A stretch of DNA of 64,000 bases. It comes from Armatimonadota bacterium. Its GTDB lineage: Bacteria; Armatimonadota; Fimbriimonadia; Fimbriimonadales; Fimbriimonadaceae. Below are positions 1 to 64,000 of the stretch, piece after piece. The stretch covers positions 1 to 64,000 of the forward strand of contig JADFMN010000008.1 in the NCBI GenBank assembly GCA_022563855.1, written 5' to 3'. The notes beneath the pieces are model-generated. The model was not told where the DNA came from. It made no database searches and saw only the letters and a list, made by a program, of their open reading frames with translations. A program made the translations under genes and the position numbers. Each line of letters starts with the position of its first letter. Within the stretch, counting starts at the first letter, position 1.

Positions 1-259
1 GGGGCGCCGCGCGGCGGGCGTCGCTCTTGCGATACGACATATCTGACCCATATGACATATGTGATGAGCGAGCCGTTTGAGACTGCGTGGCCGTCATCGC
101 GCCCCTTCAGGGCGCATCGACCGTGTATTCCTCACCCAGGGCTACGCCCCGGGCTTTCGCAGCTCGACCCTTCGGGCCTGGGGAACTTGGTCTGTTCGGG
201 TACGCGTATCGACCCTTGACCCTAAATCCTCCAATCGACATGAGGTCGCCCCTCCCACG
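1..259. other. Gene-free stretch at window start
   Basis: I see no convincing gene here; the short open frames in it look like chance. It holds a GCGCCCCTTCAGGGCGC hairpin near 98-114. At 193-229 there is a module, TGTTCGGG then CGACCCTTGACCCTA, that recurs near 3396-3435 and in inverted orientation at 12682-12715. It is therefore probably part of the dispersed repeat population of this genome. Confidence 0.5.
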
Positions 260-294
260 GCCAACAGCCAACTGCCAACGGCAAACTGCAAACT
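260..294. repeat. Heptamer tandem array (GCCAACT type), 5 units
   Basis: Five consecutive 7-nt units read GCCAACA, GCCAACT, GCCAACG, GCAAACT, GCAAACT. The array ends 4 bp from the encoded CCA 3' end of the minus-strand tRNA-Pro. The same heptamer, read on the other strand as TTGGCAG, forms the array at 12861-12897, and it recurs at 28628-28662. Confidence 0.85.
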
Positions 295-298
295 AACC

Positions 299-375
299 TG
301 GTCGGGATGACAGGATTTGAACCTGCGACCTCCTCGTCCCGAACGAGGCGCTCTACCAAGCTGAGCCACATCCCG
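299..375 (-). tRNA. tRNA-Pro (anticodon CGG)
   Basis: Cloverleaf read on the minus strand. The acceptor CGGGATG pairs with CATCCCG, followed by discriminator A and an encoded CCA. The D arm contains GCTCAGCTTGGTAGAGC. The anticodon stem CCTCG/CGAGG closes a TTCGGGA loop with anticodon CGG. The T arm contains GGTTCAAATC. It is 77 nt including CCA. A TAGAAT box at 388-393 (minus strand) lies 12 nt upstream and is a plausible -10 element. Confidence 0.96.
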
Positions 376-387
376 ACTGGATTCGAG

Positions 388-393
388 ATTCTA
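388..393 (-). promoter_or_regulatory. Putative -10 box of tRNA-Pro(CGG)
   Basis: TAGAAT on the minus strand, 12 nt upstream of the mature 5' end at 375. No good -35 match was found. Confidence 0.45.
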
Positions 394-457
394 CCTTCGC
401 GCGTGGCCAGGCCCAACTCACAGGACGGGCCTGCGGACTTCTGTCAGAATCAAGCCA

Positions 458-1135
458 GTGCACATCCAGCCGTACTTTCCCGAGCCGATAGAGGTCTCGG
501 AGAACATAGCGTCGAGGTCTTACAAGGAGACCCTTCGCTTCACACGAACTGTGATCGCCGGGCACGCCGCGTCCGTCGCTGCCGTCATCGCCGGGTATTT
601 CTGGCTGCCTGGGTTTCTCGATCTGAGTGCGTCGGCGGCCGCGTTCGCATTCGGGCTGCTGGCGCTGACGCTGCTTCGCCGGTTCACGAACGGCGGATGG
701 CTGGACAACGTCGGCTCGTTGGTTTTGCTGATTCCGACGCTCGGCGCGCTGTCGCTCGTCGCTCAATCCGTGTCTGCGGCAGGAACTCCGGTATTTGTGC
801 TGGCAATTGGCTACCTGTACCTAGTCCTGTACGCCTGCCTCTGCGGCAGGGACTTCAGCTTCGTCGGCCAGTACGTGCTGGCTCTCGGCGCAACGATCTT
901 GACGGTGGTCGTGCTGGCCGCGATGGGACGTATTGGTTGGCTGACGGTCCTGAACGGCTCGGTGCTGGCGGCTGGCTTCAACTTCTACTTCGTCTACGAC
1001 CTCGCGGCCATGATGCGCAGGAGAAGGGCCGGCGAGCAGTCAGCGGCGGTGGCCGATCTGTACCGCGACCAGTTCAATTTCATCACGTATACGGTGCGGA
1101 TCGTGCTGCACTGGCGCAAGTTCAGGTTCATTTAG
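458..1135 (+). CDS. Multi-pass inner-membrane protein, possibly Bax inhibitor-1/YccA-like
   Basis: 225 aa from a GTG start. About six hydrophobic segments are visible, near residues 28-50, 55-73, 84-103, 108-126, 135-155 and 160-180, separated by short loops. A basic stretch MMRRRR follows the last segment. The C-terminal YRDQFNFITYTVRIV resembles the LYLDxxNLFxxLLR ending of the BAX inhibitor-1/YccA family, but I cannot confirm membership. A CAGAAT box ends 7 nt before the GTG and there is no Shine-Dalgarno, so the mRNA may be leaderless. The P-II gene starts only 5 nt downstream, so the two are probably co-transcribed, which suggests a regulator-membrane partner relationship. Function unknown. 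Confidence 0.75.
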   Translation: MHIQPYFPEPIEVSENIASRSYKETLRFTRTVIAGHAASVAAVIAGYFWLPGFLDLSASAAAFAFGLLALTLLRRFTNGGWLDNVGSLVLLIPTLGALSLVAQSVSAAGTPVFVLAIGYLYLVLYACLCGRDFSFVGQYVLALGATILTVVVLAAMGRIGWLTVLNGSVLAAGFNFYFVYDLAAMMRRRRAGEQSAAVADLYRDQFNFITYTVRIVLHWRKFRFI

Positions 1136-1140
1136 AGCTC

Positions 1141-1479
1141 ATGATCCGCGTGACGTGCTTCATTCGTCCACACCGTCTGGAAGAGGTTCGGACGGCGCTC
1201 AGCAGGCTCGAAATCAGCGGTCTGAGCGTCAGCGACGTTCGCGGTTCGGGAAACTCCGAGGAGCGGCCAGTCCGGTTTGCCGGCAGCGAGATGACGATCG
1301 CTCTGCCTATCCGCAGCAGGTTGGAGGTCGTTGCAAAAGACGAGCTGCTTGAGCCGCTTATCGAGGCGATAGTTGCCGGAGCCCGAACAGGCGAGCCCGG
1401 CGACGGCAAAATCTTCGTTGAGCCGGTCGAGGACTCGATTCGGATTCGAACCGAGGAGCGCGGCAGCGATACGGTGTGA
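1141..1479 (+). CDS. P-II family nitrogen-regulatory-like protein with altered T-loop
   Basis: 112 aa, the normal P-II length. The start is the ATG immediately after the upstream stop. Family hallmarks are the N-terminal IRPHRLEEVRTAL, the SGLSVSDVRG strand, GDGKIFV, and the C-terminal IRIRTEERG. P-II trimers sense ATP/ADP and 2-oxoglutarate and control partner proteins through the T-loop. Aligned by eye to E. coli GlnB, the T-loop has the same length, but Gln39 is replaced by Ser and uridylylated Tyr51 by Phe. Canonical 2-oxoglutarate sensing and uridylylation are therefore unlikely. It follows a membrane-protein gene that is not an ammonium transporter. Family assignment is firm; ligand and target are unknown. 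Confidence 0.9.
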   Translation: MIRVTCFIRPHRLEEVRTALSRLEISGLSVSDVRGSGNSEERPVRFAGSEMTIALPIRSRLEVVAKDELLEPLIEAIVAGARTGEPGDGKIFVEPVEDSIRIRTEERGSDTV

Positions 1480-1526
1480 CCATCCCAGCTGAAAAGCGTC
1501 ATAATGCTAGGTGAGGTTTGAACTCT

Positions 1527-3212
1527 ATGTTTGGTCGTTTCGTTGGACTCTTTCTCGCATCTCTCGTCGTCTCCGCACCGGCGGCGGGGCAGATCGTCAT
1601 CACTCTGGACACGCAGCCTGGAGCATCGCTGTTCGGTGAGCATCGTTTCACGGCGCTGGTGCAGTCGCAGTCGCTCGTGACACAGGTCGAGTTTTACGTA
1701 AACGGCGACCTCGTGGCGACAGATGAAAGCACGCCGTACGAGTTCGTGATGGATACGCTCATGTATGACGAGGGTGAGGTCATGCTCACGATCTCCGCGT
1801 ACAACCGCGACGGAGAGTCTGCGAAGCTAGACGTCAAGCTCACGATCGACAACGCCCTGGGCAAAGGGATCGAGTACCACATCGATAGAGCCAACGAGGC
1901 GGTAGTCAACCAGAATTGGGACGAGGCGATTCAAATCTGCCGCATCGCGCTCAAGATCGACTCGTCGAACAACGACGCCAGAATGGCGATCGCGCGCGCA
2001 TATTTTGGCAAGGGCGTTTACGACATGGCACAGAAGTTCGCTGAGGACATTCTCGCGGACGATCCGGGCAACACGCCGGCTAAGTCGCTGCTCTCCGGCA
2101 TCGGACTGCGGCAGGCGTTCAGCGCAGTCGAGTCGGGCATGGATCGCGATCAAGCACTGGATACGCTCGCCTCGGCGATGAAGATGGCGACCGAGGCGCG
2201 GATGGAAGTGCTCGAAGCACAAATCGAAACCGCTGCTCAGGCTGCGGCTGGCAAGGACGGCGGGCCGGAGTGGTTCGCCTACGTCGACACGCTCATCTCA
2301 ACAGGTCGTTACTCGACCGCGATCGGAGAGCTTAGTTCGCCGATGCTGAAGAATCCAGACGACAACGCCATCGCAAATCGGATCATTTATGCGCAGATCA
2401 GGGCGGGCAGGACCCAGGCCGCGCTGCGATCGCTTAGAGAGCATGAGCGCGAAGGGTATCCCGACGCTTACGGGTACTCGCTCAAAGCGATCCTCATGGA
2501 ACATCTGGGTGAGGATCAGGCGGCGCTCGACGCTGAGCGCGAGGCGATTCTTGAGGACGCGGGCAGCCTCGGCGTGAGGACGACGCAAGCCTATCTGGCT
2601 TTGAGGCGAGGCCGTGGCGGGGCGCTGCAGCAGATCACTCGCTCACTCGCGACATCCGAAGGGCAAAGCCCGATCACAAACTACTACTTGGCGGCGATGT
2701 ACTACAGGCAGAACCAGTTCCAACTCAGCGAGAAAGCGTTTCAAGCCGCTCTACTCGCCGATCCCGCGATGTACGACATGTACATCGAGCGCGCAAACCA
2801 AGCGCTCTCGTTCCTCGTCGCCAACGCTCTGACTGGCAAGGAGAAGGCGTATCAGCTTCGCTTTGCCGAAGCGTTCACCCAGGCGGCGCTCATCGCGAGG
2901 CCAGAGTCGTTTGAGGCGTTGACCGCACAGGCGCTGATTTACCTGTACAGGGACGAGCTCGACGACGCGCTCCGCTTCGCGCAGGCGGCCGTCCAAGCCG
3001 GTCCCGAATACGGTGCGGCGCATAACACCCTGGCACTCGCGCTCTCCCTTACCGGTCAATCGTTCGAAGGCGTGGCACAGATGGAGAAAGCGGGTGCCGC
3101 CGATCCGGCGTACCTCGCTGGCGCGACGGTGCCGACGTTGAACCGCGCATGGGACTATTTCTTCAGGCACGGGCGCACGCCGCTCATCGTGCCTCCGAGC
3201 TCCGGCTCGTAG
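1527..3212 (+). CDS. Secreted Ig-like/TPR repeat protein
   Basis: 561 aa from an ATG preceded by AGGTGAGG. Residues 1-21 form a signal peptide ending near AAGQ. Residues ~25-105 look like a bacterial Ig-like domain (VEFYVNGDLVATD, PYEFVMDT, LTISAYNRDG). From ~112 onward the sequence consists of helical tetratricopeptide-type repeats (NQNWDEAIQICRIALKID, DALRFAQAAVQAGPEYGAAH). The protein is probably exported and acts as a protein-binding scaffold in the envelope. A TTG nine bases upstream is in frame but poorly supported. It ends 47 bp before tRNA-Pro(GGG). Domain types are clear; the partner is unknown. Confidence 0.85.
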   Translation: MFGRFVGLFLASLVVSAPAAGQIVITLDTQPGASLFGEHRFTALVQSQSLVTQVEFYVNGDLVATDESTPYEFVMDTLMYDEGEVMLTISAYNRDGESAKLDVKLTIDNALGKGIEYHIDRANEAVVNQNWDEAIQICRIALKIDSSNNDARMAIARAYFGKGVYDMAQKFAEDILADDPGNTPAKSLLSGIGLRQAFSAVESGMDRDQALDTLASAMKMATEARMEVLEAQIETAAQAAAGKDGGPEWFAYVDTLISTGRYSTAIGELSSPMLKNPDDNAIANRIIYAQIRAGRTQAALRSLREHEREGYPDAYGYSLKAILMEHLGEDQAALDAEREAILEDAGSLGVRTTQAYLALRRGRGGALQQITRSLATSEGQSPITNYYLAAMYYRQNQFQLSEKAFQAALLADPAMYDMYIERANQALSFLVANALTGKEKAYQLRFAEAFTQAALIARPESFEALTAQALIYLYRDELDDALRFAQAAVQAGPEYGAAHNTLALALSLTGQSFEGVAQMEKAGAADPAYLAGATVPTLNRAWDYFFRHGRTPLIVPPSSGS

Positions 3213-3259
3213 CGTCTTTCGCGTGTGGTAGTCGGGACAGGTATCCTGACTGCCCGCGT

Positions 3260-3336
3260 CGGGGCGTGGCTCAGCTTGGTAGAGCGCTACACTGGGGGTG
3301 TAGAGGCCGCGAGTTCAAATCTCGCCGCCCCGACCA
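3260..3336 (+). tRNA. tRNA-Pro (anticodon GGG)
   Basis: The acceptor CGGGGCG pairs with CGCCCCG, followed by A and an encoded CCA. The D arm GCTCAGCTTGGTAGAGC is identical to that of the CGG isoacceptor at 299-375. The anticodon stem CTACA/TGTAG closes the loop CTGGGGG with anticodon GGG. It is 77 nt with CCA. A decamer array begins 20 bp downstream. Confidence 0.96.
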
Positions 3337-3356
3337 GTTTCCTTTTGGCTCGGGAG

Positions 3357-3415
3357 TTCGGATTGGTTCGGACTGGTTCGGATTTATTCGGTTTGTTCGG
3401 GTTTGTTCGGATTCG
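3357..3415. repeat. Decamer tandem array (TTCGGATTGG type), 6 units
   Basis: TTCGG recurs at 3357, 3367, 3377, 3387, 3396 and 3406, giving a 10-nt period with degenerate tails (ATTGG, ACTGG, ATTTA, TTTG, GTTTG, ATTCG). The complementary decamer forms the array at 17729-17768. It lies 20 bp downstream of the tRNA-Pro(GGG) 3' end. Confidence 0.85.
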
Positions 3416-3421
3416 CCTCTT

Positions 3422-3439
3422 GACCCTAGACCCTAGACC
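3422..3439. repeat. GACCCTA heptamer, 2.5 units
   Basis: GACCCTA GACCCTA GACC directly follows the decamer array. The same word appears near 219-225 (GACCCTA) and inverted near 12684-12690. Confidence 0.6.
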
Positions 3440-3494
3440 GTGATCCCTCGCACTTCAAAAGACGAACGGCGCGATAGCCCGTGAGTTACAGGCG

Positions 3495-3520
3495 CGGCTC
3501 GCGGGGACGCTCGCCCTCCC
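3495..3520. repeat. Dispersed intergenic repeat G, copy 1
   Basis: GGCTCGCGGGG followed by ACGCTCGCCCTCCC. Near-identical sequence occurs at 28668-28693, and a copy split by another repeat lies at 55968-56036. It lies downstream of the deoB stop, between deoB and tRNA-Pro. Confidence 0.75.
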
Positions 3521-3559
3521 TTCTGACAGTCCCAAGTACAGGGTTCTGACGAGTATTGC

Positions 3560-4696
3560 TCAGAAGAGTCGCTGTCCGGCTGGCCAGTCGAGGCCGAGGT
3601 GCGCTGCGACGGTGGCGCCGATGGCGGTCATGCCGTCTGTGTCGCCGAGGTTCTTGGGTTCGATGCCTTCGCCAACCAGCGCTACCGGGACGTACTCGCG
3701 TGAGTGGTCGGTCGAAGCGTCGGTTGGGTCGTTGCCGTGGTCGGCGGTCAGGATGAGGAGGTCGCCATCGGTTAGCAGCGAGATGATCTTGCCGAGCGTG
3801 ACGTCGAACTCCTCGAGGCATCGCGCAAACCCGTCAGGGTCGTTGCGGTGGCCGTACAGCATGTCGAAGTCCTCGAAGTTGGCGAAGATAAACCGCGCGT
3901 CGGAGTCGAGCGCCTGCCACAGCGCCGTTTCGTGCTCCCTGTTGTTCTGCGTGCGCGGGACATCGCGGAAGCCGCGGCCACCGAACAGATCCGGCACAAC
4001 GCCGAGGCCGTAGACGTCCCCGATCTCATCGACTAGGTTTGGCGGCGGCGGAAGGGGGAAGTCCTTTCTGTTCCCCGTTCGCGTGAATCCGTCATCAACA
4101 GAGCCGACGAACGGGCGGGCGATGATACGCTGAAGATTGTACGGTTCTTTACACAGTTTCCTGGCAATCCTGCACATTTCATACAGCCGGTCAATGGGGA
4201 TAACTGATTCGTGGCACGCGATCTGGAACACGCTGTCTGCGCTCGTGTAGACGATCGGCTGGCCAGTCCGAGCGTGCTTCGCGCCGAGATCTTGGATGAT
4301 CACAGTGCCGCTCGCGGGATAGTTGCCGAGCGTCTTTTTGCCGATCTTTTCTTCAAACTCCCGGATCAGTTCTTGCGGAAAGCCGGAAGGGTAGGTCGGG
4401 AACGGCGTCTCGGTGACGACCCCCATCATCTCCCAGTGCCCGGTGACCGAGTCCTTCCCTTGACTGAGTTCGCGGAGCCTTCCGTACCGCCCCGACGGGG
4501 CGTCGCCTATCCCGCACGCGGCGAGAAACCCAACCCTCTCTAGGTTTGGCGCATGGAAACCGCCGACGTGCTCCCAAACGTGCAGAACAGTCGACGGGCT
4601 ATCGTGGTCGCCGAACTCGGCTGCGTCGGGAGCGGCCCCCGCCCCACAGCCGTCCAGAACGATTACGATAGCCCGTCGAGCGGGAATCTGGCTCAC
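3560..4696 (-). CDS. deoB: Phosphopentomutase
   Basis: 378 aa, typical DeoB length, GTG start. It interconverts ribose/deoxyribose 1-phosphate and 5-phosphate in nucleoside salvage, using Mn ions in an alkaline-phosphatase-like fold. Visible motifs are the N-terminal metal site VLDGCGAG (~res 13), the phospho-acceptor Thr region DSVTGHWEMMG (~82-92), FEDFDMLYGHRND, and the C-terminal metal ligands LTADHGNDPTDASTDHSREY. No SD precedes the GTG; an AATAAT box 7 nt upstream may be the -10 of a leaderless transcript. The neighbouring small secreted protein gene ends 8 nt upstream of this start. Assignment is confident. Confidence 0.95.
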   Translation of the reverse strand: MSQIPARRAIVIVLDGCGAGAAPDAAEFGDHDSPSTVLHVWEHVGGFHAPNLERVGFLAACGIGDAPSGRYGRLRELSQGKDSVTGHWEMMGVVTETPFPTYPSGFPQELIREFEEKIGKKTLGNYPASGTVIIQDLGAKHARTGQPIVYTSADSVFQIACHESVIPIDRLYEMCRIARKLCKEPYNLQRIIARPFVGSVDDGFTRTGNRKDFPLPPPPNLVDEIGDVYGLGVVPDLFGGRGFRDVPRTQNNREHETALWQALDSDARFIFANFEDFDMLYGHRNDPDGFARCLEEFDVTLGKIISLLTDGDLLILTADHGNDPTDASTDHSREYVPVALVGEGIEPKNLGDTDGMTAIGATVAAHLGLDWPAGQRLF

Positions 4697-4704
4697 GCCA
4701 TTGA

Positions 4705-5091
4705 TTATTCCAGAGGTGGATCGATGCTCGCTGGCGGCTCAAGAGGCTCCGGCGGTCGGACCCGATCCCGCGGGCCTGCATCTCGCTGGCCGCGCATTCC
4801 CATCGGCAGGTTGCCCAGAGCGACGACGTCAAGGTCGGACTTGCTCAGTTTGTAGATCCGGTTGCCCTGCAGGATGTACAGGTTTTGGCCATCCTGAAGC
4901 ATCACGGCCTGTCCGCCTCCGCCCATCATCTGCGGCGGCATCCCGCGCTGTTGGCCGCGCTGGAGCTGGTTCTGGCCAGCTCGGTCTGAAACCTGGCCTT
5001 GCGCATTGGCTACGCCCATCGTGATCGCCACTGACAGCGCAGCTATGCCTGCGATGCTGAGGATCGTTCCTCGTAAATTGCTCTTCATCAT
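4705..5091 (-). CDS. Small secreted protein of unknown function
   Basis: 128 aa from the ATG at 5091 (a second ATG follows immediately), preceded by GGAG 7 nt upstream. Residues ~1-30 are a signal peptide ending at VANAQ. The mature part is low-complexity, rich in Gln, Gly, Arg and Met (RGMPPQMMGGGG). It contains one short conserved-looking block, LQDGQNLYILQGNRIYKLSKSDL, and a Pro-rich tail. A 150-codon reading frame from 5154 is possible but would hide the signal peptide. Probably envelope or periplasmic. I do not recognise a family. Confidence 0.75.
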   Translation of the reverse strand: MMKSNLRGTILSIAGIAALSVAITMGVANAQGQVSDRAGQNQLQRGQQRGMPPQMMGGGGQAVMLQDGQNLYILQGNRIYKLSKSDLDVVALGNLPMGMRGQRDAGPRDRVRPPEPLEPPASIDPPLE

Positions 5092-5166
5092 TAAATCTCC
5101 GTAGTGGGCGGTGCGCCCTGCCAAGGAAGACGCCAGTTCCTTCGTTTGGTTCACTCTGTGATTGAG

Positions 5167-5172
5167 TACAGT
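5167..5172 (+). promoter_or_regulatory. Putative -10 of leaderless MBL-hydrolase mRNA
   Basis: TACAGT ends 5 nt before the ATG at 5178. A TTTGGT lies 16 bp upstream as a possible -35. No Shine-Dalgarno fits in the remaining space. Confidence 0.5.
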
Positions 5173-5177
5173 GGGCC

Positions 5178-6011
5178 ATGCGGCTGACGCTGCTCGGTAC
5201 CGGCACTCCGAACGCTGAACCTGACCGAATGGGTTCCGCGCTCGCGATATCGAATGGCGATGATCTCGTTCTCATCGACGCAGGTCCAGGTGTGGTGAGA
5301 CGGGCTTTGCAGGCCGGGTTCGCCGCTCAGCAGCTTGATACAGTGTTTTTGACGCACCTGCACTCCGACCACACTGCGGGGCTTGCAGACCTGTGGCTGA
5401 CGCCGCCCGTGCTGGGTCGCACTGGCGAGCTTCGCCTGTTCGGCCCTCCAGGTGTTGCGGCGTTGGGTGACGGGTTGTGGACCGCGTATCAGGCCGACCT
5501 CCGTGAGCGGAGCGACGGTTTGGAGCCTACGGCCGTCGCTGGGTTTGGCATGGACTCCACTGAAATGGAGCCGGGAGATTCTGCCCAGATCGGCGAAATC
5601 GAGGTGACCTGCTTCGCTTCCGCGCACGGCAGCTGGCCAGCTTACGGGTACCGAGTTGAGACGGCGGCGGGCACCGTTGTTGTCTCAGGCGATACAGCTC
5701 CGTATGACGGGATCGAGGAGAACTACGCGGGTGCAGCTATCTTGGTTCACGAGGTGTACTCCTCTGCTGGCCTGAAATCGCGTCCGGCTGATTGGAGAAC
5801 GTACCACGAAGCCGTCCACACGTCGGCATCGGAACTTGGCGAGATCGCTGCGCAAGTGCGCCCTCGGTTGCTCGTGCTGACCCATCAGCTGATGTGGGGT
5901 GTCAGCGAGGGAGACTTGGTCGACGAAATCGAGCGATGGTACGACGGCCCGATCGTTTTCGGCGAAGACTTGGACTCGTTTGAAGTCGGCGAGCTAGTCG
6001 AAGAGGGCTGA
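5178..6011 (+). CDS. MBL-fold metallo-hydrolase (RNase Z/arylsulfatase-like)
   Basis: 277 aa. The metallo-beta-lactamase signature [11 protein letters not shown] gives zinc ligands H60, H62, D64 and H65. Further metal-site elements are [24 protein letters not shown] and LTHQLMW. The N-terminal [21 protein letters not shown] is typical of the RNase Z-like/arylsulfatase-type branch. The substrate could be a phosphodiester or a sulfate or phosphonate ester; I cannot decide. The last 18 nt overlap the 3' end of ruvB in convergent orientation. The start has a TACAGT box 5 nt upstream and no SD. Confidence 0.88.
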
Positions 6012-7025
6012 GTCCCCGAACCCCTTCTTCGGCACTTTGATCCCAAGGTGCTCGTACGCGGACTTGGTCGCTGTGCGACCGCGCGGAGTGCGGGCGATGA
6101 AGCCTTGTTGCAGCAGGAACGGCTCGTAGACGTCCTCGATCGTCTGGGCGTCCTCGCCGGTCGAAGCCGCCAGCGTATCAAGCCCGACCGGACCGCCGGA
6201 GTACTTCTCGATGATCACGCGCAGCAGCGTGCGGTCAACTCGGTCCAACCCAAAACCGTCTACCTCAAGAGCCGAAAGAGCCTTGTCGGCGATCTGCACT
6301 CCGATCGTTTCCAGCCCATCGACCTGCGCGAAATCTCGAACGCGCCGGAGCAAGCGGTTGGCGATGCGCGGAGTTCCGCGCGCTCGCCGCGCGATCTCTT
6401 CTCCACCCGGCCCATCAACCGAAAACTTAAGCAGCGACGATGAGCGCTTGACTATTTCGAGCAGCTCGTGCGGTTCGTAGAAACCGAAGTTGAAAACGAT
6501 GCCGAACCGTGCCCGCAACGGTCCAGTGAGCAGCCCCTGCCGTGTAGTCGCGCCGATCACCGTGAGAGGCGGAACGTCCAAGCGGATCGATCGCGCCGCA
6601 GGCCCCTTGCCGATCATGATGTCGACCTTCCGGTCTTCCATCGCAGGGTACAGAATCTCCTCGACCGGGCGGGAGAGCCGATGAATCTCGTCGATGAACA
6701 GCACCGCGCCGGGTTCGAGGTTCGTGAGAATGCCGACCAGATCGCCCGGGCGTTCGACCGCAGGCCCACTGGTAACGTGGAGTTCGGCGCCCATCTCGAT
6801 GGCGACGATGTGCGCGAGCGTTGTTTTGCCGAGTCCGGGCGGCCCATACAACAGCATGTGATCGATCGGCTCGGAGCGCTGCTGCGCTGCGGTCAAGAAC
6901 ACGTTCAGGTTGGACTTCATCTTCTCTTGCCCGATGAACTCGGCAAGCGTCCTCGGTCGGAGACTGACCTCGGCGACGACGTCCTCCTGCTTGCGGCGCG
7001 GGTCGAGCTCTTCGACTCGGCTCAT
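5994..7025 (-). CDS. ruvB: Holliday junction branch-migration ATPase RuvB
   Basis: 343 aa, the usual length. Hexameric AAA+ motor that drives branch migration with RuvA. Visible elements are the N-terminal [19 protein letters not shown], Walker [10 protein letters not shown] (~res 61), Walker [11 protein letters not shown], sensor region [18 protein letters not shown], and a C-terminal winged helix with [18 protein letters not shown]. Its ATG overlaps the ruvA stop by 4 nt (ATGA), so the two are translationally coupled. The 3' end overlaps the opposing MBL gene. Confidence 0.97.
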
Positions 7026-7606
7026 CGCTGAAGGCTCCTGAGAGCGGCTCTCAGCTGCCCTTCCACGTCTTCGGCGTCGCGCCGAGCGTCCGATGCGGCG
7101 TACTCTGCCTCTTGGCGTCGGTAACCGAGCGCGACCAGTGCGTCGACAACCTCATCCTCCTGCGAGCCGCCCATTGCTACGACCGCCTTCTGCATGACGA
7201 CGAACTCCTGAATCTTGTCCTTCAGGTCGACGTTGATCCGCTCGGCGAGCCGTGGGCCGACCCCCGATGCCCGCACGAGCATCTTCGCGTCCTGCGACAC
7301 CACAGCGTTGGCAAGGCCGTGCTCGCCAAGCTCGCTCAGAAGGGACAGCCCCAGCTTAGGCCCGCACCCCCTAACGTCGGTCACGAGGTCGAAAAGCGCC
7401 CGTTGGTCCGGGTTCTGAAAGCCGTACAGGTACTGGCCGTCATCGCGGAACACCTGGCGAATGTACAGGGTCGCAGGAGCGCCGATCGTCGAGTTCATCA
7501 GCAACACGGGCTGCGGCGCGAACACCTCGTACCCGACGCCTCCAGCTTCGATGACGACCCGATCGCCGCTCACTTCGATAACCTCACCACGGAGCCGCGC
7601 GATCAT
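7022..7606 (-). CDS. ruvA: Holliday junction DNA helicase subunit RuvA
   Basis: 194 aa. Tetrameric DNA-binding subunit that loads RuvB on Holliday junctions. The N-terminal OB fold begins [28 protein letters not shown]. The central tandem helix-hairpin-helix contains [22 protein letters not shown] and [14 protein letters not shown]. The C-terminal UBA-like domain III ([21 protein letters not shown]) contacts RuvB. It overlaps ruvB and the upstream DUF4127 gene by 4 nt each, giving a tightly coupled three-gene operon. Confidence 0.97.
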
Positions 7607-9282
7607 GCTGAACAGGTTACCTTATGTCTACTTGTTTGAACTGAGCCACCGCCGCTGCCGCCCGACGGATCAGGAACGATCTCGCGGGTTTCAACGTCGA
7701 ATTCGAGCCGCACCTCGTAGGCGCGTGGCCATGGGAGATAAACGTTGACGTCCTTGAGACCGACGATCTCAAACTGGCGGCTTCCGACGAAGAAGCGCGT
7801 GCCCAAAAGCTGCTGGCTGAACTGCTCGAGCAGCCTCTCGCGCATGCCGGCGGAGACGTATTCGTTCAGCTTGTCGAAGTCGTCGCCGTACGCCTCTGCC
7901 TTTGTCGCCCCAGGCATCTCCTTGACCATCCGATACGCCTCGGGACGCACAAAGTTGTGGTACTCGAAGTCGTTGACCAGACGGTGGAGGACGAACTTCC
8001 GCATGCCGACCTCGCGGATGAGCGGATCGACCTGCTCCTTGCGAGCGAGCAGATACACGTTTGCTGCAGGAATCGCGGTGCCCATCGTGTTTCCGGCGGT
8101 GTTCCAGCCCGCGTAGGCGAGGAGGCGCGTCGCTCTTCCCTCCTCGGTCACGACGTTGAAGAGCGCGGGATCGCCGGTGCCGGTCTTGCCAAGGTTGATG
8201 TCGGCTACCGCGACCGGAAACCCCTGATCCATCTCACTCTTGAGCGAATCGAGGAACACCTGCAGCCGCAAGTCGTCGGAGTCCGGCGTGTTGACGTAGA
8301 GCGAGTAGTCGAACGGATCGCTGGCCTCGACCGGAGTCGCGCCGGAGACGACTAGCTGGCCGCGCAGGCTCGCAACGATCGACTCGCTCTCATAGGCGGC
8401 GATGCGCCCGGTGGCGTCGTCGTCCGCGAACACGATCCGCACCCTCGGCGACCAGCCCGAGTGCTGAAGCAGCGCCCTGCTGACCAGGATGTTCGAGTGC
8501 TGGTCGATCCCCTCGGCGAAGTACACGCGGTGCTCGATTTTCAGGTTGCGGGACATCTGCTTCAGCCGTTTGGTCTCTCGGACGTGCGGCCCTTGGGCCT
8601 GGGCGTCGTCCTGCCCGAAGATCAGGTAGTCGAACACGCCGAACGCCGTCATGCGCACCAGCTCCTCTTGAACCTTGTGGTTCCTCGCGCGGACTTTCTC
8701 GTACCGAGCTATCTCGCCCCTCGGTATTCGTCTTCGCAGGTTGGCGAGCGTGCGCCTGCGAGCCGAGGTCTTCGAGGTGCGGTACTTCTCCGTCTCGACG
8801 GAGTATCGCGCCATGTCGAGCATCCAGTCGGTCGTCTCGTTCGTCGCGGTCGGCGCTAGCCTCATGACGGCGGAGAACGCGTAGAACTTGGTGTGCGGGG
8901 CGGTCTTTCTGAGCTTCCAGAACAGCCGCAGGCGCTTGATCGCCAGCCTGTAGCTGCTGCGATCGGTGCGGCTCGCGATCAAGCCGCCGTAGGCCAGCAT
9001 ATCGGCGCTGATGATCACCGCTTCGTACTGCGAGATGTCCTCGCGGCCCATCCACGCGATGATCTCCTCCGGCCAGCCCGGCTGTTTGAACTTGCCGAGG
9101 ATGCTCTTGGGCGGCAGCACGATCTCGACGCCCGCCATCTCGCCGATCATCTGGGCGAACTGCGTGGTCGCTGGCCGGTCGTCGATAGGCACAAGCAGGA
9201 CGCGCTCCGGTAGGTTCTGAGCGAACCCCGAAACGGATATCAAGACCAAGGCGAAGAGAGAAAGCCACCGTGTCAGCGGCAT
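7603..9282 (-). CDS. Secreted DUF4127-family protein
   Basis: 559 aa from the ATG at 9282; an alternative start 24 nt upstream would extend the N-terminus past the signal peptide. Residues 1-21 form a signal peptide (MPLTRWLSLFALVLISVSGFA). The mature protein begins with PERVLLVPIDDRPATTQFAQMI, the DUF4127 hallmark, followed by VILPPKSILGKF, ISADMLAYGGLIASR and LIFGQDDAQAQGPH. Family function is unknown to me. The C-terminus ends in a Gly/Ser-rich tail. The stop overlaps the ruvA start by 4 nt, so this secreted protein is first gene of the ruvAB operon. That context does not suggest a role in recombination by itself. Confidence 0.88.
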   Translation of the reverse strand: MPLTRWLSLFALVLISVSGFAQNLPERVLLVPIDDRPATTQFAQMIGEMAGVEIVLPPKSILGKFKQPGWPEEIIAWMGREDISQYEAVIISADMLAYGGLIASRTDRSSYRLAIKRLRLFWKLRKTAPHTKFYAFSAVMRLAPTATNETTDWMLDMARYSVETEKYRTSKTSARRRTLANLRRRIPRGEIARYEKVRARNHKVQEELVRMTAFGVFDYLIFGQDDAQAQGPHVRETKRLKQMSRNLKIEHRVYFAEGIDQHSNILVSRALLQHSGWSPRVRIVFADDDATGRIAAYESESIVASLRGQLVVSGATPVEASDPFDYSLYVNTPDSDDLRLQVFLDSLKSEMDQGFPVAVADINLGKTGTGDPALFNVVTEEGRATRLLAYAGWNTAGNTMGTAIPAANVYLLARKEQVDPLIREVGMRKFVLHRLVNDFEYHNFVRPEAYRMVKEMPGATKAEAYGDDFDKLNEYVSAGMRERLLEQFSQQLLGTRFFVGSRQFEIVGLKDVNVYLPWPRAYEVRLEFDVETREIVPDPSGGSGGGSVQTSRHKVTCSA

Positions 9283-9346
9283 ATGCTTAACGATACCTCT
9301 GCGCACTCAAGACGAGCACCGTAGCCTGTTCGACTTTGTCGCGCTG

Positions 9347-9862
9347 CTAGGGCAATTCGATAACGCCCATCAGTACCGTCTCGTGAGTCGGCACGGCTAC
9401 TGGCAAGGTGACCGGCGGGGGCGGAGAGACTGGCCAAAGCACGTTTATGGCTCCGCCTAAAATGGGCACGTGACGCGCTACGTCAACCAGGTTTTCTGGT
9501 TCCGCTCCGTTCGCGGCGCGCATTGACTCCAATCGCTTCGTTAGCCCGACAGACGATAAAAACACGCCTGCGGCAACAAGGCTGACGACGAATACACGCT
9601 TCCAAATCGTTCGTTGGCCGACCGGGCAGTCGCCCGTCATCACTGTGCCGTCTGCACGCCGCCGAAGGCGCATGCACGGCATCGTCCGGCTAGACTGTAT
9701 GAGTTCGCTCACCTCTAGCCGCGTCATGCCCGCGACGTTGTAGACGCTCTTCTTGCACTGGCCGCAAAATCTGGCGCGCTCGTCGCCTTCCATCTCCGAC
9801 CAGCGGGCGGTACACGGCTTTGCGATCTTCAGCGTGTTGACGTCGAACAGTTCTTGAGCCAT
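9347..9862 (-). CDS. Membrane-anchored protein with N-terminal FCGxCxxxVYN domain
   Basis: 171 aa. Residues ~15-80 contain PCTARWSEMEGDERARFCGQCKKSVYNVAGMT and a later CPVGQR. This Cys-rich module resembles a widespread cytoplasmic N-terminal domain, with paired Cys (FCGQC) suggesting metal binding. A single transmembrane helix follows at ~88-106 (VFVVSLVAAGVFLSSVGL), then a Pro-rich extracytoplasmic tail of ~60 residues. The N-terminal domain would be cytoplasmic. I know no assigned function. No operon partner is evident; the next upstream gene is 228 bp away across a repeat cluster. Confidence 0.75.
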   Translation of the reverse strand: MAQELFDVNTLKIAKPCTARWSEMEGDERARFCGQCKKSVYNVAGMTRLEVSELIQSSRTMPCMRLRRRADGTVMTGDCPVGQRTIWKRVFVVSLVAAGVFLSSVGLTKRLESMRAANGAEPENLVDVARHVPILGGAINVLWPVSPPPPVTLPVAVPTHETVLMGVIELP

Positions 9863-9947
9863 TTCCGGTTGCCTGTCTTTAGGTGTTCAGTCGTTGGCAA
9901 ATGGTTCATCGGGCCGTGCGAACGCTGACGAACCGGCACGGAAAGTC

Positions 9948-9990
9948 CCCTCTCCCTAAGCCTAGGGAGAGGGCTAGGGTGAGGGTTTAC
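9948..9990. repeat. Hairpin repeat B, copy 1
   Basis: CCCTCTCCCTA (9948-9958) and TAGGGAGAGGG (9963-9973) form a perfect 11-bp stem with a 4-nt loop, followed by CTAGGGTGAGGG. Related hairpins lie at 12788-12821, 26899-26952 and 55738-55776. Confidence 0.8.
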
Positions 9991-10010
9991 GAGCGACGCG
10001 ATCTCTGCTG

Positions 10011-10081
10011 CCCCCTCCTAGCCTCCCCCGGCCACGACGGTTTTGTTCGAGCGTGATCCCCGTGGGCCTGGGGAGGAATTG
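10011..10081. repeat. Intergenic hairpin repeat A, copy 1
   Basis: CCCCCTCCTAGCCTCCCCC then GGCCACGA, a variable ~25-nt loop, and GGCCTGGGGAGG. CCTCCCCCGGCC and GGCCTGGGGAGG are near-perfect inverted arms. Other copies are at 17586-17661, 28523-28594 and 55843-55917, with a diverged copy at 26980-27046. Confidence 0.85.
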
Positions 10082-10089
10082 GTTGGCGG

Positions 10090-11073
10090 CTATGATGGCC
10101 CGTCCGGAAGCGAGGACATCAGCAACAGCCGCTCCATCGCCGCACGCGTGTGGACCTCCGGCTCGCCGAACCGAAGGGCATTGACCTGTCGCGCCATGTT
10201 GCTGTTGACCGCTGAGACTGCGGCGCCTACTAGGCCGATGAGAACCGGGGCGGTCAGCCTTTTCGTCATCTCGGTCGCCGTAGCCGTCGCAGAGACCAAA
10301 CCGTACGGCGTCTGTGCTTCGAGCTTGACCGCGACCTCGACCAGCAGGCCGGAGTCACCCTCAGTCGAGCTGCCCGAGACTTCATAGACGTTTGGCCCCG
10401 ACCGAATGAAGACGACGCGCGGGCCGGTGCTCTTGAACGCGATCTCTCGCTCAATATCTGGCCGGACGGACTCCCAGTCGAACGCCCTGGATGGATTGAA
10501 CGACCATGTGAACCGACCGACCGAGATGACGCGATTCCAGTTCTTGCCGGGGTCGTCCTCGATGATCTTTGTCGGCTTCGTCGAAAATCCGGCCAGCATG
10601 AGCGGAAGCCGCTCGCGCAGGCAAAGAACTACTGCGCGCGTTCGCGGGTTGTCGTCTTCGCCCTTCATCACGAGCACGACCCCCCGCTTGGCGAACACCG
10701 CGAGGTGCCAAGCCTCGCGCCGCACGTTGTGGTACCAGAGCACGGGCCTTTCCCCGAATTGCTCTTCCAGCGTTTCGATCTTAGGGCCAGCGATTTCGTA
10801 TCTGAAAAGCACTGCCTGCGCGATGGCGTCCGCGCCACGTCCATCGAGCAGGACGTCGATCAACAGGTCGGGGTCGTCGGTCCGGATCTTGAGCGCCTCC
10901 GGCCAGATCGCACCCTTGCCAGCCGGGAGCATCCGCTTGACGTCGGCGTCCCGCGTGACACCGAGAGTGACCCCCGCCCAGGTCGCGCCATCGAACGTCG
11001 CGGGCTCGGGAACCTGCGCCGAGGCAAGCCCGCAGGAGAACAAGATGAGCAAGACCGCTACGCCCCTGTTCAT
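10090..11073 (-). CDS. Secreted protein of unknown function
   Basis: 327 aa with a signal peptide at residues 1-19 (MNRGVAVLLILFSCGLASA, then QVPEPA). The mature part starts DGATWAGVTLGVTRDADVKRMLPAGKG, which has the 'weak-threshold' layout of proteins related to the BamE/SmpA-type start seen in the next gene. A hydrophobic segment TAPVLIGLVGAAVSAV lies near 280-295. No catalytic motif was recognised. It sits 29 bp downstream of another secreted protein gene on the same strand, so the two may be co-expressed. A TACAAT box 9 nt before the ATG could indicate a leaderless mRNA. Confidence 0.7.
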   Translation of the reverse strand: MNRGVAVLLILFSCGLASAQVPEPATFDGATWAGVTLGVTRDADVKRMLPAGKGAIWPEALKIRTDDPDLLIDVLLDGRGADAIAQAVLFRYEIAGPKIETLEEQFGERPVLWYHNVRREAWHLAVFAKRGVVLVMKGEDDNPRTRAVVLCLRERLPLMLAGFSTKPTKIIEDDPGKNWNRVISVGRFTWSFNPSRAFDWESVRPDIEREIAFKSTGPRVVFIRSGPNVYEVSGSSTEGDSGLLVEVAVKLEAQTPYGLVSATATATEMTKRLTAPVLIGLVGAAVSAVNSNMARQVNALRFGEPEVHTRAAMERLLLMSSLPDGPS

Positions 11074-11102
11074 GCTGGCTACATTGTAGCGGAGAGCGAA
11101 CG

Positions 11103-12626
11103 CTACGGTCGCAAGATCGGGCTGACGAACATTTGTCCATCCACGATTACCCTCAGCCGGAACGGTTGGGCACCCAGCTCCAACGACATTGAACTCTTTT
11201 CGAATAGTCGCGGATTCTCCTCAAGCCGGCTTGATCCGGACGACCCGGCGCCGAATCGAGGACGAACCCCTGTCCAGTAGCTCCAGCGGGTCTTGTCGTA
11301 GAGGTTGTCGGCCACGTATTCGCCAACACCCTTGTCCCATACCTTCTGCTTGAACTCTCTTCCCTCCGAAAGTTTGTCGATCAAGGGCTGCCTACCCTCA
11401 AACGTCTTTGCGTATCCCAAGAGCTTATGGTCACCTTCGGATTCTTCGACCAGCAACGTCAGCGACGGAACGGACGGTCTTCTAGTGCTCGCTGGGACGA
11501 CACGAGTCAATCGAATCTCAATGATCGACTCGCTCTCTCGAACTACCTGAATCTCGACGCCTGAATCGCGAATCGGGTCCGGAATCCAGCGAAACACCTT
11601 GTACAGCGGCCTGCCACGTTCCAGCATGCGACCGTTCGCCGGCCGGAAGGCCTGGCGCTCGACATCCCACTTCACTTTGACAGCGCGCATGTCAGCGACG
11701 AGCTCTGGCAGCCGAGCGCTGGCTTTTCCTGACACGACGTCAATATCCATCCCGGCAGGAGGCTCAAATACGGAAGACAAGAGGTCGATCAACTGCACTC
11801 CAAGCAACGCGATCGCGCGATCTTCACCCTTCGCGAGAACGGCTCCTGCCAGTTCCCCGATTTCGCTTAGGTCGTCATCAGGTCGAAACCGGCTTTGACG
11901 AAATCTGTTGGCCTTGAGCAAGCTGTCATAGTGAGAGACTGCGTTGTAACCGTTCCCGCGAAACATTCCACCCGCCATCAGGAAAGGCACGCCGCCCGCT
12001 ACTATCCACTTCTGACGCAATCCTTCGGGAGCAGCGGCTTCCTGTATCCCATCTGGAAGAAACAGCATCTCTATCAACAGTGGTATCCCATCGCCATACC
12101 GATAGGAAGCTTCTCGCGAATACTCCTGTAGCGCTATCCGGGCGCCATCTTCGCCAAGCTCTATCAATGCGTTTGCAGCGCGAAGACGGTCCAGGCCGGC
12201 GTTCAACTGCCGGAACGGATTGCTGTAGAATCCGTAGAGCCACATCGACTGCATCGCCTGGATAAGAGCCGCCTCATCTTCCAAATTTCTTTTCGCGACC
12301 CCCTCCGTGAACGAGTCAACGGCGTTTTTCTCGAATACGACTCTCCCATAAGTGCCAAGCATATGCTTGCCGGTCGATCCGTACTTCCAAACAGTCGCAG
12401 TGGGATACATGCCCCAATTCCACTCGTCCTCTTCCAGCACGTCATCCGGCGGGCCGAGGATCGAACGCACCTGTCGCATCGTCAGCCCCTTTTCGATCTG
12501 GTCGAACTTCTTCGTGAACTCGACGCGGTCGCGCACGATAGGCGGGTGCGTCTCGGGGTACACCGTCCCGATCCAGACCTCATCCTGTTGCTGCGCAACG
12601 AGTACGAACAACGCTCCTATTAGCAT
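11103..12626 (-). CDS. Secreted protein with BamE/SmpA-like N-terminal module
   Basis: 507 aa. A short hydrophobic leader (MLIGALFVLVAQQQ) is followed by FDQIEKGLTMRQVRSILGPPDDVLEEDEW, close to the repeat-like motif 'I..GMT..QV..ilG.P' of BamE/SmpA proteins. That fold is a small beta-lactamase-inhibitor-like domain. The remaining ~400 residues contain helical stretches (RLRAANALIELGEDGARIALQEY) that could be HEAT-like. No enzyme motif was seen. The ATG has a good SD (GGAGAC) and an upstream TATAAT at about 12649-12654 on the minus strand. Exported protein of unknown function. Confidence 0.7.
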   Translation of the reverse strand: MLIGALFVLVAQQQDEVWIGTVYPETHPPIVRDRVEFTKKFDQIEKGLTMRQVRSILGPPDDVLEEDEWNWGMYPTATVWKYGSTGKHMLGTYGRVVFEKNAVDSFTEGVAKRNLEDEAALIQAMQSMWLYGFYSNPFRQLNAGLDRLRAANALIELGEDGARIALQEYSREASYRYGDGIPLLIEMLFLPDGIQEAAAPEGLRQKWIVAGGVPFLMAGGMFRGNGYNAVSHYDSLLKANRFRQSRFRPDDDLSEIGELAGAVLAKGEDRAIALLGVQLIDLLSSVFEPPAGMDIDVVSGKASARLPELVADMRAVKVKWDVERQAFRPANGRMLERGRPLYKVFRWIPDPIRDSGVEIQVVRESESIIEIRLTRVVPASTRRPSVPSLTLLVEESEGDHKLLGYAKTFEGRQPLIDKLSEGREFKQKVWDKGVGEYVADNLYDKTRWSYWTGVRPRFGAGSSGSSRLEENPRLFEKSSMSLELGAQPFRLRVIVDGQMFVSPILRP

Positions 12627-12681
12627 CTCTTGTCTCCTTCGCCTGTTATTATACGACGATCTTCGCCGGCATGGGCGGATT

Positions 12682-12715
12682 GAGGGTCAAGGGTCGATCC
12701 CGAACAAATCCGAAC
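12682..12715. repeat. Inverted copy of the GACCCTTGACCC/TTCGG module
   Basis: On the minus strand this reads GTTCGGATTTGTTCGGG followed by CGACCCTTGACCCTC. The 14-mer CGACCCTTGACCCT is identical to 210-223, and the TTCGG decamer words match the array at 3357-3415. Confidence 0.65.
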
Positions 12716-12787
12716 GCCCCCGCCCGCGACAACGCGCTTGCGTTCCGCCGCCGTATTTCTATTCGGAAAGGACTTTTACTGTTCGCA

Positions 12788-12821
12788 CCCCCTCCCTAGC
12801 CCTCCCCCAAGGGAGAGGGAA
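12788..12821. repeat. Hairpin repeat B, copy 2
   Basis: CCCCTCCCTAGCCCTCCCCC then AAGGGAGAGGGA. Imperfect stem related to the repeat at 9948-9973. Confidence 0.65.
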
Positions 12822-12860
12822 CTGCGGGGCCACGTTCCGGGGGCCAGGGTCGAGGGATCG

Positions 12861-12897
12861 TTGGCAGTTGGCAGTTGGCAGTTGGCAGTTGGCAGTT
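12861..12897. repeat. Heptamer tandem array TTGGCAG, 5 perfect units
   Basis: Five perfect TTGGCAG units plus TT. The complement GCCAACT is the unit of the arrays at 260-294 and 28628-28662. It lies 23 bp from the stop codon of the ComM-like gene, on its 3' side, followed by ATCCGAACCC/CCGAACC words of the decamer type. Confidence 0.92.
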
Positions 12898-12920
12898 ATC
12901 CGAACCCCCGAACCTCCGAG

Positions 12921-14426
12921 CTAACCAGTCACGCGATACTGCACGGCTTCGCTCAGGTGGTCTTTGCGCACCTGCTCGTCGCCAGCTAGATCGGCGATCG
13001 TGCGGGCGACTTTCAGCATTCGGTCGAAAACTCGGGCCGAGAGCGCCATCTTTGCCGACACGAGCTTCATGAACTCCATGCACTCGTCGTCCATGGCGAT
13101 GATCTCGCGGGTCTCGGAGGGCGTCATTTTGGCGTTGATGCGCTGGCCGCCGAGGCGCTTGTACTGCCGCTGCCGAGCCGCAGAAACCCGCTCGCGGATC
13201 ACCTCGCTCGCTTCGCCGGTCGGCTTGTCAGTCAGCTCTTCGGGCTTCAAGCGCGGGACAGAAATGTGCAGGTCGATCCGGTCGAGCAGCGGCCCGCTGA
13301 TCTTGCCCGCGTACCGCTCGCAGGCTGCAGCGCCGACGCACTTCTCCTCCGGGTACCCCTTGTAGCCGCACGGGCAAGGGTTCATCGCGCCGATGAGGAT
13401 GGTGTCTGCCGGGAAGGTCATGGAAGCCTCGACTCGCGCGACCGTGATGACGCCGTCCTCCAGCGGTTGGCGCAGCGCCTCCAAAACTTCGCGGTTGAAC
13501 TCCGGCATCTCGTCCAGGAACAGAACGCCGTTGTGTGCGAGGCTAATCTGACCCGGCTTCGGGTGTTTGCCTCCGCCTACGATCGCGGCGTAGCTGGAGG
13601 TGTGGTGCGGCGACTGGAACGGCCTTTCCCAAATCAAGCCCTCGCGCCCGCTCTTCTCGCCGGCAGCGGAGTAGATGCGCGTGACCTCGATGCTCTCGTC
13701 CAGCTCCAGCAGCGGGAGGATCGTCGGCAGACGCCGCGCGAGCATCGTCTTGCCGCTGCCCGGCGGGCCGACCATCAAGACGTTGTGGCCGCCCGCAGCA
13801 GCGATTTCCAGAACGCGAATCCCGTGCTTCTGCCCTTTCACGTCCGCGTAGTCGACGTCGTACTCCGGTCGCTTTATAGAAGCTGCCAGCGCGTGCTCGA
13901 ACGGCTTGAAATCGGTCGAACCGTTCAACAGCTCGACGACGTCCAGCAGGCTCTTCATGCCGAACACTTCGACGCCGTCGGAGATCGCCGCCTCCGCCGC
14001 GTTCTTCTGTGGAACGATCAGTCGGCTGACGCCCATATTGCGACACATCAGCGACACATTAACAGAGCCGTCCACATGTCGCAACGCTCCGTCGAGCCCC
14101 AACTCGCCCATGAAGACGGTGTCGTCGAAGCTGCCCGAAGGGATCTGACCACTCGCCGCAAGCACGGCGACCGCGATCGGCAGGTCGAGCGCAGGCCCTT
14201 CCTTCCGGATGTCACCGGGGGCGAGGTTGCAGACTACGCGGTTCGAGGGGAACACCAGTTCGCTGTTGCGGATCGCCGTGTATACGCGCTCTGCGCTCTC
14301 TTGGACGGCCTTGTCCGGCAGTCCGACCAAGACGAACTTGACCGGGTAGCCCTGGATGTCGACTTCGACGTCTACCGGCAGGGCGTCGATCCCGGAGAGC
14401 GTTGCCGCGCGGGCCTGAGCGATCAT
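12921..14426 (-). CDS. comM: YifB/ComM-family Mg-chelatase-like AAA ATPase
   Basis: 501 aa from the ATG at 14426, which gives the family N-terminus MIAQARAATLSGIDALPVDVEVD; a TTG 12 nt upstream is less likely. An N-terminal Lon-substrate-like domain (~1-170) precedes an AAA+ core with Walker A GPPGSGKTML (~res 215), Walker B LFLDEMPEF and sensor region GAMNPCPCGYKGYPE. The C-terminal Mg_chelatase_C domain contains SARVFDRMLKVARTIADLAG. ComM in Gram-negatives is a hexameric helicase promoting branch migration during natural transformation. Its presence hints at, but does not prove, competence here. The 3' end abuts a repeat array. Confidence 0.92.
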   Translation of the reverse strand: MIAQARAATLSGIDALPVDVEVDIQGYPVKFVLVGLPDKAVQESAERVYTAIRNSELVFPSNRVVCNLAPGDIRKEGPALDLPIAVAVLAASGQIPSGSFDDTVFMGELGLDGALRHVDGSVNVSLMCRNMGVSRLIVPQKNAAEAAISDGVEVFGMKSLLDVVELLNGSTDFKPFEHALAASIKRPEYDVDYADVKGQKHGIRVLEIAAAGGHNVLMVGPPGSGKTMLARRLPTILPLLELDESIEVTRIYSAAGEKSGREGLIWERPFQSPHHTSSYAAIVGGGKHPKPGQISLAHNGVLFLDEMPEFNREVLEALRQPLEDGVITVARVEASMTFPADTILIGAMNPCPCGYKGYPEEKCVGAAACERYAGKISGPLLDRIDLHISVPRLKPEELTDKPTGEASEVIRERVSAARQRQYKRLGGQRINAKMTPSETREIIAMDDECMEFMKLVSAKMALSARVFDRMLKVARTIADLAGDEQVRKDHLSEAVQYRVTG

Positions 14427-14492
14427 AGTTGGGCCCAACCCTTCTGCGGTGAATGCGAGGTGTGCCGCCTCATGCGGCCCTAGGATACCAAT

Positions 14493-15182
14493 CTAGCTCG
14501 AATCGGCGTCCTTGCGGATCAAGGTCATCCTAAGGATCATCGGCATCCGCTCGTCGTCACCTGGCACGATCAGGTGTTTGGCGTCCAGTTCGTAGCTGAT
14601 GATCCAGCCGGTTTCAGCGTCCACCTTGACGAGGCCGCGCGCCGTGATCGGGGGCAGAACGCCGAGTTCCGAGTAGCCGACGAAGATCTCAGCGACGCCT
14701 TCGATGACGCTCTCCAGCCTGTAGCTCCAGACCGCGCCAGGCAGACCGTTCGGATCGTCGTCGGGCCACTCAAACGTCCACGTCCCGCCTATCTCGATCG
14801 ACTCCGCGTCGAACTGAATGTCTGACAGCCTCTCGATCCTTGCCCTGAGAAGGCCGTCGGATCCGGTCAAGGTACGGTCGTATACGTCTCCGCGAGGACT
14901 GCGCCGCTCCTCGGTCCAATTCACAGCTTTTGGGTCTTTCTGAGGGAACGACTCACCGTCTACGATCGTCTCGGTCAGCAAGCGGCCAACTCGAATCTTG
15001 GCCATACCGGTCGGGTCGATTTCGGCAACTTCGTAAGTCAGGTCGGTGACGAACTCGAGCATCTCGGTCGCGTCCTCCGAGACGTACCTCAGCCGCTGCT
15101 CGTACTTGTGCGTCGCCCCAACCACGAACTCAATTCGCAAGGTGTGCTGGATGGCGGCGAGGGCTATGACGGTGGCGATCAC
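14493..15182 (-). CDS. Protein of unknown function, probably exported
   Basis: 229 aa. The N-terminus MIATVIALAAIQHTLRIEF is a weak hydrophobic leader, perhaps a signal peptide. The rest is beta-rich (ATHKYEQRLRYVSEDATEMLEFV, GTWTFEW, GWIISYEL), similar in layout to bacterial lipid-binding or 'DUF6263-like' beta-barrel proteins, though I cannot assign a family. The start overlaps the end of the upstream FtsB-like gene by 4 nt, so the two are translationally coupled. The gene follows pyruvate kinase and the FtsB-like gene on the same strand. Confidence 0.72.
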   Translation of the reverse strand: MIATVIALAAIQHTLRIEFVVGATHKYEQRLRYVSEDATEMLEFVTDLTYEVAEIDPTGMAKIRVGRLLTETIVDGESFPQKDPKAVNWTEERRSPRGDVYDRTLTGSDGLLRARIERLSDIQFDAESIEIGGTWTFEWPDDDPNGLPGAVWSYRLESVIEGVAEIFVGYSELGVLPPITARGLVKVDAETGWIISYELDAKHLIVPGDDERMPMILRMTLIRKDADSS

Positions 15183-15463
15183 GGCGCAACCTCGACGGGC
15201 TCTTCGCCCACGCGCTGAAAGCCCCGACTGCGCGCAAGCTCCTCCTTTCCCGAGCTGCTGTTGTACTTCGCCCGCTGGCGCACCAGGTCGGCCCGTCTCT
15301 CTTCAATCTCTCGCATCGAATCCACAGTCTCTCGCTCTTTGACCCGCTCTTCCGCAAACGCCGCCCACGGCTCGCGACTCAGATAGAAGCCTACTGCGGA
15401 AGCAACGAGAACCATGAGCACTCCGAATCCGAACTTGCGCAGGTTTTCGCTTTTGCCATCCAT
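15179..15463 (-). CDS. FtsB/DivIC-like single-pass coiled-coil protein
   Basis: 94 aa. A short basic cytoplasmic start is followed by a transmembrane helix at ~11-28 (FGFGVLMVLVASAVGFYL). A charged coiled-coil segment (~38-66: EERVKERETVDSMREIEERRADLVRQ) comes next, then SSGKEELARSRGFQRVGEEPV. That last block matches the 'ei.A.e.gyv.pGE' ending of the septum formation initiator family (FtsB/DivIC), which links FtsL and FtsQ in the divisome. The topology fits the family. It overlaps the next gene by 4 nt. I infer a division role; an unrelated small coiled-coil protein is possible. Confidence 0.65.
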   Translation of the reverse strand: MDGKSENLRKFGFGVLMVLVASAVGFYLSREPWAAFAEERVKERETVDSMREIEERRADLVRQRAKYNSSSGKEELARSRGFQRVGEEPVEVAP

Positions 15464-15487
15464 GGCTGCCTCTATCTGCCTATTGTA

Positions 15488-16888
15488 TCAAACGTTCCTG
15501 ACCAAAATCAGGTTCGTGTGCCCCGGTGCGCCGACTGGCACCCCAGCTGTCACGACGATTTTGTCCTTGACCTTGAGCAATCCTAGGTCCAAAAGGGCCT
15601 CGATCGCCCGTTCGATAGACTCATCCGTGCCTGTCGGGAGTTCGACCAAAACCGCTTCTACGCCCCACACCATCGCCATTTGACGCTGAGTGCGCACGTT
15701 CCACGTGACGCACCAGATCGGTACCGCTGGGCGGTATCGACTGACCAGCACGGGTGTCATGCCGCTGCTGGAGGTCGTCACGATCGCTTGAACGCTCAGC
15801 GACGCCGCGATATGCACGGCGGCGTTGGCGACGGAGTCCGTATCCTTGTTCGCCATGCTTTCGGAGCCGCGCGACATCAGACGAGCGTGGTCTAGCAGCG
15901 ACTCTCCGCGCGTTGCGATTTCGCCCATCGTCTTAGTCGCTTCGATCGCGTGCTCGCCCGTAGCCGTCTCGGCGCTCAGCATCACGGCGTCCGTTCCGTC
16001 CAGGATCGCGTTGGCAACGTCGCTCGCCTCGGCCCTTGTCGGGCGCGGGGAGTGCATCATGCTTTCGAGCATTTGAGTGGCAGTGATCACCGGCACTCCG
16101 CACGCGTTGCACATTCTGATGATCTTCTTCTGCGCGACCGGCACCTCTTCAAGCTCCATCTGGAGGCCCAAGTCTCCGCGAGCGACCATGACGACGTCCG
16201 CGATCTTGAGGATTTCGTCCAGGTCGTCGAGCGCCTCTTTGGTCTCGATTTTCGCGACCAGCCGCACCGTGGTGTCGCGCTTGTCTACGAGCAGTCGCAG
16301 GTCGCGCAAGTCGGAGGCCCGCCGGACATAGCTCAACGCTATGAAGTCAGCATCGACGTTGAGCGCTGATTCGACGTCCTTCCGGTCTTGCTCTGTCAGC
16401 GCCGGAGTGTCGAACACCTTGCCGACGACCGTGAGACCCTGCCTCGAGCGGACCGTGCCGTCGCACTGCGCCGTACAGTTGAAATGCTCGCCATCGCGGT
16501 CGTCGATCTGTATCTGGACCTCGCCATCGCCGAGCAAGAGACTGTCCCCAGGCTCCATCGCCTCCCACACGTCGTCGCGCTCAATCTGAAGCGTAGATTC
16601 CTCCGACCTTCCAATCGTGAGCAGTTCGCCGGCGTGAACCTCCAACGAGCCGTTCGGCATTGGCCCGATTCGGAACTTCGGCCCCTGCAGATCGACCATT
16701 ATGGCGATGGGGGCCAACGTCGGCTCGCACTCTCGAATCCAAGTCGCCCATCGCCCCTTGGTGTCCCAGTCGCCGTGGCTGCAGTTGAAGCGGGCGACGT
16801 TCATGCCTGCCTCAATCAGAGATGCGACGCCCTGCCGCGAGTTCACGGCAGGGCCTAGAGTGCAGACGATCTTGGTGCGGCGGTTCAT
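15488..16888 (-). CDS. pyk: Pyruvate kinase
   Basis: 466 aa. It converts phosphoenolpyruvate and ADP to pyruvate and ATP, the last step of glycolysis. The protein begins MNRRTKIVCTLGPAVNSRQGVASLIEAGMNVARFNCSHG, with the substrate Arg and K+-site residues. The active-site segment VRLVAKIETKEALDDLDEIL contains the catalytic Lys (KIE). The metal-binding region MVARGDLGLQM and TATQMLESMMHSPRPTRAEASDVANAI are canonical. The C-terminal domain (~345-466) keeps the family shape and ends near LVRNV. The FtsB-like gene follows 24 bp downstream. Confidence 0.97.
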   Translation of the reverse strand: MNRRTKIVCTLGPAVNSRQGVASLIEAGMNVARFNCSHGDWDTKGRWATWIRECEPTLAPIAIMVDLQGPKFRIGPMPNGSLEVHAGELLTIGRSEESTLQIERDDVWEAMEPGDSLLLGDGEVQIQIDDRDGEHFNCTAQCDGTVRSRQGLTVVGKVFDTPALTEQDRKDVESALNVDADFIALSYVRRASDLRDLRLLVDKRDTTVRLVAKIETKEALDDLDEILKIADVVMVARGDLGLQMELEEVPVAQKKIIRMCNACGVPVITATQMLESMMHSPRPTRAEASDVANAILDGTDAVMLSAETATGEHAIEATKTMGEIATRGESLLDHARLMSRGSESMANKDTDSVANAAVHIAASLSVQAIVTTSSSGMTPVLVSRYRPAVPIWCVTWNVRTQRQMAMVWGVEAVLVELPTGTDESIERAIEALLDLGLLKVKDKIVVTAGVPVGAPGHTNLILVRNV

Positions 16889-16945
16889 GGCGAAGATTCC
16901 GTTCTTCTGTACTTGCGGACGGATTCGCCGCCCGTCTCGGCGCGG

Positions 16946-17437
16946 CTACTCTTCCATCCAGTGTACGGTCGTGTCGCCGTTCATGCACTGGATGATGTTG
17001 AGCTGGCCGTCGTGGTAGTCCATATGCATGCAGCACGCCTCTGCCATGTACTGCTTGGTGACGGTCTGTCCCCAAGGCGCCTTGACCTCGTTCTGGTAGT
17101 CGTCGTCGGACGCGGCCACGATCGCCGTTTCGAGCGCTGCTGTGCCGCTGATCAGTTTCTCAGTCGCTTTTTCGCGCGTGTCGATAGAAGCCATCACCTC
17201 GCCAATCGCTTGTTCGGTCATTTCGGGCATATCTTCGCCAGAAATGATCTTGGCGCAGGCATGGTTGAACAAGCCGACCTCGGCGGTGATGGCGAGCGGC
17301 GAGCGCGCTTCTCCGCCGGGGCAGGAGGCGAACTGCTCGTCGGTGAAGTGCTTGATGTCCTTCCTGTATCGGTCCAGCGAGCCTTGCAGGCGCGTCTTGG
17401 TCAGTTCTCTGAAACTCGTGGTAGTACCGGTGCTCAT
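16946..17437 (-). CDS. DinB/YfiT-like four-helix-bundle protein
   Basis: 163 aa with a good SD (GGAGAG) before the ATG. The sequence is helical and ends YMAEACCMHMDYHDGQLNIIQCM, resembling the H..yH.GQl motif of DinB/YfiT-like metal-binding proteins. An earlier metal-ligand candidate is the His in VGLFNHACAKI. Members include thiol S-transferases and uncharacterised stress proteins. I infer a divalent-metal site, but the reaction is unknown. It stands alone downstream of a dense repeat cluster. Confidence 0.75.
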   Translation of the reverse strand: MSTGTTTSFRELTKTRLQGSLDRYRKDIKHFTDEQFASCPGGEARSPLAITAEVGLFNHACAKIISGEDMPEMTEQAIGEVMASIDTREKATEKLISGTAALETAIVAASDDDYQNEVKAPWGQTVTKQYMAEACCMHMDYHDGQLNIIQCMNGDTTVHWMEE

Positions 17438-17530
17438 ATTTCTCTCCAGAGTGGAAACTCCCTGTCTTTTACCCCCTGAGCGCCTGCCACCGTCAGGCCC
17501 GACAGGGTCTGTCGGCGCGACCCAAGGAGC

Positions 17531-17576
17531 GCGGACTCTCCAGTCCGCATCCCGGCCTTTGGACTCTCAGTCCAAA
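17531..17576. repeat. Two small perfect hairpins (GGACTnTCAGTCC type)
   Basis: GCGGACTCTCCAGTCCGC at 17531-17548 and TTTGGACTCTCAGTCCAAA at 17558-17576 are perfect inverted repeats sharing a GGACTCTC(c)AGTCC core. A third, GCGGACATTCAGTCCGC, lies at 55945-55961. Confidence 0.8.
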
Positions 17577-17585
17577 CACGACCAA

Positions 17586-17661
17586 GCCCCCACCTAACCT
17601 CCCCCGGCCACGAAAGTGCGAGACAGACGTTGGCTGGTAGGCCTGGGGAGGGATTCGGAGC
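17586..17661. repeat. Intergenic hairpin repeat A, copy 2
   Basis: CCCCCACCTAACCTCCCCC then GGCCACGAAA, a variable loop, and GGCCTGGGGAGGGATTCGG. Nearly the same arms as the copies at 10011 and 55843. Confidence 0.85.
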
Positions 17662-17686
17662 GGGTCGAAGGCGTGCCGCGGTCAGG

Positions 17687-17768
17687 CCCGAGTCTCTAGT
17701 CCCGAGTCCCGAGTCTTGAGTTCCGAGCTAATCCGTACCAATCCGAACGAACCCGAACTAATCCGAAC
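17687..17768. repeat. Composite array: 6 heptamers (CCCGAGT) then 4 decamers (AATCCGAAC)
   Basis: Heptamers CCCGAGT, CTCTAGT, CCCGAGT, CCCGAGT, CTTGAGT, TCCGAGC occupy 17687-17728. Decamers TAATCCGTAC, CAATCCGAAC, GAACCCGAAC, TAATCCGAAC follow at 17729-17768. The decamer is the complement of the unit at 3357-3415. The last decamer overlaps the pepF stop codon and its last codons. Confidence 0.88.
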
Positions 17769-19578
17769 CGACCTCGCCCCACAGCTTTTCAGCCTCGCCG
17801 ACCATCGCTTCGATCGCCTGGAAACCGCCGACCCAGAAGTCGCGGCTGTGCAGGTCGACGCCGAGGATCGACATCAGCTCGGGCGGAGTCTTCGAGCCGC
17901 CGAGCCGCAGGACTTGCTCGTACTTGGCGGCGAACTCCGGCCCTTCCTTTTTCGCCATCTGATAGATCGAGAGGGTCAGCAGTTCGCCGAAAGAGTACGC
18001 ATAGACGTAGAACGGCGCGAAGAAGAAGTGGCCGACGTACAGCCACCAGCACTCGTGCTGGCCGCCGAGCTTCACGGCGCTGCCGAACATCGACTGCATC
18101 TCGTCCTGCCAGATCTCGCGGAACTGCTCGCTGCTCAGCTCGCCTTCCTCGCGGCGCAACGTATGGCACCGTTGCTCGAACCGGAACATCGCCGCCTGCC
18201 TGTGTACGCTCGCAAAGACCCCCTCGATCTTCTCGGCGTAGAGCGCGAGCTTGTCTTTCGTACTCGCACCCTTGATGATGTTCTCGAAAACGAGCATCTC
18301 GCCGAAGATAGAAGCCAGTTCGGCCAACGGCAGAGTGCCGTGATAGTTGAACTCCGTCTGGTCGCGGCTGAACGAAGCGTGGACCCCGTGCCCCAACTCG
18401 TGCGCGAGCGTCATCACGTCGCCGAGCTTCCCGAGATACGTCATCAGGATGACCGGGTGAAGGTCGGCGGTGATGTAGCTGCAGAACGCGCCGCCCGTCT
18501 TGCCGTCGCGCGGCTCCGCTTCGATCCAACTGTTGTCGAAGAACTCCTTGCCTCTCTCTGCCATCGGTGCGCTGAACTCGCCGAACGAGTCGAGCACGAT
18601 CTTCCTTGCCGCGTCCCAGGCGACCTTCTCTTTGGTTTCGAATAAGGGCGCGTACCGGTCGACGTGCGTCAACTCCTTTAGGCCGAGGATCTCGCGCTTG
18701 ACGTTGTAATACCGCTCGACGAGGTCCGACCGTTCGCGGCACAGTTGCATGACGAGGTCGACCGTCTCCTTGTCGAGTTCGTTCGCCATGTGGCGCGAGT
18801 GCTCGGCGTACTCGTGCTTGCGCAAGCGGTCGCCGACTTTCTTGTCCGCGAGCAGAGTGTTATAGGTGTAGACGATGACCTTCTCGATGCTGTGCATCCC
18901 TTCAGTCAGAGCGTCCGCCGCCGCCTGCCGCACGTCTCTGTCGCCCTCTCGCAACAGGTTGCCGATCTCCTCAATGCTCAAATCCCTGCTCTCTTTTGTC
19001 ACAGGGTCAAGATAAGGGCACTTTAGGTTCGCGGTCAGCTCGTCGTGCAGCCGCACCCAGGCACGACAGCCGGTGTTCGCCGTCTCTTCGAGGATCACCT
19101 CCTCCGGCTCGCTCAGCATATGTGGCGTGTAGGTTCGGGCAACGTTCACAAAATGGACGTAGTTCGCCATCGCATCGTCCGCCAGACACCCGTCGATGTA
19201 CGCCTGGTCCGCTTTCTGAAGCTCGAGTTCGAAGAAAATCAGCTTGATCTGAAGCTCCGAGCCCTTCTCCATCTGCGACTGCATGAAAGCGCCGAACGCC
19301 GGGTCGCTGGTATCTGCGGCGAACAGCAGGTGCCCGAAAGTGATCGGCTTGCTGACGTCCTGCGAGATCGTCTCAAGCTCTTTGATCGCGCCGGCAAGCT
19401 CGGTGGCGGACATCTCACCGCTTGCGACCTTGCCTCGGTACTTCGACGCAAACTCGTCAGCGCGGGAGTTCAGGTCAGACCAAGCCCCTTCGATCCGAGG
19501 ATCGTCAACCCCGCTGAAAAGATCGCTTAAGTCCCAGCAGACGCCTTTCGCCGCGACGTCTCCGACCGTGGTAGCCAT
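17758..19578 (-). CDS. pepF: Oligoendopeptidase F (M3 family)
   Basis: 606 aa, typical PepF length. Zinc oligopeptidase that cleaves short peptides in the cytosol. The HEXXH motif lies in TLAHELGHGVHASFSRDQ (~res 390), and the downstream Glu ligand is in LAELASIFGEMLVFENI. The flanking substrate-binding region FCSYITADLHPVILM and the C-terminal YAYSFGELLTLSIYQ match M3B peptidases. An SD-like CGGAG precedes the ATG. The last codons (GSD-stop) are encoded within the decamer array, so the exact C-terminus may have been set by the repeat. DoxX lies 8 bp upstream. Confidence 0.96.
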   Translation of the reverse strand: MATTVGDVAAKGVCWDLSDLFSGVDDPRIEGAWSDLNSRADEFASKYRGKVASGEMSATELAGAIKELETISQDVSKPITFGHLLFAADTSDPAFGAFMQSQMEKGSELQIKLIFFELELQKADQAYIDGCLADDAMANYVHFVNVARTYTPHMLSEPEEVILEETANTGCRAWVRLHDELTANLKCPYLDPVTKESRDLSIEEIGNLLREGDRDVRQAAADALTEGMHSIEKVIVYTYNTLLADKKVGDRLRKHEYAEHSRHMANELDKETVDLVMQLCRERSDLVERYYNVKREILGLKELTHVDRYAPLFETKEKVAWDAARKIVLDSFGEFSAPMAERGKEFFDNSWIEAEPRDGKTGGAFCSYITADLHPVILMTYLGKLGDVMTLAHELGHGVHASFSRDQTEFNYHGTLPLAELASIFGEMLVFENIIKGASTKDKLALYAEKIEGVFASVHRQAAMFRFEQRCHTLRREEGELSSEQFREIWQDEMQSMFGSAVKLGGQHECWWLYVGHFFFAPFYVYAYSFGELLTLSIYQMAKKEGPEFAAKYEQVLRLGGSKTPPELMSILGVDLHSRDFWVGGFQAIEAMVGEAEKLWGEVGSD

Positions 19579-19586
19579 GCTCCGTA

Positions 19587-20063
19587 TTATGCTTCTCGCG
19601 ACCGGCGGACGCGGCGACCGGTCCTACTGTTCTCGACAAGAAACGTATCGACCGCCCAGATGCCCGCCCCGAGAAAGATCAACATGAGCGAAAGCGCGAG
19701 CAGCGCTGTCGGATAGCCGACAGCCGCTACAGCGTCTTCGCTTGTCGTCATGACCAGAGTCTCAGTTGCGCGAATTCCCTTGACGGCGGCGATCGTCATC
19801 AACGTGCCGACGAAGATTCCAGCGATGCGCGTCATAAAACCGACTAGCAAAAGAACTCCCGCCGCGAGTTGGCCGTAGAACGCGACGTACCCGATCGACG
19901 AATGGACGTCAAAGTTCTCGGAGAACTTTGTGGCGGCAGATGCGATCCCAGGCCCATCCATCAGACCGAATACGTTGTGCAACCCGTAGTAGAGCATGAG
20001 CGAGCCGAGAACCAGCCGCGCGATAAAGAGCGCGATCCCCTGGGCTCTCAGTTCACCTGTCAT
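19587..20063 (-). CDS. DoxX-family membrane protein
   Basis: 158 aa with four predicted transmembrane helices, near residues 11-28, 55-75, 80-100 and 118-138. The start ALFIARLVLGSLMLYYGLHNVFGLMDGPG and the Gly-rich LAAGVLLLVGFMTRIAGIFVGTLM segment are typical of DoxX. Family members are linked to terminal oxidases and thiol stress, but most are uncharacterised. Its start overlaps the CDF transporter stop by 4 nt, indicating translational coupling. It ends with a basic tail RRVRRSREA. Confidence 0.85.
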   Translation of the reverse strand: MTGELRAQGIALFIARLVLGSLMLYYGLHNVFGLMDGPGIASAATKFSENFDVHSSIGYVAFYGQLAAGVLLLVGFMTRIAGIFVGTLMTIAAVKGIRATETLVMTTSEDAVAAVGYPTALLALSLMLIFLGAGIWAVDTFLVENSRTGRRVRRSREA

Positions 20064-20989
20064 TGCTTGCTCCGTCCATCGCCGTTCGCGCCGTGCTCCT
20101 GCTCCCTGTGCTCTATCTCTGCTCTGTACGGCTCGTAATGTAAAGTGACGAACGCGCCTCCTAGTTTGACGCTCAGTTCGTCCTCGATCTGCTCTGCAAT
20201 TTCGTGCGCGTCGACAAAACTGAGGTCATCGTCCAGTAGCGTGTGCAGCGTGACCACGCGGTTGTTGCCGACCTCGCGAGTCTGCACGTTGTGGAAACCG
20301 AGCACTCGCGGGTGGGCTGCGAGGACCTCCTCGATCTTCCTCAACTCGCCGGGCGGCAGCGAACCGTCCATCAGCGGGTGGATGACCCGGCGCAACTGCC
20401 GCACCGCGAAAAACCCACCGATGAAGGTGAAACCGATCGCGATGAGAGCGTCGAGGGGCTGCCAATCGAAGATCGAATACGCGATGAGTCCAGCGAAAAT
20501 CCCGGCAGACGCCAAGGTGTCGGCTCGAAGGTGCTCGATCTCCCCAGCCAGCACCGGCGAGTTGGCCTTTTTCAGCACCCGACGCAGATACAGCATCACT
20601 GCGGTGTTGGCTAACGCCGCGTACCCGAGCGCGTACAGGCCCCAGCCTACGTCGATGTCCCTGGGCTCGTTCAGCCTGATCGCAGCCTGCCAAATGATGA
20701 TGCCGGCGGTGACGATGACCAGAATCATCTGAAACGCGCTTGTGAGAAGCTCGGCCTTGCCGTGCCCGTACGGGTGGTCCCGGTCGGGCGGCGCAGCCGC
20801 GATCCGCAACGCCCAGAGCGCCAGCAACGACATGAACACGTCCAGCAGAGACTGCAAGCCCTCTGCCAGTACGCTGATCGACCCGCTCACCGCCGCAGCG
20901 ACTAGCTTGAAAACGACGACGACTATCGTCGAACCGAGCGCAATCGCAACAGCCCGACGGGCGATCCTTGAGCCGTTGTCGTGATCCAC
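20060..20989 (-). CDS. Cation diffusion facilitator (CDF) family metal exporter
   Basis: 309 aa from a GTG. Six transmembrane helices precede a C-terminal cytoplasmic domain (~res 205-290). CDF exporters use proton antiport to expel Zn, Mn, Fe, Cd or Co. TM2 carries EGLQSLLDVFMSLLALW, and the loop has PPDRDHPYGHGKAELL, the family signature. TM5 has HLRADTLASAGIFAGL, with the metal-site HxxxD. Metal specificity cannot be read reliably. TACAAA lies 5 nt before the GTG. It is first gene of a pair with DoxX and divergent from recN. Confidence 0.92.
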   Translation of the reverse strand: MDHDNGSRIARRAVAIALGSTIVVVVFKLVAAAVSGSISVLAEGLQSLLDVFMSLLALWALRIAAAPPDRDHPYGHGKAELLTSAFQMILVIVTAGIIIWQAAIRLNEPRDIDVGWGLYALGYAALANTAVMLYLRRVLKKANSPVLAGEIEHLRADTLASAGIFAGLIAYSIFDWQPLDALIAIGFTFIGGFFAVRQLRRVIHPLMDGSLPPGELRKIEEVLAAHPRVLGFHNVQTREVGNNRVVTLHTLLDDDLSFVDAHEIAEQIEDELSVKLGGAFVTLHYEPYRAEIEHREQEHGANGDGRSKQ

Positions 20990-21002
20990 GGTTATTTGTA
21001 TT

Positions 21003-21030
21003 TTGACACCGCTGCGGACGCGGGTATCGT
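21003..21030 (+). promoter_or_regulatory. Putative recN promoter
   Basis: TTGACA at 21003-21008, a 16-bp spacer, and TATCGT at 21025-21030. The ATG at 21043 lies 12 nt further. No Shine-Dalgarno is visible, so the leader would be very short. No LexA-type palindrome was recognised. Confidence 0.4.
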
Positions 21031-21042
21031 TGCAATGCGACT

Positions 21043-22701
21043 ATGGTCAGAGAGCTGAGCGTTCAGGATCTCGGCATCATCGACACTTGCGAGGTGTCGT
21101 TTGAGGCTGGCCTGACGGTCTTGACCGGTGAGACGGGGGCCGGGAAGTCGCTACTCGTCGACGCACTGGACCTCGCGATGGGCGGCAGAGCGGACGCGTC
21201 GCTGGTTCGAGCGGGCGCAGATCGAGCGATCGTCAACCTCTCTATCGACCTGAGCGGCAACGATCGAGGGCGTTCCGCATGCGAGGCGCACGGAGTCGAA
21301 CTAGACCAAGGGACGCTGATTATCCACCGCGAGGTGAGCGCCGCCGGTCGCTCAACCGTGCGGCTGAACGGACGACTGGCGACGATCGGCGCTCTTCGCA
21401 GCATTGGTGCAACGCTCGTCGACCTGCACGGGCAGCACGCCCACCAGGCCTTGCTTGACGTTGACCGTCAGATCGAATTCCTGGACGATTGGATCGGAGA
21501 GACCGCAGCCGAGGTTCGACGCACAGTCAGCGAAGGTTTTTCGTGCCTGCAAGAATTGCGCCGACAGCTCGAAACGGTGCGCACAGGCCAGCGCGACGCC
21601 GCACAGCGCATCGATATGCTCAAGTTCCAGATCGAGGAGATCGAGTCCTTGCGTCCTGTCGTTGGCGAGATGGAGCTGCTGGAAGCGCAGCTCAACCGAC
21701 TGCAGCACTCCGAGGCTCTTTCGCAGTCGACGAACGAGGCGCTTCAGAGCTTGTTCGAGGGCGAGCGATCTGCGCAAGAGTTGCTGAGCGAGAACATTCG
21801 CCGTCTTGAAGCCAGCGCACAGCTCGATCCGGAGGTCGAGCCGATTCTCGTGCCGATCAGGAACTCTCTGTTCTCGCTTGAGGAAGCCGCTACGGACCTG
21901 CGCAAATACGTTGCGGCGCTCGACATGGATTCCGGCGGCTTGGAGGCTGCGGCAGGGAGAATCGACGCGCTGAGGACGCTGCGGCGAAAGTACGGCGACA
22001 GCGAAGAGGGAGTTCTGCAGCATCTTGCCGATGCGGAGGCAGAGTTGGGAGGCCTTGTCAACGCCGACGCATCGGAAGAGGCGCTTGTTCAGCGCGTGCG
22101 AGAAGCAGAAGGCGCTCTCAGTAAATCAGCCGCGAAGCTCTCGAAGATTCGCTCGGAAAAGGCGTCCGAATTTGGCAGGCTCGTGACAGACGGCGCGCGC
22201 GAGCTGGCAATGCCGAACGCCGAGTTCGAAGTTCGGATGTCCGAAAAGGAAGTGGACGCAACCGGGGCGGACGCTGTCGAGTTCTTCTTTACGGCCAGCC
22301 TCGGAGAAGAGCGGCGCCCGCTAGCCAAGATAGCGAGCGGCGGCGAGATTTCGCGGCTGATGCTGGCCGTCAAGGTAGCGTCGGCGGGCCGGGCCGGCGT
22401 GCCGACGCTGATTTTCGACGAGCTCGACACGGGGCTCTCCGGCAGGGCTGCTGCGCTAACGGCCAAGAAACTGAAACAGCTCTCATCCGATTGCCAGGTT
22501 ATCGTGATCAGCCACCTGCCGCAGATCGCTGGTCTTGCCGACGACCACTTCTTGCTGACAAAGGATGAATCTGACCAGCGCGCCGTCGCAACGCTGACGC
22601 GGCTGGGCGACGATGGCCGCGTCCGCGAGGTCGCGCGCCTGCTCGCGGGAGAGGAGGTCGGCGAAAAGGCACTGGCAAATGCGCGTGAGTTCCTCGGATA
22701 G
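21043..22701 (+). CDS. recN: DNA repair protein RecN (SMC-like ATPase)
   Basis: 552 aa. It holds and bridges DNA ends during double-strand-break repair. Walker A is GETGAGKSLLVDAL (~res 29-42). LHGQHAHQALLD is the RecN-specific motif (~132). A coiled-coil arm spans ~150-340. The ABC signature is ASGGEISRLMLAVK, Walker B is TLIFDELDTGLSG, and the H-loop region is VISHLPQIAGLADDHFLL. All ATPase motifs are intact. It is divergent from the CDF gene and followed 72 bp later by the DUF4139 pair. Confidence 0.97.
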   Translation: MVRELSVQDLGIIDTCEVSFEAGLTVLTGETGAGKSLLVDALDLAMGGRADASLVRAGADRAIVNLSIDLSGNDRGRSACEAHGVELDQGTLIIHREVSAAGRSTVRLNGRLATIGALRSIGATLVDLHGQHAHQALLDVDRQIEFLDDWIGETAAEVRRTVSEGFSCLQELRRQLETVRTGQRDAAQRIDMLKFQIEEIESLRPVVGEMELLEAQLNRLQHSEALSQSTNEALQSLFEGERSAQELLSENIRRLEASAQLDPEVEPILVPIRNSLFSLEEAATDLRKYVAALDMDSGGLEAAAGRIDALRTLRRKYGDSEEGVLQHLADAEAELGGLVNADASEEALVQRVREAEGALSKSAAKLSKIRSEKASEFGRLVTDGARELAMPNAEFEVRMSEKEVDATGADAVEFFFTASLGEERRPLAKIASGGEISRLMLAVKVASAGRAGVPTLIFDELDTGLSGRAAALTAKKLKQLSSDCQVIVISHLPQIAGLADDHFLLTKDESDQRAVATLTRLGDDGRVREVARLLAGEEVGEKALANAREFLG

Positions 22702-22773
22702 GCCCAATCACGAAATGAGATTTGAACTTCTGGCCGCGAGACGACACAGATTGAGAACTAGAGGCTCCCGAGC

Positions 22774-24339
22774 ATGAACATCACAGCACTGCTACTTGCA
22801 ACCACCATTTCTACCCCCAACCCGGACGTCGTTGAATCCAAGATCGTCGGCGCGTCGCTGTTCAAGAACGGCTACGCCGTGATCACGCGCGAGACGCCGC
22901 TGCCCATAGCCGGTGAAGTACTCATCGCGCAGCCGAGCGGCGCGACCCTGGGCACGCTGTGGGTGACCGCGTCATCCGGCATCAAGATCCAATCGGTCGT
23001 CTCGACGAAGATCGTAACCGACGGACAGGCCGACCTGAGTTCGCTGGATGAACTCCTGACTGCGAACGTCGGGCGGACGCTGCTGCTCGAAATGGGCAGC
23101 GGCGAGCTCAATCGCACGCTCACCGGGACGATTCTCTCGGCCAACGGCTCGTTGCTGGTCTTGCAGCTCGCAGACGGCTCTCGCATCGGCGTACACAAGA
23201 ACACCGTCCGAAGAATAACGTCGCGCGATGGCGAGCTTGTCTTCCAAAAGTCGACCAAGACCAGCAAGAACGCCCTCCGCATCCGTGCCACGGGAGCCGG
23301 AAGTTTGTACACGATCTCTTTGGAACGCGGGCTCACTTGGGCGCCGGGGTACCACGTCGATATCACCGACGAGAAGAAGCTCAAGATAACTTCGAAGGCG
23401 ACGATCTTGAACGACACGCAAGACCTCGACGACGTGGACGTGCGCCTGATCACCGGCTTCCCGCACGTGCGGTTCATCAACATTCTCGACCCGCTGTCGA
23501 GCGGCAATTCGATCGATCAGTTTCTAAATGCAATGATGTCGATGGGCCTTCGCGCCCCCGGAAGCGGCGGCGCTCTGACGCAGAACGCGGTGTTTGCAGG
23601 CGCCCGGATGGCAGAACAGCGAGCGGATGCTGGCGGCTTCCAGCCGTTCGACGTCGGTCAGCTCGAAGGAATGCAACTGGAAGACCTGTTCTTCTACACG
23701 CAAGAAGGCGTTTCGCTGAAACGCGGCGAGCGCGGATACTACGTGCTGTTCCAAGAGGAAGCGGAGTACGAGCACGTGTACACGCTCGACCTGCCGGAGA
23801 CCGGCTGGTGGCAGAACGCGAACGTCAACGTGTCGGCGCCGATCGCGCAGAAGTTCGACGTCTGGCACACGCTGGAGTTTGAGAACCCGACCAGCTTCCC
23901 GCTGACGACGGCCGCGGCCACGACGTTCAAGAACGGCGAGATCATCGGCCAGGACATGCTCAGCTACGTCGCCCCGAAGGGCAAGGCGCACCTCAAGATC
24001 ACCAAGGCCCTCGACATCCAGACCGACCTCGACGAGCAGGAGGTCGACCGCGAGATAGCCGCGATCAAAAGGACGAGCTACACGCGCGCGCACGACTTGG
24101 TCAGCGCGAAGGGCACGATCGAGGTCGTCAACTACAAGTCGGAGACGGTGACGGTCAAAGTGACCAAGTGGCTCGTCGGCGAGGTCAGCATGGCCGACCG
24201 CGACGGCACGACGATCAAGAACAGGGCCGGGCTGCGAAGCTTGAACCCGAACTCGGAGATCAGGTGGACGCTGGAGCTGAAACCTGGCGAAAGGGTCGAG
24301 CTCAAGTACGAGTTCAAGGTCTACGTGCCGACGCCTTAG
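22774..24339 (+). CDS. Secreted DUF4139-type protein, paralog 1
   Basis: 521 aa. A short hydrophobic start (MNITALLLATTIS) may be a signal peptide. The central block YTISLERGLTWAPGYHVDITDEKKLKITSKATILNDTQDLDDVDVRLITGFP has the pattern of DUF4139 proteins, beta-rich and of unknown function. The later EDLFFYTQEGVSLKRGERGYYVLF and the C-terminal LELKPGERVELKYEFKVYV also fit. It shares an overall plan with the next gene: FKNGYAVITRE in this one and FRNGYGFVVTE in the other. The two are 62 bp apart on the same strand, a tandem duplication. Probably a surface or periplasmic protein. Confidence 0.8.
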   Translation: MNITALLLATTISTPNPDVVESKIVGASLFKNGYAVITRETPLPIAGEVLIAQPSGATLGTLWVTASSGIKIQSVVSTKIVTDGQADLSSLDELLTANVGRTLLLEMGSGELNRTLTGTILSANGSLLVLQLADGSRIGVHKNTVRRITSRDGELVFQKSTKTSKNALRIRATGAGSLYTISLERGLTWAPGYHVDITDEKKLKITSKATILNDTQDLDDVDVRLITGFPHVRFINILDPLSSGNSIDQFLNAMMSMGLRAPGSGGALTQNAVFAGARMAEQRADAGGFQPFDVGQLEGMQLEDLFFYTQEGVSLKRGERGYYVLFQEEAEYEHVYTLDLPETGWWQNANVNVSAPIAQKFDVWHTLEFENPTSFPLTTAAATTFKNGEIIGQDMLSYVAPKGKAHLKITKALDIQTDLDEQEVDREIAAIKRTSYTRAHDLVSAKGTIEVVNYKSETVTVKVTKWLVGEVSMADRDGTTIKNRAGLRSLNPNSEIRWTLELKPGERVELKYEFKVYVPTP

Positions 24340-24401
24340 CGAACGAGATTGGAAACTGGGCAGTATCCTCTTCGTTTGACACATAGTCATTGGAGAAAGA
24401 G

Positions 24402-26024
24402 ATGTTAACAACCTTGCTCGCCGCCGCAGTCATCGCGCCCGGCGCAATCGACTTCGCAGAAACGAACATCACTGGCGCGACGATCTTCCGGAACGGATAC
24501 GGCTTCGTTGTGACCGAGACCTGGCTCAACATGTCGGGCACGACCTATATCCGTGCGCTGCCGCAGGCCGTCGAAGGCACGCTCTGGTTCACGCCCGGCA
24601 AGTACGCCAAGATTAACGACGTAACAGTAACCTGGGTCGACGACGAAGCAATCAGCGAGACGGCGACCACGATCCCGGAGATTCTGGCGCTAAACGTTGG
24701 GAAATCGGTTACGATTTCCGTCTACGACTACAGCCGGGAGGAGGAGCTGCTCGTCACGGGCAAGATCATCAGCGCCACCCGTTCCCAAGTGCTCCTTCAG
24801 ACCGCCGACTCGATAAGAGCGATCGACTACAGTCGCATCGGAAGCTTGAAGGGCGAGTTCGGAGACTTTAACACGACCGCCGAGACCGAGGTGAAGATCC
24901 CTACCCTCAGGGTCGCTTCGGAGCCCGGCACCGGCGGATCGATCTACATGATCAGCCTCGTCCAGGGCGTGAGCTGGCTGCCGGCATACAACCTCGAGCT
25001 GAAGAACGACGGAGTGCTGGCGCTTACCATGAAGGCGACGGTGATGAACTCCATCGGAGACTTCGACAAGATCGACGTCGGCCTCATGAGCGGCTTCCCG
25101 AAGATCGACCAGATCAACACCGTCGATCCTCTGACGAGCGCGCTCAGTGCGATTCTCACTGCAACTGAGGACAAGCAGCGGCTCGCCATTGTGCAGGGTC
25201 GACAGTCGTATGGAGGGGCCGGAGGCGGGGGGTTTGGCGGCGGCGGGGGCTTCGGTGGCGTACCTGCCCTTAAATCGGGCGAAGGGCTCGTCCCGGCCGG
25301 TATCGAGCGAGTCTCATACGACCCGTCTTCGAACAGCTTCATGACTCGAGGAATGAAAAGGGAGTTCAGTGAGCTAGACAAGGACCTGCGCAGCGTGGAG
25401 ACGGAGAACTTCTTCATCTACGCGATCCCCGAGTTCGAGCTGAAGACCGCAGAGCGCAGATACATGGTGATCGACCAGGGAGACATCGAGTACCGCCTGG
25501 TGCACCAGGTTCGCAGCAGAAGCGATACCGCTGCCTTCAGCGCCGAGCGGTTCGTTACGTTTGACAACGAGCTTGACGTTCCGCTGACCCGCGCCTCGGC
25601 GATGATCACGCGCGGGGGCGAGCTGATCGGCAAGACGTCCGTGCCCTACACGTACATGGGCGACGAGGTCGAGCTGTCGCTCGGAGGAGCGCCGTACCTC
25701 ATCGGCGACATCAAGACCGAGACGGTGAAGATAAACCTTGCGAGCGTCAAGCTGAGGGACGGTCGGATTTTCGACGAGCACGTGCGCAAAGATACGGTCG
25801 AAATCACGAACCTCAGCTCACGGTCGGTCGAAGTCGTTCTTGCGCACGCTCTGCGCGGCAAGGTCAACCGCGTGTCGCGCGGGGTCGTCGAGTCTAAGAC
25901 CTCGACGTCGGACACGCTCAACTTCGACTATTCGCTGAAATGGGAGTTCGAGCTTGCCCCTGGCGAGACCCGCACTTTCGAGATCGAGTATTCGAGCTAC
26001 ACGTACGTCCGACCAAGCAGATAA
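24402..26024 (+). CDS. Secreted DUF4139-type protein, paralog 2, with Gly-rich insert
   Basis: 540 aa from the ATG at 24402, with GGAG 6 nt upstream; a TTG at 24390 overlaps that SD and is unlikely. Same architecture as the preceding gene: N-terminal FRNGYGFVVTETW, central ISLVQGVSWLPAYNLELKN, FDKIDVGLMSGFPK, ENFFIYAIPEFELKTAERRYMV, and C-terminal ELAPGETRTFEIEYSSYTYV. It differs by an inserted glycine-rich run near residue 272 (GGAGGGGFGGGGGFGG), probably a flexible linker. Function unknown; coexpression with paralog 1 is likely. Confidence 0.8.
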   Translation: MLTTLLAAAVIAPGAIDFAETNITGATIFRNGYGFVVTETWLNMSGTTYIRALPQAVEGTLWFTPGKYAKINDVTVTWVDDEAISETATTIPEILALNVGKSVTISVYDYSREEELLVTGKIISATRSQVLLQTADSIRAIDYSRIGSLKGEFGDFNTTAETEVKIPTLRVASEPGTGGSIYMISLVQGVSWLPAYNLELKNDGVLALTMKATVMNSIGDFDKIDVGLMSGFPKIDQINTVDPLTSALSAILTATEDKQRLAIVQGRQSYGGAGGGGFGGGGGFGGVPALKSGEGLVPAGIERVSYDPSSNSFMTRGMKREFSELDKDLRSVETENFFIYAIPEFELKTAERRYMVIDQGDIEYRLVHQVRSRSDTAAFSAERFVTFDNELDVPLTRASAMITRGGELIGKTSVPYTYMGDEVELSLGGAPYLIGDIKTETVKINLASVKLRDGRIFDEHVRKDTVEITNLSSRSVEVVLAHALRGKVNRVSRGVVESKTSTSDTLNFDYSLKWEFELAPGETRTFEIEYSSYTYVRPSR

Positions 26025-26071
26025 AAGAAGAGCCCCTGCCGACACGGTATAGGCTCCCCACTAGGATTCTG

Positions 26072-26260
26072 CTAGGTCTTGTCCTTGTAGCCGGGTAGCC
26101 GCCTGCCCTTGTAGTAGCCATCTGGCGAGGCGCTGTGGCGGAGGTTGTACTGCTCGCCGCCCACGTTCTTCGTCGGCGTGATCTCGGGCATGTCCGTCGT
26201 CCAGTGCGTGCGGCGCTTGTTTCTGCGCTGCTTCGAAATCTTTCTCTTTGGCAGTCCCAT
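26072..26260 (-). CDS. rpmF: 50S ribosomal protein L32, zinc-ligand-free form
   Basis: 62 aa. The N-terminus MGLPKRKISKQRRNKRRTHW is the L32 signature, and GYYKGRRL matches the conserved C-terminal GYYKGR. Canonical L32 has CxxC...CxxC zinc ligands between these. Here that segment (TPTKNVGGEQYNLRHSASPDGYY) contains no cysteine. A good SD (AGAGG) precedes the ATG. It lies 6 bp downstream of L33, which also lacks most zinc Cys, so they form an operon. Identity is confident despite the loss of the ribbon. Confidence 0.9.
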   Translation of the reverse strand: MGLPKRKISKQRRNKRRTHWTTDMPEITPTKNVGGEQYNLRHSASPDGYYKGRRLPGYKDKT

Positions 26261-26266
26261 GATCCT

Positions 26267-26434
26267 CTACCTCTTCTCCTTGTGCAAGGTCATCTTGCGC
26301 AGGTTCGGGTTGAACTTCATCAGCTCGAGCTTGTCGGGCGTGTTCTGCCTGTTCTTGGAGGTCGAGACGTAGTGCTTGCCGTCCTCGGTACACACCAGCC
26401 TGATGATTTCGCGCTTTTCGCCTTTCTTCGCCAC
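26267..26434 (-). CDS. rpmG: 50S ribosomal protein L33, Cys-depleted form
   Basis: 55 aa from a GTG at 26434 with AGGAGG 7 nt upstream; a longer frame from 26476 lacks an SD. The protein starts MAKKGEKREIIRLVCTEDGKHYVSTSKNRQNTPDKLELMKFNPNLRKMTLHKEKR in outline. The STSKNRQNTPDKLELMKFNP block is typical L33. Only one of the four usual zinc Cys remains (LVCTED); the second CxxC is replaced by FNPNLR. This is the C-minus type, which in other bacteria replaces the zinc form under zinc limitation. Confidence 0.9.
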   Translation of the reverse strand: MAKKGEKREIIRLVCTEDGKHYVSTSKNRQNTPDKLELMKFNPNLRKMTLHKEKR

Positions 26435-26508
26435 GACTTCGCCTCCTGGCCCCGCATTGCGGGCACCAAGCCGCAATTATGACGCAAGGCCGCATATGAG
26501 TGCCGGGC

Positions 26509-26574
26509 GTCGCCTAGTTGTCGCCTAGTTGTCGCCTGATCGACTTGGCGACTACCTGGTGACTACTTGGCGAC
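26509..26574. repeat. Inverted sets of 11-nt repeats
   Basis: GTCGCCTAGTT occurs twice in tandem plus GTCGCCTGATC (26509-26541). It is followed by TTGGCGACTAC, CTGGTGACTAC, TTGGCGACAGC. The second set is broadly complementary to the first, so the DNA or RNA can fold into a long hairpin. It lies in the upstream region of rpmG, between it and tRNA-Leu. Confidence 0.75.
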
Positions 26575-26577
26575 AGC

Positions 26578-26619
26578 GAAGCGGGGGACGCCCCCACAAG
26601 GAAGCGGGCGACGCCCCCA
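26578..26619. repeat. Two direct copies of GAAGCGGGnGACGCCCCCA
   Basis: Copies at 26578-26596 and 26601-26619, separated by CAAG. Each can form a small GGGnGACGCCCCC hairpin. Immediately downstream is the tRNA-Leu promoter. Confidence 0.75.
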
Positions 26620-26622
26620 AAG

Positions 26623-26628
26623 TATAAT
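26623..26628 (+). promoter_or_regulatory. Putative -10 of tRNA-Leu(TAA)
   Basis: Perfect TATAAT ending 14 nt before the mature tRNA 5' end. The -35 region would fall in the direct repeats and has no clear TTGACA. Confidence 0.55.
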
Positions 26629-26642
26629 CAGCGGGCTCCTGT

Positions 26643-26729
26643 GCCCGGGTGGCGGAACGGTAGACGCGGCGGACTTAAAATCCGCTGGCCCTTTAGGCCA
26701 TGTGGGTTCGATTCCCACCCTGGGCACCA
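26643..26729 (+). tRNA. tRNA-Leu (anticodon TAA)
   Basis: 87 nt including encoded CCA. The acceptor GCCCGGG pairs with CCTGGGC (one G-T). The anticodon stem GCGGA/TCCGC closes loop CTTAAAA with anticodon TAA. A long variable arm (TGGCCCTTTAGGCCA) marks it as class II. The T arm is GTGGGTTCGATTCCCAC. A heptamer array starts 11 bp downstream. Confidence 0.96.
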
Positions 26730-26740
26730 TCCCCCAAACA

Positions 26741-26796
26741 GTGCCGAGTGCCGAGTGCCGAGTGCTGAATGCTGAGTGTCGAATACCGAGTGCAGA
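26741..26796. repeat. Heptamer tandem array (GTGCCGA type), 8 units
   Basis: Units GTGCCGA three times, then GTGCTGA, ATGCTGA, GTGTCGA, ATACCGA and GTGCAGA. The degeneration grows with distance from the tRNA-Leu 3' end, which is 11 bp upstream. Confidence 0.92.
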
Positions 26797-26814
26797 TTGG
26801 AGCGCGAGCATTCC

Positions 26815-26859
26815 CCTGAGCAGAGCCTGTCCTGAGCCAGTCGAAGGATCGAAGGATCG
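26815..26859. repeat. Dispersed repeat E, copy 1 (CCTGAGC...TCGAAGGATC)
   Basis: CCTGAGCAGAGCCTGTCC then TGAGCCAGTCGAAGGATCG with a second GAAGGATCG. The complementary motif TTCGACACGCTCAGGACAGG is at 55987-56006. Similar sequences are common in intergenic DNA of environmental bacteria. Confidence 0.75.
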
Positions 26860-26898
26860 CACCCGGCGTCGGCGCGTGCAGACCGGCACCGGTCAACC

Positions 26899-26952
26899 CC
26901 TCTCCCGGCCTGCGAGGATTCCTTCGCCGCTGGTCTCCATGGCCGGGAGAGG
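26899..26952. repeat. Hairpin repeat B, copy 3 (12-bp perfect arms)
   Basis: CCTCTCCCGGCC (26899-26910) and GGCCGGGAGAGG (26941-26952) are perfect 12-bp inverted repeats around a 30-nt loop. Its arms and loop length link families A and B. Confidence 0.85.
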
Positions 26953-26979
26953 CTGGGTGAGGGCCACATCCGCGCGATG

Positions 26980-27046
26980 CCCTCACCTAACCTCTCCCAC
27001 TCACGAAAGCAAAGAACAAGCGACATCAAGCAGAGCGGGAGAGGGA
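26980..27046. repeat. Diverged intergenic hairpin repeat A, copy 5
   Basis: CCCTCACCTAACCTCTCCCACTCACGAAAG, variable loop, GCGGGAGAGGGAC (written in parts: arms CTCTCCC and GGGAGAG). It keeps the CACGAAA word of family A. Confidence 0.6.
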
Positions 27047-27070
27047 CTGTCTGAACTAGGCCGCAGCGGA

Positions 27071-27895
27071 CTAGCCGACGACGACCCGCTTGGCCATATC
27101 GACGTACTCTTTCGTACCGTCCTTCAGCCCGTTCAGTTCCTTGCCGTACTTCTTGGCGTTCTTCGTGTCGCCCTTGCTCCTGAAGTAACTGATGATCGAG
27201 GATAGAGCGTACGACCTCTCTTTGACGTTGTCGTCCGCCTTGCCAGCCTCGTTGGCCTTGATGAAGTATTTGATCGCCTCGTCAAACTTATTGGCCGACT
27301 TGTAGCCGTCGCCGACCGCGTTAAACGTTTTGGCTGCGTCCTTGGCCTTGTACTTTGCTGCCTCCATCTTATTGATGGCGGCCGTGGCCTCATTCAATTT
27401 GCCGCGCGCGGCTTGGACTCGGGCGATTTGCGCGTTCGCCCTGCCGTCGTTCGGCTTCCTCGCAAGCGTCTTCATCGCGTCAGAGTAAGTCTTGTAGACA
27501 TCGATAATGCCGCTCATCCTTTTCATGTAAGGCTTCGGCGGCATATAGCCAATGATTTCGCCCCAAACTTCGCCATCTGCGTCGACGAAAACTATCGTAG
27601 GCAGGGCCTTGACGCTGTGAGCCTCAGCTAGCACGCTGCCTCCCTTTTCTGAGTTCAACCTTATCGGTACTACCTGTTTCGCAAGCTTGACCACGTCGTC
27701 GTCTGTGAACGTGATCTGGTCGAGCTTCTTACAATAGGAGCACCAGTCTGCATAAAAGTCGAGCATGATCAGCTTGCTGCCGGACTTCGCCATCCTCTTT
27801 GCAGAGTCGTAGTCTTTGGCCCAAGGCATATCGCTGGCGAGCGCGTAGCCGCAGGAAAGCGCGATCACGACCGATAGGATCGTTCTCAGTCTCAT
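27071..27895 (-). CDS. Secreted thioredoxin-fold protein with C-terminal TPR region
   Basis: 274 aa from the ATG at 27895, with an SD-like GGAGTGAG. A signal peptide (MRLRTILSVVIALSCGYALA) is followed by a DsbD-gamma/thioredoxin-like domain (~25-130). The redox motif is WCSYCKK, with FYAD before it and cis-Pro in VKALPTIVFVD. The C-terminal half contains helical TPR-type repeats (FNAVGDGYKSANKFDEAIKYFIKAN). It probably acts as a periplasmic thiol reductase or chaperone-like scaffold. A CCGGC-CAA-GCCGG hairpin lies in the leader (27911-27923). It diverges from pyroglutamyl peptidase with an ~80-bp shared promoter region. Confidence 0.87.
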   Translation of the reverse strand: MRLRTILSVVIALSCGYALASDMPWAKDYDSAKRMAKSGSKLIMLDFYADWCSYCKKLDQITFTDDDVVKLAKQVVPIRLNSEKGGSVLAEAHSVKALPTIVFVDADGEVWGEIIGYMPPKPYMKRMSGIIDVYKTYSDAMKTLARKPNDGRANAQIARVQAARGKLNEATAAINKMEAAKYKAKDAAKTFNAVGDGYKSANKFDEAIKYFIKANEAGKADDNVKERSYALSSIISYFRSKGDTKNAKKYGKELNGLKDGTKEYVDMAKRVVVG

Positions 27896-27963
27896 ATCTC
27901 TCACTCCGTCTCCGGCCAAGCCGGATTGATGACATTCTAGCCGAGATTCCTCCCTTGGGGGTG

Positions 27964-27969
27964 TAGTAT
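27964..27969 (+). promoter_or_regulatory. Putative -10 of leaderless pcp mRNA
   Basis: TAGTAT followed by exactly 7 nt and the ATG at 27977. No Shine-Dalgarno can fit. The -35 is unclear. Confidence 0.55.
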
Positions 27970-27976
27970 TTGCCCT

Positions 27977-28522
27977 ATGCGCTCGAACGGATTGTTGGTC
28001 ACTGGGTTCGGCCCGTACCCTGGCCACGACGAGAACCCATCGCAGCGGCTCGCCGAGTCTTGCGGTTGCCGGTTTGAAATCTTGGAGGTCTCGTTCCGCG
28101 CCGTCGATGAGTTCTTGGAGTCTCTTGACCCTTCGAGTTTCGACTTGTGGCTAGCGATCGGCGTCGTCGGCAAGGGCGAGACGATGCTGGTCGAGACAGT
28201 GGGACACAACCGGATCGGCAAGACGCCCGACGCACGAGGAGAGATTCACGGGCCAGGGAAGATCGATCCGGCCGGCCACGCAATGCTCGCCTCGACTCTT
28301 TGGTCGCCAGAGCTGCTTGGTGAAAACGACGTCCGCAAGCCCAGCACCGACCCCGGCGGATACCTCTGCAACTACGTGCTCTATCGCGCGCTGCAACGGT
28401 TTCCGGACAAGCGCATCGGCTTCCTGCACGTGCCAAAGTTCGAGCACATCCCTTTTGATGTTCAGTTGGAAGAGCTACAGGCGATGGTCGAAGAACTGTC
28501 GATGGTGTCAGTCGATCAGTAA
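27977..28522 (+). CDS. pcp: Pyroglutamyl-peptidase I-like (C15 family) cysteine peptidase
   Basis: 181 aa, slightly short for the ~205-215 aa family. It removes N-terminal pyroglutamate from peptides. The N-terminal GFGPYPGHDENPSQRL corresponds to the family GFEPFGG...NPS motif. The catalytic Cys lies in PGGYLCNYVLY, the His in GFLHVPK, and the Glu is probably in LVETVGHN. The substrate-binding loop differs from the canonical enzyme, so a shifted specificity is possible. Leaderless-type start. Downstream lies a repeat cluster. Confidence 0.82.
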   Translation: MRSNGLLVTGFGPYPGHDENPSQRLAESCGCRFEILEVSFRAVDEFLESLDPSSFDLWLAIGVVGKGETMLVETVGHNRIGKTPDARGEIHGPGKIDPAGHAMLASTLWSPELLGENDVRKPSTDPGGYLCNYVLYRALQRFPDKRIGFLHVPKFEHIPFDVQLEELQAMVEELSMVSVDQ

Positions 28523-28594
28523 CCCCCTCCTAACCTCCCCCGGCCACGAGAAACTGATGTCGGTAAGAGCTTGGTAGACCGGGGGAGGGATTTC
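28523..28594. repeat. Intergenic hairpin repeat A, copy 3
   Basis: CCCCCTCCTAACCTCCCCC then GGCCACGAG, a variable loop, and ACCGGGGGAGGGATT. It starts right after the pcp stop codon. Confidence 0.85.
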
Positions 28595-28627
28595 TCGATC
28601 GCCAGCAAGTCACGAGTTTCGAGAACT

Positions 28628-28662
28628 GCAAACCGCCAACTTCTAACTGCCAACTTCTAGCC
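28628..28662. repeat. Heptamer tandem array (GCCAACT/TCTAACT), 5 units
   Basis: GCAAACC, GCCAACT, TCTAACT, GCCAACT, TCTAGCC. Same unit as the array at 260-294; alternating units suggest a higher-order 14-nt period. Confidence 0.85.
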
Positions 28663-28667
28663 CTGCG

Positions 28668-28693
28668 TGGCTCGCGAGGACGCTCGCCCTCCC
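28668..28693. repeat. Dispersed intergenic repeat G, copy 2
   Basis: GGCTCGCGAGG then ACGCTCGCCCTCCC, one base different from the copy at 3495-3520. Confidence 0.75.
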
Positions 28694-28756
28694 ATGGTAC
28701 GAAAGCCGAAATCAGCGACAGAGTAACATCGTCCCAGTGCTGATGGAGGCTGCCGA

Positions 28757-29839
28757 TTGAACGCGCTTGACGTATTCATGCTGCTCGGCGGGCTCGCGCT
28801 GCTGCTGGCCGGCGCGAACGCGCTCGTGCGCGGCGCGTCGCACTTGGCGAAGGCGCTCGGCATCTCGCCGCTCGTCGTCGGGCTGACCATCGTCGCGTTC
28901 GGCACTTCGTCACCGGAGTTGGCCATCGCCACCTCTGCGGCGATGTCCGGGAACGGCGCGCTTGCGATCGGGAACGTCGTCGGCAGCAACATCGCCAACG
29001 TGCTGCTGATCCTCGGGCTCGCGGCGGTGATCGCGCCGCTGATCGTCACGAAGCGGCTGATCCGTCTCGACGTTCCGTTTATGATCGTCCTCAGCCTGCT
29101 CATGTACGCGATGGCGAGCGACGGCTCGATCGCAAGGTGGGAGGGGATCACCCTGTTCGTGATCGCGATCGTCTATACGACTTTCCTGATACGACATTCA
29201 AGGAGACAGCCACAACAAGAGGAGGTGCCGGTGGAGAAGACGGGGCCGATTCGCACCTGGCGCGACGTGCTGCTCATCCTCGCCGGCCTAGCGATGCTGA
29301 TCCTCGGATCCAAGCTCCTCGTCACGGGCGCGATGAACATCGCTCATGCGCTCAACGTCGATGAACTGATCATTGGCCTGACGGTCATCGCCATCGGCAC
29401 GTCCGCGCCAGAGATCGCGACGACGGTTACTGCGGCGATCAAAGGCCAGAGGGAGATGGCGATCGGCGGCGTCATCGGCAGCAACATCTTCAACATTCTG
29501 TTGGTGCTCGGCGTTGCGTCGAGCATCGCTCCCAATCCGATCCCCGTCCCGGCCTCAGCGCTCGCTTTCGACATCCCGGTCATGATCGTGGTCGCGGTCG
29601 CGTGCGTGCCGATCTTCTTCACCGGCTTCAAGATCATGCGGTGGGAGGGCGTGCTGTTCCTCTGCTACTACATCGCTTACACGCTCTATCTCGTGCTGTT
29701 GACGCAGCACCACGAGAAGCTGCCGATGTTCAGCCATGTGCTCAGTTGGTACGCGATTCCGCTGACGGCGATCACGCTCAGCGTTCTCTGCGTCCATGCC
29801 TGGCGCAAGTACCGCGCCCACGGCCACCCGAAACATTAG
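28757..29839 (+). CDS. Calcium/sodium (cation) antiporter, CaCA family
   Basis: 360 aa from a TTG with GGAGG 7 nt upstream. It has about 10-11 transmembrane helices in two inverted halves. Each half carries the alpha-repeat signature: GLTIVAFGTSSPELAIATSA (~40-60) and GLTVIAIGTSAPEIATTVTA (~210-230), followed by GNVVGSNIANVLLILG and GGVIGSNIFNILLVLG. These Glu residues coordinate Ca or Na in YrbG/NCX-like exchangers. A cytoplasmic loop lies near 150-170. The last 4 nt overlap the convergent sugar isomerase-like gene. Confidence 0.93.
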   Translation: MNALDVFMLLGGLALLLAGANALVRGASHLAKALGISPLVVGLTIVAFGTSSPELAIATSAAMSGNGALAIGNVVGSNIANVLLILGLAAVIAPLIVTKRLIRLDVPFMIVLSLLMYAMASDGSIARWEGITLFVIAIVYTTFLIRHSRRQPQQEEVPVEKTGPIRTWRDVLLILAGLAMLILGSKLLVTGAMNIAHALNVDELIIGLTVIAIGTSAPEIATTVTAAIKGQREMAIGGVIGSNIFNILLVLGVASSIAPNPIPVPASALAFDIPVMIVVAVACVPIFFTGFKIMRWEGVLFLCYYIAYTLYLVLLTQHHEKLPMFSHVLSWYAIPLTAITLSVLCVHAWRKYRAHGHPKH

Positions 29840-30681
29840 CGTGCGAAGCTCTCGGTGTTGCGGAACGACTTCTCGACGTCCACGATCGGGTCGCCCTCGC
29901 CCTCGTACTCGAGGTTGAGCCAGCCGTCGAAGCCGACCCGGTTCAGAGCCGAGACGCACGCGTCGAGATCGACCTCGCCCTCGCCGATCACGGTGCCGAG
30001 ATACTCAGTGCCATCCAGTGCCTTGTGGCTGTTTCCTTCATATCCTTCGGGTGTCTTTCTCAGGTCTTTGAAGTGGACCATGTAGGCGTACTCGGCGAGG
30101 GCCTTTACTCCGTCGCTGCCAGACTCTCCGACCAAAAGAAAGTTGCCTGTGTCGGGGTTTGCGCCCAGCGCGTCGTGGCCACACTTGTCGCGCACCTCGT
30201 CGACGATCCCGATGATCTGGTCAGAGCGGCCCGCGAGCCGACCGTGGTTTTCGAGCGCCAACTTGACGCCGTGATCGCGAGCGTAGTTAGAGACTTCGAT
30301 AAGCCCGGAGACGATCCACGCACGAGCCTCGTCGAACTCGATCCCCTCTGAAACGTCTCCGGCAAAAACGCGCACAACCTTCGCTCCGTACCGGACCGCC
30401 TCATCGACGCCAAACATCACCTTGGCGGCCTCTACTTGCCGCTCAGCAGGAAGCTTCTTCGCGAAGTTCTGCGCGACGGAGAACACGCCACAGACAAGAC
30501 CTGTTTCGCGCAGCGCCGCCATGGCGAGTTCGCGCTCCGCTTCTATGTCTTTATAAAAGAAGTCGAGCAGCTCCACGCCGTCTGCGCCGATGCGCTTTGC
30601 CTCGTGAGTGAAGGAAACGATGTCGAGCCGGCCGGCCTGCACAGCGCCGACGTACGAGTACATGCTGACGCCTAGTTTCAT
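29836..30681 (-). CDS. Xylose-isomerase-like TIM-barrel (sugar epimerase/isomerase family)
   Basis: 281 aa. A (beta/alpha)8 fold of the AP-endonuclease-2/xylose isomerase-like group. The N-terminus is MKLGVSMYSYVGAVQAG, with HEAKRIGADGVELLDFF after it. Probable metal ligands are in ALENHGRLAGRSDQI, NPDTGNFLL (D/H/E region), YMVHFKDL and the C-terminal LNLEYEGEGDP. Members catalyse hexulose, inosose or ketose isomerisations; the substrate is not evident. It lies 10 bp downstream of nuoN and may be read by the same transcript. Confidence 0.87.
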   Translation of the reverse strand: MKLGVSMYSYVGAVQAGRLDIVSFTHEAKRIGADGVELLDFFYKDIEAERELAMAALRETGLVCGVFSVAQNFAKKLPAERQVEAAKVMFGVDEAVRYGAKVVRVFAGDVSEGIEFDEARAWIVSGLIEVSNYARDHGVKLALENHGRLAGRSDQIIGIVDEVRDKCGHDALGANPDTGNFLLVGESGSDGVKALAEYAYMVHFKDLRKTPEGYEGNSHKALDGTEYLGTVIGEGEVDLDACVSALNRVGFDGWLNLEYEGEGDPIVDVEKSFRNTESFAR

Positions 30682-30691
30682 TTGTTGCCTG

Positions 30692-32212
30692 CTAGCCCGC
30701 GCTTTGAACGACGTCTTCTGGGGGCTGCTCTACCAGCTCCTCCATTAACGTATCGGATGCTGGTTTCTTGAGCGCCTTGATCACCGGGTTGGTCATGATT
30801 CCGATTCCGATCACGCCGATGATCCCGAGAACGCAGGTCGCCGCCAGCCCCGGCGACATCCGCGACGTCCTGAGGCCGGTCGCCGACTCGTCGTCGACCA
30901 GCGAAGCACGGATGATGGCCCAGTAGTAGAAGACGGAGATCGCGGACGTGATAGCGAGAACGATCGCAAGCGGAGCAAGCCGCGCATCCAGCGCGCTCTG
31001 GAAAAACCCAAGCTTCCCGAAGAAGCCGACGGTCGGCGGAATCCCTACCATCGAAATCATGCAAACGACGAGCGTGCCCGCCGCTAGAGGCGACTTTTTC
31101 CACATTCCGTTCAGATCCTGAAGCCTTGTGTGATCTTTGCCCTTGGTCGCCACCAGGGTGAGCACTGCAAACGCCGCGATCGTCATGACGCTGTATCCGA
31201 TTAGGTAGTACAGCACCGGCTCGAGGCCGACCTTGTCCGGCGCTCGCACGTGCGAGAGCAGACCGACCAGGATGTAGCCCGCGTGCGCGATCGACGAGTA
31301 CGCCAAGATGCGCTTCACATCTCTCTGTGCTATCGCGAAGACGTTTCCGAGAACCATCGTTAAGATCGCGACCCAGAACATGACCTCCATCCAGTACGAC
31401 TGCGTCGCGGAGGCGGCGAACAGCACACGGTACAGCGCGCCGAAAGCTGCGACCTTCGATGCCGCGGACATGAACGCCGTCACGTTTGTCGGCGCACCTT
31501 GATAGACGTCCGGCGCCCACTGTTGGAACGGGGCCAGAGCGGCCTTGAACAGCAGTCCGACTAGAATGAAGAACATGCCCAGTACGGACAGGTTGAGCCA
31601 CTCGCTGTACTCCGTCTTGAAGGCGAGCGGTATTCCGCGCAGATCGATCATGCCGGACGCGCCGTAGATCAGCGCCACGCCGTAAAGGAAGAACGCGCTG
31701 GCGAAAGCCCCGAGCAAAAAGTACTTGAGCGCCGCTTCTTCCGACCGTTTCTCGGTTCGGCTCATGCCGACCAGGCAGTAAAGCGAGATGCTCAGGACCT
31801 CGAGCCCCAGGAACATCATGAGCAGGTTGGTCGTGCTGACCATGATCATTCCCCCGGCCGTCGTCCAAAGCGCGAGAGGGTAGAACTCGCCGAAGGCGAT
31901 CCCCTTTTCGCGCAAGTATCGATCGCTGAATATGAACGACAAGAAGCATATCCCGATCAAAACGAATTGAAGCGCGAGTCCGGTATGGTCTCTGACCACC
32001 ATGTGCGCGGCGGTGTAGCCCGAATCAGTCGCGAACAGCGGCACCAGGCTATAGGCAGCGTACGCCAAACCCACGAGCGAAATCCCGACGATCAACGCGT
32101 TGTTGCGCTTGGGAAAGATGATCTCGATCAGCAGCGCAATGACGCCGGTAACGACCACCGCGATAACGGGTGTCAAGGTTGGCCAGTCAATAGTTGGCAG
32201 TGTGAAGTCCAT
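30692..32212 (-). CDS. nuoN: NADH-quinone oxidoreductase subunit N
   Basis: 506 aa from the ATG at 32212 (alternative start 33 nt upstream). Antiporter-like proton-pumping subunit of complex I with about 14 helices. Typical features are YFLLGAFASAFFLYGVALIYG, KAALAPFQQWAPDVYQGAPTNVTAFMSAASKVAAFGALYR, and RILAYSSIAHAGYILVGLL. The conserved channel Lys and Glu positions are retained in these blocks. The start overlaps the stop of the upstream UroD-like gene by one base (TAATG), so translation is coupled. Confidence 0.96.
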   Translation of the reverse strand: MDFTLPTIDWPTLTPVIAVVVTGVIALLIEIIFPKRNNALIVGISLVGLAYAAYSLVPLFATDSGYTAAHMVVRDHTGLALQFVLIGICFLSFIFSDRYLREKGIAFGEFYPLALWTTAGGMIMVSTTNLLMMFLGLEVLSISLYCLVGMSRTEKRSEEAALKYFLLGAFASAFFLYGVALIYGASGMIDLRGIPLAFKTEYSEWLNLSVLGMFFILVGLLFKAALAPFQQWAPDVYQGAPTNVTAFMSAASKVAAFGALYRVLFAASATQSYWMEVMFWVAILTMVLGNVFAIAQRDVKRILAYSSIAHAGYILVGLLSHVRAPDKVGLEPVLYYLIGYSVMTIAAFAVLTLVATKGKDHTRLQDLNGMWKKSPLAAGTLVVCMISMVGIPPTVGFFGKLGFFQSALDARLAPLAIVLAITSAISVFYYWAIIRASLVDDESATGLRTSRMSPGLAATCVLGIIGVIGIGIMTNPVIKALKKPASDTLMEELVEQPPEDVVQSAG

Positions 32213-32865
32213 TACGATCTTGTTGCCTCCGTCGCTTGAATCCACTGGAGAGCAGACTCATACCGTTCGACCATGTAAATGTCCGCGTCTTGGTCCGCAG
32301 CCGCAACCGCCCTGGGCCACATCTCGCGCACCTCGGAGACCTGCACGCCAGCGGAGCTGTTCCAGGCGATCGCCTGTGCTGGCAAGTCCGACACGATGTC
32401 AATGTAAAGCTCGCGCTCGCCGCAGACGTAGAGAATATTGAAGCTGCCCTCAGGGGTGCCAGCGAGAATCTCTCGATCGACTTCTAGGAAGTGACCGCCG
32501 TACTGCATCGGGCTGCACTCAGCGGCGCAGGCGCCGGACAGCATGTAGCAAATACCGTCTGCGCCAGAGTTGAGAACGCGGTCGATTTCGGTGCGAACCT
32601 CGGCCGCGAGTTGCTGTATTGCTTGCTCACCTTCGCTGGGGCTCTCTTTCAGCAGCGCGTTCAGGTCAAGTCCTGTTCTCGCCGACCGACCGAAGGGGTT
32701 CTGCACTCGACAGAAGACCGCCTGCCGTGTCGCGGACCCGAGATCCTTTTCATCGACGATCACCCCGTCCGCGCGTTCGTCGCGCTCGGGGCCGTCAATA
32801 ATGACGGGCCTTTTATGCGCTTCGCCGCTGATGGTCGCGGCGCGTATGTTGTCGATGCCGCTCAA
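32212..32865 (-). CDS. Short uroporphyrinogen-decarboxylase-superfamily-like protein inside nuo operon
   Basis: 217 aa, versus ~340-360 aa for HemE. The central segment DRVLNSGADGICYMLSGACAAECSPMQYGGHFLEVDREILA resembles URO-D/MtaA-like methyltransferase sequence, where 'GADGi...' precedes a dimer or zinc region. The C-terminal ILYVCGERELYIDIVSDLPAQAIAWNSSAGVQVSEV fits the 'l.h.cG......l.....dal..d...' pattern. The N-terminal half of a full barrel is largely missing. The protein sits between nuoM (4-nt overlap) and nuoN (1-nt overlap), so it is fully integrated in the operon. Function is unknown; a cofactor or assembly role is speculation. Confidence 0.7.
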   Translation of the reverse strand: MSGIDNIRAATISGEAHKRPVIIDGPERDERADGVIVDEKDLGSATRQAVFCRVQNPFGRSARTGLDLNALLKESPSEGEQAIQQLAAEVRTEIDRVLNSGADGICYMLSGACAAECSPMQYGGHFLEVDREILAGTPEGSFNILYVCGERELYIDIVSDLPAQAIAWNSSAGVQVSEVREMWPRAVAAADQDADIYMVERYESALQWIQATEATRS

Positions 32866-34586
32866 CGGATGGCCTCCTCATCCGATAGATTCGCAACTTC
32901 GAACCCATCTGGCAGATCAAAGTGGTTGCCGGCTGGTGCGATGACTCGAATGACTGCGTAATCCTCCAACGAAACCTTGCTCGATCGAGGTGCGACCTTG
33001 ACGAAGTTGCCGCTCTCGTCGATTTCCAGCGAAGTGTCCTCCCAATTCGGACGCTCGCCGACCGGGTTCAGCGCCATGTGCCTCGTCGCCGCGATGGACT
33101 TCTCCATCGGCTTCAGGAACGTGCCGGGGTACAGGCCGCCCCAGAACGCGAAGAAGACGAGCACGCCCACCATGGCGATCTCCCATTTCTTGAGATCCTT
33201 GAGCCGCTGCACGACAGGGTTCGTCACGCGCCCGTAGAACACCTTCTGGAACATCCAGAGCAAGTAGACGGCGGCAAGCACGACTCCCGTCGCCGCGATG
33301 ATCGGCAGAACGATGCCGTAGCCGAACACCCCTGACATTCCGGCCTCGAACGCCCCCAGCAGCGCCAAGAACTCGCCGACGAAGCCGTTCAAGCCAGGCA
33401 GGCCGACGCTGCTCAGCATGATGAGCAGGAACAGCGCCGCAAAGATCGGCATGCGCGTCTTCAGCCCGCCCATGTCCTTGAACATCCGTGTGTGAATCCG
33501 CTCGTAGAGCAGCCCGACCAGCAGGAACAGCGCGCCCGTGCTGATCCCGTGGCTCAACTGCTGATACGACCCGCCCATCATGCCGGTGTGGGTGAGGCTG
33601 AATATGCCAAGCGTCACGAACCCCATGTGCGCGACCGACGAGTACGCCACCAGTCGCTTGAGATCCGTCTGCATCGCCGCGACCACCGCGCCGTAGATGA
33701 TTCCGGCGACCGCCAGCCACATCAGAATCGGCGCCTGAGCTGCGACGACGTCGGGGAAAAGCGGCAGGCAGAATCGCAAGAATCCGTACGTTCCCATCTT
33801 CAGCAGAACGCCTGCCAGGATGATCGAGCCTGCGGTCGGCGCCTCTGTGTGCGCGTCCGGCAGCCACGTGTGGAACGGGAACATCGGGCACTTCACCATG
33901 AACGCGATCGCGAACGACCAGAAGATCAGCGCCTGCAGTTGCAGCGCGCCCTGCCAAAGCGAGCCGTTCGCGACGGCGGACTGGATCGCGATCAGATCGA
34001 ACGAGATGGAGCCCGTCGCCTTTTTGTACAGCCCCGCCATCACGATGATGCCGACCAGCATGAAGATCGACGCGGAAAACGTGTAGAGGAAGAACTTGAT
34101 AGCGGCGTACTGTCTGTTGCTGCCTCCCCACGCGGCGATCAGCAGCGCCATCGGAATCAGCGCTGCCTCGAAGAACGTGTAGAACAGAATCAGATCCAGC
34201 GACGTGAACACGCCGAGCATCGCCGTTTCGAGCACCATCAGGCAGACGAAGTACAGCTTGACGCGGTTCTTGACGTACATGCTGAACCACGCGGAGATCA
34301 CCATGAGCAGCGCGCTGAGCACGATGAGCCAGACGGATATTCCATCGACACCCAGCTTGTAGGTGATTCCGAACTGTGGAATCCACGGAATGGACTCCAT
34401 CATCTGGAAGTGGTAGGTGCCGCTCTGAAACCGTCCGATCACGACCAGCGACAGCGCGAACGTCGCTAGGGCGACCAGGAGGCCGATGATCTTGATCGCC
34501 TTGGAGAACTCGTTTGGAATCATCAGCAGGATCAGCGCGCCCACCAACGGAAGGAAGACGACCTGCGTCAGGATGCCGATTTCCAT
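32862..34586 (-). CDS. nuoM: NADH-quinone oxidoreductase subunit M
   Basis: 574 aa. Complex I antiporter-like proton channel with ~14 helices. Characteristic blocks are FFEAALIPMALLIAAWGG, FHTWLPDAHTEAPTAGSIILAGVLLKMGTYGFLRF and LKRLVAYSSVAHMGFVTLGIFS. The Glu in TFFEA and Lys in LLKMG are channel residues. It has a C-terminal soluble tail of ~75 residues that is somewhat long for NuoM. Its stop overlaps the UroD-like gene start by 4 nt; nuoL ends right at its start. Confidence 0.97.
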   Translation of the reverse strand: MEIGILTQVVFLPLVGALILLMIPNEFSKAIKIIGLLVALATFALSLVVIGRFQSGTYHFQMMESIPWIPQFGITYKLGVDGISVWLIVLSALLMVISAWFSMYVKNRVKLYFVCLMVLETAMLGVFTSLDLILFYTFFEAALIPMALLIAAWGGSNRQYAAIKFFLYTFSASIFMLVGIIVMAGLYKKATGSISFDLIAIQSAVANGSLWQGALQLQALIFWSFAIAFMVKCPMFPFHTWLPDAHTEAPTAGSIILAGVLLKMGTYGFLRFCLPLFPDVVAAQAPILMWLAVAGIIYGAVVAAMQTDLKRLVAYSSVAHMGFVTLGIFSLTHTGMMGGSYQQLSHGISTGALFLLVGLLYERIHTRMFKDMGGLKTRMPIFAALFLLIMLSSVGLPGLNGFVGEFLALLGAFEAGMSGVFGYGIVLPIIAATGVVLAAVYLLWMFQKVFYGRVTNPVVQRLKDLKKWEIAMVGVLVFFAFWGGLYPGTFLKPMEKSIAATRHMALNPVGERPNWEDTSLEIDESGNFVKVAPRSSKVSLEDYAVIRVIAPAGNHFDLPDGFEVANLSDEEAIR

Positions 34587-36710
34587 CTAGTCGCCTTCTC
34601 CCGTAAATATCTTGTATAGAATGTAACCGATCATCAGCACGAATCCGAACTCCATCGTCAGCGCGTAGCTACGCAGGTTTCCGCTTTGGACCCACTTCCC
34701 CGTGCCCGCCAATCCACGTGTTACGATCCCGACGCCGTTCACGATACCGTCGATGATCCACGTGTCGATCCAAGTGCACGCCCGGCCAAAGACGCCGCCT
34801 AACTTGACCAAGCCGTCCGAGAATAGCCGGTCGATCCCGAACTGTTTGCTGGCCGCGGTGCAGATCGGGTGCCACTTGCTTTCGTCGTGACCCTCGTCCT
34901 CCGGCAGTTTCTTGCCGTAGCGCATCCACGCCCAGACCGCGCCGACCAGGAAGGCGCCGATCGCGATCATGAGCATCAGATTCGTCGAGACGGCCCCAGC
35001 CGCGTGTTCCTCGCCGCCGAGCCATTCTCGAATCGAGACATAGTTGAACAGGCCAATGCCGCCGATCACCGACAGCACGGCCAAAACGACGAGTGGAAGC
35101 CACATTTTCCAATGCACTTCGTGCGGATTGTGATCGGGAGTCAGCCCGTGCGCGTGCTCGTGCTCGGTCTGTAGCTCGTCGTCGGAGAAGAAGAACCCGT
35201 ACTCGTCAACGGCGGGGGCCGGAGCGGCCGCGATTTCGAGCTGCTCAACAACCTTCTCGGCTGGAACGGTTCTCCAGCGCTCTTCACCGGAGAAGAAAGT
35301 CAAGAGCAACAGGCGGGTCATGTACGCCGCCGTAAGCACCGCAACCGCAACTCCGACCCATCCGGCGATCTGTCCGATCGAGAGACCCCAAAGGTTGTAG
35401 CCGTGCGAATTGATCGACAGCAGCAAGATCTCCTCTTTGGAAACCGCCCCGGCGAAGAACGGGAATCCGGCAATCGCCGCCCAGCCGACCGCCATCGTCG
35501 CAAACGTGATCGGGATGTACTTCCGCAGGTTCCCGTAGTTCCGCATGTCCTTGTTGTGGGCCATGGCGTGTATCACCGCGCCGGAGCCGAGGAAGAGCAG
35601 AGCCTTGAAGAAGGCGTGGGTCGCAAGGTGGAATATTCCGACCCAATACGCGCCGACGCCGCACGCGACGAACATGTATCCGAGCTGCGAGACGGTCGAA
35701 AACGCCAAGACCTTCTTGATATCTGTCTGGCCGAACGCGATAGCCGCACCGACGAGGGCGGTGAGAGCGCCAACCCCCGCGACTATCGCGCCGACCACCG
35801 GCGCGTAGTCGAACACCGGGCCCATCCGGGCCAGCAGAAACACGCCCGCAGTCACCATCGTCGCCGCATGGATGAGCGCGGAGACCGGCGTCGGGCCGGC
35901 CATCGCGTCCGGGAGCCAAACGTAGAGCGGGAACTGCGCGGACTTGCCCATCGCGCCGATGAAGAACAGACCGCAGATCCAAGCCGTCATCGTCGGGTGA
36001 GATGCGAACACGTCGCCAGCGTTCGTCAGGAAAACGTCGTAGCTCAGCCAACGGGCGCCCTCGCCAACGCCCAGGACGTCTCGGTTGGCCGCCAGCAAGA
36101 CGACCAGCAGGAACATGCCGAGGGTCAAGCCGACGTCGCCGATTCGGTTGACGATAAACGCCTTGTTCGCCGCCTTTGCGTTCGCGTGGTCCTTGTACCA
36201 AAAGCCGATCAGCAGATAGGAGCACACGCCCACTCCCTCCCATCCGATGAAGAGCATGACGAGGTTGTTGCCCAGGACCAACAGCAGCATGAACGCGATG
36301 AACAGATTGAGGTAGGTGAAGAACCGCGTGTAATCTTTGTCGTCGGCCATGTACGCCGTGGCGTACAGGTGAATCAGCGCGCCGACGCCGGTAACGATCA
36401 GCGCCATCGTGATCGAGAGCGTGTCGGCGCGCAGCTCAAACGGAAGGTTGAGGCTGTGCAGCTTCACCCAGTCGAACATCGTGACGATGGCGAGCCGCCC
36501 ATCCTCTGGCTGCATCGCGAGCGACCGCGCAATGAGAGCAGCGAGCACGAAACCGGCAACGATCGGCAGCACGGCCGCCCACCCCATGATCTCGCGCCCG
36601 AGCTTAGTGCCAAGGCTCTTGACGACGGCTCCACCGATCAGGGCCTGTACAAGGAACCCGATCAGCGGCAGGCCGACGATCCACGGCAGGTAAGTTTGTG
36701 CCGACTCCAT
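34587..36710 (-). CDS. nuoL: NADH-quinone oxidoreductase subunit L
   Basis: 707 aa. The largest antiporter-like proton-pumping subunit. Typical blocks are LFIGWEGVGVCSYLLIGFWY, MGKSAQFPLYVWLPDAMAGPTPVSALIHAATMVTAGVFLLARM and KKVLAFSTVSQLGYMFVACGVGAY. A hydrophilic His/Glu-rich loop at ~500-530 (TEHEHAHGLTPDHNPHEVHW) precedes the C-terminal helix and lateral arm. It is adjacent to nuoM with no gap (nuoM starts at 34586). Confidence 0.97.
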   Translation of the reverse strand: MESAQTYLPWIVGLPLIGFLVQALIGGAVVKSLGTKLGREIMGWAAVLPIVAGFVLAALIARSLAMQPEDGRLAIVTMFDWVKLHSLNLPFELRADTLSITMALIVTGVGALIHLYATAYMADDKDYTRFFTYLNLFIAFMLLLVLGNNLVMLFIGWEGVGVCSYLLIGFWYKDHANAKAANKAFIVNRIGDVGLTLGMFLLVVLLAANRDVLGVGEGARWLSYDVFLTNAGDVFASHPTMTAWICGLFFIGAMGKSAQFPLYVWLPDAMAGPTPVSALIHAATMVTAGVFLLARMGPVFDYAPVVGAIVAGVGALTALVGAAIAFGQTDIKKVLAFSTVSQLGYMFVACGVGAYWVGIFHLATHAFFKALLFLGSGAVIHAMAHNKDMRNYGNLRKYIPITFATMAVGWAAIAGFPFFAGAVSKEEILLLSINSHGYNLWGLSIGQIAGWVGVAVAVLTAAYMTRLLLLTFFSGEERWRTVPAEKVVEQLEIAAAPAPAVDEYGFFFSDDELQTEHEHAHGLTPDHNPHEVHWKMWLPLVVLAVLSVIGGIGLFNYVSIREWLGGEEHAAGAVSTNLMLMIAIGAFLVGAVWAWMRYGKKLPEDEGHDESKWHPICTAASKQFGIDRLFSDGLVKLGGVFGRACTWIDTWIIDGIVNGVGIVTRGLAGTGKWVQSGNLRSYALTMEFGFVLMIGYILYKIFTGEGD

Positions 36711-36713
36711 GCT

Positions 36714-37106
36714 CTAGTCTTTCAGAGACGCCATGTCATCGACGTCCACCTCGCTGCGCAGTCTGAAAATCGCCACGATGATGCCGAGCCCGACGGCGAC
36801 CTCGGCAGCGGCAACCGCCATCACGAATATCACCATCATCTCGCCTGATATCGCTATGTCCATCGCGCTCGACTTTTCGATCCAGTGGTCTGGCTGGTAC
36901 CGTGCGAACGCCAGAAACGTCAGGTTGACGGCGTTCAGCATCAGCTCGATGCACATGAAGACCGTGACCGGATTTCGACGATAGATCACTCCGGAAGCGC
37001 CGATCGCGAACAACACCAATCCGAGGACCAGATAGTAGAAGAGGGGGACGTCGGCCAGCTCTGTGACTTGCGCTATCAACTGGACGGGAATGTATTGGGC
37101 AGCCAT
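36714..37106 (-). CDS. nuoK: NADH-quinone oxidoreductase subunit K
   Basis: 130 aa, ~25 residues longer than the usual 100-105 because of an N-terminal extension (MAAQYIPVQLIAQVTELADVP). Three helices follow. FMCIELMLNAVNLTFLAFAR contains the conserved proton-path Glu, and VFVMAVAAAEVAVGLGIIVAIFRLR holds the second Glu. A Met-containing internal start could shorten it. nuoJ ends 2 bp upstream and nuoL starts 3 bp downstream. Confidence 0.95.
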   Translation of the reverse strand: MAAQYIPVQLIAQVTELADVPLFYYLVLGLVLFAIGASGVIYRRNPVTVFMCIELMLNAVNLTFLAFARYQPDHWIEKSSAMDIAISGEMMVIFVMAVAAAEVAVGLGIIVAIFRLRSEVDVDDMASLKD

Positions 37107-37108
37107 GG

Positions 37109-37648
37109 TCAGAACCTCTTCTTGGCGAGCATCACGGAGCCGACCACCCCGACCAGCAGCAGGACGCTGGCAACTACAAACGGCACCGCGTACGTCGTGA
37201 ACAGCTCCGTACCGATCGCCTGCGGAGAGCCGTAAGCGTCGTCGACCTTGTCCGTGAAGGCGGCTCGAAGCGGTTCAAAGATCTGAGTTCCGATGGCTGC
37301 AAATATCACTGCGGCTAAAAGGAACCCTAGGCCTTGCCTCGTCTCCAATTTGCGGATTTCGCCTTCTTGCGGCTTCGTCCTCAAGATCATGATGACGAAA
37401 AGGAAAAGAACCATGATCGCGCCCGCGTACACCATGATCTGCGTGATGCCCAAGAACTCCGCGCCTAACGTAAAGTAAATCATCGCGAGCGCAAACAAAG
37501 TCAGGACCAGCGCAAGGGCCGAGCGCACCGGGCTGGGAAACAGGACGACGCCCAGCGCCGACCCGACAGCGATAGCGGCAAGCACAATGAACAACGCTTG
37601 GTTGGGAGGCATTGACTGACCTACGGCACTTAGAATCGCATTCATCAT
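37109..37648 (-). CDS. nuoJ: NADH-quinone oxidoreductase subunit J
   Basis: 179 aa with five hydrophobic helices. Includes the family motif GAEFLGITQIMVYAGAIMVLFLFVIMIL. The helix with the pi-bulge (VYAGAIMVLF) is involved in proton-channel coupling. Start from tandem Met codons (MMNAIL). nuoH ends 11 bp upstream; in most bacteria nuoI would sit here, but there is no room for it. Confidence 0.96.
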   Translation of the reverse strand: MMNAILSAVGQSMPPNQALFIVLAAIAVGSALGVVLFPSPVRSALALVLTLFALAMIYFTLGAEFLGITQIMVYAGAIMVLFLFVIMILRTKPQEGEIRKLETRQGLGFLLAAVIFAAIGTQIFEPLRAAFTDKVDDAYGSPQAIGTELFTTYAVPFVVASVLLLVGVVGSVMLAKKRF

Positions 37649-37659
37649 AGTATTGATTA

Positions 37660-38952
37660 TCAGTTGGGCTTCGCGGGATCGACGAGAACGACGGACCGTT
37701 TCTCAGTGCCGGCAAGCCCCTGCTTCCTCCAGTGCAGCAGGTTGAAATACAGAACTCCCAGAATGGCCACCGACGCTCCGAACGCTGCCCATCCGCCAGT
37801 CACACCGTACGCGTCGGACGCGATCAGCCAAATGCCGACGACGATGAAGTTGGCGACTGCGACGGGCAGCAGCGTCTTCCATCCGAGCGACATTAGTTGA
37901 TCGTACCGCAGCCTCGGCAGCGTCGCCCGAAGCCATATAAAGAACGTGAGGCCGCCCCAACACTTGGCGAAGAACACCAACGGAGCCAGCCAGTAGTTCG
38001 CACTGGCCATGAACGAATAGAAACCGGTCATCGCCGTGCCGGTGCTGGCCAGATAATCCCAATTCACGGGCACGATATTGTAGCCGCCAAGAAATACGCA
38101 GGCGAAGATGCCGCTGAACACGAACATCGCCGCGTATTCGCCCATGAAGAACACGGCGAACTTCATCGAGCTGTACTCCGTGTGGTAACCGGCGACCAGT
38201 TCGTTCTCCGCCTCAGGCAGATCGAGCGGCGCGCGGTTCGTTTCCGCGATCATGCAGATGAGGAATATCACGCCCGCGACCAGTCCGTAGGGCGTGAACA
38301 AAAACCAGTTCTGGAGCGCCGGGACAACGCCCCAGAGCGGCTCTTGCTGTTGGGTCACGAGCGTCGTCATCTTGAGCGATCCCGCAACGAAAACGATGCA
38401 AAGGAGCGACACTCCCATCGCAATCTCATAGCTGATCAACTGTGCCGCCGCGCGCAGCCCGCCGAGCATCGAGTACTTGTTGTTGCTCGAATAACCCGCC
38501 AGCACAACGCCGTAAACCCCCAACGACGATATAGCTAAGACGTACAACAGCCCGACTTCAAGATCGGCGACAGGGGTGAGCAAACCCCACAGCCCTTCCT
38601 TGGGACCGAACGGCATCGTCCCGCCGAGCGCAAACGCGGGAAACAGCGCGATCGCCGGAGCGACGAAGTAAATCTTGCGGTCGATCTTGGCCGGGGTGAT
38701 GTCCTCCTTCACGAACAGCTTGATGCCGTCTAGGATCGGCTGGATCAGACCCCAGAGCAGCGTCGTCTTCTTGCCGGACTTCCAGGTGATCGTGCCGGCG
38801 CGGTTCGGGCCAAACCGATCTTGCATCCAGCTGAGAAGCCGTCTCTCCCACCAGATCAATGCCGGCACGAGAGACAGCACGGTGCCGACCAGGATCAGAA
38901 CGCGCAGCCCCGCCTGTGCGAGCGGGCTCCAGTCCTGAATCATTTCCTGCAT
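37660..38952 (-). CDS. nuoH: NADH-quinone oxidoreductase subunit H
   Basis: 430 aa, longer than the common 320-370. Quinone-channel membrane subunit with eight or more helices. Conserved blocks are ALIWWERRLLSWMQDRFGPNRAG, SYEIAMGVSLL, and AETNRAPLDLPEAENELVAGYHTEYSSMKFA. The last is the acidic loop near the quinone site. The extension lies in loops (VTQQQEPLWGVVPALQNWFLFTPYG) and the C-terminal tail. It lies 15 bp downstream of nuoG. Confidence 0.97.
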   Translation of the reverse strand: MQEMIQDWSPLAQAGLRVLILVGTVLSLVPALIWWERRLLSWMQDRFGPNRAGTITWKSGKKTTLLWGLIQPILDGIKLFVKEDITPAKIDRKIYFVAPAIALFPAFALGGTMPFGPKEGLWGLLTPVADLEVGLLYVLAISSLGVYGVVLAGYSSNNKYSMLGGLRAAAQLISYEIAMGVSLLCIVFVAGSLKMTTLVTQQQEPLWGVVPALQNWFLFTPYGLVAGVIFLICMIAETNRAPLDLPEAENELVAGYHTEYSSMKFAVFFMGEYAAMFVFSGIFACVFLGGYNIVPVNWDYLASTGTAMTGFYSFMASANYWLAPLVFFAKCWGGLTFFIWLRATLPRLRYDQLMSLGWKTLLPVAVANFIVVGIWLIASDAYGVTGGWAAFGASVAILGVLYFNLLHWRKQGLAGTEKRSVVLVDPAKPN

Positions 38953-38967
38953 GCGGCGGCTCCTACT

Positions 38968-41019
38968 TTACCCCTGCCCGTTGGCGGTTGCTTTCGTGGC
39001 CTTGCCGTCGCCGAGCAACAAGCCTTCTCCCTGCAATCGAGCGTCATTGACAGTTGCGAAATTCGGGTTCTTGGCCGCCAGTTCCTGCAGTACCTCTTTC
39101 GCGCTGAAGTGCGGCGTCGCGGCCTCTTGCCGGAGCGCGAACTCCGAGAAGATCCGCCATCCAGGCTTGGCGTCGCCGATTGGTCGGATCGCTCGCTGCA
39201 TCCTCTGGACTCTGCGCTCGCAGCTCGTGTATGTGCCGTCCTGCTCTGCCGGCGCGGCCATCGGCAGGACCACGCTCGCGTAGTGCACCGCCTCGCACAT
39301 CCTGTCGCCCTGGTAGACCAGGAACTCGACGTTTTCAAGAGCGCGGGTCGCCAGGTCTTTGTCGGGATAGTCGCGCGTCGGATCGCAGTTGACCAGCCAG
39401 AGCGCCTTCAACTTTCCATCTGCTGCGGCCTTGAGGATTTCTCCCGTTGCCATTCCCCCGTCGCCGGGCGTTATGCCGATCTCCCGCGCACCTTGGCCGT
39501 TTGCGTGCAGCGCGTAGTAGTTGAAATCGACCCCGGCAAGTTTGGCGAGGGTGGAAACGGCCTTCGCGTTTTCCAGCGATTCGGTCGTTATGATCGACCC
39601 TGCCTGTTTGAGAGCCGCAACTGCCTCTTTCAATTCATCCGGGTCAACTCCACAATCGGTCGCGAACTTTTCCACGTCCTTCTTTCCGCTGATCAGATTT
39701 GCGATTCGCTTTGCAAAGCTGGCCGCCTCGCCAGCAGGATAGCGCAGCACGACGTCCGCAAATCCGTCTACATCGGTCGGAGACTCGCTCGCAACGATCA
39801 CCTTCGTGCCGTTGTTGAGCCACGCTTTGCGAACTCGGAGGAAAACGATCGGCAGCTCGTCCGCAAGAGATGAGCCGAAGACTAGCACGCCCTTCATCTG
39901 CTCGAAGTCGGCGATCGCCGTGGAAACGGTCTGATCGTCGATCTTCTCGCCTCCCCAGCGGTGGTCGATGTTCGGAGAACCGAGGCCGTCATTGAACAGC
40001 TTCTTGAACAAGTATAGCGATTCGTTGCTGATGTCCGGCATCACGAGCCCGGCGACGTCGCCGCCTGAGAACGCGCCTTCGATCTGCGAATATGCATCGG
40101 ACCATGACGCAGGCTTTAGCTCTTCGCCGTCGCGCACCAAGACCTTGTCCGGCCGTTCGTCGTTGTACCAAGCGTGTCCGAACTTCCCTTTGTCGCAGGT
40201 CCACTCTTCATTGACCGCCTCGTTCGTCCGCGCGTTGATGCGCGAGAGCTTGCCTGACCGGTGGTCGAACCAAACGTTGCACCCGTTCGAGCACATTGTG
40301 CAGATCGCAGCCGTCGTCTCCAGGTCCCACGGCCTCGCTCTAAACCTGTACTTCGCGTTCGTGAGCGCCCCGACCGGGCAGATCTCGATGACGTTGCCGC
40401 TGAACTTCGAGTCGAAGTCGGTCAGCTTGAATGTCGACGGCTGCATGAGCGCGCCGCGGAACCGGAACGCGAGCTGACCGTCGCCCGATATCTCCTCGGT
40501 GAACCGCACGCACCGGCCGCACTGGATGCACCGCTCCAGATCGAGCGTCACGTATTTGCTCAGCGGGAACGCCTTGGGCAGGTGCCGCTTGACCTCGTGG
40601 TAGCGGCTGACCGACGGGCCGTACTCGAGCGTGTTGTTCTGCAAAGGGCACTCGCCGCCTCGGTCGCACACGGGGCAGTCCAGCGGGTGGTTGATCAGAA
40701 GCAGCTCCAGAACGCCCTTGCGGTCGGTTCGCACCGCTTCGGAGTCGGTCGTGACGACCATTCCCTCGCTCGCTGGGAGAGTGCACGCGGCTTGAGGCTT
40801 GGGCATCGGTCGCACGCTGCCGTCGTCCTGCGTGAATCCGACGTCGACGAAGCACATCCGGCACATACCGACAGGTTTGAGCCTCTCGTGGTAGCAAAAA
40901 ATGGGGATTTCGATGCCTAGCCGCTTCGCCGATTCGACGATCAACTCGCCCTTGGGAACCTCGATTTCGATGTCGTCGACCTTGATGCGAACGGTCTGTG
41001 TAGATGCAACGGCTGCCAT
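38968..41019 (-). CDS. nuoG: NADH-quinone oxidoreductase subunit G
   Basis: 683 aa. Fe-S peripheral-arm subunit. Residues ~10-90 form the [2Fe-2S] domain (FCYHERLKPVGMCRMCFVDV). HxxxC-type and CPVCDRGGECPLQ motifs follow (~115). LERCIQCGRCVRFTEEISG and VIEICPVGALTN bind 4Fe-4S clusters, and AICTMCSNGCNVWFDHRSG is the start of the molybdopterin-oxidoreductase-like domain. First gene of the local nuo cluster; the upstream 230 bp have no nuoE/F. It transfers electrons to the membrane arm. Confidence 0.97.
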   Translation of the reverse strand: MAAVASTQTVRIKVDDIEIEVPKGELIVESAKRLGIEIPIFCYHERLKPVGMCRMCFVDVGFTQDDGSVRPMPKPQAACTLPASEGMVVTTDSEAVRTDRKGVLELLLINHPLDCPVCDRGGECPLQNNTLEYGPSVSRYHEVKRHLPKAFPLSKYVTLDLERCIQCGRCVRFTEEISGDGQLAFRFRGALMQPSTFKLTDFDSKFSGNVIEICPVGALTNAKYRFRARPWDLETTAAICTMCSNGCNVWFDHRSGKLSRINARTNEAVNEEWTCDKGKFGHAWYNDERPDKVLVRDGEELKPASWSDAYSQIEGAFSGGDVAGLVMPDISNESLYLFKKLFNDGLGSPNIDHRWGGEKIDDQTVSTAIADFEQMKGVLVFGSSLADELPIVFLRVRKAWLNNGTKVIVASESPTDVDGFADVVLRYPAGEAASFAKRIANLISGKKDVEKFATDCGVDPDELKEAVAALKQAGSIITTESLENAKAVSTLAKLAGVDFNYYALHANGQGAREIGITPGDGGMATGEILKAAADGKLKALWLVNCDPTRDYPDKDLATRALENVEFLVYQGDRMCEAVHYASVVLPMAAPAEQDGTYTSCERRVQRMQRAIRPIGDAKPGWRIFSEFALRQEAATPHFSAKEVLQELAAKNPNFATVNDARLQGEGLLLGDGKATKATANGQG

Positions 41020-41106
41020 AAGATTCCCACTGGTCCCGCAAGTAAGGCCAGCGAACCGAGATTTACCCGATTTGAGCCCGTTCGTGCAGGTTGTCCCGGC
41101 GGTAGC

Positions 41107-41125
41107 ACCCAGCAGATCGCTGGGT
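41107..41125. other. Stem-loop upstream of nuoG
   Basis: ACCCAGC, AGATC, GCTGGGT: a perfect 7-bp inverted repeat, about 88 bp upstream of the nuoG start. No T-run follows on either strand, so a simple terminator is unlikely. The rest of 41020-41248 shows no gene. Confidence 0.4.
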
Positions 41126-41248
41126 TACGCGCTGGCAAGTGCGACCAGGGCGACGGTCGTGAGACGAGACTGCGAGCAGACTTCTGTAGAAACTTGCGTA
41201 TCATCGGCTGCCTAAATTGCGGCTAGCGCGTTAAGACTACGACAGAAG

Positions 41249-41482
41249 TCAGAGAAGACTTGGCGGGCCGGGTTCGCATCGTACGACGCGACCAAAGATG
41301 ACCCAACTCGTGTAGCCGCACTGCAGGCATGACCTGCAGTCCCTGAGAAGGAAGTAAACAACGATGATAAAGGGGCCTGTCACGCACAGCACGAGAACGG
41401 TCAGACCGAACTTCAAAAGCAGTTCTCTTGGCGTCAGCTGGCGAAAAGAACTGCTTCCACAATTCTTGCACTGAATAGACAT
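41249..41482 (-). CDS. Small membrane protein with zinc-ribbon-like Cys pairs
   Basis: 77 aa. The N-terminus MSIQCKNCGSSSFRQL has a CxxC pair, and DCRSCLQCGYTSW after the helix has CxxCxxC. A transmembrane segment lies between them at ~24-45 (LLLKFGLTVLVLCVTGPFIIVVYFLL). The two Cys groups would be on the same side only if the helix loops back, so metal binding may involve dimers. No clear RBS. Uncharacterised; a real gene is likely but not certain. Confidence 0.6.
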   Translation of the reverse strand: MSIQCKNCGSSSFRQLTPRELLLKFGLTVLVLCVTGPFIIVVYFLLRDCRSCLQCGYTSWVIFGRVVRCEPGPPSLL

Positions 41483-41552
41483 GGCTCACTACCGTCGGAC
41501 TCCATGACGACGTCCGGCAGCCCCGCCGATCCTTGCCGATGCCGTTCGGCGC

Positions 41553-42023
41553 TCAATTTTCATCCTTTGTAAAGACGAGGTTCTTCACGGGGTTGTCTGA
41601 TGTATCGACGCTCTCCAAAGTCTTCCTGTCCTTAGAAACAGAAAGAACTATAGGCTCCTGAAGCACCCCTTCCGGACTGGAAGAATCACCGTTCGGCTGC
41701 TCGGGCTCGACGGGCGTCAGGGTCACCTGGTTCTCGTGCAACTCCCATGTGCCCTCTAGCACATTCATCAATCGAAACGTATGGTCCGGATTCAAGTATA
41801 GGCGCGGTTTGCGCTTCTCGTCCAACTCCATCAGCTTTGCCAGCCCTTCGACGATCCGTTTTTCGCGATCGCTCAGCCCCTTGGTCGCCTCCTCCATCGC
41901 AAGATCTGAAACTTGCGCATTGCCGACCCACACCCCTTCAACGTCCGCATCCGTCGTGCTTCGACAGCCAACCATGCAGAAGCAAGTGATGATGCAAACT
42001 ACTAACAACGCGCGGGATTTCAT
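41553..42023 (-). CDS. Lipoprotein of unknown function
   Basis: 156 aa from the ATG at 42023 (MKSRALLVVCIITCFCMVGCRS). The lipobox is MVGC, so it is processed by LspA, whose gene is also in this window. The mature part is hydrophilic: VEGVWVGNAQVSDLA near the start and a C-terminal LEGTWELHENQVTLTP, an 'EGTWEL' pattern common in small lipocalin-like or META-like proteins. An upstream frame from 42077 is open but lacks signals. Function unknown. Confidence 0.75.
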   Translation of the reverse strand: MKSRALLVVCIITCFCMVGCRSTTDADVEGVWVGNAQVSDLAMEEATKGLSDREKRIVEGLAKLMELDEKRKPRLYLNPDHTFRLMNVLEGTWELHENQVTLTPVEPEQPNGDSSSPEGVLQEPIVLSVSKDRKTLESVDTSDNPVKNLVFTKDEN

Positions 42024-42066
42024 TTTCGTATCGCCGTGATAATCGAATCGCTTGATGATTTCATAA

Positions 42067-42651
42067 TTACCTTGCAAAAAGGTTCATTCCTGCAAACCCC
42101 TTGGACACTACCGTGCCGTTCGGGGCGTCCTGAAAAGTCGCAACTAGCACAATGACCCATATGCCGGTCAGGACGATGCAGGCGGGAGTCCATCGCGAGC
42201 CTGCCTGGCGATATGCCCGTACTCCCATGCCGACGCTCGCCGCGAAAAAAACCACTCCAATGACGCCAGCGATCCAGTATGTGACCTTCGCCACGGTCTT
42301 CCAATCCTCACGGAATTTGCATTGCAGCACCGTGGCTTCGTCGGATGACTGGGGCAGGTCGGCTGCCCTCGGAATGTTGGCGTATGCGTTGGGACTCACG
42401 ATCAGCGTTGCCATAACACCTGGCCCTTGGCCGAAATACACGGAGATAATCAGGAATTGGAATGCCAAGGCAATCGGCGTCCACAAGAAACGCCTCCGCT
42501 GCAGCCAACGTGTGCGAAGTTGATCTTCTACGCCATCGACAAGAACGATTACCTCGCTCGGCTCGTCCAGCGATTTCGCCACGCGGAGCGCTTCCCGGCG
42601 CGAGTAAGGACCGTGTATGACGCCTGATGACAATTTAACTCCGTAGTCCAT
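42067..42651 (-). CDS. Predicted membrane protein of unknown function
   Basis: 194 aa. The N-terminal ~50 residues are soluble (LSSGVIHGPYSRREALRVAKSLDEPSEVIVLVDG), resembling a GYF_2-like module ('.g..yGPys..el......g.i'). Helices lie near 56-76, 121-145 and 155-175. No partner is evident; it is on the same strand as the lipoprotein gene, whose start lies 44 nt inside the intergenic end of this gene. AAAGG precedes the ATG. Confidence 0.65.
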   Translation of the reverse strand: MDYGVKLSSGVIHGPYSRREALRVAKSLDEPSEVIVLVDGVEDQLRTRWLQRRRFLWTPIALAFQFLIISVYFGQGPGVMATLIVSPNAYANIPRAADLPQSSDEATVLQCKFREDWKTVAKVTYWIAGVIGVVFFAASVGMGVRAYRQAGSRWTPACIVLTGIWVIVLVATFQDAPNGTVVSKGFAGMNLFAR

Positions 42652-42777
42652 ACGCCTTTGGCTCTAAAGGTACCCATTTTGTGGACGCACCAAGCTAACC
42701 TGACCAGATAACCCAAGCACAAGGTCGACGGTTCGGCCGCAAACCCGCAAAAAGCGCGCCGCATCGCCCAGCGACCT

Positions 42778-42805
42778 AATACTTGACAAAGTATTCCAGT
42801 ATAAT
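42778..42805 (+). promoter_or_regulatory. sufB promoter and putative operator
   Basis: A perfect inverted repeat AATACTT-GACA-AAGTATT occupies 42778-42795. TATAAT follows at 42800-42805, and ATGAGG lies right after it. A second half-site pair ATACT/AGTAT spans 42779-42802. The layout suggests a dimeric repressor, perhaps Rrf2-family, covering the -10/-35 region of an Fe-S assembly gene. Regulator identity is inferred only. Confidence 0.6.
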
Positions 42806-42826
42806 GAGGTCAGCCATCGATATCCG

Positions 42827-44308
<1,482 letters not shown>

Positions 44309-44374
44309 ACTCGTTGTCGCCGTAGACGAGGCGGTCCGCCGCGCGTAAAGAGCGAAGCACGCTTGCAGTGTCGG

Positions 44375-44992
44375 CTACCGTCCGAACTTCTTTGGCATCA
44401 GGGTCGGACTTCCCCAGTCCGTTCTGATCTCGTTTTTTTCGCGCAGCTTCGCGTCGAGTCGAAACCTCTGGGACGGGATCGAGGTCCGCACCTCGTTCGA
44501 AACGACTTCGTCTTTTCCGAACTTGTAATGCCATCGCACCCAGGTCTTGACCGAGCCTTGGGGAATGGTCACATTCCACTTCCAACCGTGCCCGGGAGGA
44601 AGCTGGACACGGTGGTAGCTGTTGCCACACGTATACCATGGCAAGTACTCGATCGGTTTCCACTCGCCCTTAGCGTCCTTTGCCTCCAGCCATGCGAGAA
44701 TGCGACTGTCGCCAGCGTAAAACCAAGCTGCCGTATTACCTCCGTTCGCGAGGGTGAAGGACAAGCCGGTCTTGGTTTTCTTCAAGAGTGCCCGCACACC
44801 GATGTCAGGAAGCTCACCGCTCGGAAGAACGACGGGAACGTTCTCGGACGTTCCAAATCCGCCCGCAGCTTCTAAGTCCCCCGCCGCTGAACCCGCTATG
44901 TACTGAGCCATTTGCATGGTGCGCAGATCGGGCGTCGCGGGCTCTTGGTCGCCGATCGTAGCGAAGAGCAAGAACTGCAGGATCGTAATCAT
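44375..44992 (-). CDS. Secreted protein of unknown function
   Basis: 205 aa with an AAGGAG SD. N-terminal hydrophobic leader MITILQFLLFATIGDQEPA. The mature protein has VRALLKKTKTGLSFTLANGGNTAAWFYAGDSRILAWLEAKDAKGEWKPIEYLPWYTCGNSYHRVQLPPGHGWKWNVTIPQG in outline, a beta-sandwich-like pattern. There is no catalytic motif. It ends convergent with sufB, 67 bp apart. Confidence 0.68.
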   Translation of the reverse strand: MITILQFLLFATIGDQEPATPDLRTMQMAQYIAGSAAGDLEAAGGFGTSENVPVVLPSGELPDIGVRALLKKTKTGLSFTLANGGNTAAWFYAGDSRILAWLEAKDAKGEWKPIEYLPWYTCGNSYHRVQLPPGHGWKWNVTIPQGSVKTWVRWHYKFGKDEVVSNEVRTSIPSQRFRLDAKLREKNEIRTDWGSPTLMPKKFGR

Positions 44993-45138
44993 TGTTTCTA
45001 GCTCCTTGATGTCTCCACCCGGCAGAATCGTTCAATTCTTAAAGCGATCAGCCGCCGGATCGGCGAAATCCGTTCCCGTGCAGCCGAAGAGCAGGGAGCT
45101 GGTCGAGGCCGCGTGGCACGTGAAGGGGCTAGACCGTG

Positions 45139-45318
45139 ATGAACTCCGACTTCAAAGATCTGCTTTCTATTCTGGACCGACACGACGTTAGGCACCTCGT
45201 CGCAACCGCCCACGACCCACCGATAAACCAGATATCATATGCCTATGAGGCAAAGGCGAACCTCAAGCGGAGAGTCCATCGCAATGGCGAGTGCGCTGCT
45301 GAAATCTGGCGGCTCTGA
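45139..45318 (+). pseudogene. Decayed nucleotidyltransferase-type gene fragment (N-terminus only)
   Basis: The frame starts MNSDFKDLLSILDRHDVRHLV, which matches the typical opening of AbiEii/DUF6036-type nucleotidyltransferases ('MNSDFKeLL..l....VryLvvGGyA'). After residue ~22 the similarity stops: the expected GG.A..hG motif is absent and the frame runs on into unrelated sequence, ending at 45318. A partial upstream frame ends ...AREGARP-stop overlapping this ATG by 4 nt, as in an antitoxin/toxin-like pair. The fragment therefore looks like the remnant of a two-gene module, cut by the following AlkB-like gene's region. Confidence 0.45.
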
Positions 45319-45943
45319 AACGGGCTGGAGCGGGCTCTTTGGGGATCGGTTCGCACCCGCGGGGCTTCGGCATTACGAAGGGGCGATTGACGAAGCGACG
45401 GAGGCGAGGCTGGCGAAATGGATCGATGAGCAGCCTTGGATAGAAGACTTGTCGCGGCGTGTGCAGCACTACGGTTGGCGGTATGACTATCGGGCGCGCG
45501 GGATCACGTCGGATGCCCATCTCGGCCCGCTTCCCCACCCGTTGAAGGAGCTAGCGGATGGGTTTGTCGCGCGAGGGTTTCTGGGTGAGCAACCCGACCA
45601 AGCTATCGTAAACGAGTACCTCCCAGGGCAGGGGATCGCCGCTCATATCGACTGCGCACCTTGCTTCGGGGAAGAGAGCGCGACGCTTTCGCTGCTGGAC
45701 TCCTACCCGATGGAGTTCAGCCGCCCATCGACCGACGAGTCTTGCACCGTGTGGCTGGCACAGCGAAGCCTCTGCGTGATGGCGGGCGAATGCCGTTGGT
45801 CTTGGCGGCACGGAATCGCAAAGCGGAAGAGCGATCCGGTTTCGGGCGGTGGACGCAAGTCGCGCGGACGCAGAGTATCCATCACGTTCCGGCGCGTCGT
45901 GATTTCACGCGGCGCTAAAGCGCCTGCCTGTGTCAATGCGTGA
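45284..45943 (+). CDS. AlkB-like Fe(II)/2-oxoglutarate dioxygenase
   Basis: 219 aa from the ATG at 45284 (GGAG about 9 nt upstream). A longer frame from 45239 overlaps the pseudogene remnant. Members demethylate DNA, RNA or proteins. Motifs: RVQHYGWRYDYRARG in the N-terminal lid, NEYLPGQGIAAHIDCAPCFGE with the HxD metal site, LLDSYPMEF, SLCVMAGECRWSWRHGIAKR with the distal His, and RRVSITFRRV with the 2-oxoglutarate Arg. The layout resembles eukaryotic ALKBH8-like and bacterial type-II AlkB homologs. It sits beside a decayed module, suggesting acquired DNA. Confidence 0.87.
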   Translation: MASALLKSGGSETGWSGLFGDRFAPAGLRHYEGAIDEATEARLAKWIDEQPWIEDLSRRVQHYGWRYDYRARGITSDAHLGPLPHPLKELADGFVARGFLGEQPDQAIVNEYLPGQGIAAHIDCAPCFGEESATLSLLDSYPMEFSRPSTDESCTVWLAQRSLCVMAGECRWSWRHGIAKRKSDPVSGGGRKSRGRRVSITFRRVVISRGAKAPACVNA

Positions 45944-46008
45944 GCCCGTTAAAGCGGTGATAAATCGCCGCGCTCCAAAATCGCTGCGGCTCCGTTTCGA
46001 CCGTGCGC

Positions 46009-46014
46009 TACACT
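46009..46014 (+). promoter_or_regulatory. Putative -10 of leaderless lipoprotein mRNA
   Basis: TACACT ends 7 nt before the ATG at 46022. No SD is visible. Confidence 0.5.
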
Positions 46015-46021
46015 ATCAGTT

Positions 46022-46693
46022 ATGCACCGTCGGCGGTTTCCGTTTTACGCGCTGTTCCTTGTCGCGCTCTGCGCTGGGTGCGGCAGGGCCGCTGACCTCG
46101 AACCGATCGCCACAGACGATGAGCCGTCGTACTCGTCGTTCGGCGTGTGGCTAGAGGGAGAGAACTGGGACGGAACCGGATCGCTCTGGGTGGAAGTCGG
46201 CGGCGAAGAAAACCTGATCGCAGACAACGCCTTGAGCTGGTGGACTTCGGAGAATCGCGAAACCATCTACTACAGCTACCGGCACGGCAGGTCGGGGTAC
46301 GAGGCCGAAGGCGAGGGATTGATGCGATACGACGTCGCGAGCAAGAGAAGCGATCTGGTCTTCGACGACGACGTGATGATCCTGGACGTCTTAGAGGAAT
46401 TGACTGCCAGCGGTCGCACTGTGTTGATCGTCGAGATGACCGACGGCGGCCTGGGCGCGCCGACGGTGGCGATCGCCGATCCAGACCGGGGCCGCGTGTT
46501 CAGAGAGAACATCGGATCAGTGGCGCATCGCGGCGACGGAAAGGTCGCGATTGCGACGTACACGGCCCACGCCATCGCCGATTCGGAGGGCGTGCTGCCG
46601 GAGCCCGAGTCGACGACGGTGTACGACCTGGACGAGCTGTTGGAACGCCCCGCAGACCGTGAGATTCTGTACCCGTGGCCGCCTGAGGACTAG
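46022..46693 (+). CDS. Lipoprotein of unknown function
   Basis: 223 aa. The signal MHRRRFPFYALFLVALCAGCG ends in lipobox LCAGC. The mature part is acidic and beta-rich, with repeated Trp/Glu motifs (FGVWLEGENWDGTGSLWVEVGGEENLIADNALSWW). It ends acidic (ILYPWPPED). The layout suggests an extracellular beta-propeller fragment or reporter-like domain, but I cannot name a family. It lies 45 bp upstream of MsrB, each with its own putative promoter. Confidence 0.68.
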   Translation: MHRRRFPFYALFLVALCAGCGRAADLEPIATDDEPSYSSFGVWLEGENWDGTGSLWVEVGGEENLIADNALSWWTSENRETIYYSYRHGRSGYEAEGEGLMRYDVASKRSDLVFDDDVMILDVLEELTASGRTVLIVEMTDGGLGAPTVAIADPDRGRVFRENIGSVAHRGDGKVAIATYTAHAIADSEGVLPEPESTTVYDLDELLERPADREILYPWPPED

Positions 46694-46723
46694 GATTCCG
46701 TACGGAAATCTCCAGTTTTGGCG

Positions 46724-46729
46724 TACTAT
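46724..46729 (+). promoter_or_regulatory. Putative -10 of msrB
   Basis: TACTAT ends 9 nt before the ATG at 46739; an overlapping TATAGA ends 6 nt before it. No SD is visible. Confidence 0.5.
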
Positions 46730-46738
46730 AGAAGCGGT

Positions 46739-47269
46739 ATGAACCGAACCGTCATCGCCGTCGTGGTCGTCCTCGGACTCGCACTGCTCGCGTTCGCGCA
46801 GAGCCGTCGAAACCAGGAAAACATCACGTACAACGGAATCGCCGTCGAGAACAAGAGCCCCGAGCGAAAGGACAAGGTAGTGCTCAGCGACGAAGAGTGG
46901 AAGGAGAAGCTGACGACGGCTCAGTACAAAATTCTGCGAAGGAAGGGCACCGAAGCCGCGTTCTGCAGTCCGTTCCTCGACAACCACAAGATCGGCGTCT
47001 ACCGGTGCGCGGGGTGCGACCTGCCGCTGTTCGCGACCGACGCAAAGTTCGCCAGCGGCACCGGATGGCCGGCGTTCTTCCAGCCGGTCGAACGCAAAAA
47101 CCTGTGGCTGAAAATGGATCGCAGTTTCGGAATGACCCGCTTGGAGATCTTGTGCTCGCGCTGTGACGGCCACCTCGGCCACCTGTTCACCGACGGCCCC
47201 AAGGATGAGACCGGCTTGCGGTACTGCATCAACGGCGAGTCGCTTAATTTCAAAGAGAAGAAGCGCTAG
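46739..47269 (+). CDS. msrB: Peptide-methionine (R)-S-oxide reductase, exported
   Basis: 176 aa from the ATG at 46739; an in-frame codon 21 nt earlier hides the signal. It reduces methionine-R-sulfoxide in proteins. An N-terminal signal or anchor (MNRTVIAVVVVLGLALLAFAQ) indicates periplasmic action. Zinc pairs are RCAGCDLPLF and LCSRCDGHLGHLF. The catalytic Cys lies in LRYCINGESLNF and the active-site GTGWPAFFQP precedes it. MsrA is not fused or adjacent. Confidence 0.95.
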   Translation: MNRTVIAVVVVLGLALLAFAQSRRNQENITYNGIAVENKSPERKDKVVLSDEEWKEKLTTAQYKILRRKGTEAAFCSPFLDNHKIGVYRCAGCDLPLFATDAKFASGTGWPAFFQPVERKNLWLKMDRSFGMTRLEILCSRCDGHLGHLFTDGPKDETGLRYCINGESLNFKEKKR

Positions 47270-48303
47270 ACCACCGAGGCGGTGCCGCCCTCGCGCTTCT
47301 CTACTTCTGGCGGGGTTTCGCCATCCCAAGTCGATGCGTCAGACGGCATCTTCGGCGTGATCGGCTCGCTGAAAACCCGTTCCGTCCTGCGTCTTTTTCG
47401 CGGAGTCGCAGCGACAGGTTCGACGATCGGCTCGGCGCTTTCGACGATCAGGCCCGTGCCCGCGTTGCTGGCCAGCACGACCGGACGGGGGAGGCGCGAA
47501 AGCATCTGCGTGGTCGTCACGAAACGGTACCCCTGCTCTGTCAACCGCCTCAAAATCTCCGGCAGCGCTGCGGCAGTGTCCGGCGAATCGTGCAGCAGAA
47601 TCACGCTGCCGTTGTTAACCTCTCGCATGATCCGCGCGACGATCGCCTCTGGTTCCATCGGAACGTAGTCGCCGGCAGCCACGTTCCAGTGGATCGTCGC
47701 GTAGCCGAGGTCCTGCGCAAGCCGGAGGACGTCGTCGTTGTAACGCATCCCGGGCGGCCGCATCAGGTTCATGTGCGATCCGGTCGCCGCGACGAACGCC
47801 TGCTCGCACTTTTCCAGCTCGTCGCGAGCCTGTGCCAGAGTGAGCGTTGGAAGGCGAGGGTGCGAATACGTGTGGTTGCCGACCTCGTGTCCGTCGAGCA
47901 GCATGCGCCGGATCAGCTCGGGTCGGTCTTCGACGTGTTTTCCGATGACGAAGAACGTCGCCTGGGCGCCGTGCTGCGCCAGGGCGTCGAGAATCTGCTC
48001 GGTCGATTCCCCGTACGGCCCGTCGTCGAAAGTAAGAGCGACCTCGCGCAGATTCGGGTTGCCGCGTACCAAGAGGTCTCCGCGAAGCTCGTAGGTTTCG
48101 TCCGCACCGACTACGACACGCAGCTGGCGGTAGCCGTAGTACGACCCAAAAAGCCCGAGGAACACCAAAAACGGCGTCCACGGCGACGACACGAACCTAT
48201 GATGTGGTTTCCAGCGCAATCCCAACTCCCACTGAACGAACGCGCGACGGATCGAGGCGTTTCTATTTGAACATTCCGAGACAGAACAAACATAATGGGG
48301 CAT
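47266..48303 (-). CDS. Polysaccharide deacetylase (NodB domain), membrane-anchored
   Basis: About 345 aa. The start is uncertain. An ATG at 48303 overlaps the start codon of the divergent gene, and a TTG at 48219 with GGGAG upstream is an equally good candidate. Frames further upstream lie inside the divergent CDS. An N-terminal TM (PFLVFLGLFGSYYGY) is followed by the NodB domain: VALTFDDGPYGES with the DD metal site, NHTYSHPRLP with the HxxxH, MRPPGMRYN, and VILLHDSPD. It probably deacetylates N-acetyl groups of peptidoglycan or an exopolysaccharide in the periplasm. The C-terminal tail (~80 residues, basic then acidic) is of unknown role. Confidence 0.87.
   Translation of the reverse strand: MPHYVCSVSECSNRNASIRRAFVQWELGLRWKPHHRFVSSPWTPFLVFLGLFGSYYGYRQLRVVVGADETYELRGDLLVRGNPNLREVALTFDDGPYGESTEQILDALAQHGAQATFFVIGKHVEDRPELIRRMLLDGHEVGNHTYSHPRLPTLTLAQARDELEKCEQAFVAATGSHMNLMRPPGMRYNDDVLRLAQDLGYATIHWNVAAGDYVPMEPEAIVARIMREVNNGSVILLHDSPDTAAALPEILRRLTEQGYRFVTTTQMLSRLPRPVVLASNAGTGLIVESAEPIVEPVAATPRKRRRTERVFSEPITPKMPSDASTWDGETPPEVEKREGGTASVV
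48267..48296 (+). promoter_or_regulatory. Putative promoter of CocE-type hydrolase gene (leaderless)
   Basis: TTGAAC at 48267-48272, an 18-bp spacer, CATAAT at 48291-48296, then 5 nt to the ATG at 48302. The transcript would start near the initiation codon. Confidence 0.5.
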
Positions 48304-50125
48304 GAAGCGCATTAGGCTCCGTTGGTCGCTCGCTCTGCTGGCCCTTTTTGTCGTCGCCGTCGCACAGGCGCAGTACACGAAGTACGAGTACATGATCCCG
48401 ATGCGCGACGGGGTCAAGCTCCACACGGCCGTGTACGTGCCGACCGACAAACCGGGGCTGCACCCGATCCGACTGACAAGGACGCCGTACAGCTGCCGTC
48501 CGTACGGAGAGGCGATGAGGAGCGGCCACGGAGGCTCACAGAAGTTCGTCGATGCCGGATACATCTTCGCCTACCAGGACGTGAGGGGAAAGTACATGTC
48601 CGAGGGTGAGTTCGTCGACATCCGCCCGAACAACCTCTTCTACCTGAGCAAGTACGACGTGGACGAATCGACCGACACGTGGGACACGATCGAGTGGCTG
48701 GTCAACAAGGTGCCGGACAACAACGGTCGCGTCGGCATGGTCGGAACCTCCTACCCCGGCTTTTACACAGCGATCGGCGCGGTGAATTCGCATCCTGCTT
48801 TGAAGGCCGTCAGCCCGCAGGCACCGGTGAGCGAGTGGTTCATGGGCGACGACTTCAACCACAACGGCGCCCCTTTCATTTGGGATCTGTTCAAGTTCAT
48901 GATCAACTTCGGCCAGCCAAGGCCGGAGCCGAGCCCGAACGGCACGCGCGGTCCGAGCTACGAGACTGGCGGAGACTGGTACAAGTTCTTCCTCGACTTG
49001 GGCCCGCTGAGCAACATCGACAAGCTGTACTACAAAGGCAACGTCAAGTTCTGGACCGACTTCCAGTCGCACCCGAACTTCGACGAGTGGTGGCAAGCGC
49101 GGAGTCTCCCCAATCGCATGACCGGCGTCAAGTGCGCCGTCATGACGGTGGGTGGGTGGTTCGACGCGGAGGACGCGTACGGCGCGCAGGCCATTTACCG
49201 AGGCACGGAAAGGCTCAACCCCGGCATCTATAACACAGTCGTGCTAGGCCCCTGGTCGCACGGCATGTGGGGGCGCTCAACCGGACGGACCTTCGGAGAC
49301 ATGGACTGGGGGTCAGACACGAGCACGTTCTTCCGCGAGGAGATCGAGTTCCCGTTCTTCGACGCGTTCTTGCGCGGTGACGGCAATCCGGACTTGCCGG
49401 AGGCTTATATGTTCGACAGCGGCGCTAAGAAGTGGTCGAAGTTCGACGAGTGGCCACCGGCGGCTGCGACGGAGACCAAACTGTTCTTCCGCCGCGGCAA
49501 GTCGTTGACGATCGACGACGCGCCGAAAACAGCGCAGGGCTTCGACCAGTACGTCAGCGATCCTGCTCGGCCGGTGCCGAGCGAGGGCGGAGTGCTAGCC
49601 CGCCGCACGGCCACGTACATGATCAACGACCAGCGGTTCGCGGCTGGCCGACCCGACGTCCTGGTCTACCAGACCGAAACTCTCGAAGAAGACGTGACGC
49701 TTGCCGGTCCGGTGTTCGCCGATCTGTTTATTGAGCTGTCCACGACCGATGCAGACTTCGTCGTCAAGTTGATCGACGTCTTCCCGCCGGATGCTGGCGA
49801 CACGCTGGCGAACTACCAGATGCTGGTGCGCGCCGAGATATTCCCTGCCAGGTACCGGTACAGCTTCCAAAACCCGAAGCCGATGCCGGTGGGAGAAGTG
49901 GAGCTGGTCAGCTACGAGCTGCCGGGCGTGTTCCACACGTTCAAGAAAGGGCACAAGATCATGGTGCAGGTGCAGTCGTCGTGGTTCCCGCTCGCCGCGA
50001 TGAACCCGCAGACCTTCGTCGATATCTTCAAAGCCAAAGCCAGCGACTACGTCAAGAGCACGGTAAGAATCCACCGCAACGCGATCAATCCGTCGGCGGT
50101 TCGCGTCGGGAGGTTAGCAAGCTGA
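48302..50125 (+). CDS. Secreted CocE/NonD-family alpha/beta hydrolase (S15-like)
   Basis: 607 aa with signal MKRIRLRWSLALLALFVVAVAQA. The alpha/beta hydrolase core begins MIPMRDGVKLHTAVYVP and YQDVRGKYMSEGEF. The nucleophile Ser is in MVGTSYPGFYT, the Asp in MTVGGWFDAEDAYG, and the His in LGPWSHGMWG. The C-terminal jelly-roll domain (~390-600: LFIELSTTDADFVVKLIDVFPPD) is typical of X-Pro dipeptidyl peptidase and cocaine esterase. The family hydrolyses esters, amides or N-acyl amino acids. The substrate is unknown. The next gene starts 1 nt after its stop. Confidence 0.94.
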   Translation: MKRIRLRWSLALLALFVVAVAQAQYTKYEYMIPMRDGVKLHTAVYVPTDKPGLHPIRLTRTPYSCRPYGEAMRSGHGGSQKFVDAGYIFAYQDVRGKYMSEGEFVDIRPNNLFYLSKYDVDESTDTWDTIEWLVNKVPDNNGRVGMVGTSYPGFYTAIGAVNSHPALKAVSPQAPVSEWFMGDDFNHNGAPFIWDLFKFMINFGQPRPEPSPNGTRGPSYETGGDWYKFFLDLGPLSNIDKLYYKGNVKFWTDFQSHPNFDEWWQARSLPNRMTGVKCAVMTVGGWFDAEDAYGAQAIYRGTERLNPGIYNTVVLGPWSHGMWGRSTGRTFGDMDWGSDTSTFFREEIEFPFFDAFLRGDGNPDLPEAYMFDSGAKKWSKFDEWPPAAATETKLFFRRGKSLTIDDAPKTAQGFDQYVSDPARPVPSEGGVLARRTATYMINDQRFAAGRPDVLVYQTETLEEDVTLAGPVFADLFIELSTTDADFVVKLIDVFPPDAGDTLANYQMLVRAEIFPARYRYSFQNPKPMPVGEVELVSYELPGVFHTFKKGHKIMVQVQSSWFPLAAMNPQTFVDIFKAKASDYVKSTVRIHRNAINPSAVRVGRLAS

Positions 50126-50126
50126 T

Positions 50127-50630
50127 ATGGAATTTGAGCGGTTCTCACCGAGTGGCGAGCTGATCGAAGTCCGCACGACCTGGTTTGGGGATCGGGTTTT
50201 TGGGGTCGTACAGGGCGGCGGCGCGATCGCCGGTTACGGTTGGGCGTTCTGGAGCATCAAGGCGCTGGAAGCAGATCAGAGTCGCGCGTACCAAAACCCG
50301 GACTTCATCTCGAACAGAGCTATTCCGTATCCGGGCGCGTACAACTTCAACGAGGCAGGGCAATTCACACCGGACTATCGTGGAGTCTTGCTGATCCTGA
50401 CCACGCTCGCCATCGTGCATCTGGTGGCCGCAGCCGGGCTGTTCCGTGGCAGCAGGTTCGCGATGATCTGTGCTGTTCCGCTCGCCTTCCTGGCTGCGGC
50501 GTACGCCTACATCGACGGCGGCATTTCGTCCATTGCGGCGGTTGCCGCGATTCTCTGCGCTCTGTATTCGCTCGGCAGGCTGTTCGGCTGGATCGGACCG
50601 AAGGCAGAGCGCATACCGACAGAAGGGTAG
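50127..50630 (+). CDS. Predicted membrane protein of unknown function
   Basis: 167 aa. The N-terminal ~35 residues are soluble, followed by GVVQGGGAIAGYGWAFWSIKAL and three clearer hydrophobic helices at ~87-105, 112-130 and 134-150. It starts 1 nt after the CocE stop and precedes a DoxX-like gene by 38 bp, so probably operonic. No family recognised. Confidence 0.65.
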   Translation: MEFERFSPSGELIEVRTTWFGDRVFGVVQGGGAIAGYGWAFWSIKALEADQSRAYQNPDFISNRAIPYPGAYNFNEAGQFTPDYRGVLLILTTLAIVHLVAAAGLFRGSRFAMICAVPLAFLAAAYAYIDGGISSIAAVAAILCALYSLGRLFGWIGPKAERIPTEG

Positions 50631-50668
50631 CGCGTCGTTCCCGGCGCTCGCGCCGTCTGTTCGGTTGT

Positions 50669-51073
50669 ATGTTCAAATGGCTGGAGCCGCTGTTCATCGC
50701 ACAGGTCCTGGTCTGCGCGTTCTTCGCCGCGTGCTTCATTCAGTCAGGGTTCGATAAGATCTTCGACTGGAAGGGGAACCTCGACTGGATTCAAGGGCAC
50801 TTCGCCAAGACGCCGTTCGCGAAGTTCGTTCCGCTGCTGCTGTTCAAAATCACCGTAATCGAGGTAGGCGCCGGGTTGGTGTGCGCTGTGGGAGTGGTCG
50901 GGATGTTCATCGAGGGCTGGGAAAAGATTGCCGGGCTTGGAATCGGGCTGGCTTGCCTGGCCTTGCTGATGCTGTTCACCGGCCAGCGGTTTGCTAAGGA
51001 CTACGTCGGCGCGCACGTGCTCGCGACTTACTTCGGCGTGGCGATTCTCGGGCTTTACCTTCACTCCATTTGA
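50669..51073 (+). CDS. DoxX-like membrane protein
   Basis: 134 aa from the ATG at 50669; the in-frame upstream extension (to 50240) overlaps the preceding gene and is rejected. Four helices. FIQSGFDKIFDWKGNLDWIQGHFAKTPFAKFVPLLLFKITVIEVGAGLVCAVG resembles the DoxX 'R...G..K' region with a Gly-rich second helix. Compare the DoxX at 19587-20063. Unknown function. Confidence 0.75.
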   Translation: MFKWLEPLFIAQVLVCAFFAACFIQSGFDKIFDWKGNLDWIQGHFAKTPFAKFVPLLLFKITVIEVGAGLVCAVGVVGMFIEGWEKIAGLGIGLACLALLMLFTGQRFAKDYVGAHVLATYFGVAILGLYLHSI

Positions 51074-51091
51074 TTTAGCAGGTCGTTTCAG

Positions 51092-51373
51092 ATGATCGTC
51101 AAGAGTTTGGAGATGCACATACGGCTGCCGGGGTGCAGGTCGCTGAAGGAGAAGCGACACGTGATCAAGCCGCTGATCGAACGCGCCAAAAGGAGCTTCG
51201 GCGTCACGATCTGCGAGGTCGGCGACCTCGATATCTGGAACGCCTCTACGGTGGGCGCCGCCGCAGTGTCCAACGACGCCCTACACGCCCACCAGGTGTT
51301 GGAATCGGTGCTCGAGTCGTTTGACGAGTGCCCCGAAATCGAGATCTTGCATCACGCAATCGAACAGGCGTGA
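51092..51373 (+). CDS. DUF503 family (YlxP-like) protein
   Basis: 93 aa. The motif LPGCRSLKEKRHVIKPLIERAKRSFGVTICEVGDLDIWN is typical of the DUF503 family, where the fold is ferredoxin-like. In many bacteria the gene lies near rbfA. Here it follows a DoxX-like gene and precedes an Lnt-like gene. Function is not established. An AGCAGG lies upstream of the ATG. Confidence 0.9.
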   Translation: MIVKSLEMHIRLPGCRSLKEKRHVIKPLIERAKRSFGVTICEVGDLDIWNASTVGAAAVSNDALHAHQVLESVLESFDECPEIEILHHAIEQA

Positions 51374-51395
51374 CTGCCCTGCGCCGCATTTCTGC

Positions 51396-51424
51396 TTGTC
51401 GGAGAACCAAACCAGACGTACAAT
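51396..51424 (+). promoter_or_regulatory. Promoter of Lnt-like gene (leaderless)
   Basis: TTGTCG at 51396-51401, a 17-bp spacer, TACAAT at 51419-51424, then exactly 7 nt to the ATG at 51432. It is the best single example in the window of the TAnnnT-N7-ATG arrangement, and it decides between two in-frame ATGs. Confidence 0.65.
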
Positions 51425-51431
51425 GACTTCC

Positions 51432-52820
51432 ATGCAGAGGATTGCGTGGACAGTGGGTTCGGTCGTGGCTTCCGCGATCCTGCTTGTGCTCGCCTTGCCT
51501 CCCGCAGATGTTTACTACCTAGGTTTCATCGCGCTGATCCCGGTGTTCTTGGCCGTTCGCGGCCGTGGTTTCGCGGTCGGCTTTGCCTCCGGCATGGGCG
51601 TGCTGGTGCTGGGGTCTTTCATCACGCGGTGGGGCTGGTTCTATGAGAAGAGCCTGGTAGACGGCGACCCCGCGTGGAACCACCTCGGGTTTGCGCTGTT
51701 CGGCATCGCGGTGGGGATGACGTGCGCCTTGGTCGGCGAGTGCAAGCGCGTCGACAAATGGACGCCTTGGCTGATCGCCGCGTGGGCCGTGCTGTTCGAA
51801 GCGTGCCTGCTCGTCTACCTTCCTGCACATCTTGGGCTGACCCAGTACCGCGTGTTCCCTGCCATGAAGCTCGCGTCGATCTTCGGGATTTGGGGGGTGT
51901 CGTACTTCGTGTGGGTGATCAACCTGCAGCTCATGATCGCGGTGCAGAAGAAGAAGAACACGACCCTCGCAGTTTGCGGTGTTGTGTTAGGCCTGTATCT
52001 CGGAATGGGCGCGATGCTGGGGAATCCTAGACTTGGAGAGATGACCGTTGCCGCGGTGCAAGACGACACGATGTTTCTCGATGATCTGGCAGAGTGGAAT
52101 CGAGAAGCGACCGATCGCGGCGCGACTATAGTCGTCTGGCCGGAACTGAGCGCTACGACCGCAGCCCCGCGTGGCGAAACAGAACGCCTCGTCGAGATTG
52201 CGCAACAAGACGATCAGGCGCCGTTCATCACGACGTTCAAAGATGCCGCTTCTCCCAAACCACACAACGTCGCGGCGCTGTTCAGCAAAGATGGCGAGCT
52301 GGTTCGGTACAACAAGCGCAAGCCGTTCGGCGGCGAGCGAAACAAGGTTACGGCAGGATCTGAACCGGCTGCGGCGACGGTCGGCGGCGTCACATACGGT
52401 CTTAACATCTGCTTCGATTCGTGCTTCCCGTCGGTCATGCGAGACACTGCGTCTCTGGACGACGTGGAGGTCATCCTTCTGCCGACGCTCGACCCCATCG
52501 CGCCTTTTGGAACGATGCAGGCCATCCACGCGGCCTACACGCCTTTCCGCGCGGCGGAGCTCGGCATCCCGATCATCAGAGCCGACATAACCGCGTACTC
52601 GATGATCGTCGACGCGCGCGGAGTGATCGTCGCCGAGGCCGGCTCCGGAACAAAGGAGGTGCTGATCGGAACGATCACGCCGGACAGCCGCAACACCATC
52701 TACCGAAGGTTCGGAGATTGGTTCCTATACCTCTGCGGGCTCGCAGCGATTGCCGGGATCGTGGCCGGTAGAAGGAAGAAGCCTCAACCTGGCGAATCCA
52801 ACGCCCGTACCGTAGAGTAA
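51432..52820 (+). CDS. lnt: Apolipoprotein N-acyltransferase-like protein
   Basis: 462 aa from the ATG at 51432, chosen because of the promoter; an ATG 9 nt upstream is in frame. Several N-terminal transmembrane helices (~7-190) precede a nitrilase-like domain (~205-435) and a last helix. The catalytic triad is visible: WPELSAT (Glu), YNKRKPFGGE (Lys) and NICFDSCFPSV (Cys). Lnt adds the third acyl chain to lipoproteins in the inner membrane of diderms. Sequence is divergent from E. coli Lnt, and a shorter N-terminal membrane domain is possible, so substrate is inferred. LspA at 63081 acts in the same pathway. Confidence 0.82.
   Translation: MQRIAWTVGSVVASAILLVLALPPADVYYLGFIALIPVFLAVRGRGFAVGFASGMGVLVLGSFITRWGWFYEKSLVDGDPAWNHLGFALFGIAVGMTCALVGECKRVDKWTPWLIAAWAVLFEACLLVYLPAHLGLTQYRVFPAMKLASIFGIWGVSYFVWVINLQLMIAVQKKKNTTLAVCGVVLGLYLGMGAMLGNPRLGEMTVAAVQDDTMFLDDLAEWNREATDRGATIVVWPELSATTAAPRGETERLVEIAQQDDQAPFITTFKDAASPKPHNVAALFSKDGELVRYNKRKPFGGERNKVTAGSEPAAATVGGVTYGLNICFDSCFPSVMRDTASLDDVEVILLPTLDPIAPFGTMQAIHAAYTPFRAAELGIPIIRADITAYSMIVDARGVIVAEAGSGTKEVLIGTITPDSRNTIYRRFGDWFLYLCGLAAIAGIVAGRRKKPQPGESNARTVE
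52813..52818 (+). promoter_or_regulatory. Putative -10 box upstream of 52826 gene
   Basis: TAGAGT followed by 7 nt and ATG at 52826. It overlaps the end of the Lnt-like gene. No SD is visible. Confidence 0.45.
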
Positions 52821-52825
52821 GGCAA

Positions 52826-53449
52826 ATGGAGATTGATCTGAGTCTTGATATCAAGCAGTGCCTAACGCCTTGGCGCAAATTAAAACGGCGGCACCAGCTA
52901 CGTGAAGCTAACGTTCCTGGGCTGATTGTCTACTCCCTTCCTCGCGTTGCGCTGATAGCGTGGTTCCTTCAGGACATTGCGGCTTGGTCGACCGCCTTAG
53001 CTCCACTCACGATGATCTGGGGAGCCGCGGCCATAGTTGCAACGCTGACGCTTTTGTTCTTCCTAGTCTCTGACTTGCGAAACATGGTAGGGAACGAGGA
53101 AGCGACGCCGATTATCGTTGGGTCGGCCTTCTACGCAGTATCAGTAATTCCCCTCATACTTGGCTTGCTCCCCTATGCGTTCGCTCTAGTCGTTCTCTCA
53201 GAATGCGTTAACGGCTTCTTGCGCAACTGGAAGAAGGCTCGGTTAAGAAGCATCGTCTGGTTATTCGGACACATCGGCTGCGCTGCCGCCGGATTCATTG
53301 GGTCTATTCTGCTTTTGGCTTTGAGCGTCTTGGTCGATGCGATCTCTCTTTTGATCCGACCTTGGCGCTTGGAGTCGATCGTTAAATCGAAGCCCAACAA
53401 GGGTGAGTTTCTACAGGATCGTGCGACTTGCTCTGCGGCTGGCGGATGA
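52826..53449 (+). CDS. Predicted membrane protein of unknown function
   Basis: 207 aa. A ~30-residue basic N-terminus (KQCLTPWRKLKRRHQLREANVPG) is followed by helices at ~32-50, 58-82, 95-125 and 147-175, and a Lys-rich C-terminal tail. It lies just after the Lnt-like gene and 30 bp before a TPR protein gene. No family recognised. Slightly lower G+C than neighbours. Confidence 0.65.
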   Translation: MEIDLSLDIKQCLTPWRKLKRRHQLREANVPGLIVYSLPRVALIAWFLQDIAAWSTALAPLTMIWGAAAIVATLTLLFFLVSDLRNMVGNEEATPIIVGSAFYAVSVIPLILGLLPYAFALVVLSECVNGFLRNWKKARLRSIVWLFGHIGCAAAGFIGSILLLALSVLVDAISLLIRPWRLESIVKSKPNKGEFLQDRATCSAAGG

Positions 53450-53479
53450 AACACGACAGCAATACTAGGCGCGTGCCGC

Positions 53480-54031
53480 TTGGCTAGAGAGTACGAACAA
53501 CTGAAGATGCACTTGGACGCGATGCACGAGACTGGCGACGTCTCAACCGATGAGGTCGCGTACTGGCGATCGCTTCTCCATATTATTGAAGGCGAATATG
53601 ACTTCGCCCTGCAGGTTCCGAAGCCATCGAAATTCATGCGACCGAGATTTGAGTTCCTCCAGGCTCTCGCCTTGGCAAGGCAGTCCCAATTCGACAAGGC
53701 GAGCGAGACGGTTAAAGCGATCGATCATCGACGATTCGTCTCCGAGTTCGACAAAGGACTGGTCTATTTGGCCATGGACCAGTCTGTCGATGCCGTGAAT
53801 CTGTTCGATGCCGTGAACTCGCAGTATCAGCGCCCGCTGGCGCTTGAGAAGTCGGCGGAAATATTCTCGAAAGCTGGCCTTCATCAAGCGGCTGGTGACT
53901 GTTACGCACTTGCGGTCAAGCATCAGCCGTTTGTTGATTACAGACTAATCGTCTTGGCGTCGTTCGCCTATCGCCGTGCGGGGGATGCTGAGATGGCAGC
54001 TCGATTCGAACGACTGGCAGATGCTGTTTGA
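53480..54031 (+). CDS. TPR-like repeat protein of unknown function
   Basis: 183 aa from a TTG start with weak ribosome-site support. Helical repeats such as SLLHIIEGEYDFALQV, LALARQSQFDKASETVKAI, KGLVYLAMDQSVDAVNLFDAV and AEIFSKAGLHQAAGDCYALAV give a TPR-like superhelix for protein binding. No signal peptide. Start is uncertain because GTG/ATG options are absent nearby. Confidence 0.65.
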   Translation: MAREYEQLKMHLDAMHETGDVSTDEVAYWRSLLHIIEGEYDFALQVPKPSKFMRPRFEFLQALALARQSQFDKASETVKAIDHRRFVSEFDKGLVYLAMDQSVDAVNLFDAVNSQYQRPLALEKSAEIFSKAGLHQAAGDCYALAVKHQPFVDYRLIVLASFAYRRAGDAEMAARFERLADAV

Positions 54032-54086
54032 CTGATCCTGCCCAGACCCACATCGACTAATCAAGTAGCCTGTAGACAGGTACACA

Positions 54087-54962
54087 ATGAAGGCCATCGT
54101 CGGCGTCGGATATATGAAGCAGTGCCTCGCTGGAGTAGATATCTTTGCCCGACTCCGCTTCCCCAAATCAGAGGCGGTTCTCGTGCACGCCGTCGAGCCG
54201 GTCTTGCCTGACGGCGGGTTCATGCCAACGGCGGCGATCAACCCGATCACCGAGATCCAGACTCAGCGGCAGCGGGACGGCGAAAACCGGATGGCCGAGG
54301 TGGCTGCAGAGCTACAAAAGCTCGGGATACCTTCGCGGTCGGTGACGAGGTTCGGCAATCCCGCGCACGAAATCACTGAGGTTGCGCGTGAGGAAACCGC
54401 CGACCTGATCATCTCAGGATCGAGCAAGAAGGGCAAGCTCGAGAGCTTTTTCATGGGGTCCGTAACGCGCGCGCTGGTCGTCGACGCCCAGCGGAGTTTC
54501 CTCGTCGGAAAGCGCGGTGTTGACGGTGACAAGATCGACGCGGTTTTCGCCACCGACCACTCTGAATACTCACAGAAGTGCCTTGCAAAGTTGATCGAGT
54601 TGGCGCCCGGCAGGTTCGGAAAGATCACCGTTGTCTCTGCCAACACGGTGGACGCGAATCTGCACGACCTGCTGCAATTGGCCAGTCAGGAGAGCAACGA
54701 GACCATTTCGATGAACGACTTCATGTTGGAAAAGAACGACGAGGTGTGCGAAAAGTTGCAGCCGATCTGCGACGAGGTCTCGTCGGTAGTGCTGCGCGGG
54801 CATGTGAACGACGTCATCAACTCGGTCATGGAGGACGCCCGCGCCGACCTGCTCATCTTGGGCGCGCACGGGCACGGCTTCATTAAGCGTCTCCTTGTCG
54901 GTTCGACTTCGATGCACATGGTCGGAAGCGAGCCGTGGAACGTGCTCGTAATCAGGGTGTAA
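54087..54962 (+). CDS. Tandem universal stress protein (two Usp domains)
   Basis: 291 aa. Domain 1 (~1-140) carries LIISGSSKKGKLESFFMGSVTRALVVDA; domain 2 (~150-291) carries LLILGAHGHGFIKRLLVGSTSMHMVGSEPWNVLVIRV. The second keeps the G-x2-G-x9-G-(S/T) ATP-binding pattern; the first has a close variant. UspA-type proteins bind ATP and respond to stress. The N-terminus MKAIVGVGYMKQCLAG differs from the usual. Followed after 3 bp by the next gene, so probably co-transcribed. Confidence 0.9.
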   Translation: MKAIVGVGYMKQCLAGVDIFARLRFPKSEAVLVHAVEPVLPDGGFMPTAAINPITEIQTQRQRDGENRMAEVAAELQKLGIPSRSVTRFGNPAHEITEVAREETADLIISGSSKKGKLESFFMGSVTRALVVDAQRSFLVGKRGVDGDKIDAVFATDHSEYSQKCLAKLIELAPGRFGKITVVSANTVDANLHDLLQLASQESNETISMNDFMLEKNDEVCEKLQPICDEVSSVVLRGHVNDVINSVMEDARADLLILGAHGHGFIKRLLVGSTSMHMVGSEPWNVLVIRV

Positions 54963-54965
54963 CGC

Positions 54966-55583
54966 ATGACCGCAAGGCTTGATTTATCGGATGAAGAGGT
55001 CGCAGCAGTCGTGCAGCGAGCTCACGAGATTCACTCGCTCGAGGATCGACTGGACACCTCCGAATCACAGTACGAGCAGTATGTGAAAGTTGCGGAAGAG
55101 ATGGGTGTTCCGCGCGATGCGATGATGCAGGCGTTGAACGAACGGTTCGCTTTTTTGGAAGAAACGCTGAACGAGGGGGATTTTGTCTTTGCGAAATCCG
55201 GCGACGGACATCACTACGTTGCGCGGATCGACAAGGTCGTCGATTCAGGCGCGCACGTTAAGTTCTTGAACGGCAGCGAGGCGGCGGTCGGACTGCACGA
55301 CCTGCGCAAAGCGTCCTTCACCCCGGGCAGTTCACTCGACTTTCTCTCTAAGGACTACGGGATGTTCATCAGGGGCCGGTGCGTGCAGTTCAACAGCGCA
55401 GCTCAGACCGTGACGGTCAGCGCTTGGGGCGAGGAGTACACCGTGCCATTGCACAAGGTCCGCATTCGGAAAGAGAGATCTCCGAGCAAGTTCAACGCGC
55501 GCGCGCTGATTCTCATGATCGCACTATCCGCAGTCGCCGGCGGTGGAATCGGCGCTGCGATCATGTATCTAATCGCTCGGTGA
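54966..55583 (+). CDS. C-terminally membrane-anchored protein with beta-barrel (Tudor/SH3-like) core
   Basis: 205 aa. Residues ~1-60 are a helical, charged region. A central beta region at ~68-165 contains GDFVFAKSGDGHHYVARIDKVVDSGAHVKFLNGSEAAVGLHDL, which has the alternating pattern of a Tudor- or SH3-like barrel repeated at VQFNSAAQTVTVSAWGEEYTVPLHKVRIRK. A C-terminal TM helix (LILMIALSAVAGGGIGAAIMYLI) anchors it with the bulk in the cytoplasm. It lies 3 bp after the Usp gene. Function unknown. Confidence 0.72.
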   Translation: MTARLDLSDEEVAAVVQRAHEIHSLEDRLDTSESQYEQYVKVAEEMGVPRDAMMQALNERFAFLEETLNEGDFVFAKSGDGHHYVARIDKVVDSGAHVKFLNGSEAAVGLHDLRKASFTPGSSLDFLSKDYGMFIRGRCVQFNSAAQTVTVSAWGEEYTVPLHKVRIRKERSPSKFNARALILMIALSAVAGGGIGAAIMYLIAR

Positions 55584-55608
55584 TCGATTGCCTTGCAAGC
55601 TGTGATCG

Positions 55609-55818
55609 GAGGGTGGCGCTCCTGCGACACCGCGCCGTCTGCGCGACGTTTCGTGGACGACGGAGGGTGGCACTCCTGCGACACCGCTCTTCGGTGCTGC
55701 CGACAGTTCCTTGAGCGGATGGGACTGCTGCTGTCGAACCCCTCACCCTAACCTCTCCCTCAAGGGGAGAGGGGACGGTCGAAACTCTGCTTTGGAGGGT
55801 GGCACTCCTGCGATACCG
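55609..55818. repeat. Three copies of a GGAGGGTGGCrCTCC element
   Basis: Copies at 55609-55632, 55662-55686 and 55794-55818 share GGAGGGTGGC(A/G)CTCC followed by TGCGA(C/T)ACCG. The inner part (GGAG..CTCC) can pair into a small hairpin. The copies are spaced by unrelated sequence. Confidence 0.85.
55738..55776. repeat. Hairpin repeat B, copy 4
   Basis: CCCCTCACCCTAACCTCTCCC, TCAA, GGGGAGAGGGG (written in parts). Perfect CCTCTCCC/GGGGAGAGG arms around a short loop. Confidence 0.8.
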
Positions 55819-55842
55819 TGCGCTCGACCCGATTCTGTACCG

Positions 55843-55917
55843 CCCCCTCCTAACCTCCCCCGGCCACGAAAGTTTGCAACCGTCGACAGCCCGAGGGCCT
55901 GGGGAGGGATTCGGAGC
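55843..55917. repeat. Intergenic hairpin repeat A, copy 4
   Basis: CCCCCTCCTAACCTCCCCC then GGCCACGAAA, a ~28-nt loop, then GGCCTGGGGAGGGATTCGG. Almost identical arms to the copies at 17586 and 28523. Confidence 0.87.
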
Positions 55918-55961
55918 GCGGGCGTTTGGCCCGCACCCCGGTCCGCGGACATTCAGTCCGC
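55918..55961. repeat. Two perfect hairpins (GCGGGC/GCCCGC and GCGGAC/GTCCGC)
   Basis: GCGGGCGTTTGGCCCGC at 55918-55934 and GCGGACATTCAGTCCGC at 55945-55961 both have 6-bp perfect arms around 5-nt loops. The second shares its core with the hairpins at 17531-17576. Confidence 0.8.
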
Positions 55962-55967
55962 CAGCAC

Positions 55968-56036
55968 GGCTCGCGGGGTCCTTTCCTTCGACACGCTCAG
56001 GACAGGCTTGCTCAGGATGACGTGCTCGCCCTCCCC
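55968..56036. repeat. Repeat G, copy 3, interrupted by dispersed repeat E copy 2
   Basis: The left half GGCTCGCGGGG (55968-55978) and right half GCTCGCCCTCCCC (56024-56036) match the intact G copies at 3495 and 28668. Between them lies the E sequence TCCTTCGACACGCTCAGG / ACAGGCTTGCTCAGGATGACG. The junction looks like an insertion of E into G. Confidence 0.75.
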
Positions 56037-56038
56037 GG

Positions 56039-57208
56039 CTAACCCAACCGCAGCCAGGCGCATTTGAGATACAGCGCCTCGGGGAACTGGATGGGTGCGG
56101 GGTGGTCGAGGTCTTGGTACGTCATGTCCTCGAGGAACAGCCGAACGTGCCGGTCGCTGGCGGCGAGGCGGCAGATTTCGATGAGTTCTTTCTGGATCAA
56201 CTGATACGAGCACGAGCAGGCGATGATGCGACCGCCCGGATTCAAATGCGGTAGAGCGTTGTGCACGAGCTTCCACACGGCCCACTTCAGCGCGTCGCGC
56301 GTCTTGCTCGTCTTGCTGATCGCCGGGGGATCGAGCACGATCCAGTCGAACTTCTCGCCCTCGTTCCCTTCGAGCCATTCGAATAAATTTGCCTCGATAA
56401 ACTCTCCACTTAAACCGTTCGCTTCAAAGTCCTTGCGCGCGGTTGCGAGCGCCTTTTCGTGCAGGTCGATGCCGACCACAGAAGCCCCGGCACGTGCGGC
56501 GTGCATGGAGAATGCGCCGGTGTAGCAGAAGCCGTCGAGCACCCGGTCTCCCTCCAAAAGGCGCTGCGCGAACAGCCGCCGCGTGTTGCGCTGGTCGAGG
56601 TAAAAGCCGGTCTTCAATCCGTTCTTGATCAGCGCAGTCATCCGCAGTCCGTCCTCTTCGATCTCGATCTCGTCCGGCGTCTCTCCGATCAGTTGGCCGC
56701 TCGTCGGCTCGAGCCCTTCTTCCTTGCGTCCGGCCATCTCGCTCTTTTCGTACACCGACTTTGCGCCGGTCGCCGCAACCAGCGCGGGCAGCCAGACGGA
56801 CTTCAGTTTCTCCATGCCTTTTGATCGCACCTGCACGACCAAGTGACCGTCGTACTCGTCGATGATCAGGCCAGGAAGCCGATCGGCCTCGGAGTAGACG
56901 ATGCGCCGCGCGTTCGTCCCCGCGACCAACAGATCGCGCGCGGTGACAGCCGAACGAAACCGCCTTTCAAAAAACGCCTCGTCGATCAGCTCTTCTTCCA
57001 ACGACAGCACGCGAAAGCGGAACCGGCTCTGCGAGTTGTAAGTGCCAACCGCCAGAAACTCGCCCGTGCTAGAAACCAGCCGCGCCAAATCCCCGTCCTC
57101 GACATCCCCCTCCACGCGCACGACCTCGCCCCGCTGTATCCACGGGTAGAAGTTGCGCACCTTGCGCTCTTTTTTGGGTTTGAGTATGATGGTTGCCAGT
57201 TCTGACAC
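56039..57208 (-). CDS. RlmI-like class I SAM-dependent rRNA methyltransferase
   Basis: 389 aa from a GTG. N-terminal PUA domain (~1-75: LKPKKERKVRNFYPWIQRGEVVRVEGDV), a middle linker domain with YEKSEMAGRKEEGLEPTSGQLIGETPDEI, and a C-terminal Rossmann methyltransferase. SAM motif I is VLDGFCYTGAFSMHAARAGA, the acidic residue is in VVGIDLHEKALATAR, and the catalytic/target region is DWIVLDPPAISKTSKTRDAL, with a C in IIACSCSYQL. The layout matches RlmI/RlmK-type cytosine-C5 methyltransferases. A TAGAGT ends 6 nt before the GTG and there is no SD, suggesting a leaderless mRNA. Confidence 0.92.
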   Translation of the reverse strand: MSELATIILKPKKERKVRNFYPWIQRGEVVRVEGDVEDGDLARLVSSTGEFLAVGTYNSQSRFRFRVLSLEEELIDEAFFERRFRSAVTARDLLVAGTNARRIVYSEADRLPGLIIDEYDGHLVVQVRSKGMEKLKSVWLPALVAATGAKSVYEKSEMAGRKEEGLEPTSGQLIGETPDEIEIEEDGLRMTALIKNGLKTGFYLDQRNTRRLFAQRLLEGDRVLDGFCYTGAFSMHAARAGASVVGIDLHEKALATARKDFEANGLSGEFIEANLFEWLEGNEGEKFDWIVLDPPAISKTSKTRDALKWAVWKLVHNALPHLNPGGRIIACSCSYQLIQKELIEICRLAASDRHVRLFLEDMTYQDLDHPAPIQFPEALYLKCAWLRLG

Positions 57209-57214
57209 TGTGGC

Positions 57215-57220
57215 ACTCTA
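57215..57220 (-). promoter_or_regulatory. Putative -10 of leaderless RlmI-like gene
   Basis: TAGAGT on the minus strand ends 6 nt before the GTG at 57208. No SD is visible. Confidence 0.5.
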
Positions 57221-57247
57221 CCTGCGGTTCGGCCCGACTCGTGGGGT

Positions 57248-58516
57248 CTAGAAAGATGGCTTCAGTTTCACGCTGAAATCCGACGACTTGATCGGGGTGA
57301 TCGTGTAAACATCGATGTCGAAGCCGTTTGCGGCGTGAGAGCAGGCATCTATCAGACCCCGGACGCTGGACAACTCTAGGACGGATTCGCCGGATACATA
57401 CGTCACTCCTGGGCCGTAGTACATGCTGCCGTACGGCGAAACGAGAATGAGCGTCTTTTCGTATCCGGCGCCAAACTCTTCAACATCGTTCGTGAACAAA
57501 GGTGAAAATTCTAGCGAGAACTCGATTTGATGGTCGCTACGTTCCGAATCCCAAGCAAGTGGGTACTCAGTAGCTCGAATTGAAGTTCCGGCCAGGCTGA
57601 TCGACGCACCGACAAACGAATGCGACTGGCGCGGCACGGTCAGTGTCTCCTCCTGGCCGCTGGCACGTGCTGGCACTAACGTGGCATCGATGTGGATCGT
57701 CTCCCTCGCCCACGTCCCGTGTACGAGTCGTCCGGAAAGTCCAATCGCCATCGGCTCGGCGACTGGCGGAACGTTATCGAGCCTAACCCCAGCGATCTCA
57801 TGATCACGCATCAGCAGCGACCAGACCTCGTTCGTGTGCTCGTCGCCTGTCGGCAGGAACGACGCCTGCCCCCGGAGGAAGACGTACTCGCCTGCTGCGC
57901 CACCAGTCGGCTCAGAGCTAAATGCATCGGTCGTCAACGTCATTCTCGCCCAGGACTGGTATGCAGTGCATTTGATCACAACCGATCCCGCCAAGAACTC
58001 GACTACTGGTCGCTCAGGGAGGTCAACCATCTCCACCAAGTTGGCCAGGGGGAGGCGCGCGATCTCCTTCCTGTTGCGCGCGATTACGAGGTGCCCGCTC
58101 GCAGCCGAGTTCAGGTCTTCCGCTGTGATACCAATCCCGAGATTCGCGGCCTCTGACTCTTCGTCTCCCGTACGCTTAACAAAGACGCGCCCAACTCTCT
58201 TCCGGTCTTCATCTTCAAGCCAAATCTTGGGAAGTTTGACGTCGGTGTCGTAAAAGCGGTTGCTCCACTCCAATTCTCCGTTCAGCCAAATGACATACGA
58301 GTCCTCGGCTGGCACGTCCTCCCACCTTGCGAATCCGAAATAGCCGACTCGTGCCAGAAATCGAGACTCCGGAACGCGGTCGATTCCAACCAGTTCGTAG
58401 TTCTCGGTCGTGATGTCGGGCGAGTTGAGTTGAAAACCTATGCCCAGCAGACCGGCCACGGCCGCTGTGATCACGACCATCGTCCACATCCTGCCGGAGC
58501 CCGAGGCGCTAGACAT
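57248..58516 (-). CDS. Membrane-anchored protein of unknown function, paralog A
   Basis: 422 aa from the ATG at 58516; an in-frame codon 27 nt upstream lacks support. The N-terminus MSSASGSGRMWTMVVITAAVAGLLGIGFQL gives one TM anchor. The rest is extracytoplasmic and beta-rich: YELVGIDRVPESRF, SYVIWLNGELEWSNRFYDTDVKLPKIWLEDED, and VFVKRTGDEESEA. The C-terminus contains SLEFSPLFTNDVEEFGAGYEKTLILVSPYGSMYYGPGVTYVSGESVLEL. It shares block after block with the gene at 58684-59961 (about 168 bp apart). No known domain recognised. Confidence 0.78.
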   Translation of the reverse strand: MSSASGSGRMWTMVVITAAVAGLLGIGFQLNSPDITTENYELVGIDRVPESRFLARVGYFGFARWEDVPAEDSYVIWLNGELEWSNRFYDTDVKLPKIWLEDEDRKRVGRVFVKRTGDEESEAANLGIGITAEDLNSAASGHLVIARNRKEIARLPLANLVEMVDLPERPVVEFLAGSVVIKCTAYQSWARMTLTTDAFSSEPTGGAAGEYVFLRGQASFLPTGDEHTNEVWSLLMRDHEIAGVRLDNVPPVAEPMAIGLSGRLVHGTWARETIHIDATLVPARASGQEETLTVPRQSHSFVGASISLAGTSIRATEYPLAWDSERSDHQIEFSLEFSPLFTNDVEEFGAGYEKTLILVSPYGSMYYGPGVTYVSGESVLELSSVRGLIDACSHAANGFDIDVYTITPIKSSDFSVKLKPSF

Positions 58517-58683
58517 CGCGGTTGCCTCTTGGGGACTGCGCAAGTAATTCCTCGCTGGTCAAGTCGAAACTCGATCGCTGGTTCCAGTTACGGATCACAC
58601 ACACCTTGCGTCCCTTTTTCGGATTGATGACGACGTTTGCTAACATGGCCCCTGAGGACACTGTACCTGTAGCGTGGGAAGCG

Positions 58684-59961
58684 TTAGTAGCCCCAGACTC
58701 TGGGCTTCAACCGCAGACTGAAGTCCTCCACTTCCCGCGATCGAACCGTGTAGACGTCGATATCGAATCCCAGTCTATCGTGTGTACACTCCTCGATGAG
58801 TTGGTTCGCATCGTATATGTGCAAGACAGATTCGCCCGGAAGATAGTAGGCGATTCCCCGACCCCAATATGTGGATATCTTGACGCCAGGGGCGAGTAGG
58901 ACGAGCGATTGCTCGCTCTCATGAGCGAACGCGCTCCAATCGTCGGTAAATGAACTCCTGAGGTTGAGTGAGAAGCCAATTTGGTGGTCGTCCTGGCTGT
59001 AGCTATCTTTGACTTCTCGGCGCGACGTGCCCTGTAATTCGATCGATCCTCCCGGGAAGGTCAGCGACTGCCTTGGAACAGATAACTCCTCCTCCGGAAC
59101 TAGTGTTGGGAGTATTTCAATGGAGGACACATCGACATGCAAGGTCGTCCTTTCCCACGTCCCACGCACGATCCGCCCCGTTACCTCGAGCGCCATCGGC
59201 GAAGGATATGCCGTCGCACTGTCAAAGTTGACTTTCCCGTTATTTCCGCCGGGCATCAGCATCAATTGAAATCTGACAGTGTCCTCGAGGCCCTTCGCCA
59301 GTATCGACGCTTGTCCAACGACCAGGAGGAGCTCTCCCTCTTTGTCCTCTCCCCGCAATTGTGTTTCAATACCATAGGTTGCTAGCTTCATCCGAAGATT
59401 GCCAGACAATTGTTCTAGGCTGAAGACGACGGACTTGTCCGCAACCCGGACGCTAGACCGTAGCGGGAAGTCGACTGCCAGCGCTGAGTTCTTCAACGGG
59501 ATTCGGGCGATGACAGTCTTGCCCCGCGCGACAACGATTTCCCCACTTGATGCGGCCGACCAGTCATCACTCCTGATAGCGACCCCGATCATCCCACCGG
59601 TCTCATGTGGCTCCCAACCTCCAACGCGCCGAGTGCGGATGCGGCGGACGCGCTTTCCGTGCTCGTCTTCTATCCATACGTGCGGCAGTCGAGGCCGCAC
59701 CTCGTAATACCGATTGCTCCATTGCAAGGATCCGTTGAGCCACACGACGTATTCGTAGCGCTTCGGCACGTCCATCCACTGTCCTTCACCACCTAAGTAC
59801 ACGCTCCGATCGTTCGGCACGCGATCAATTCCGAGCAAGTGATACTCTTCTTTTGTGATCGCAGGTGCGTTGGCGATAACCCCCGCGCCGAACAAACTGA
59901 CCACGACCGCCGTGATCACGGCCATCGTCCACACCCTGCCGGAGCCTGCCGGACTAGGCAT
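58684..59961 (-). CDS. Membrane-anchored protein of unknown function, paralog B
   Basis: 425 aa. N-terminal MPSPAGSGRVWTMAVITAVVVSLFGAGV TM anchor, SD GAGAGGA upstream. Matching blocks with paralog A include YHLLGIDRVPNDRS, EYVVWLNGSLQWSNRYYEV, RLPHVWIEDEHGKRVRRI, and the C-terminal GFSLNLRSSFTDDWSAFAHESEQSLVLLAPG and LPGESVLHIYDANQLIEECTHDRLGFDIDVYTV. The repeated 'IWLNG.L.WSNR(F/Y)Y' is a strong pair-specific marker. A tandem duplication of an unknown extracellular module. Confidence 0.78.
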   Translation of the reverse strand: MPSPAGSGRVWTMAVITAVVVSLFGAGVIANAPAITKEEYHLLGIDRVPNDRSVYLGGEGQWMDVPKRYEYVVWLNGSLQWSNRYYEVRPRLPHVWIEDEHGKRVRRIRTRRVGGWEPHETGGMIGVAIRSDDWSAASSGEIVVARGKTVIARIPLKNSALAVDFPLRSSVRVADKSVVFSLEQLSGNLRMKLATYGIETQLRGEDKEGELLLVVGQASILAKGLEDTVRFQLMLMPGGNNGKVNFDSATAYPSPMALEVTGRIVRGTWERTTLHVDVSSIEILPTLVPEEELSVPRQSLTFPGGSIELQGTSRREVKDSYSQDDHQIGFSLNLRSSFTDDWSAFAHESEQSLVLLAPGVKISTYWGRGIAYYLPGESVLHIYDANQLIEECTHDRLGFDIDVYTVRSREVEDFSLRLKPRVWGY

Positions 59962-60309
59962 GGCCGTGTCCTCTCAAGACATCTGCATTGAGCAGCGGCT
60001 GTACTCGTCGGACGGCAGCCCCAGCACCCGCGCGGTCCGAAAATCGGCTGAGCTTCTCCTTCATAGCGACGCTCGCGACCCAATGGTACCGGACGACCGA
60101 TGCCCGCCGCGACGGCTCCTCCACTAGCGATGCACAGTAGGTGTTGGCCTTCATGGTAGTGCGACATTGGAGGAGTCGCAGTTCTGAAACTACTATCAGT
60201 TTCTGACGAAGGTCATACGCTCGATGCTGTGAAAAGCGCGGAGACCTCCGCGCACTCCGAAAAGGACTGAGATGCGTTGCGGCCCCGCAGGTACACTTCC
60301 AGGCTCGAA
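59962..60309. other. Intergenic region between paralog B and ileS
   Basis: No convincing gene; a 66-codon minus-strand frame at 59954-60154 lacks an SD. It contains a perfect hairpin GCGCGGAG-AC-CTCCGCGC at 60236-60253. On the minus strand this is followed by TTTT, so it could terminate minus-strand transcription or act in the leader of paralog B. TACACT at 60292-60297 could be the ileS -10, giving a 12-nt leader. Confidence 0.5.
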
Positions 60310-63080
<2,771 letters not shown>

Positions 63081-63081
<1 letters not shown>

Positions 63082-63602
63082 TGCCAAGGTTGTTCTTCGG
63101 ACTGTCGCTCACGATGCTGGCGCTCGACCAATTCCTGAAGTTCTGGGTCAGGGTGGCGGCAGACGAGACCGCTGGCCGAAGCGTCGCAGTGCTGTGGCCG
63201 GAGGTGTTCGAGCTGAAGCTGGTGTACAACGAGGGGATCGCGTTCGGCATGTTGCAGGGGATCGGCCTCTGGCTCGCGCCGATCGCGCTGATCATCGCTG
63301 GCTGGGCGGGCTACTTCAGCCTCAAGAACCCGAACGAGCCGCGCGTCGCACACATTACGATGGCTCTACTGGCCGCCGGCGCGATCGGCAACCTCATCGA
63401 CCGGCTCGCGCTGGGAAAGGTCACCGACATGTTCTGGATCAGGGCGATCAACTTTCCGGTATTCAACGTCGCGGACGCCTGCATCACAGTCGCAGGGGTC
63501 TTGATGACGTACCGCATTCTTGCGGAGATCTTCACAAAGCGCCCAGTAAAAGCACCGGGTGCCAGCTCTGCCGAAACCCCTCCCAGCGACGATTCCCAAT
63601 AG
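63081..63602 (+). CDS. lspA: Lipoprotein signal peptidase (signal peptidase II)
   Basis: 173 aa from the ATG at 63081, which overlaps the ileS stop by one base; longer in-frame starts lie inside ileS. It cleaves prolipoprotein signals before the lipidated Cys. Four helices; catalytic Asp residues are in GNLIDRLALGKVTDMF and FNVADACITVAGV; LVYNEGIAFGML is the third family motif. A C-terminal tail of ~25 residues (KRPVKAPGASSAETPPSDDSQ) is non-conserved. ileS-lspA order is a common bacterial arrangement. Confidence 0.95.
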
Positions 63603-63683
63603 CGACTCGCGGGTTATCGGTCAGAATAGGGCCGTTCGGCGCGCTTGCAACTTGCCGAGCCTCTCGGGTGTATTGAAGACATC

Positions 63684-64000
63684 ATGCGACGAATTCCGCC
63701 AATTGGTTCCGGCTGGGTACTGCTGGCCGCTCTCGCCGTGCCGGTCATCATCGCGATTTGCAAGCCGGTCGCCAAGAAGGTCGCAGCAGGCTTCCGCAAA
63801 TTCGGCGATGCGATCGACACAGCGTCCAAAGACGTCGACGAGACGAAAGCCAAGGGAGAGCGCGAGGCAGAAGCGGCGCCGAAGGCAGCCTCAAAAGCCG
63901 CCACTAAGCCGAAAGCCGCAACGAAGCCGAAAGCGCCAGCGAAGAAAAAGGCAGCTGCAAAGCCGAAAGCCGCCGCTCGCAAACCCGCTGCGAAAAAGAA
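63684..64000 (+). CDS. Single-pass membrane protein with Ala/Lys/Pro-rich histone-H1-like tail (truncated by window)
   Basis: At least 105 codons from the ATG at 63684, running off the end. The N-terminus MRRIPPIGSGWVLLAALAVPVIIAICK contains a TM helix. Next comes a short amphipathic helical segment (VAKKVAAGFRKFGDAIDTASKDVDETKAK). After ~res 65 the sequence is a low-complexity repeat of A/K/P (KAATKPKAPAKKKAAAKPKAA), like the DNA-binding tails of histone H1 and some bacterial DNA-binding proteins. The minus-strand open frame over the same bases is a shadow. Possible role: membrane-nucleoid tether, inference only. Confidence 0.7.
   Translation, partial: MRRIPPIGSGWVLLAALAVPVIIAICKPVAKKVAAGFRKFGDAIDTASKDVDETKAKGEREAEAAPKAASKAATKPKAATKPKAPAKKKAAAKPKAAARKPAAKK

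Follow-up and report, generated by a model that had tools for sequence, protein, structure and literature searches.

The window, a stretch of 64,000 nucleotides of an Armatimonadota bacterium (contig JADFMN010000008.1, positions 1 to 64,000 of the forward strand), holds an intergenic region of 455 bp that contains three copies of a hairpin repeat, H, other dispersed repeats, and a composite in which one repeat, E, lies inside another, G. The features that bear on this composite are given below by position and strand.

54966..55583, plus: upstream gene bordering the repeat cluster
55608..55631, plus: intact H (GGAGGGTGGCGCTCCTGCGACACC), upstream in the same intergenic region as the composite
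55662..55685, plus: second intact H, 1 mismatch
55794..55817, plus: third intact H, 2 mismatches
55968..55978, minus: 3' half of G (CCCCGCGAGCC on the minus strand)
55979..56023, minus: inserted E, double form (AC-GTCATCCTGAGCAAGCCTGTCCTGAGCGTGTCGAAGGAAAGGA on the minus strand)
55984..56002, minus: inner E core TCCTGAGCGTGTCGAAGGA
56024..56035, minus: 5' half of G (GGGAGGGCGAGC on the minus strand, GGAG at its foot); the same half is found in 38 intact own-genome copies
56039..57208, minus: downstream convergent gene bordering the repeat cluster, a putative rRNA large-subunit methyltransferase-like ORF (named from its sequence)
3496..3520, minus: intact G, E-less
28669..28693, minus: intact G, E-less, CCTC loop variant
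26815..26859, plus: double-form E copy in a GGAGCGCG...TCGC (U-like) context

On the plus strand G is split at 55978/56024, as the initial annotation had proposed: GGCTCGCGGGG (55968-55978) and GCTCGCCCTCCC (56024-56035) enclose TCCTTTCCTTCGACACGCTCAGGACAGGCTTGCTCAGGATGAC plus GT (55979-56023). The insert measures 43-45 nt and interrupts G, a hairpin repeat of 24-25 nt, at its apical loop; it is made up of a CGTC tag and, after it, two E cores, one nested within the other. This split pattern occurs once in the window and in none of 100 dinucleotide shuffles. The two intact G copies of that annotation are real, the shuffles again giving none: the copy at 3496-3520 is exact, and the copy at 28669-28693 carries one mismatch (GCGaGG) that had gone unrecorded. 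The insert was also said to be the reverse complement of the E copy at 26815-26859, and it does match that copy, near 26815-26848, in reverse complement at 82.7% identity over 52 columns; the coordinates reported there are correct to within 1 nt. An Rfam search of the window gave only three tRNAs above the gathering score, with no match at the composite locus. A terminator reading of the locus was rejected on a single weak match, not more than in shuffles. Other dispersed repeats (for example CCTAACCTCCCCCGGCCAC..., CCTCACCCTAACCTCTCCCT... and CACGGGCTATCGCGCCGTTCG) occupy 55608-55960 and many own-genome loci, where they and the composites crowd shared intergenic regions into mosaic clusters.

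G and H exist as hairpins in their own right. G reads GGAG-GGC-GA-GCG-TCCC-CGC-GA-GCC on the minus strand and forms a small hairpin, interrupted by an internal GA/GA mismatch; its intact E-less form is GGAGGGCGAGCGTCCYCGCGAGCC. Exact intact copies number 38 in the own genome and 14 in the congener (the only one sampled), while 127 and 35 occur in two genomes from a different family of the order, both with zero copies of E. Because these G-rich genomes outside the genus lack E, G is independent of it. The outcome named beforehand as fatal to a nested insertion, that the halves of G occur apart as independent elements, was not what we found: four genomes have G as a 24-nt unit standing alone. 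One E-free genome (G049, e.g. C13:66836-67160) has tandem arrays of up to about nine G copies, with periods such as 38, 33 and 25 nt. H is present in about 31 E-less copies and elsewhere hosts E. Folding gives a hairpin for both repeats and places the insertion point in its loop; relative to its own shuffles H has a z of -3.2, and G, at -0.05, is not more stable.

Repeat E is short and non-coding, resembles a hairpin and bears (C)GTC as a tag at its 5' end. Its single form is (C)GTCATCCTGAGC-NNNN-CGAAGGA, and in the double form one TCCTGAGC...CGAAGGA unit is nested in another, as at 55979-56023. The tag CGTCATCC/GTCATCC makes the 5' foot of most copies, and the stem is TCCT/AGGA with GA mismatches, its A unmatched by T in most own-genome copies. 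Gathered by the exact core, E has about 100 copies in the own assembly of 22 contigs (101 exact-core matches), 92 of which were analysed for flanks. Among relatives its distribution is sporadic: four copies in the congener and zero to two in each of the other family genomes sampled, with one exception of 24. In a genome of the same phylum (G078; L183, L197), E-like sequence takes the form of TGTC-tagged inverted pairs, ATGTCATCCTGAGCGCAGCGAAGGATCTC...GAGATCCTTCGCTGCGCTCAGGATGACAT, in the classical layout of a REP dimer.

The composite is not peculiar to the window. Nine split G copies of the own genome are filled with E, the halves 24-54 nt apart and E always in the same orientation; at C6:180763, C6:6001 and C13:9816 the composite recurs end to end with 87-93% identity. 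Given 47 G loops, each of 6 nt, and some 100 copies of E, chance would place about 0.009 E in G loops. The remaining own-genome split-G matches with a 24-54 nt gap are tandem G or chance, and those of two E-less genomes from the other family, likewise tandem G arrays or chance, contain no E. The nested insertion of the initial annotation thus stands, but not as a single snapshot, for it is recurrent, specific to the loop and specific in orientation. A search for the G/E junction pattern across 84,980 species produced three coincidental matches, all without the rest of E, and a search for the composite in plasmids and phages produced no match.

The junctions are nearly precise, and in G and H hosts alike E keeps a single orientation. 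Intact G, GGGCGAGC-GT-CCYC-GCGAGCC, becomes GGGCGAGC-(AC/A/GC)-GTCATCC...AGGA-CCYC-GCGAGCC when filled, so that the 3' loop part CCYC is kept and GT is replaced by AC, GC or A, then GTCATCC. For H, the intact GGTGGC-GC-TCCT-GCGACACC becomes GGTGGC-(AC/GC)-GTCATCC...AGGA-TCCT-GCGACACC, and in the cleanest copy (L035) E enters between GC and TCCT with the hairpin otherwise unchanged. E is also found in at least three further palindromic contexts, U (the GGAGCGCGGAC...CCGC hairpin), V (CTCTCCCC...GGGGAGAG) and W (GCGCGG...CCGCGC). For 35 of the 92 copies, about a third, the script recognised no hairpin host, a few of these being recognisable by eye. A target-site duplication, which the initial annotation expected the flanks to define, is not visible around the E copies. 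Among E-filled G copies both the E subtypes and the CCTC/CCCC loop alleles vary, which argues for several insertions into G; the composites may also have been amplified in part as composites. The filled G folds no better than shuffles, which is what an insertion that disrupts the hairpin would give, and not what would be expected if the structure were selected.

In the congener the syntenic flanking genes lie 25 bp apart, versus 455 bp here, with amino-acid identities of 48.5% for the upstream gene and 70.4% for the downstream methyltransferase-like gene. The repeat cluster was either gained here or lost in the congener, and because the entire intergenic cluster is absent there, the locus offers no E-less allele of this G copy. 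The absence of the cluster joins the sporadic distribution and the several hosts with near-precise junctions in supporting the earlier suggestion that E is or was mobile.

The largest group of E copies, T (28 of 92), has E at the apex of a palindrome whose arms vary between copies and yet stay complementary. Many T arms begin with AGTCCCCTCAACC. In 12 of 14 pairs both sides have changed. The covariation of the arms reaches 0.580; shuffles give 0.182 (sd 0.022), and sliding the arms gives no more than 0.15. T together with E folds far better than shuffles (z -6.1). For all 92 copies the flank complementarity is 6.46, compared with 4.10 (sd 0.18) for swapped flanks, and a stem score of at least 9 is reached at 25 of the 92 E sites versus 16 of 3000 random window sites. 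A single E-less palindrome with T-like arms was found; with T hardly ever lacking E, its arms may belong to the element rather than being its target. The four E copies of the congener, judged by eye, have inverted-repeat arms unrelated to one another, two of them perfect over 12-13 bp, one of about 10 bp and one of about 7 bp. One of these copies, with 13-bp arms, sits in frame inside glyQ, at a site where the loop is highly variable in length and sequence among relatives. In the own glyQ (C9:65519-66487) a different palindrome, CCCCCTCCTCCATT...AATGGAGGAGGGGG, falls in the same variable region, and both members of the genus therefore have a palindromic insertion in this part of glycyl-tRNA synthetase alpha.

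Candidate enzymes are encoded in the genome. Five of seven own-genome proteins score above the NCBIfam cut-off of 80 for the REP-associated tyrosine transposase (NF047646), the other two just below, and the HxH motif (HUH) is present in these proteins. PMC8266576 and PMC6006769 describe the RAYT class as working on tagged hairpins of single-stranded DNA, and members of IS200/IS605 as active on the lagging strand. None of the scanned Y1 transposase genes has E beside it, and the scan, made in four genomes, showed no G core closer than about 1.2 kb to a Y1 gene; only one scanned transposase gene has a G copy nearby, at about 1.3 kb. As none of the transposases is flanked by E, the mobiliser of E is one we infer. 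CGTC REPs have likewise been described without a dedicated transposase (PMC3733652), with which the Y1 genes lacking E alongside agree. A Y1_Tnp match (C1:285658-285837) is in frame and stop-free within the ORF of the carbamoyl-phosphate synthase large subunit (L289:1753-4461, minus), between CPSase_L_D2 and CPSase_L_D3, an unusual place for a transposase domain, in frame in a core metabolic enzyme.

Several other explanations have to be weighed. E could be a conserved module at the tip of a larger RNA or DNA hairpin whose arms diverge by compensatory substitution, with E reaching G and H by exchange of tips, through recombination or gene conversion at short shared motifs, and not by transposition. 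The interrelated and strongly covarying T arms, the folding of T with E, the near absence of T arms without E, and the GTC common to the G loop and the E tag are all in keeping with this. It sits poorly, however, with the abundance of E-less G and H, with hosts G/H and T that are unrelated in sequence, with an E-in-G that forms no stable nested hairpin, with relatives that are mostly nearly free of E, and with the mutually unrelated arms of the congener copies, and we regard it as unlikely, although the most serious of the competing accounts. The palindromes could instead be made by E itself, if E lands beside a sequence X and fold-back (template-switch) synthesis copies X opposite, the arms being the product. 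Congener copies with near-perfect arms of unique sequence, including the one within the glyQ coding sequence, and the near lack of E-less T palindromes would follow from such a process. It leaves E in G and H unexplained, however: their arms are identical to those of dozens of E-less copies and are found in E-free genomes, and in both repeats the two arms are imperfect, those of G having GA/GA mismatches. We consider this route improbable.

About equally improbable is a single ancient entry of E into G, the composite having then been amplified as a unit with E no longer mobile. The common orientation and insertion point of the nine E-in-G copies would be its natural consequence, but the mixed E subtypes and host loop alleles point to G-hosted E that is not monophyletic, and E is also found in H, U, V, W and T contexts. 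Chance juxtaposition or an assembly artefact might be suspected in a multi-contig assembly rich in short repeats; with no match in 100 shuffles, and refuted by recurrence at nine separate places of the genome, it has next to no probability.

The explanation that we prefer, with a probability of roughly two in three taken as a whole, is that E is a mobile, REP-like hairpin, tagged with CGTC, whose preferred insertion sites are hairpin loops. E would move as single-stranded DNA, would land preferentially in the loops of hairpins extruded on single-stranded DNA such as that of the lagging strand, and would insert without target duplication; repeated rounds would give nested products, E inside E included. 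The enzyme, acting in trans, might be one of the Y1/HUH REP-associated tyrosine transposases of the genome. These parts are not equally firm: insertion is the probable reading of the composites, the loop-targeting rule is about evenly balanced, and the assignment to a REP-associated tyrosine transposase is tentative. A positive role for the host cell would be unneeded, as the pattern fits a selfish non-autonomous element for which the other hairpins serve as landing pads. We counted for this explanation the occurrence of G alone, the oriented E-in-G, the near-precise junctions, the flank complementarity, the T covariation, the congener arms, the sporadic E, the spacing of 25 bp versus 455 bp, the five transposases and the fold results. 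Counted against it were the lack of an E-less allele of this very G copy, T palindromes that are nearly never E-less, the third of E copies that are hostless, a G no stabler than shuffles, transposase genes without E flanks and the possible amplification of composites.

Comparison with known systems places E and G near two REP superfamilies. E resembles the CGTC REPs (Di Nocera et al. 2013, PMC3733652) in being short and of high copy number, in its unpaired (C)GTC at the 5' foot of the hairpin, and in that no dedicated transposase was found adjacent. These REPs have CGTC (or TGTC/CCTC) at one palindrome end, as does E, and a stem of 8-9 bp with complementary A-T in the first two positions and a loop of 4-5 nt, which E does not have; its stem is the short TCCT/AGGA with GA/GA mismatches. 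Its own-genome copies are, moreover, mostly single and not head-to-head dimers, and sit in hairpin loops. G and H resemble GTAG REPs and BIMEs as short imperfect 24-nt hairpins with an internal mismatch and high copy number, G being also clustered, and tandem in a related genome; they differ in the tag at the foot, GGAG and not GTAG (or GYAG/GTRG-like), and no flanking cognate RAYT gene was found. E lacks two structural features of the CGTC class and G lacks the GTAG tag, and we therefore file them as formal members of neither superfamily.

REPs within palindromes are already known (PMC3733652), as are IS elements that target REPs (PMC1525189). T. roseum GTAG-23, H. neapolitanus CGTC-1 and A. 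variabilis GTAG-15 (PMC3733652) have, like E, a longer palindrome with a REP in its middle, but with one palindrome consensus per species; E has several unrelated hosts, other REP-like families among them, keeps a fixed orientation, and shares its genome with plentiful G and H copies that lack it. IS1397, IS621, ISPpu9 and ISPsy8 (Tobes and Pareja 2006, PMC1525189) are mobile and use REPs as precise landing sites, but they are autonomous, of kb size and have their own transposase gene; E is non-coding, 25-45 nt long, with hosts that differ in sequence, and the insert of 43-45 nt is too short for a gene. The enzymes of IS200/IS605 and TnpA-REP/RAYT, a class present here, recognise tagged single-stranded hairpins and are candidates only for acting on E; in the available text of PMC6006769 and PMC8266576 we found no description of loop targeting by IS200/IS605 or RAYT enzymes. 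In the open-licence literature we found no report of a REP-like family that repeatedly occupies, always the same way round, the loops of several other such families, and this recurrent oriented nesting of REP in REP loop looks new.

The way in which CGTC-tagged REPs spread is explicitly left open in PMC3733652, and the nesting pattern hints at how non-coding repeats choose their landing sites. It is possible, if somewhat doubtful as a general rule, that CGTC-type REPs transpose as single-stranded DNA into the loop of any extruded hairpin, selecting the target by shape and not by sequence, and that REP families nest as a result. This genome supplies hairpins naturally with and without an insert, a single orientation of E and a few candidate enzymes, and insertion directed by shape would be directly testable with oligonucleotides.
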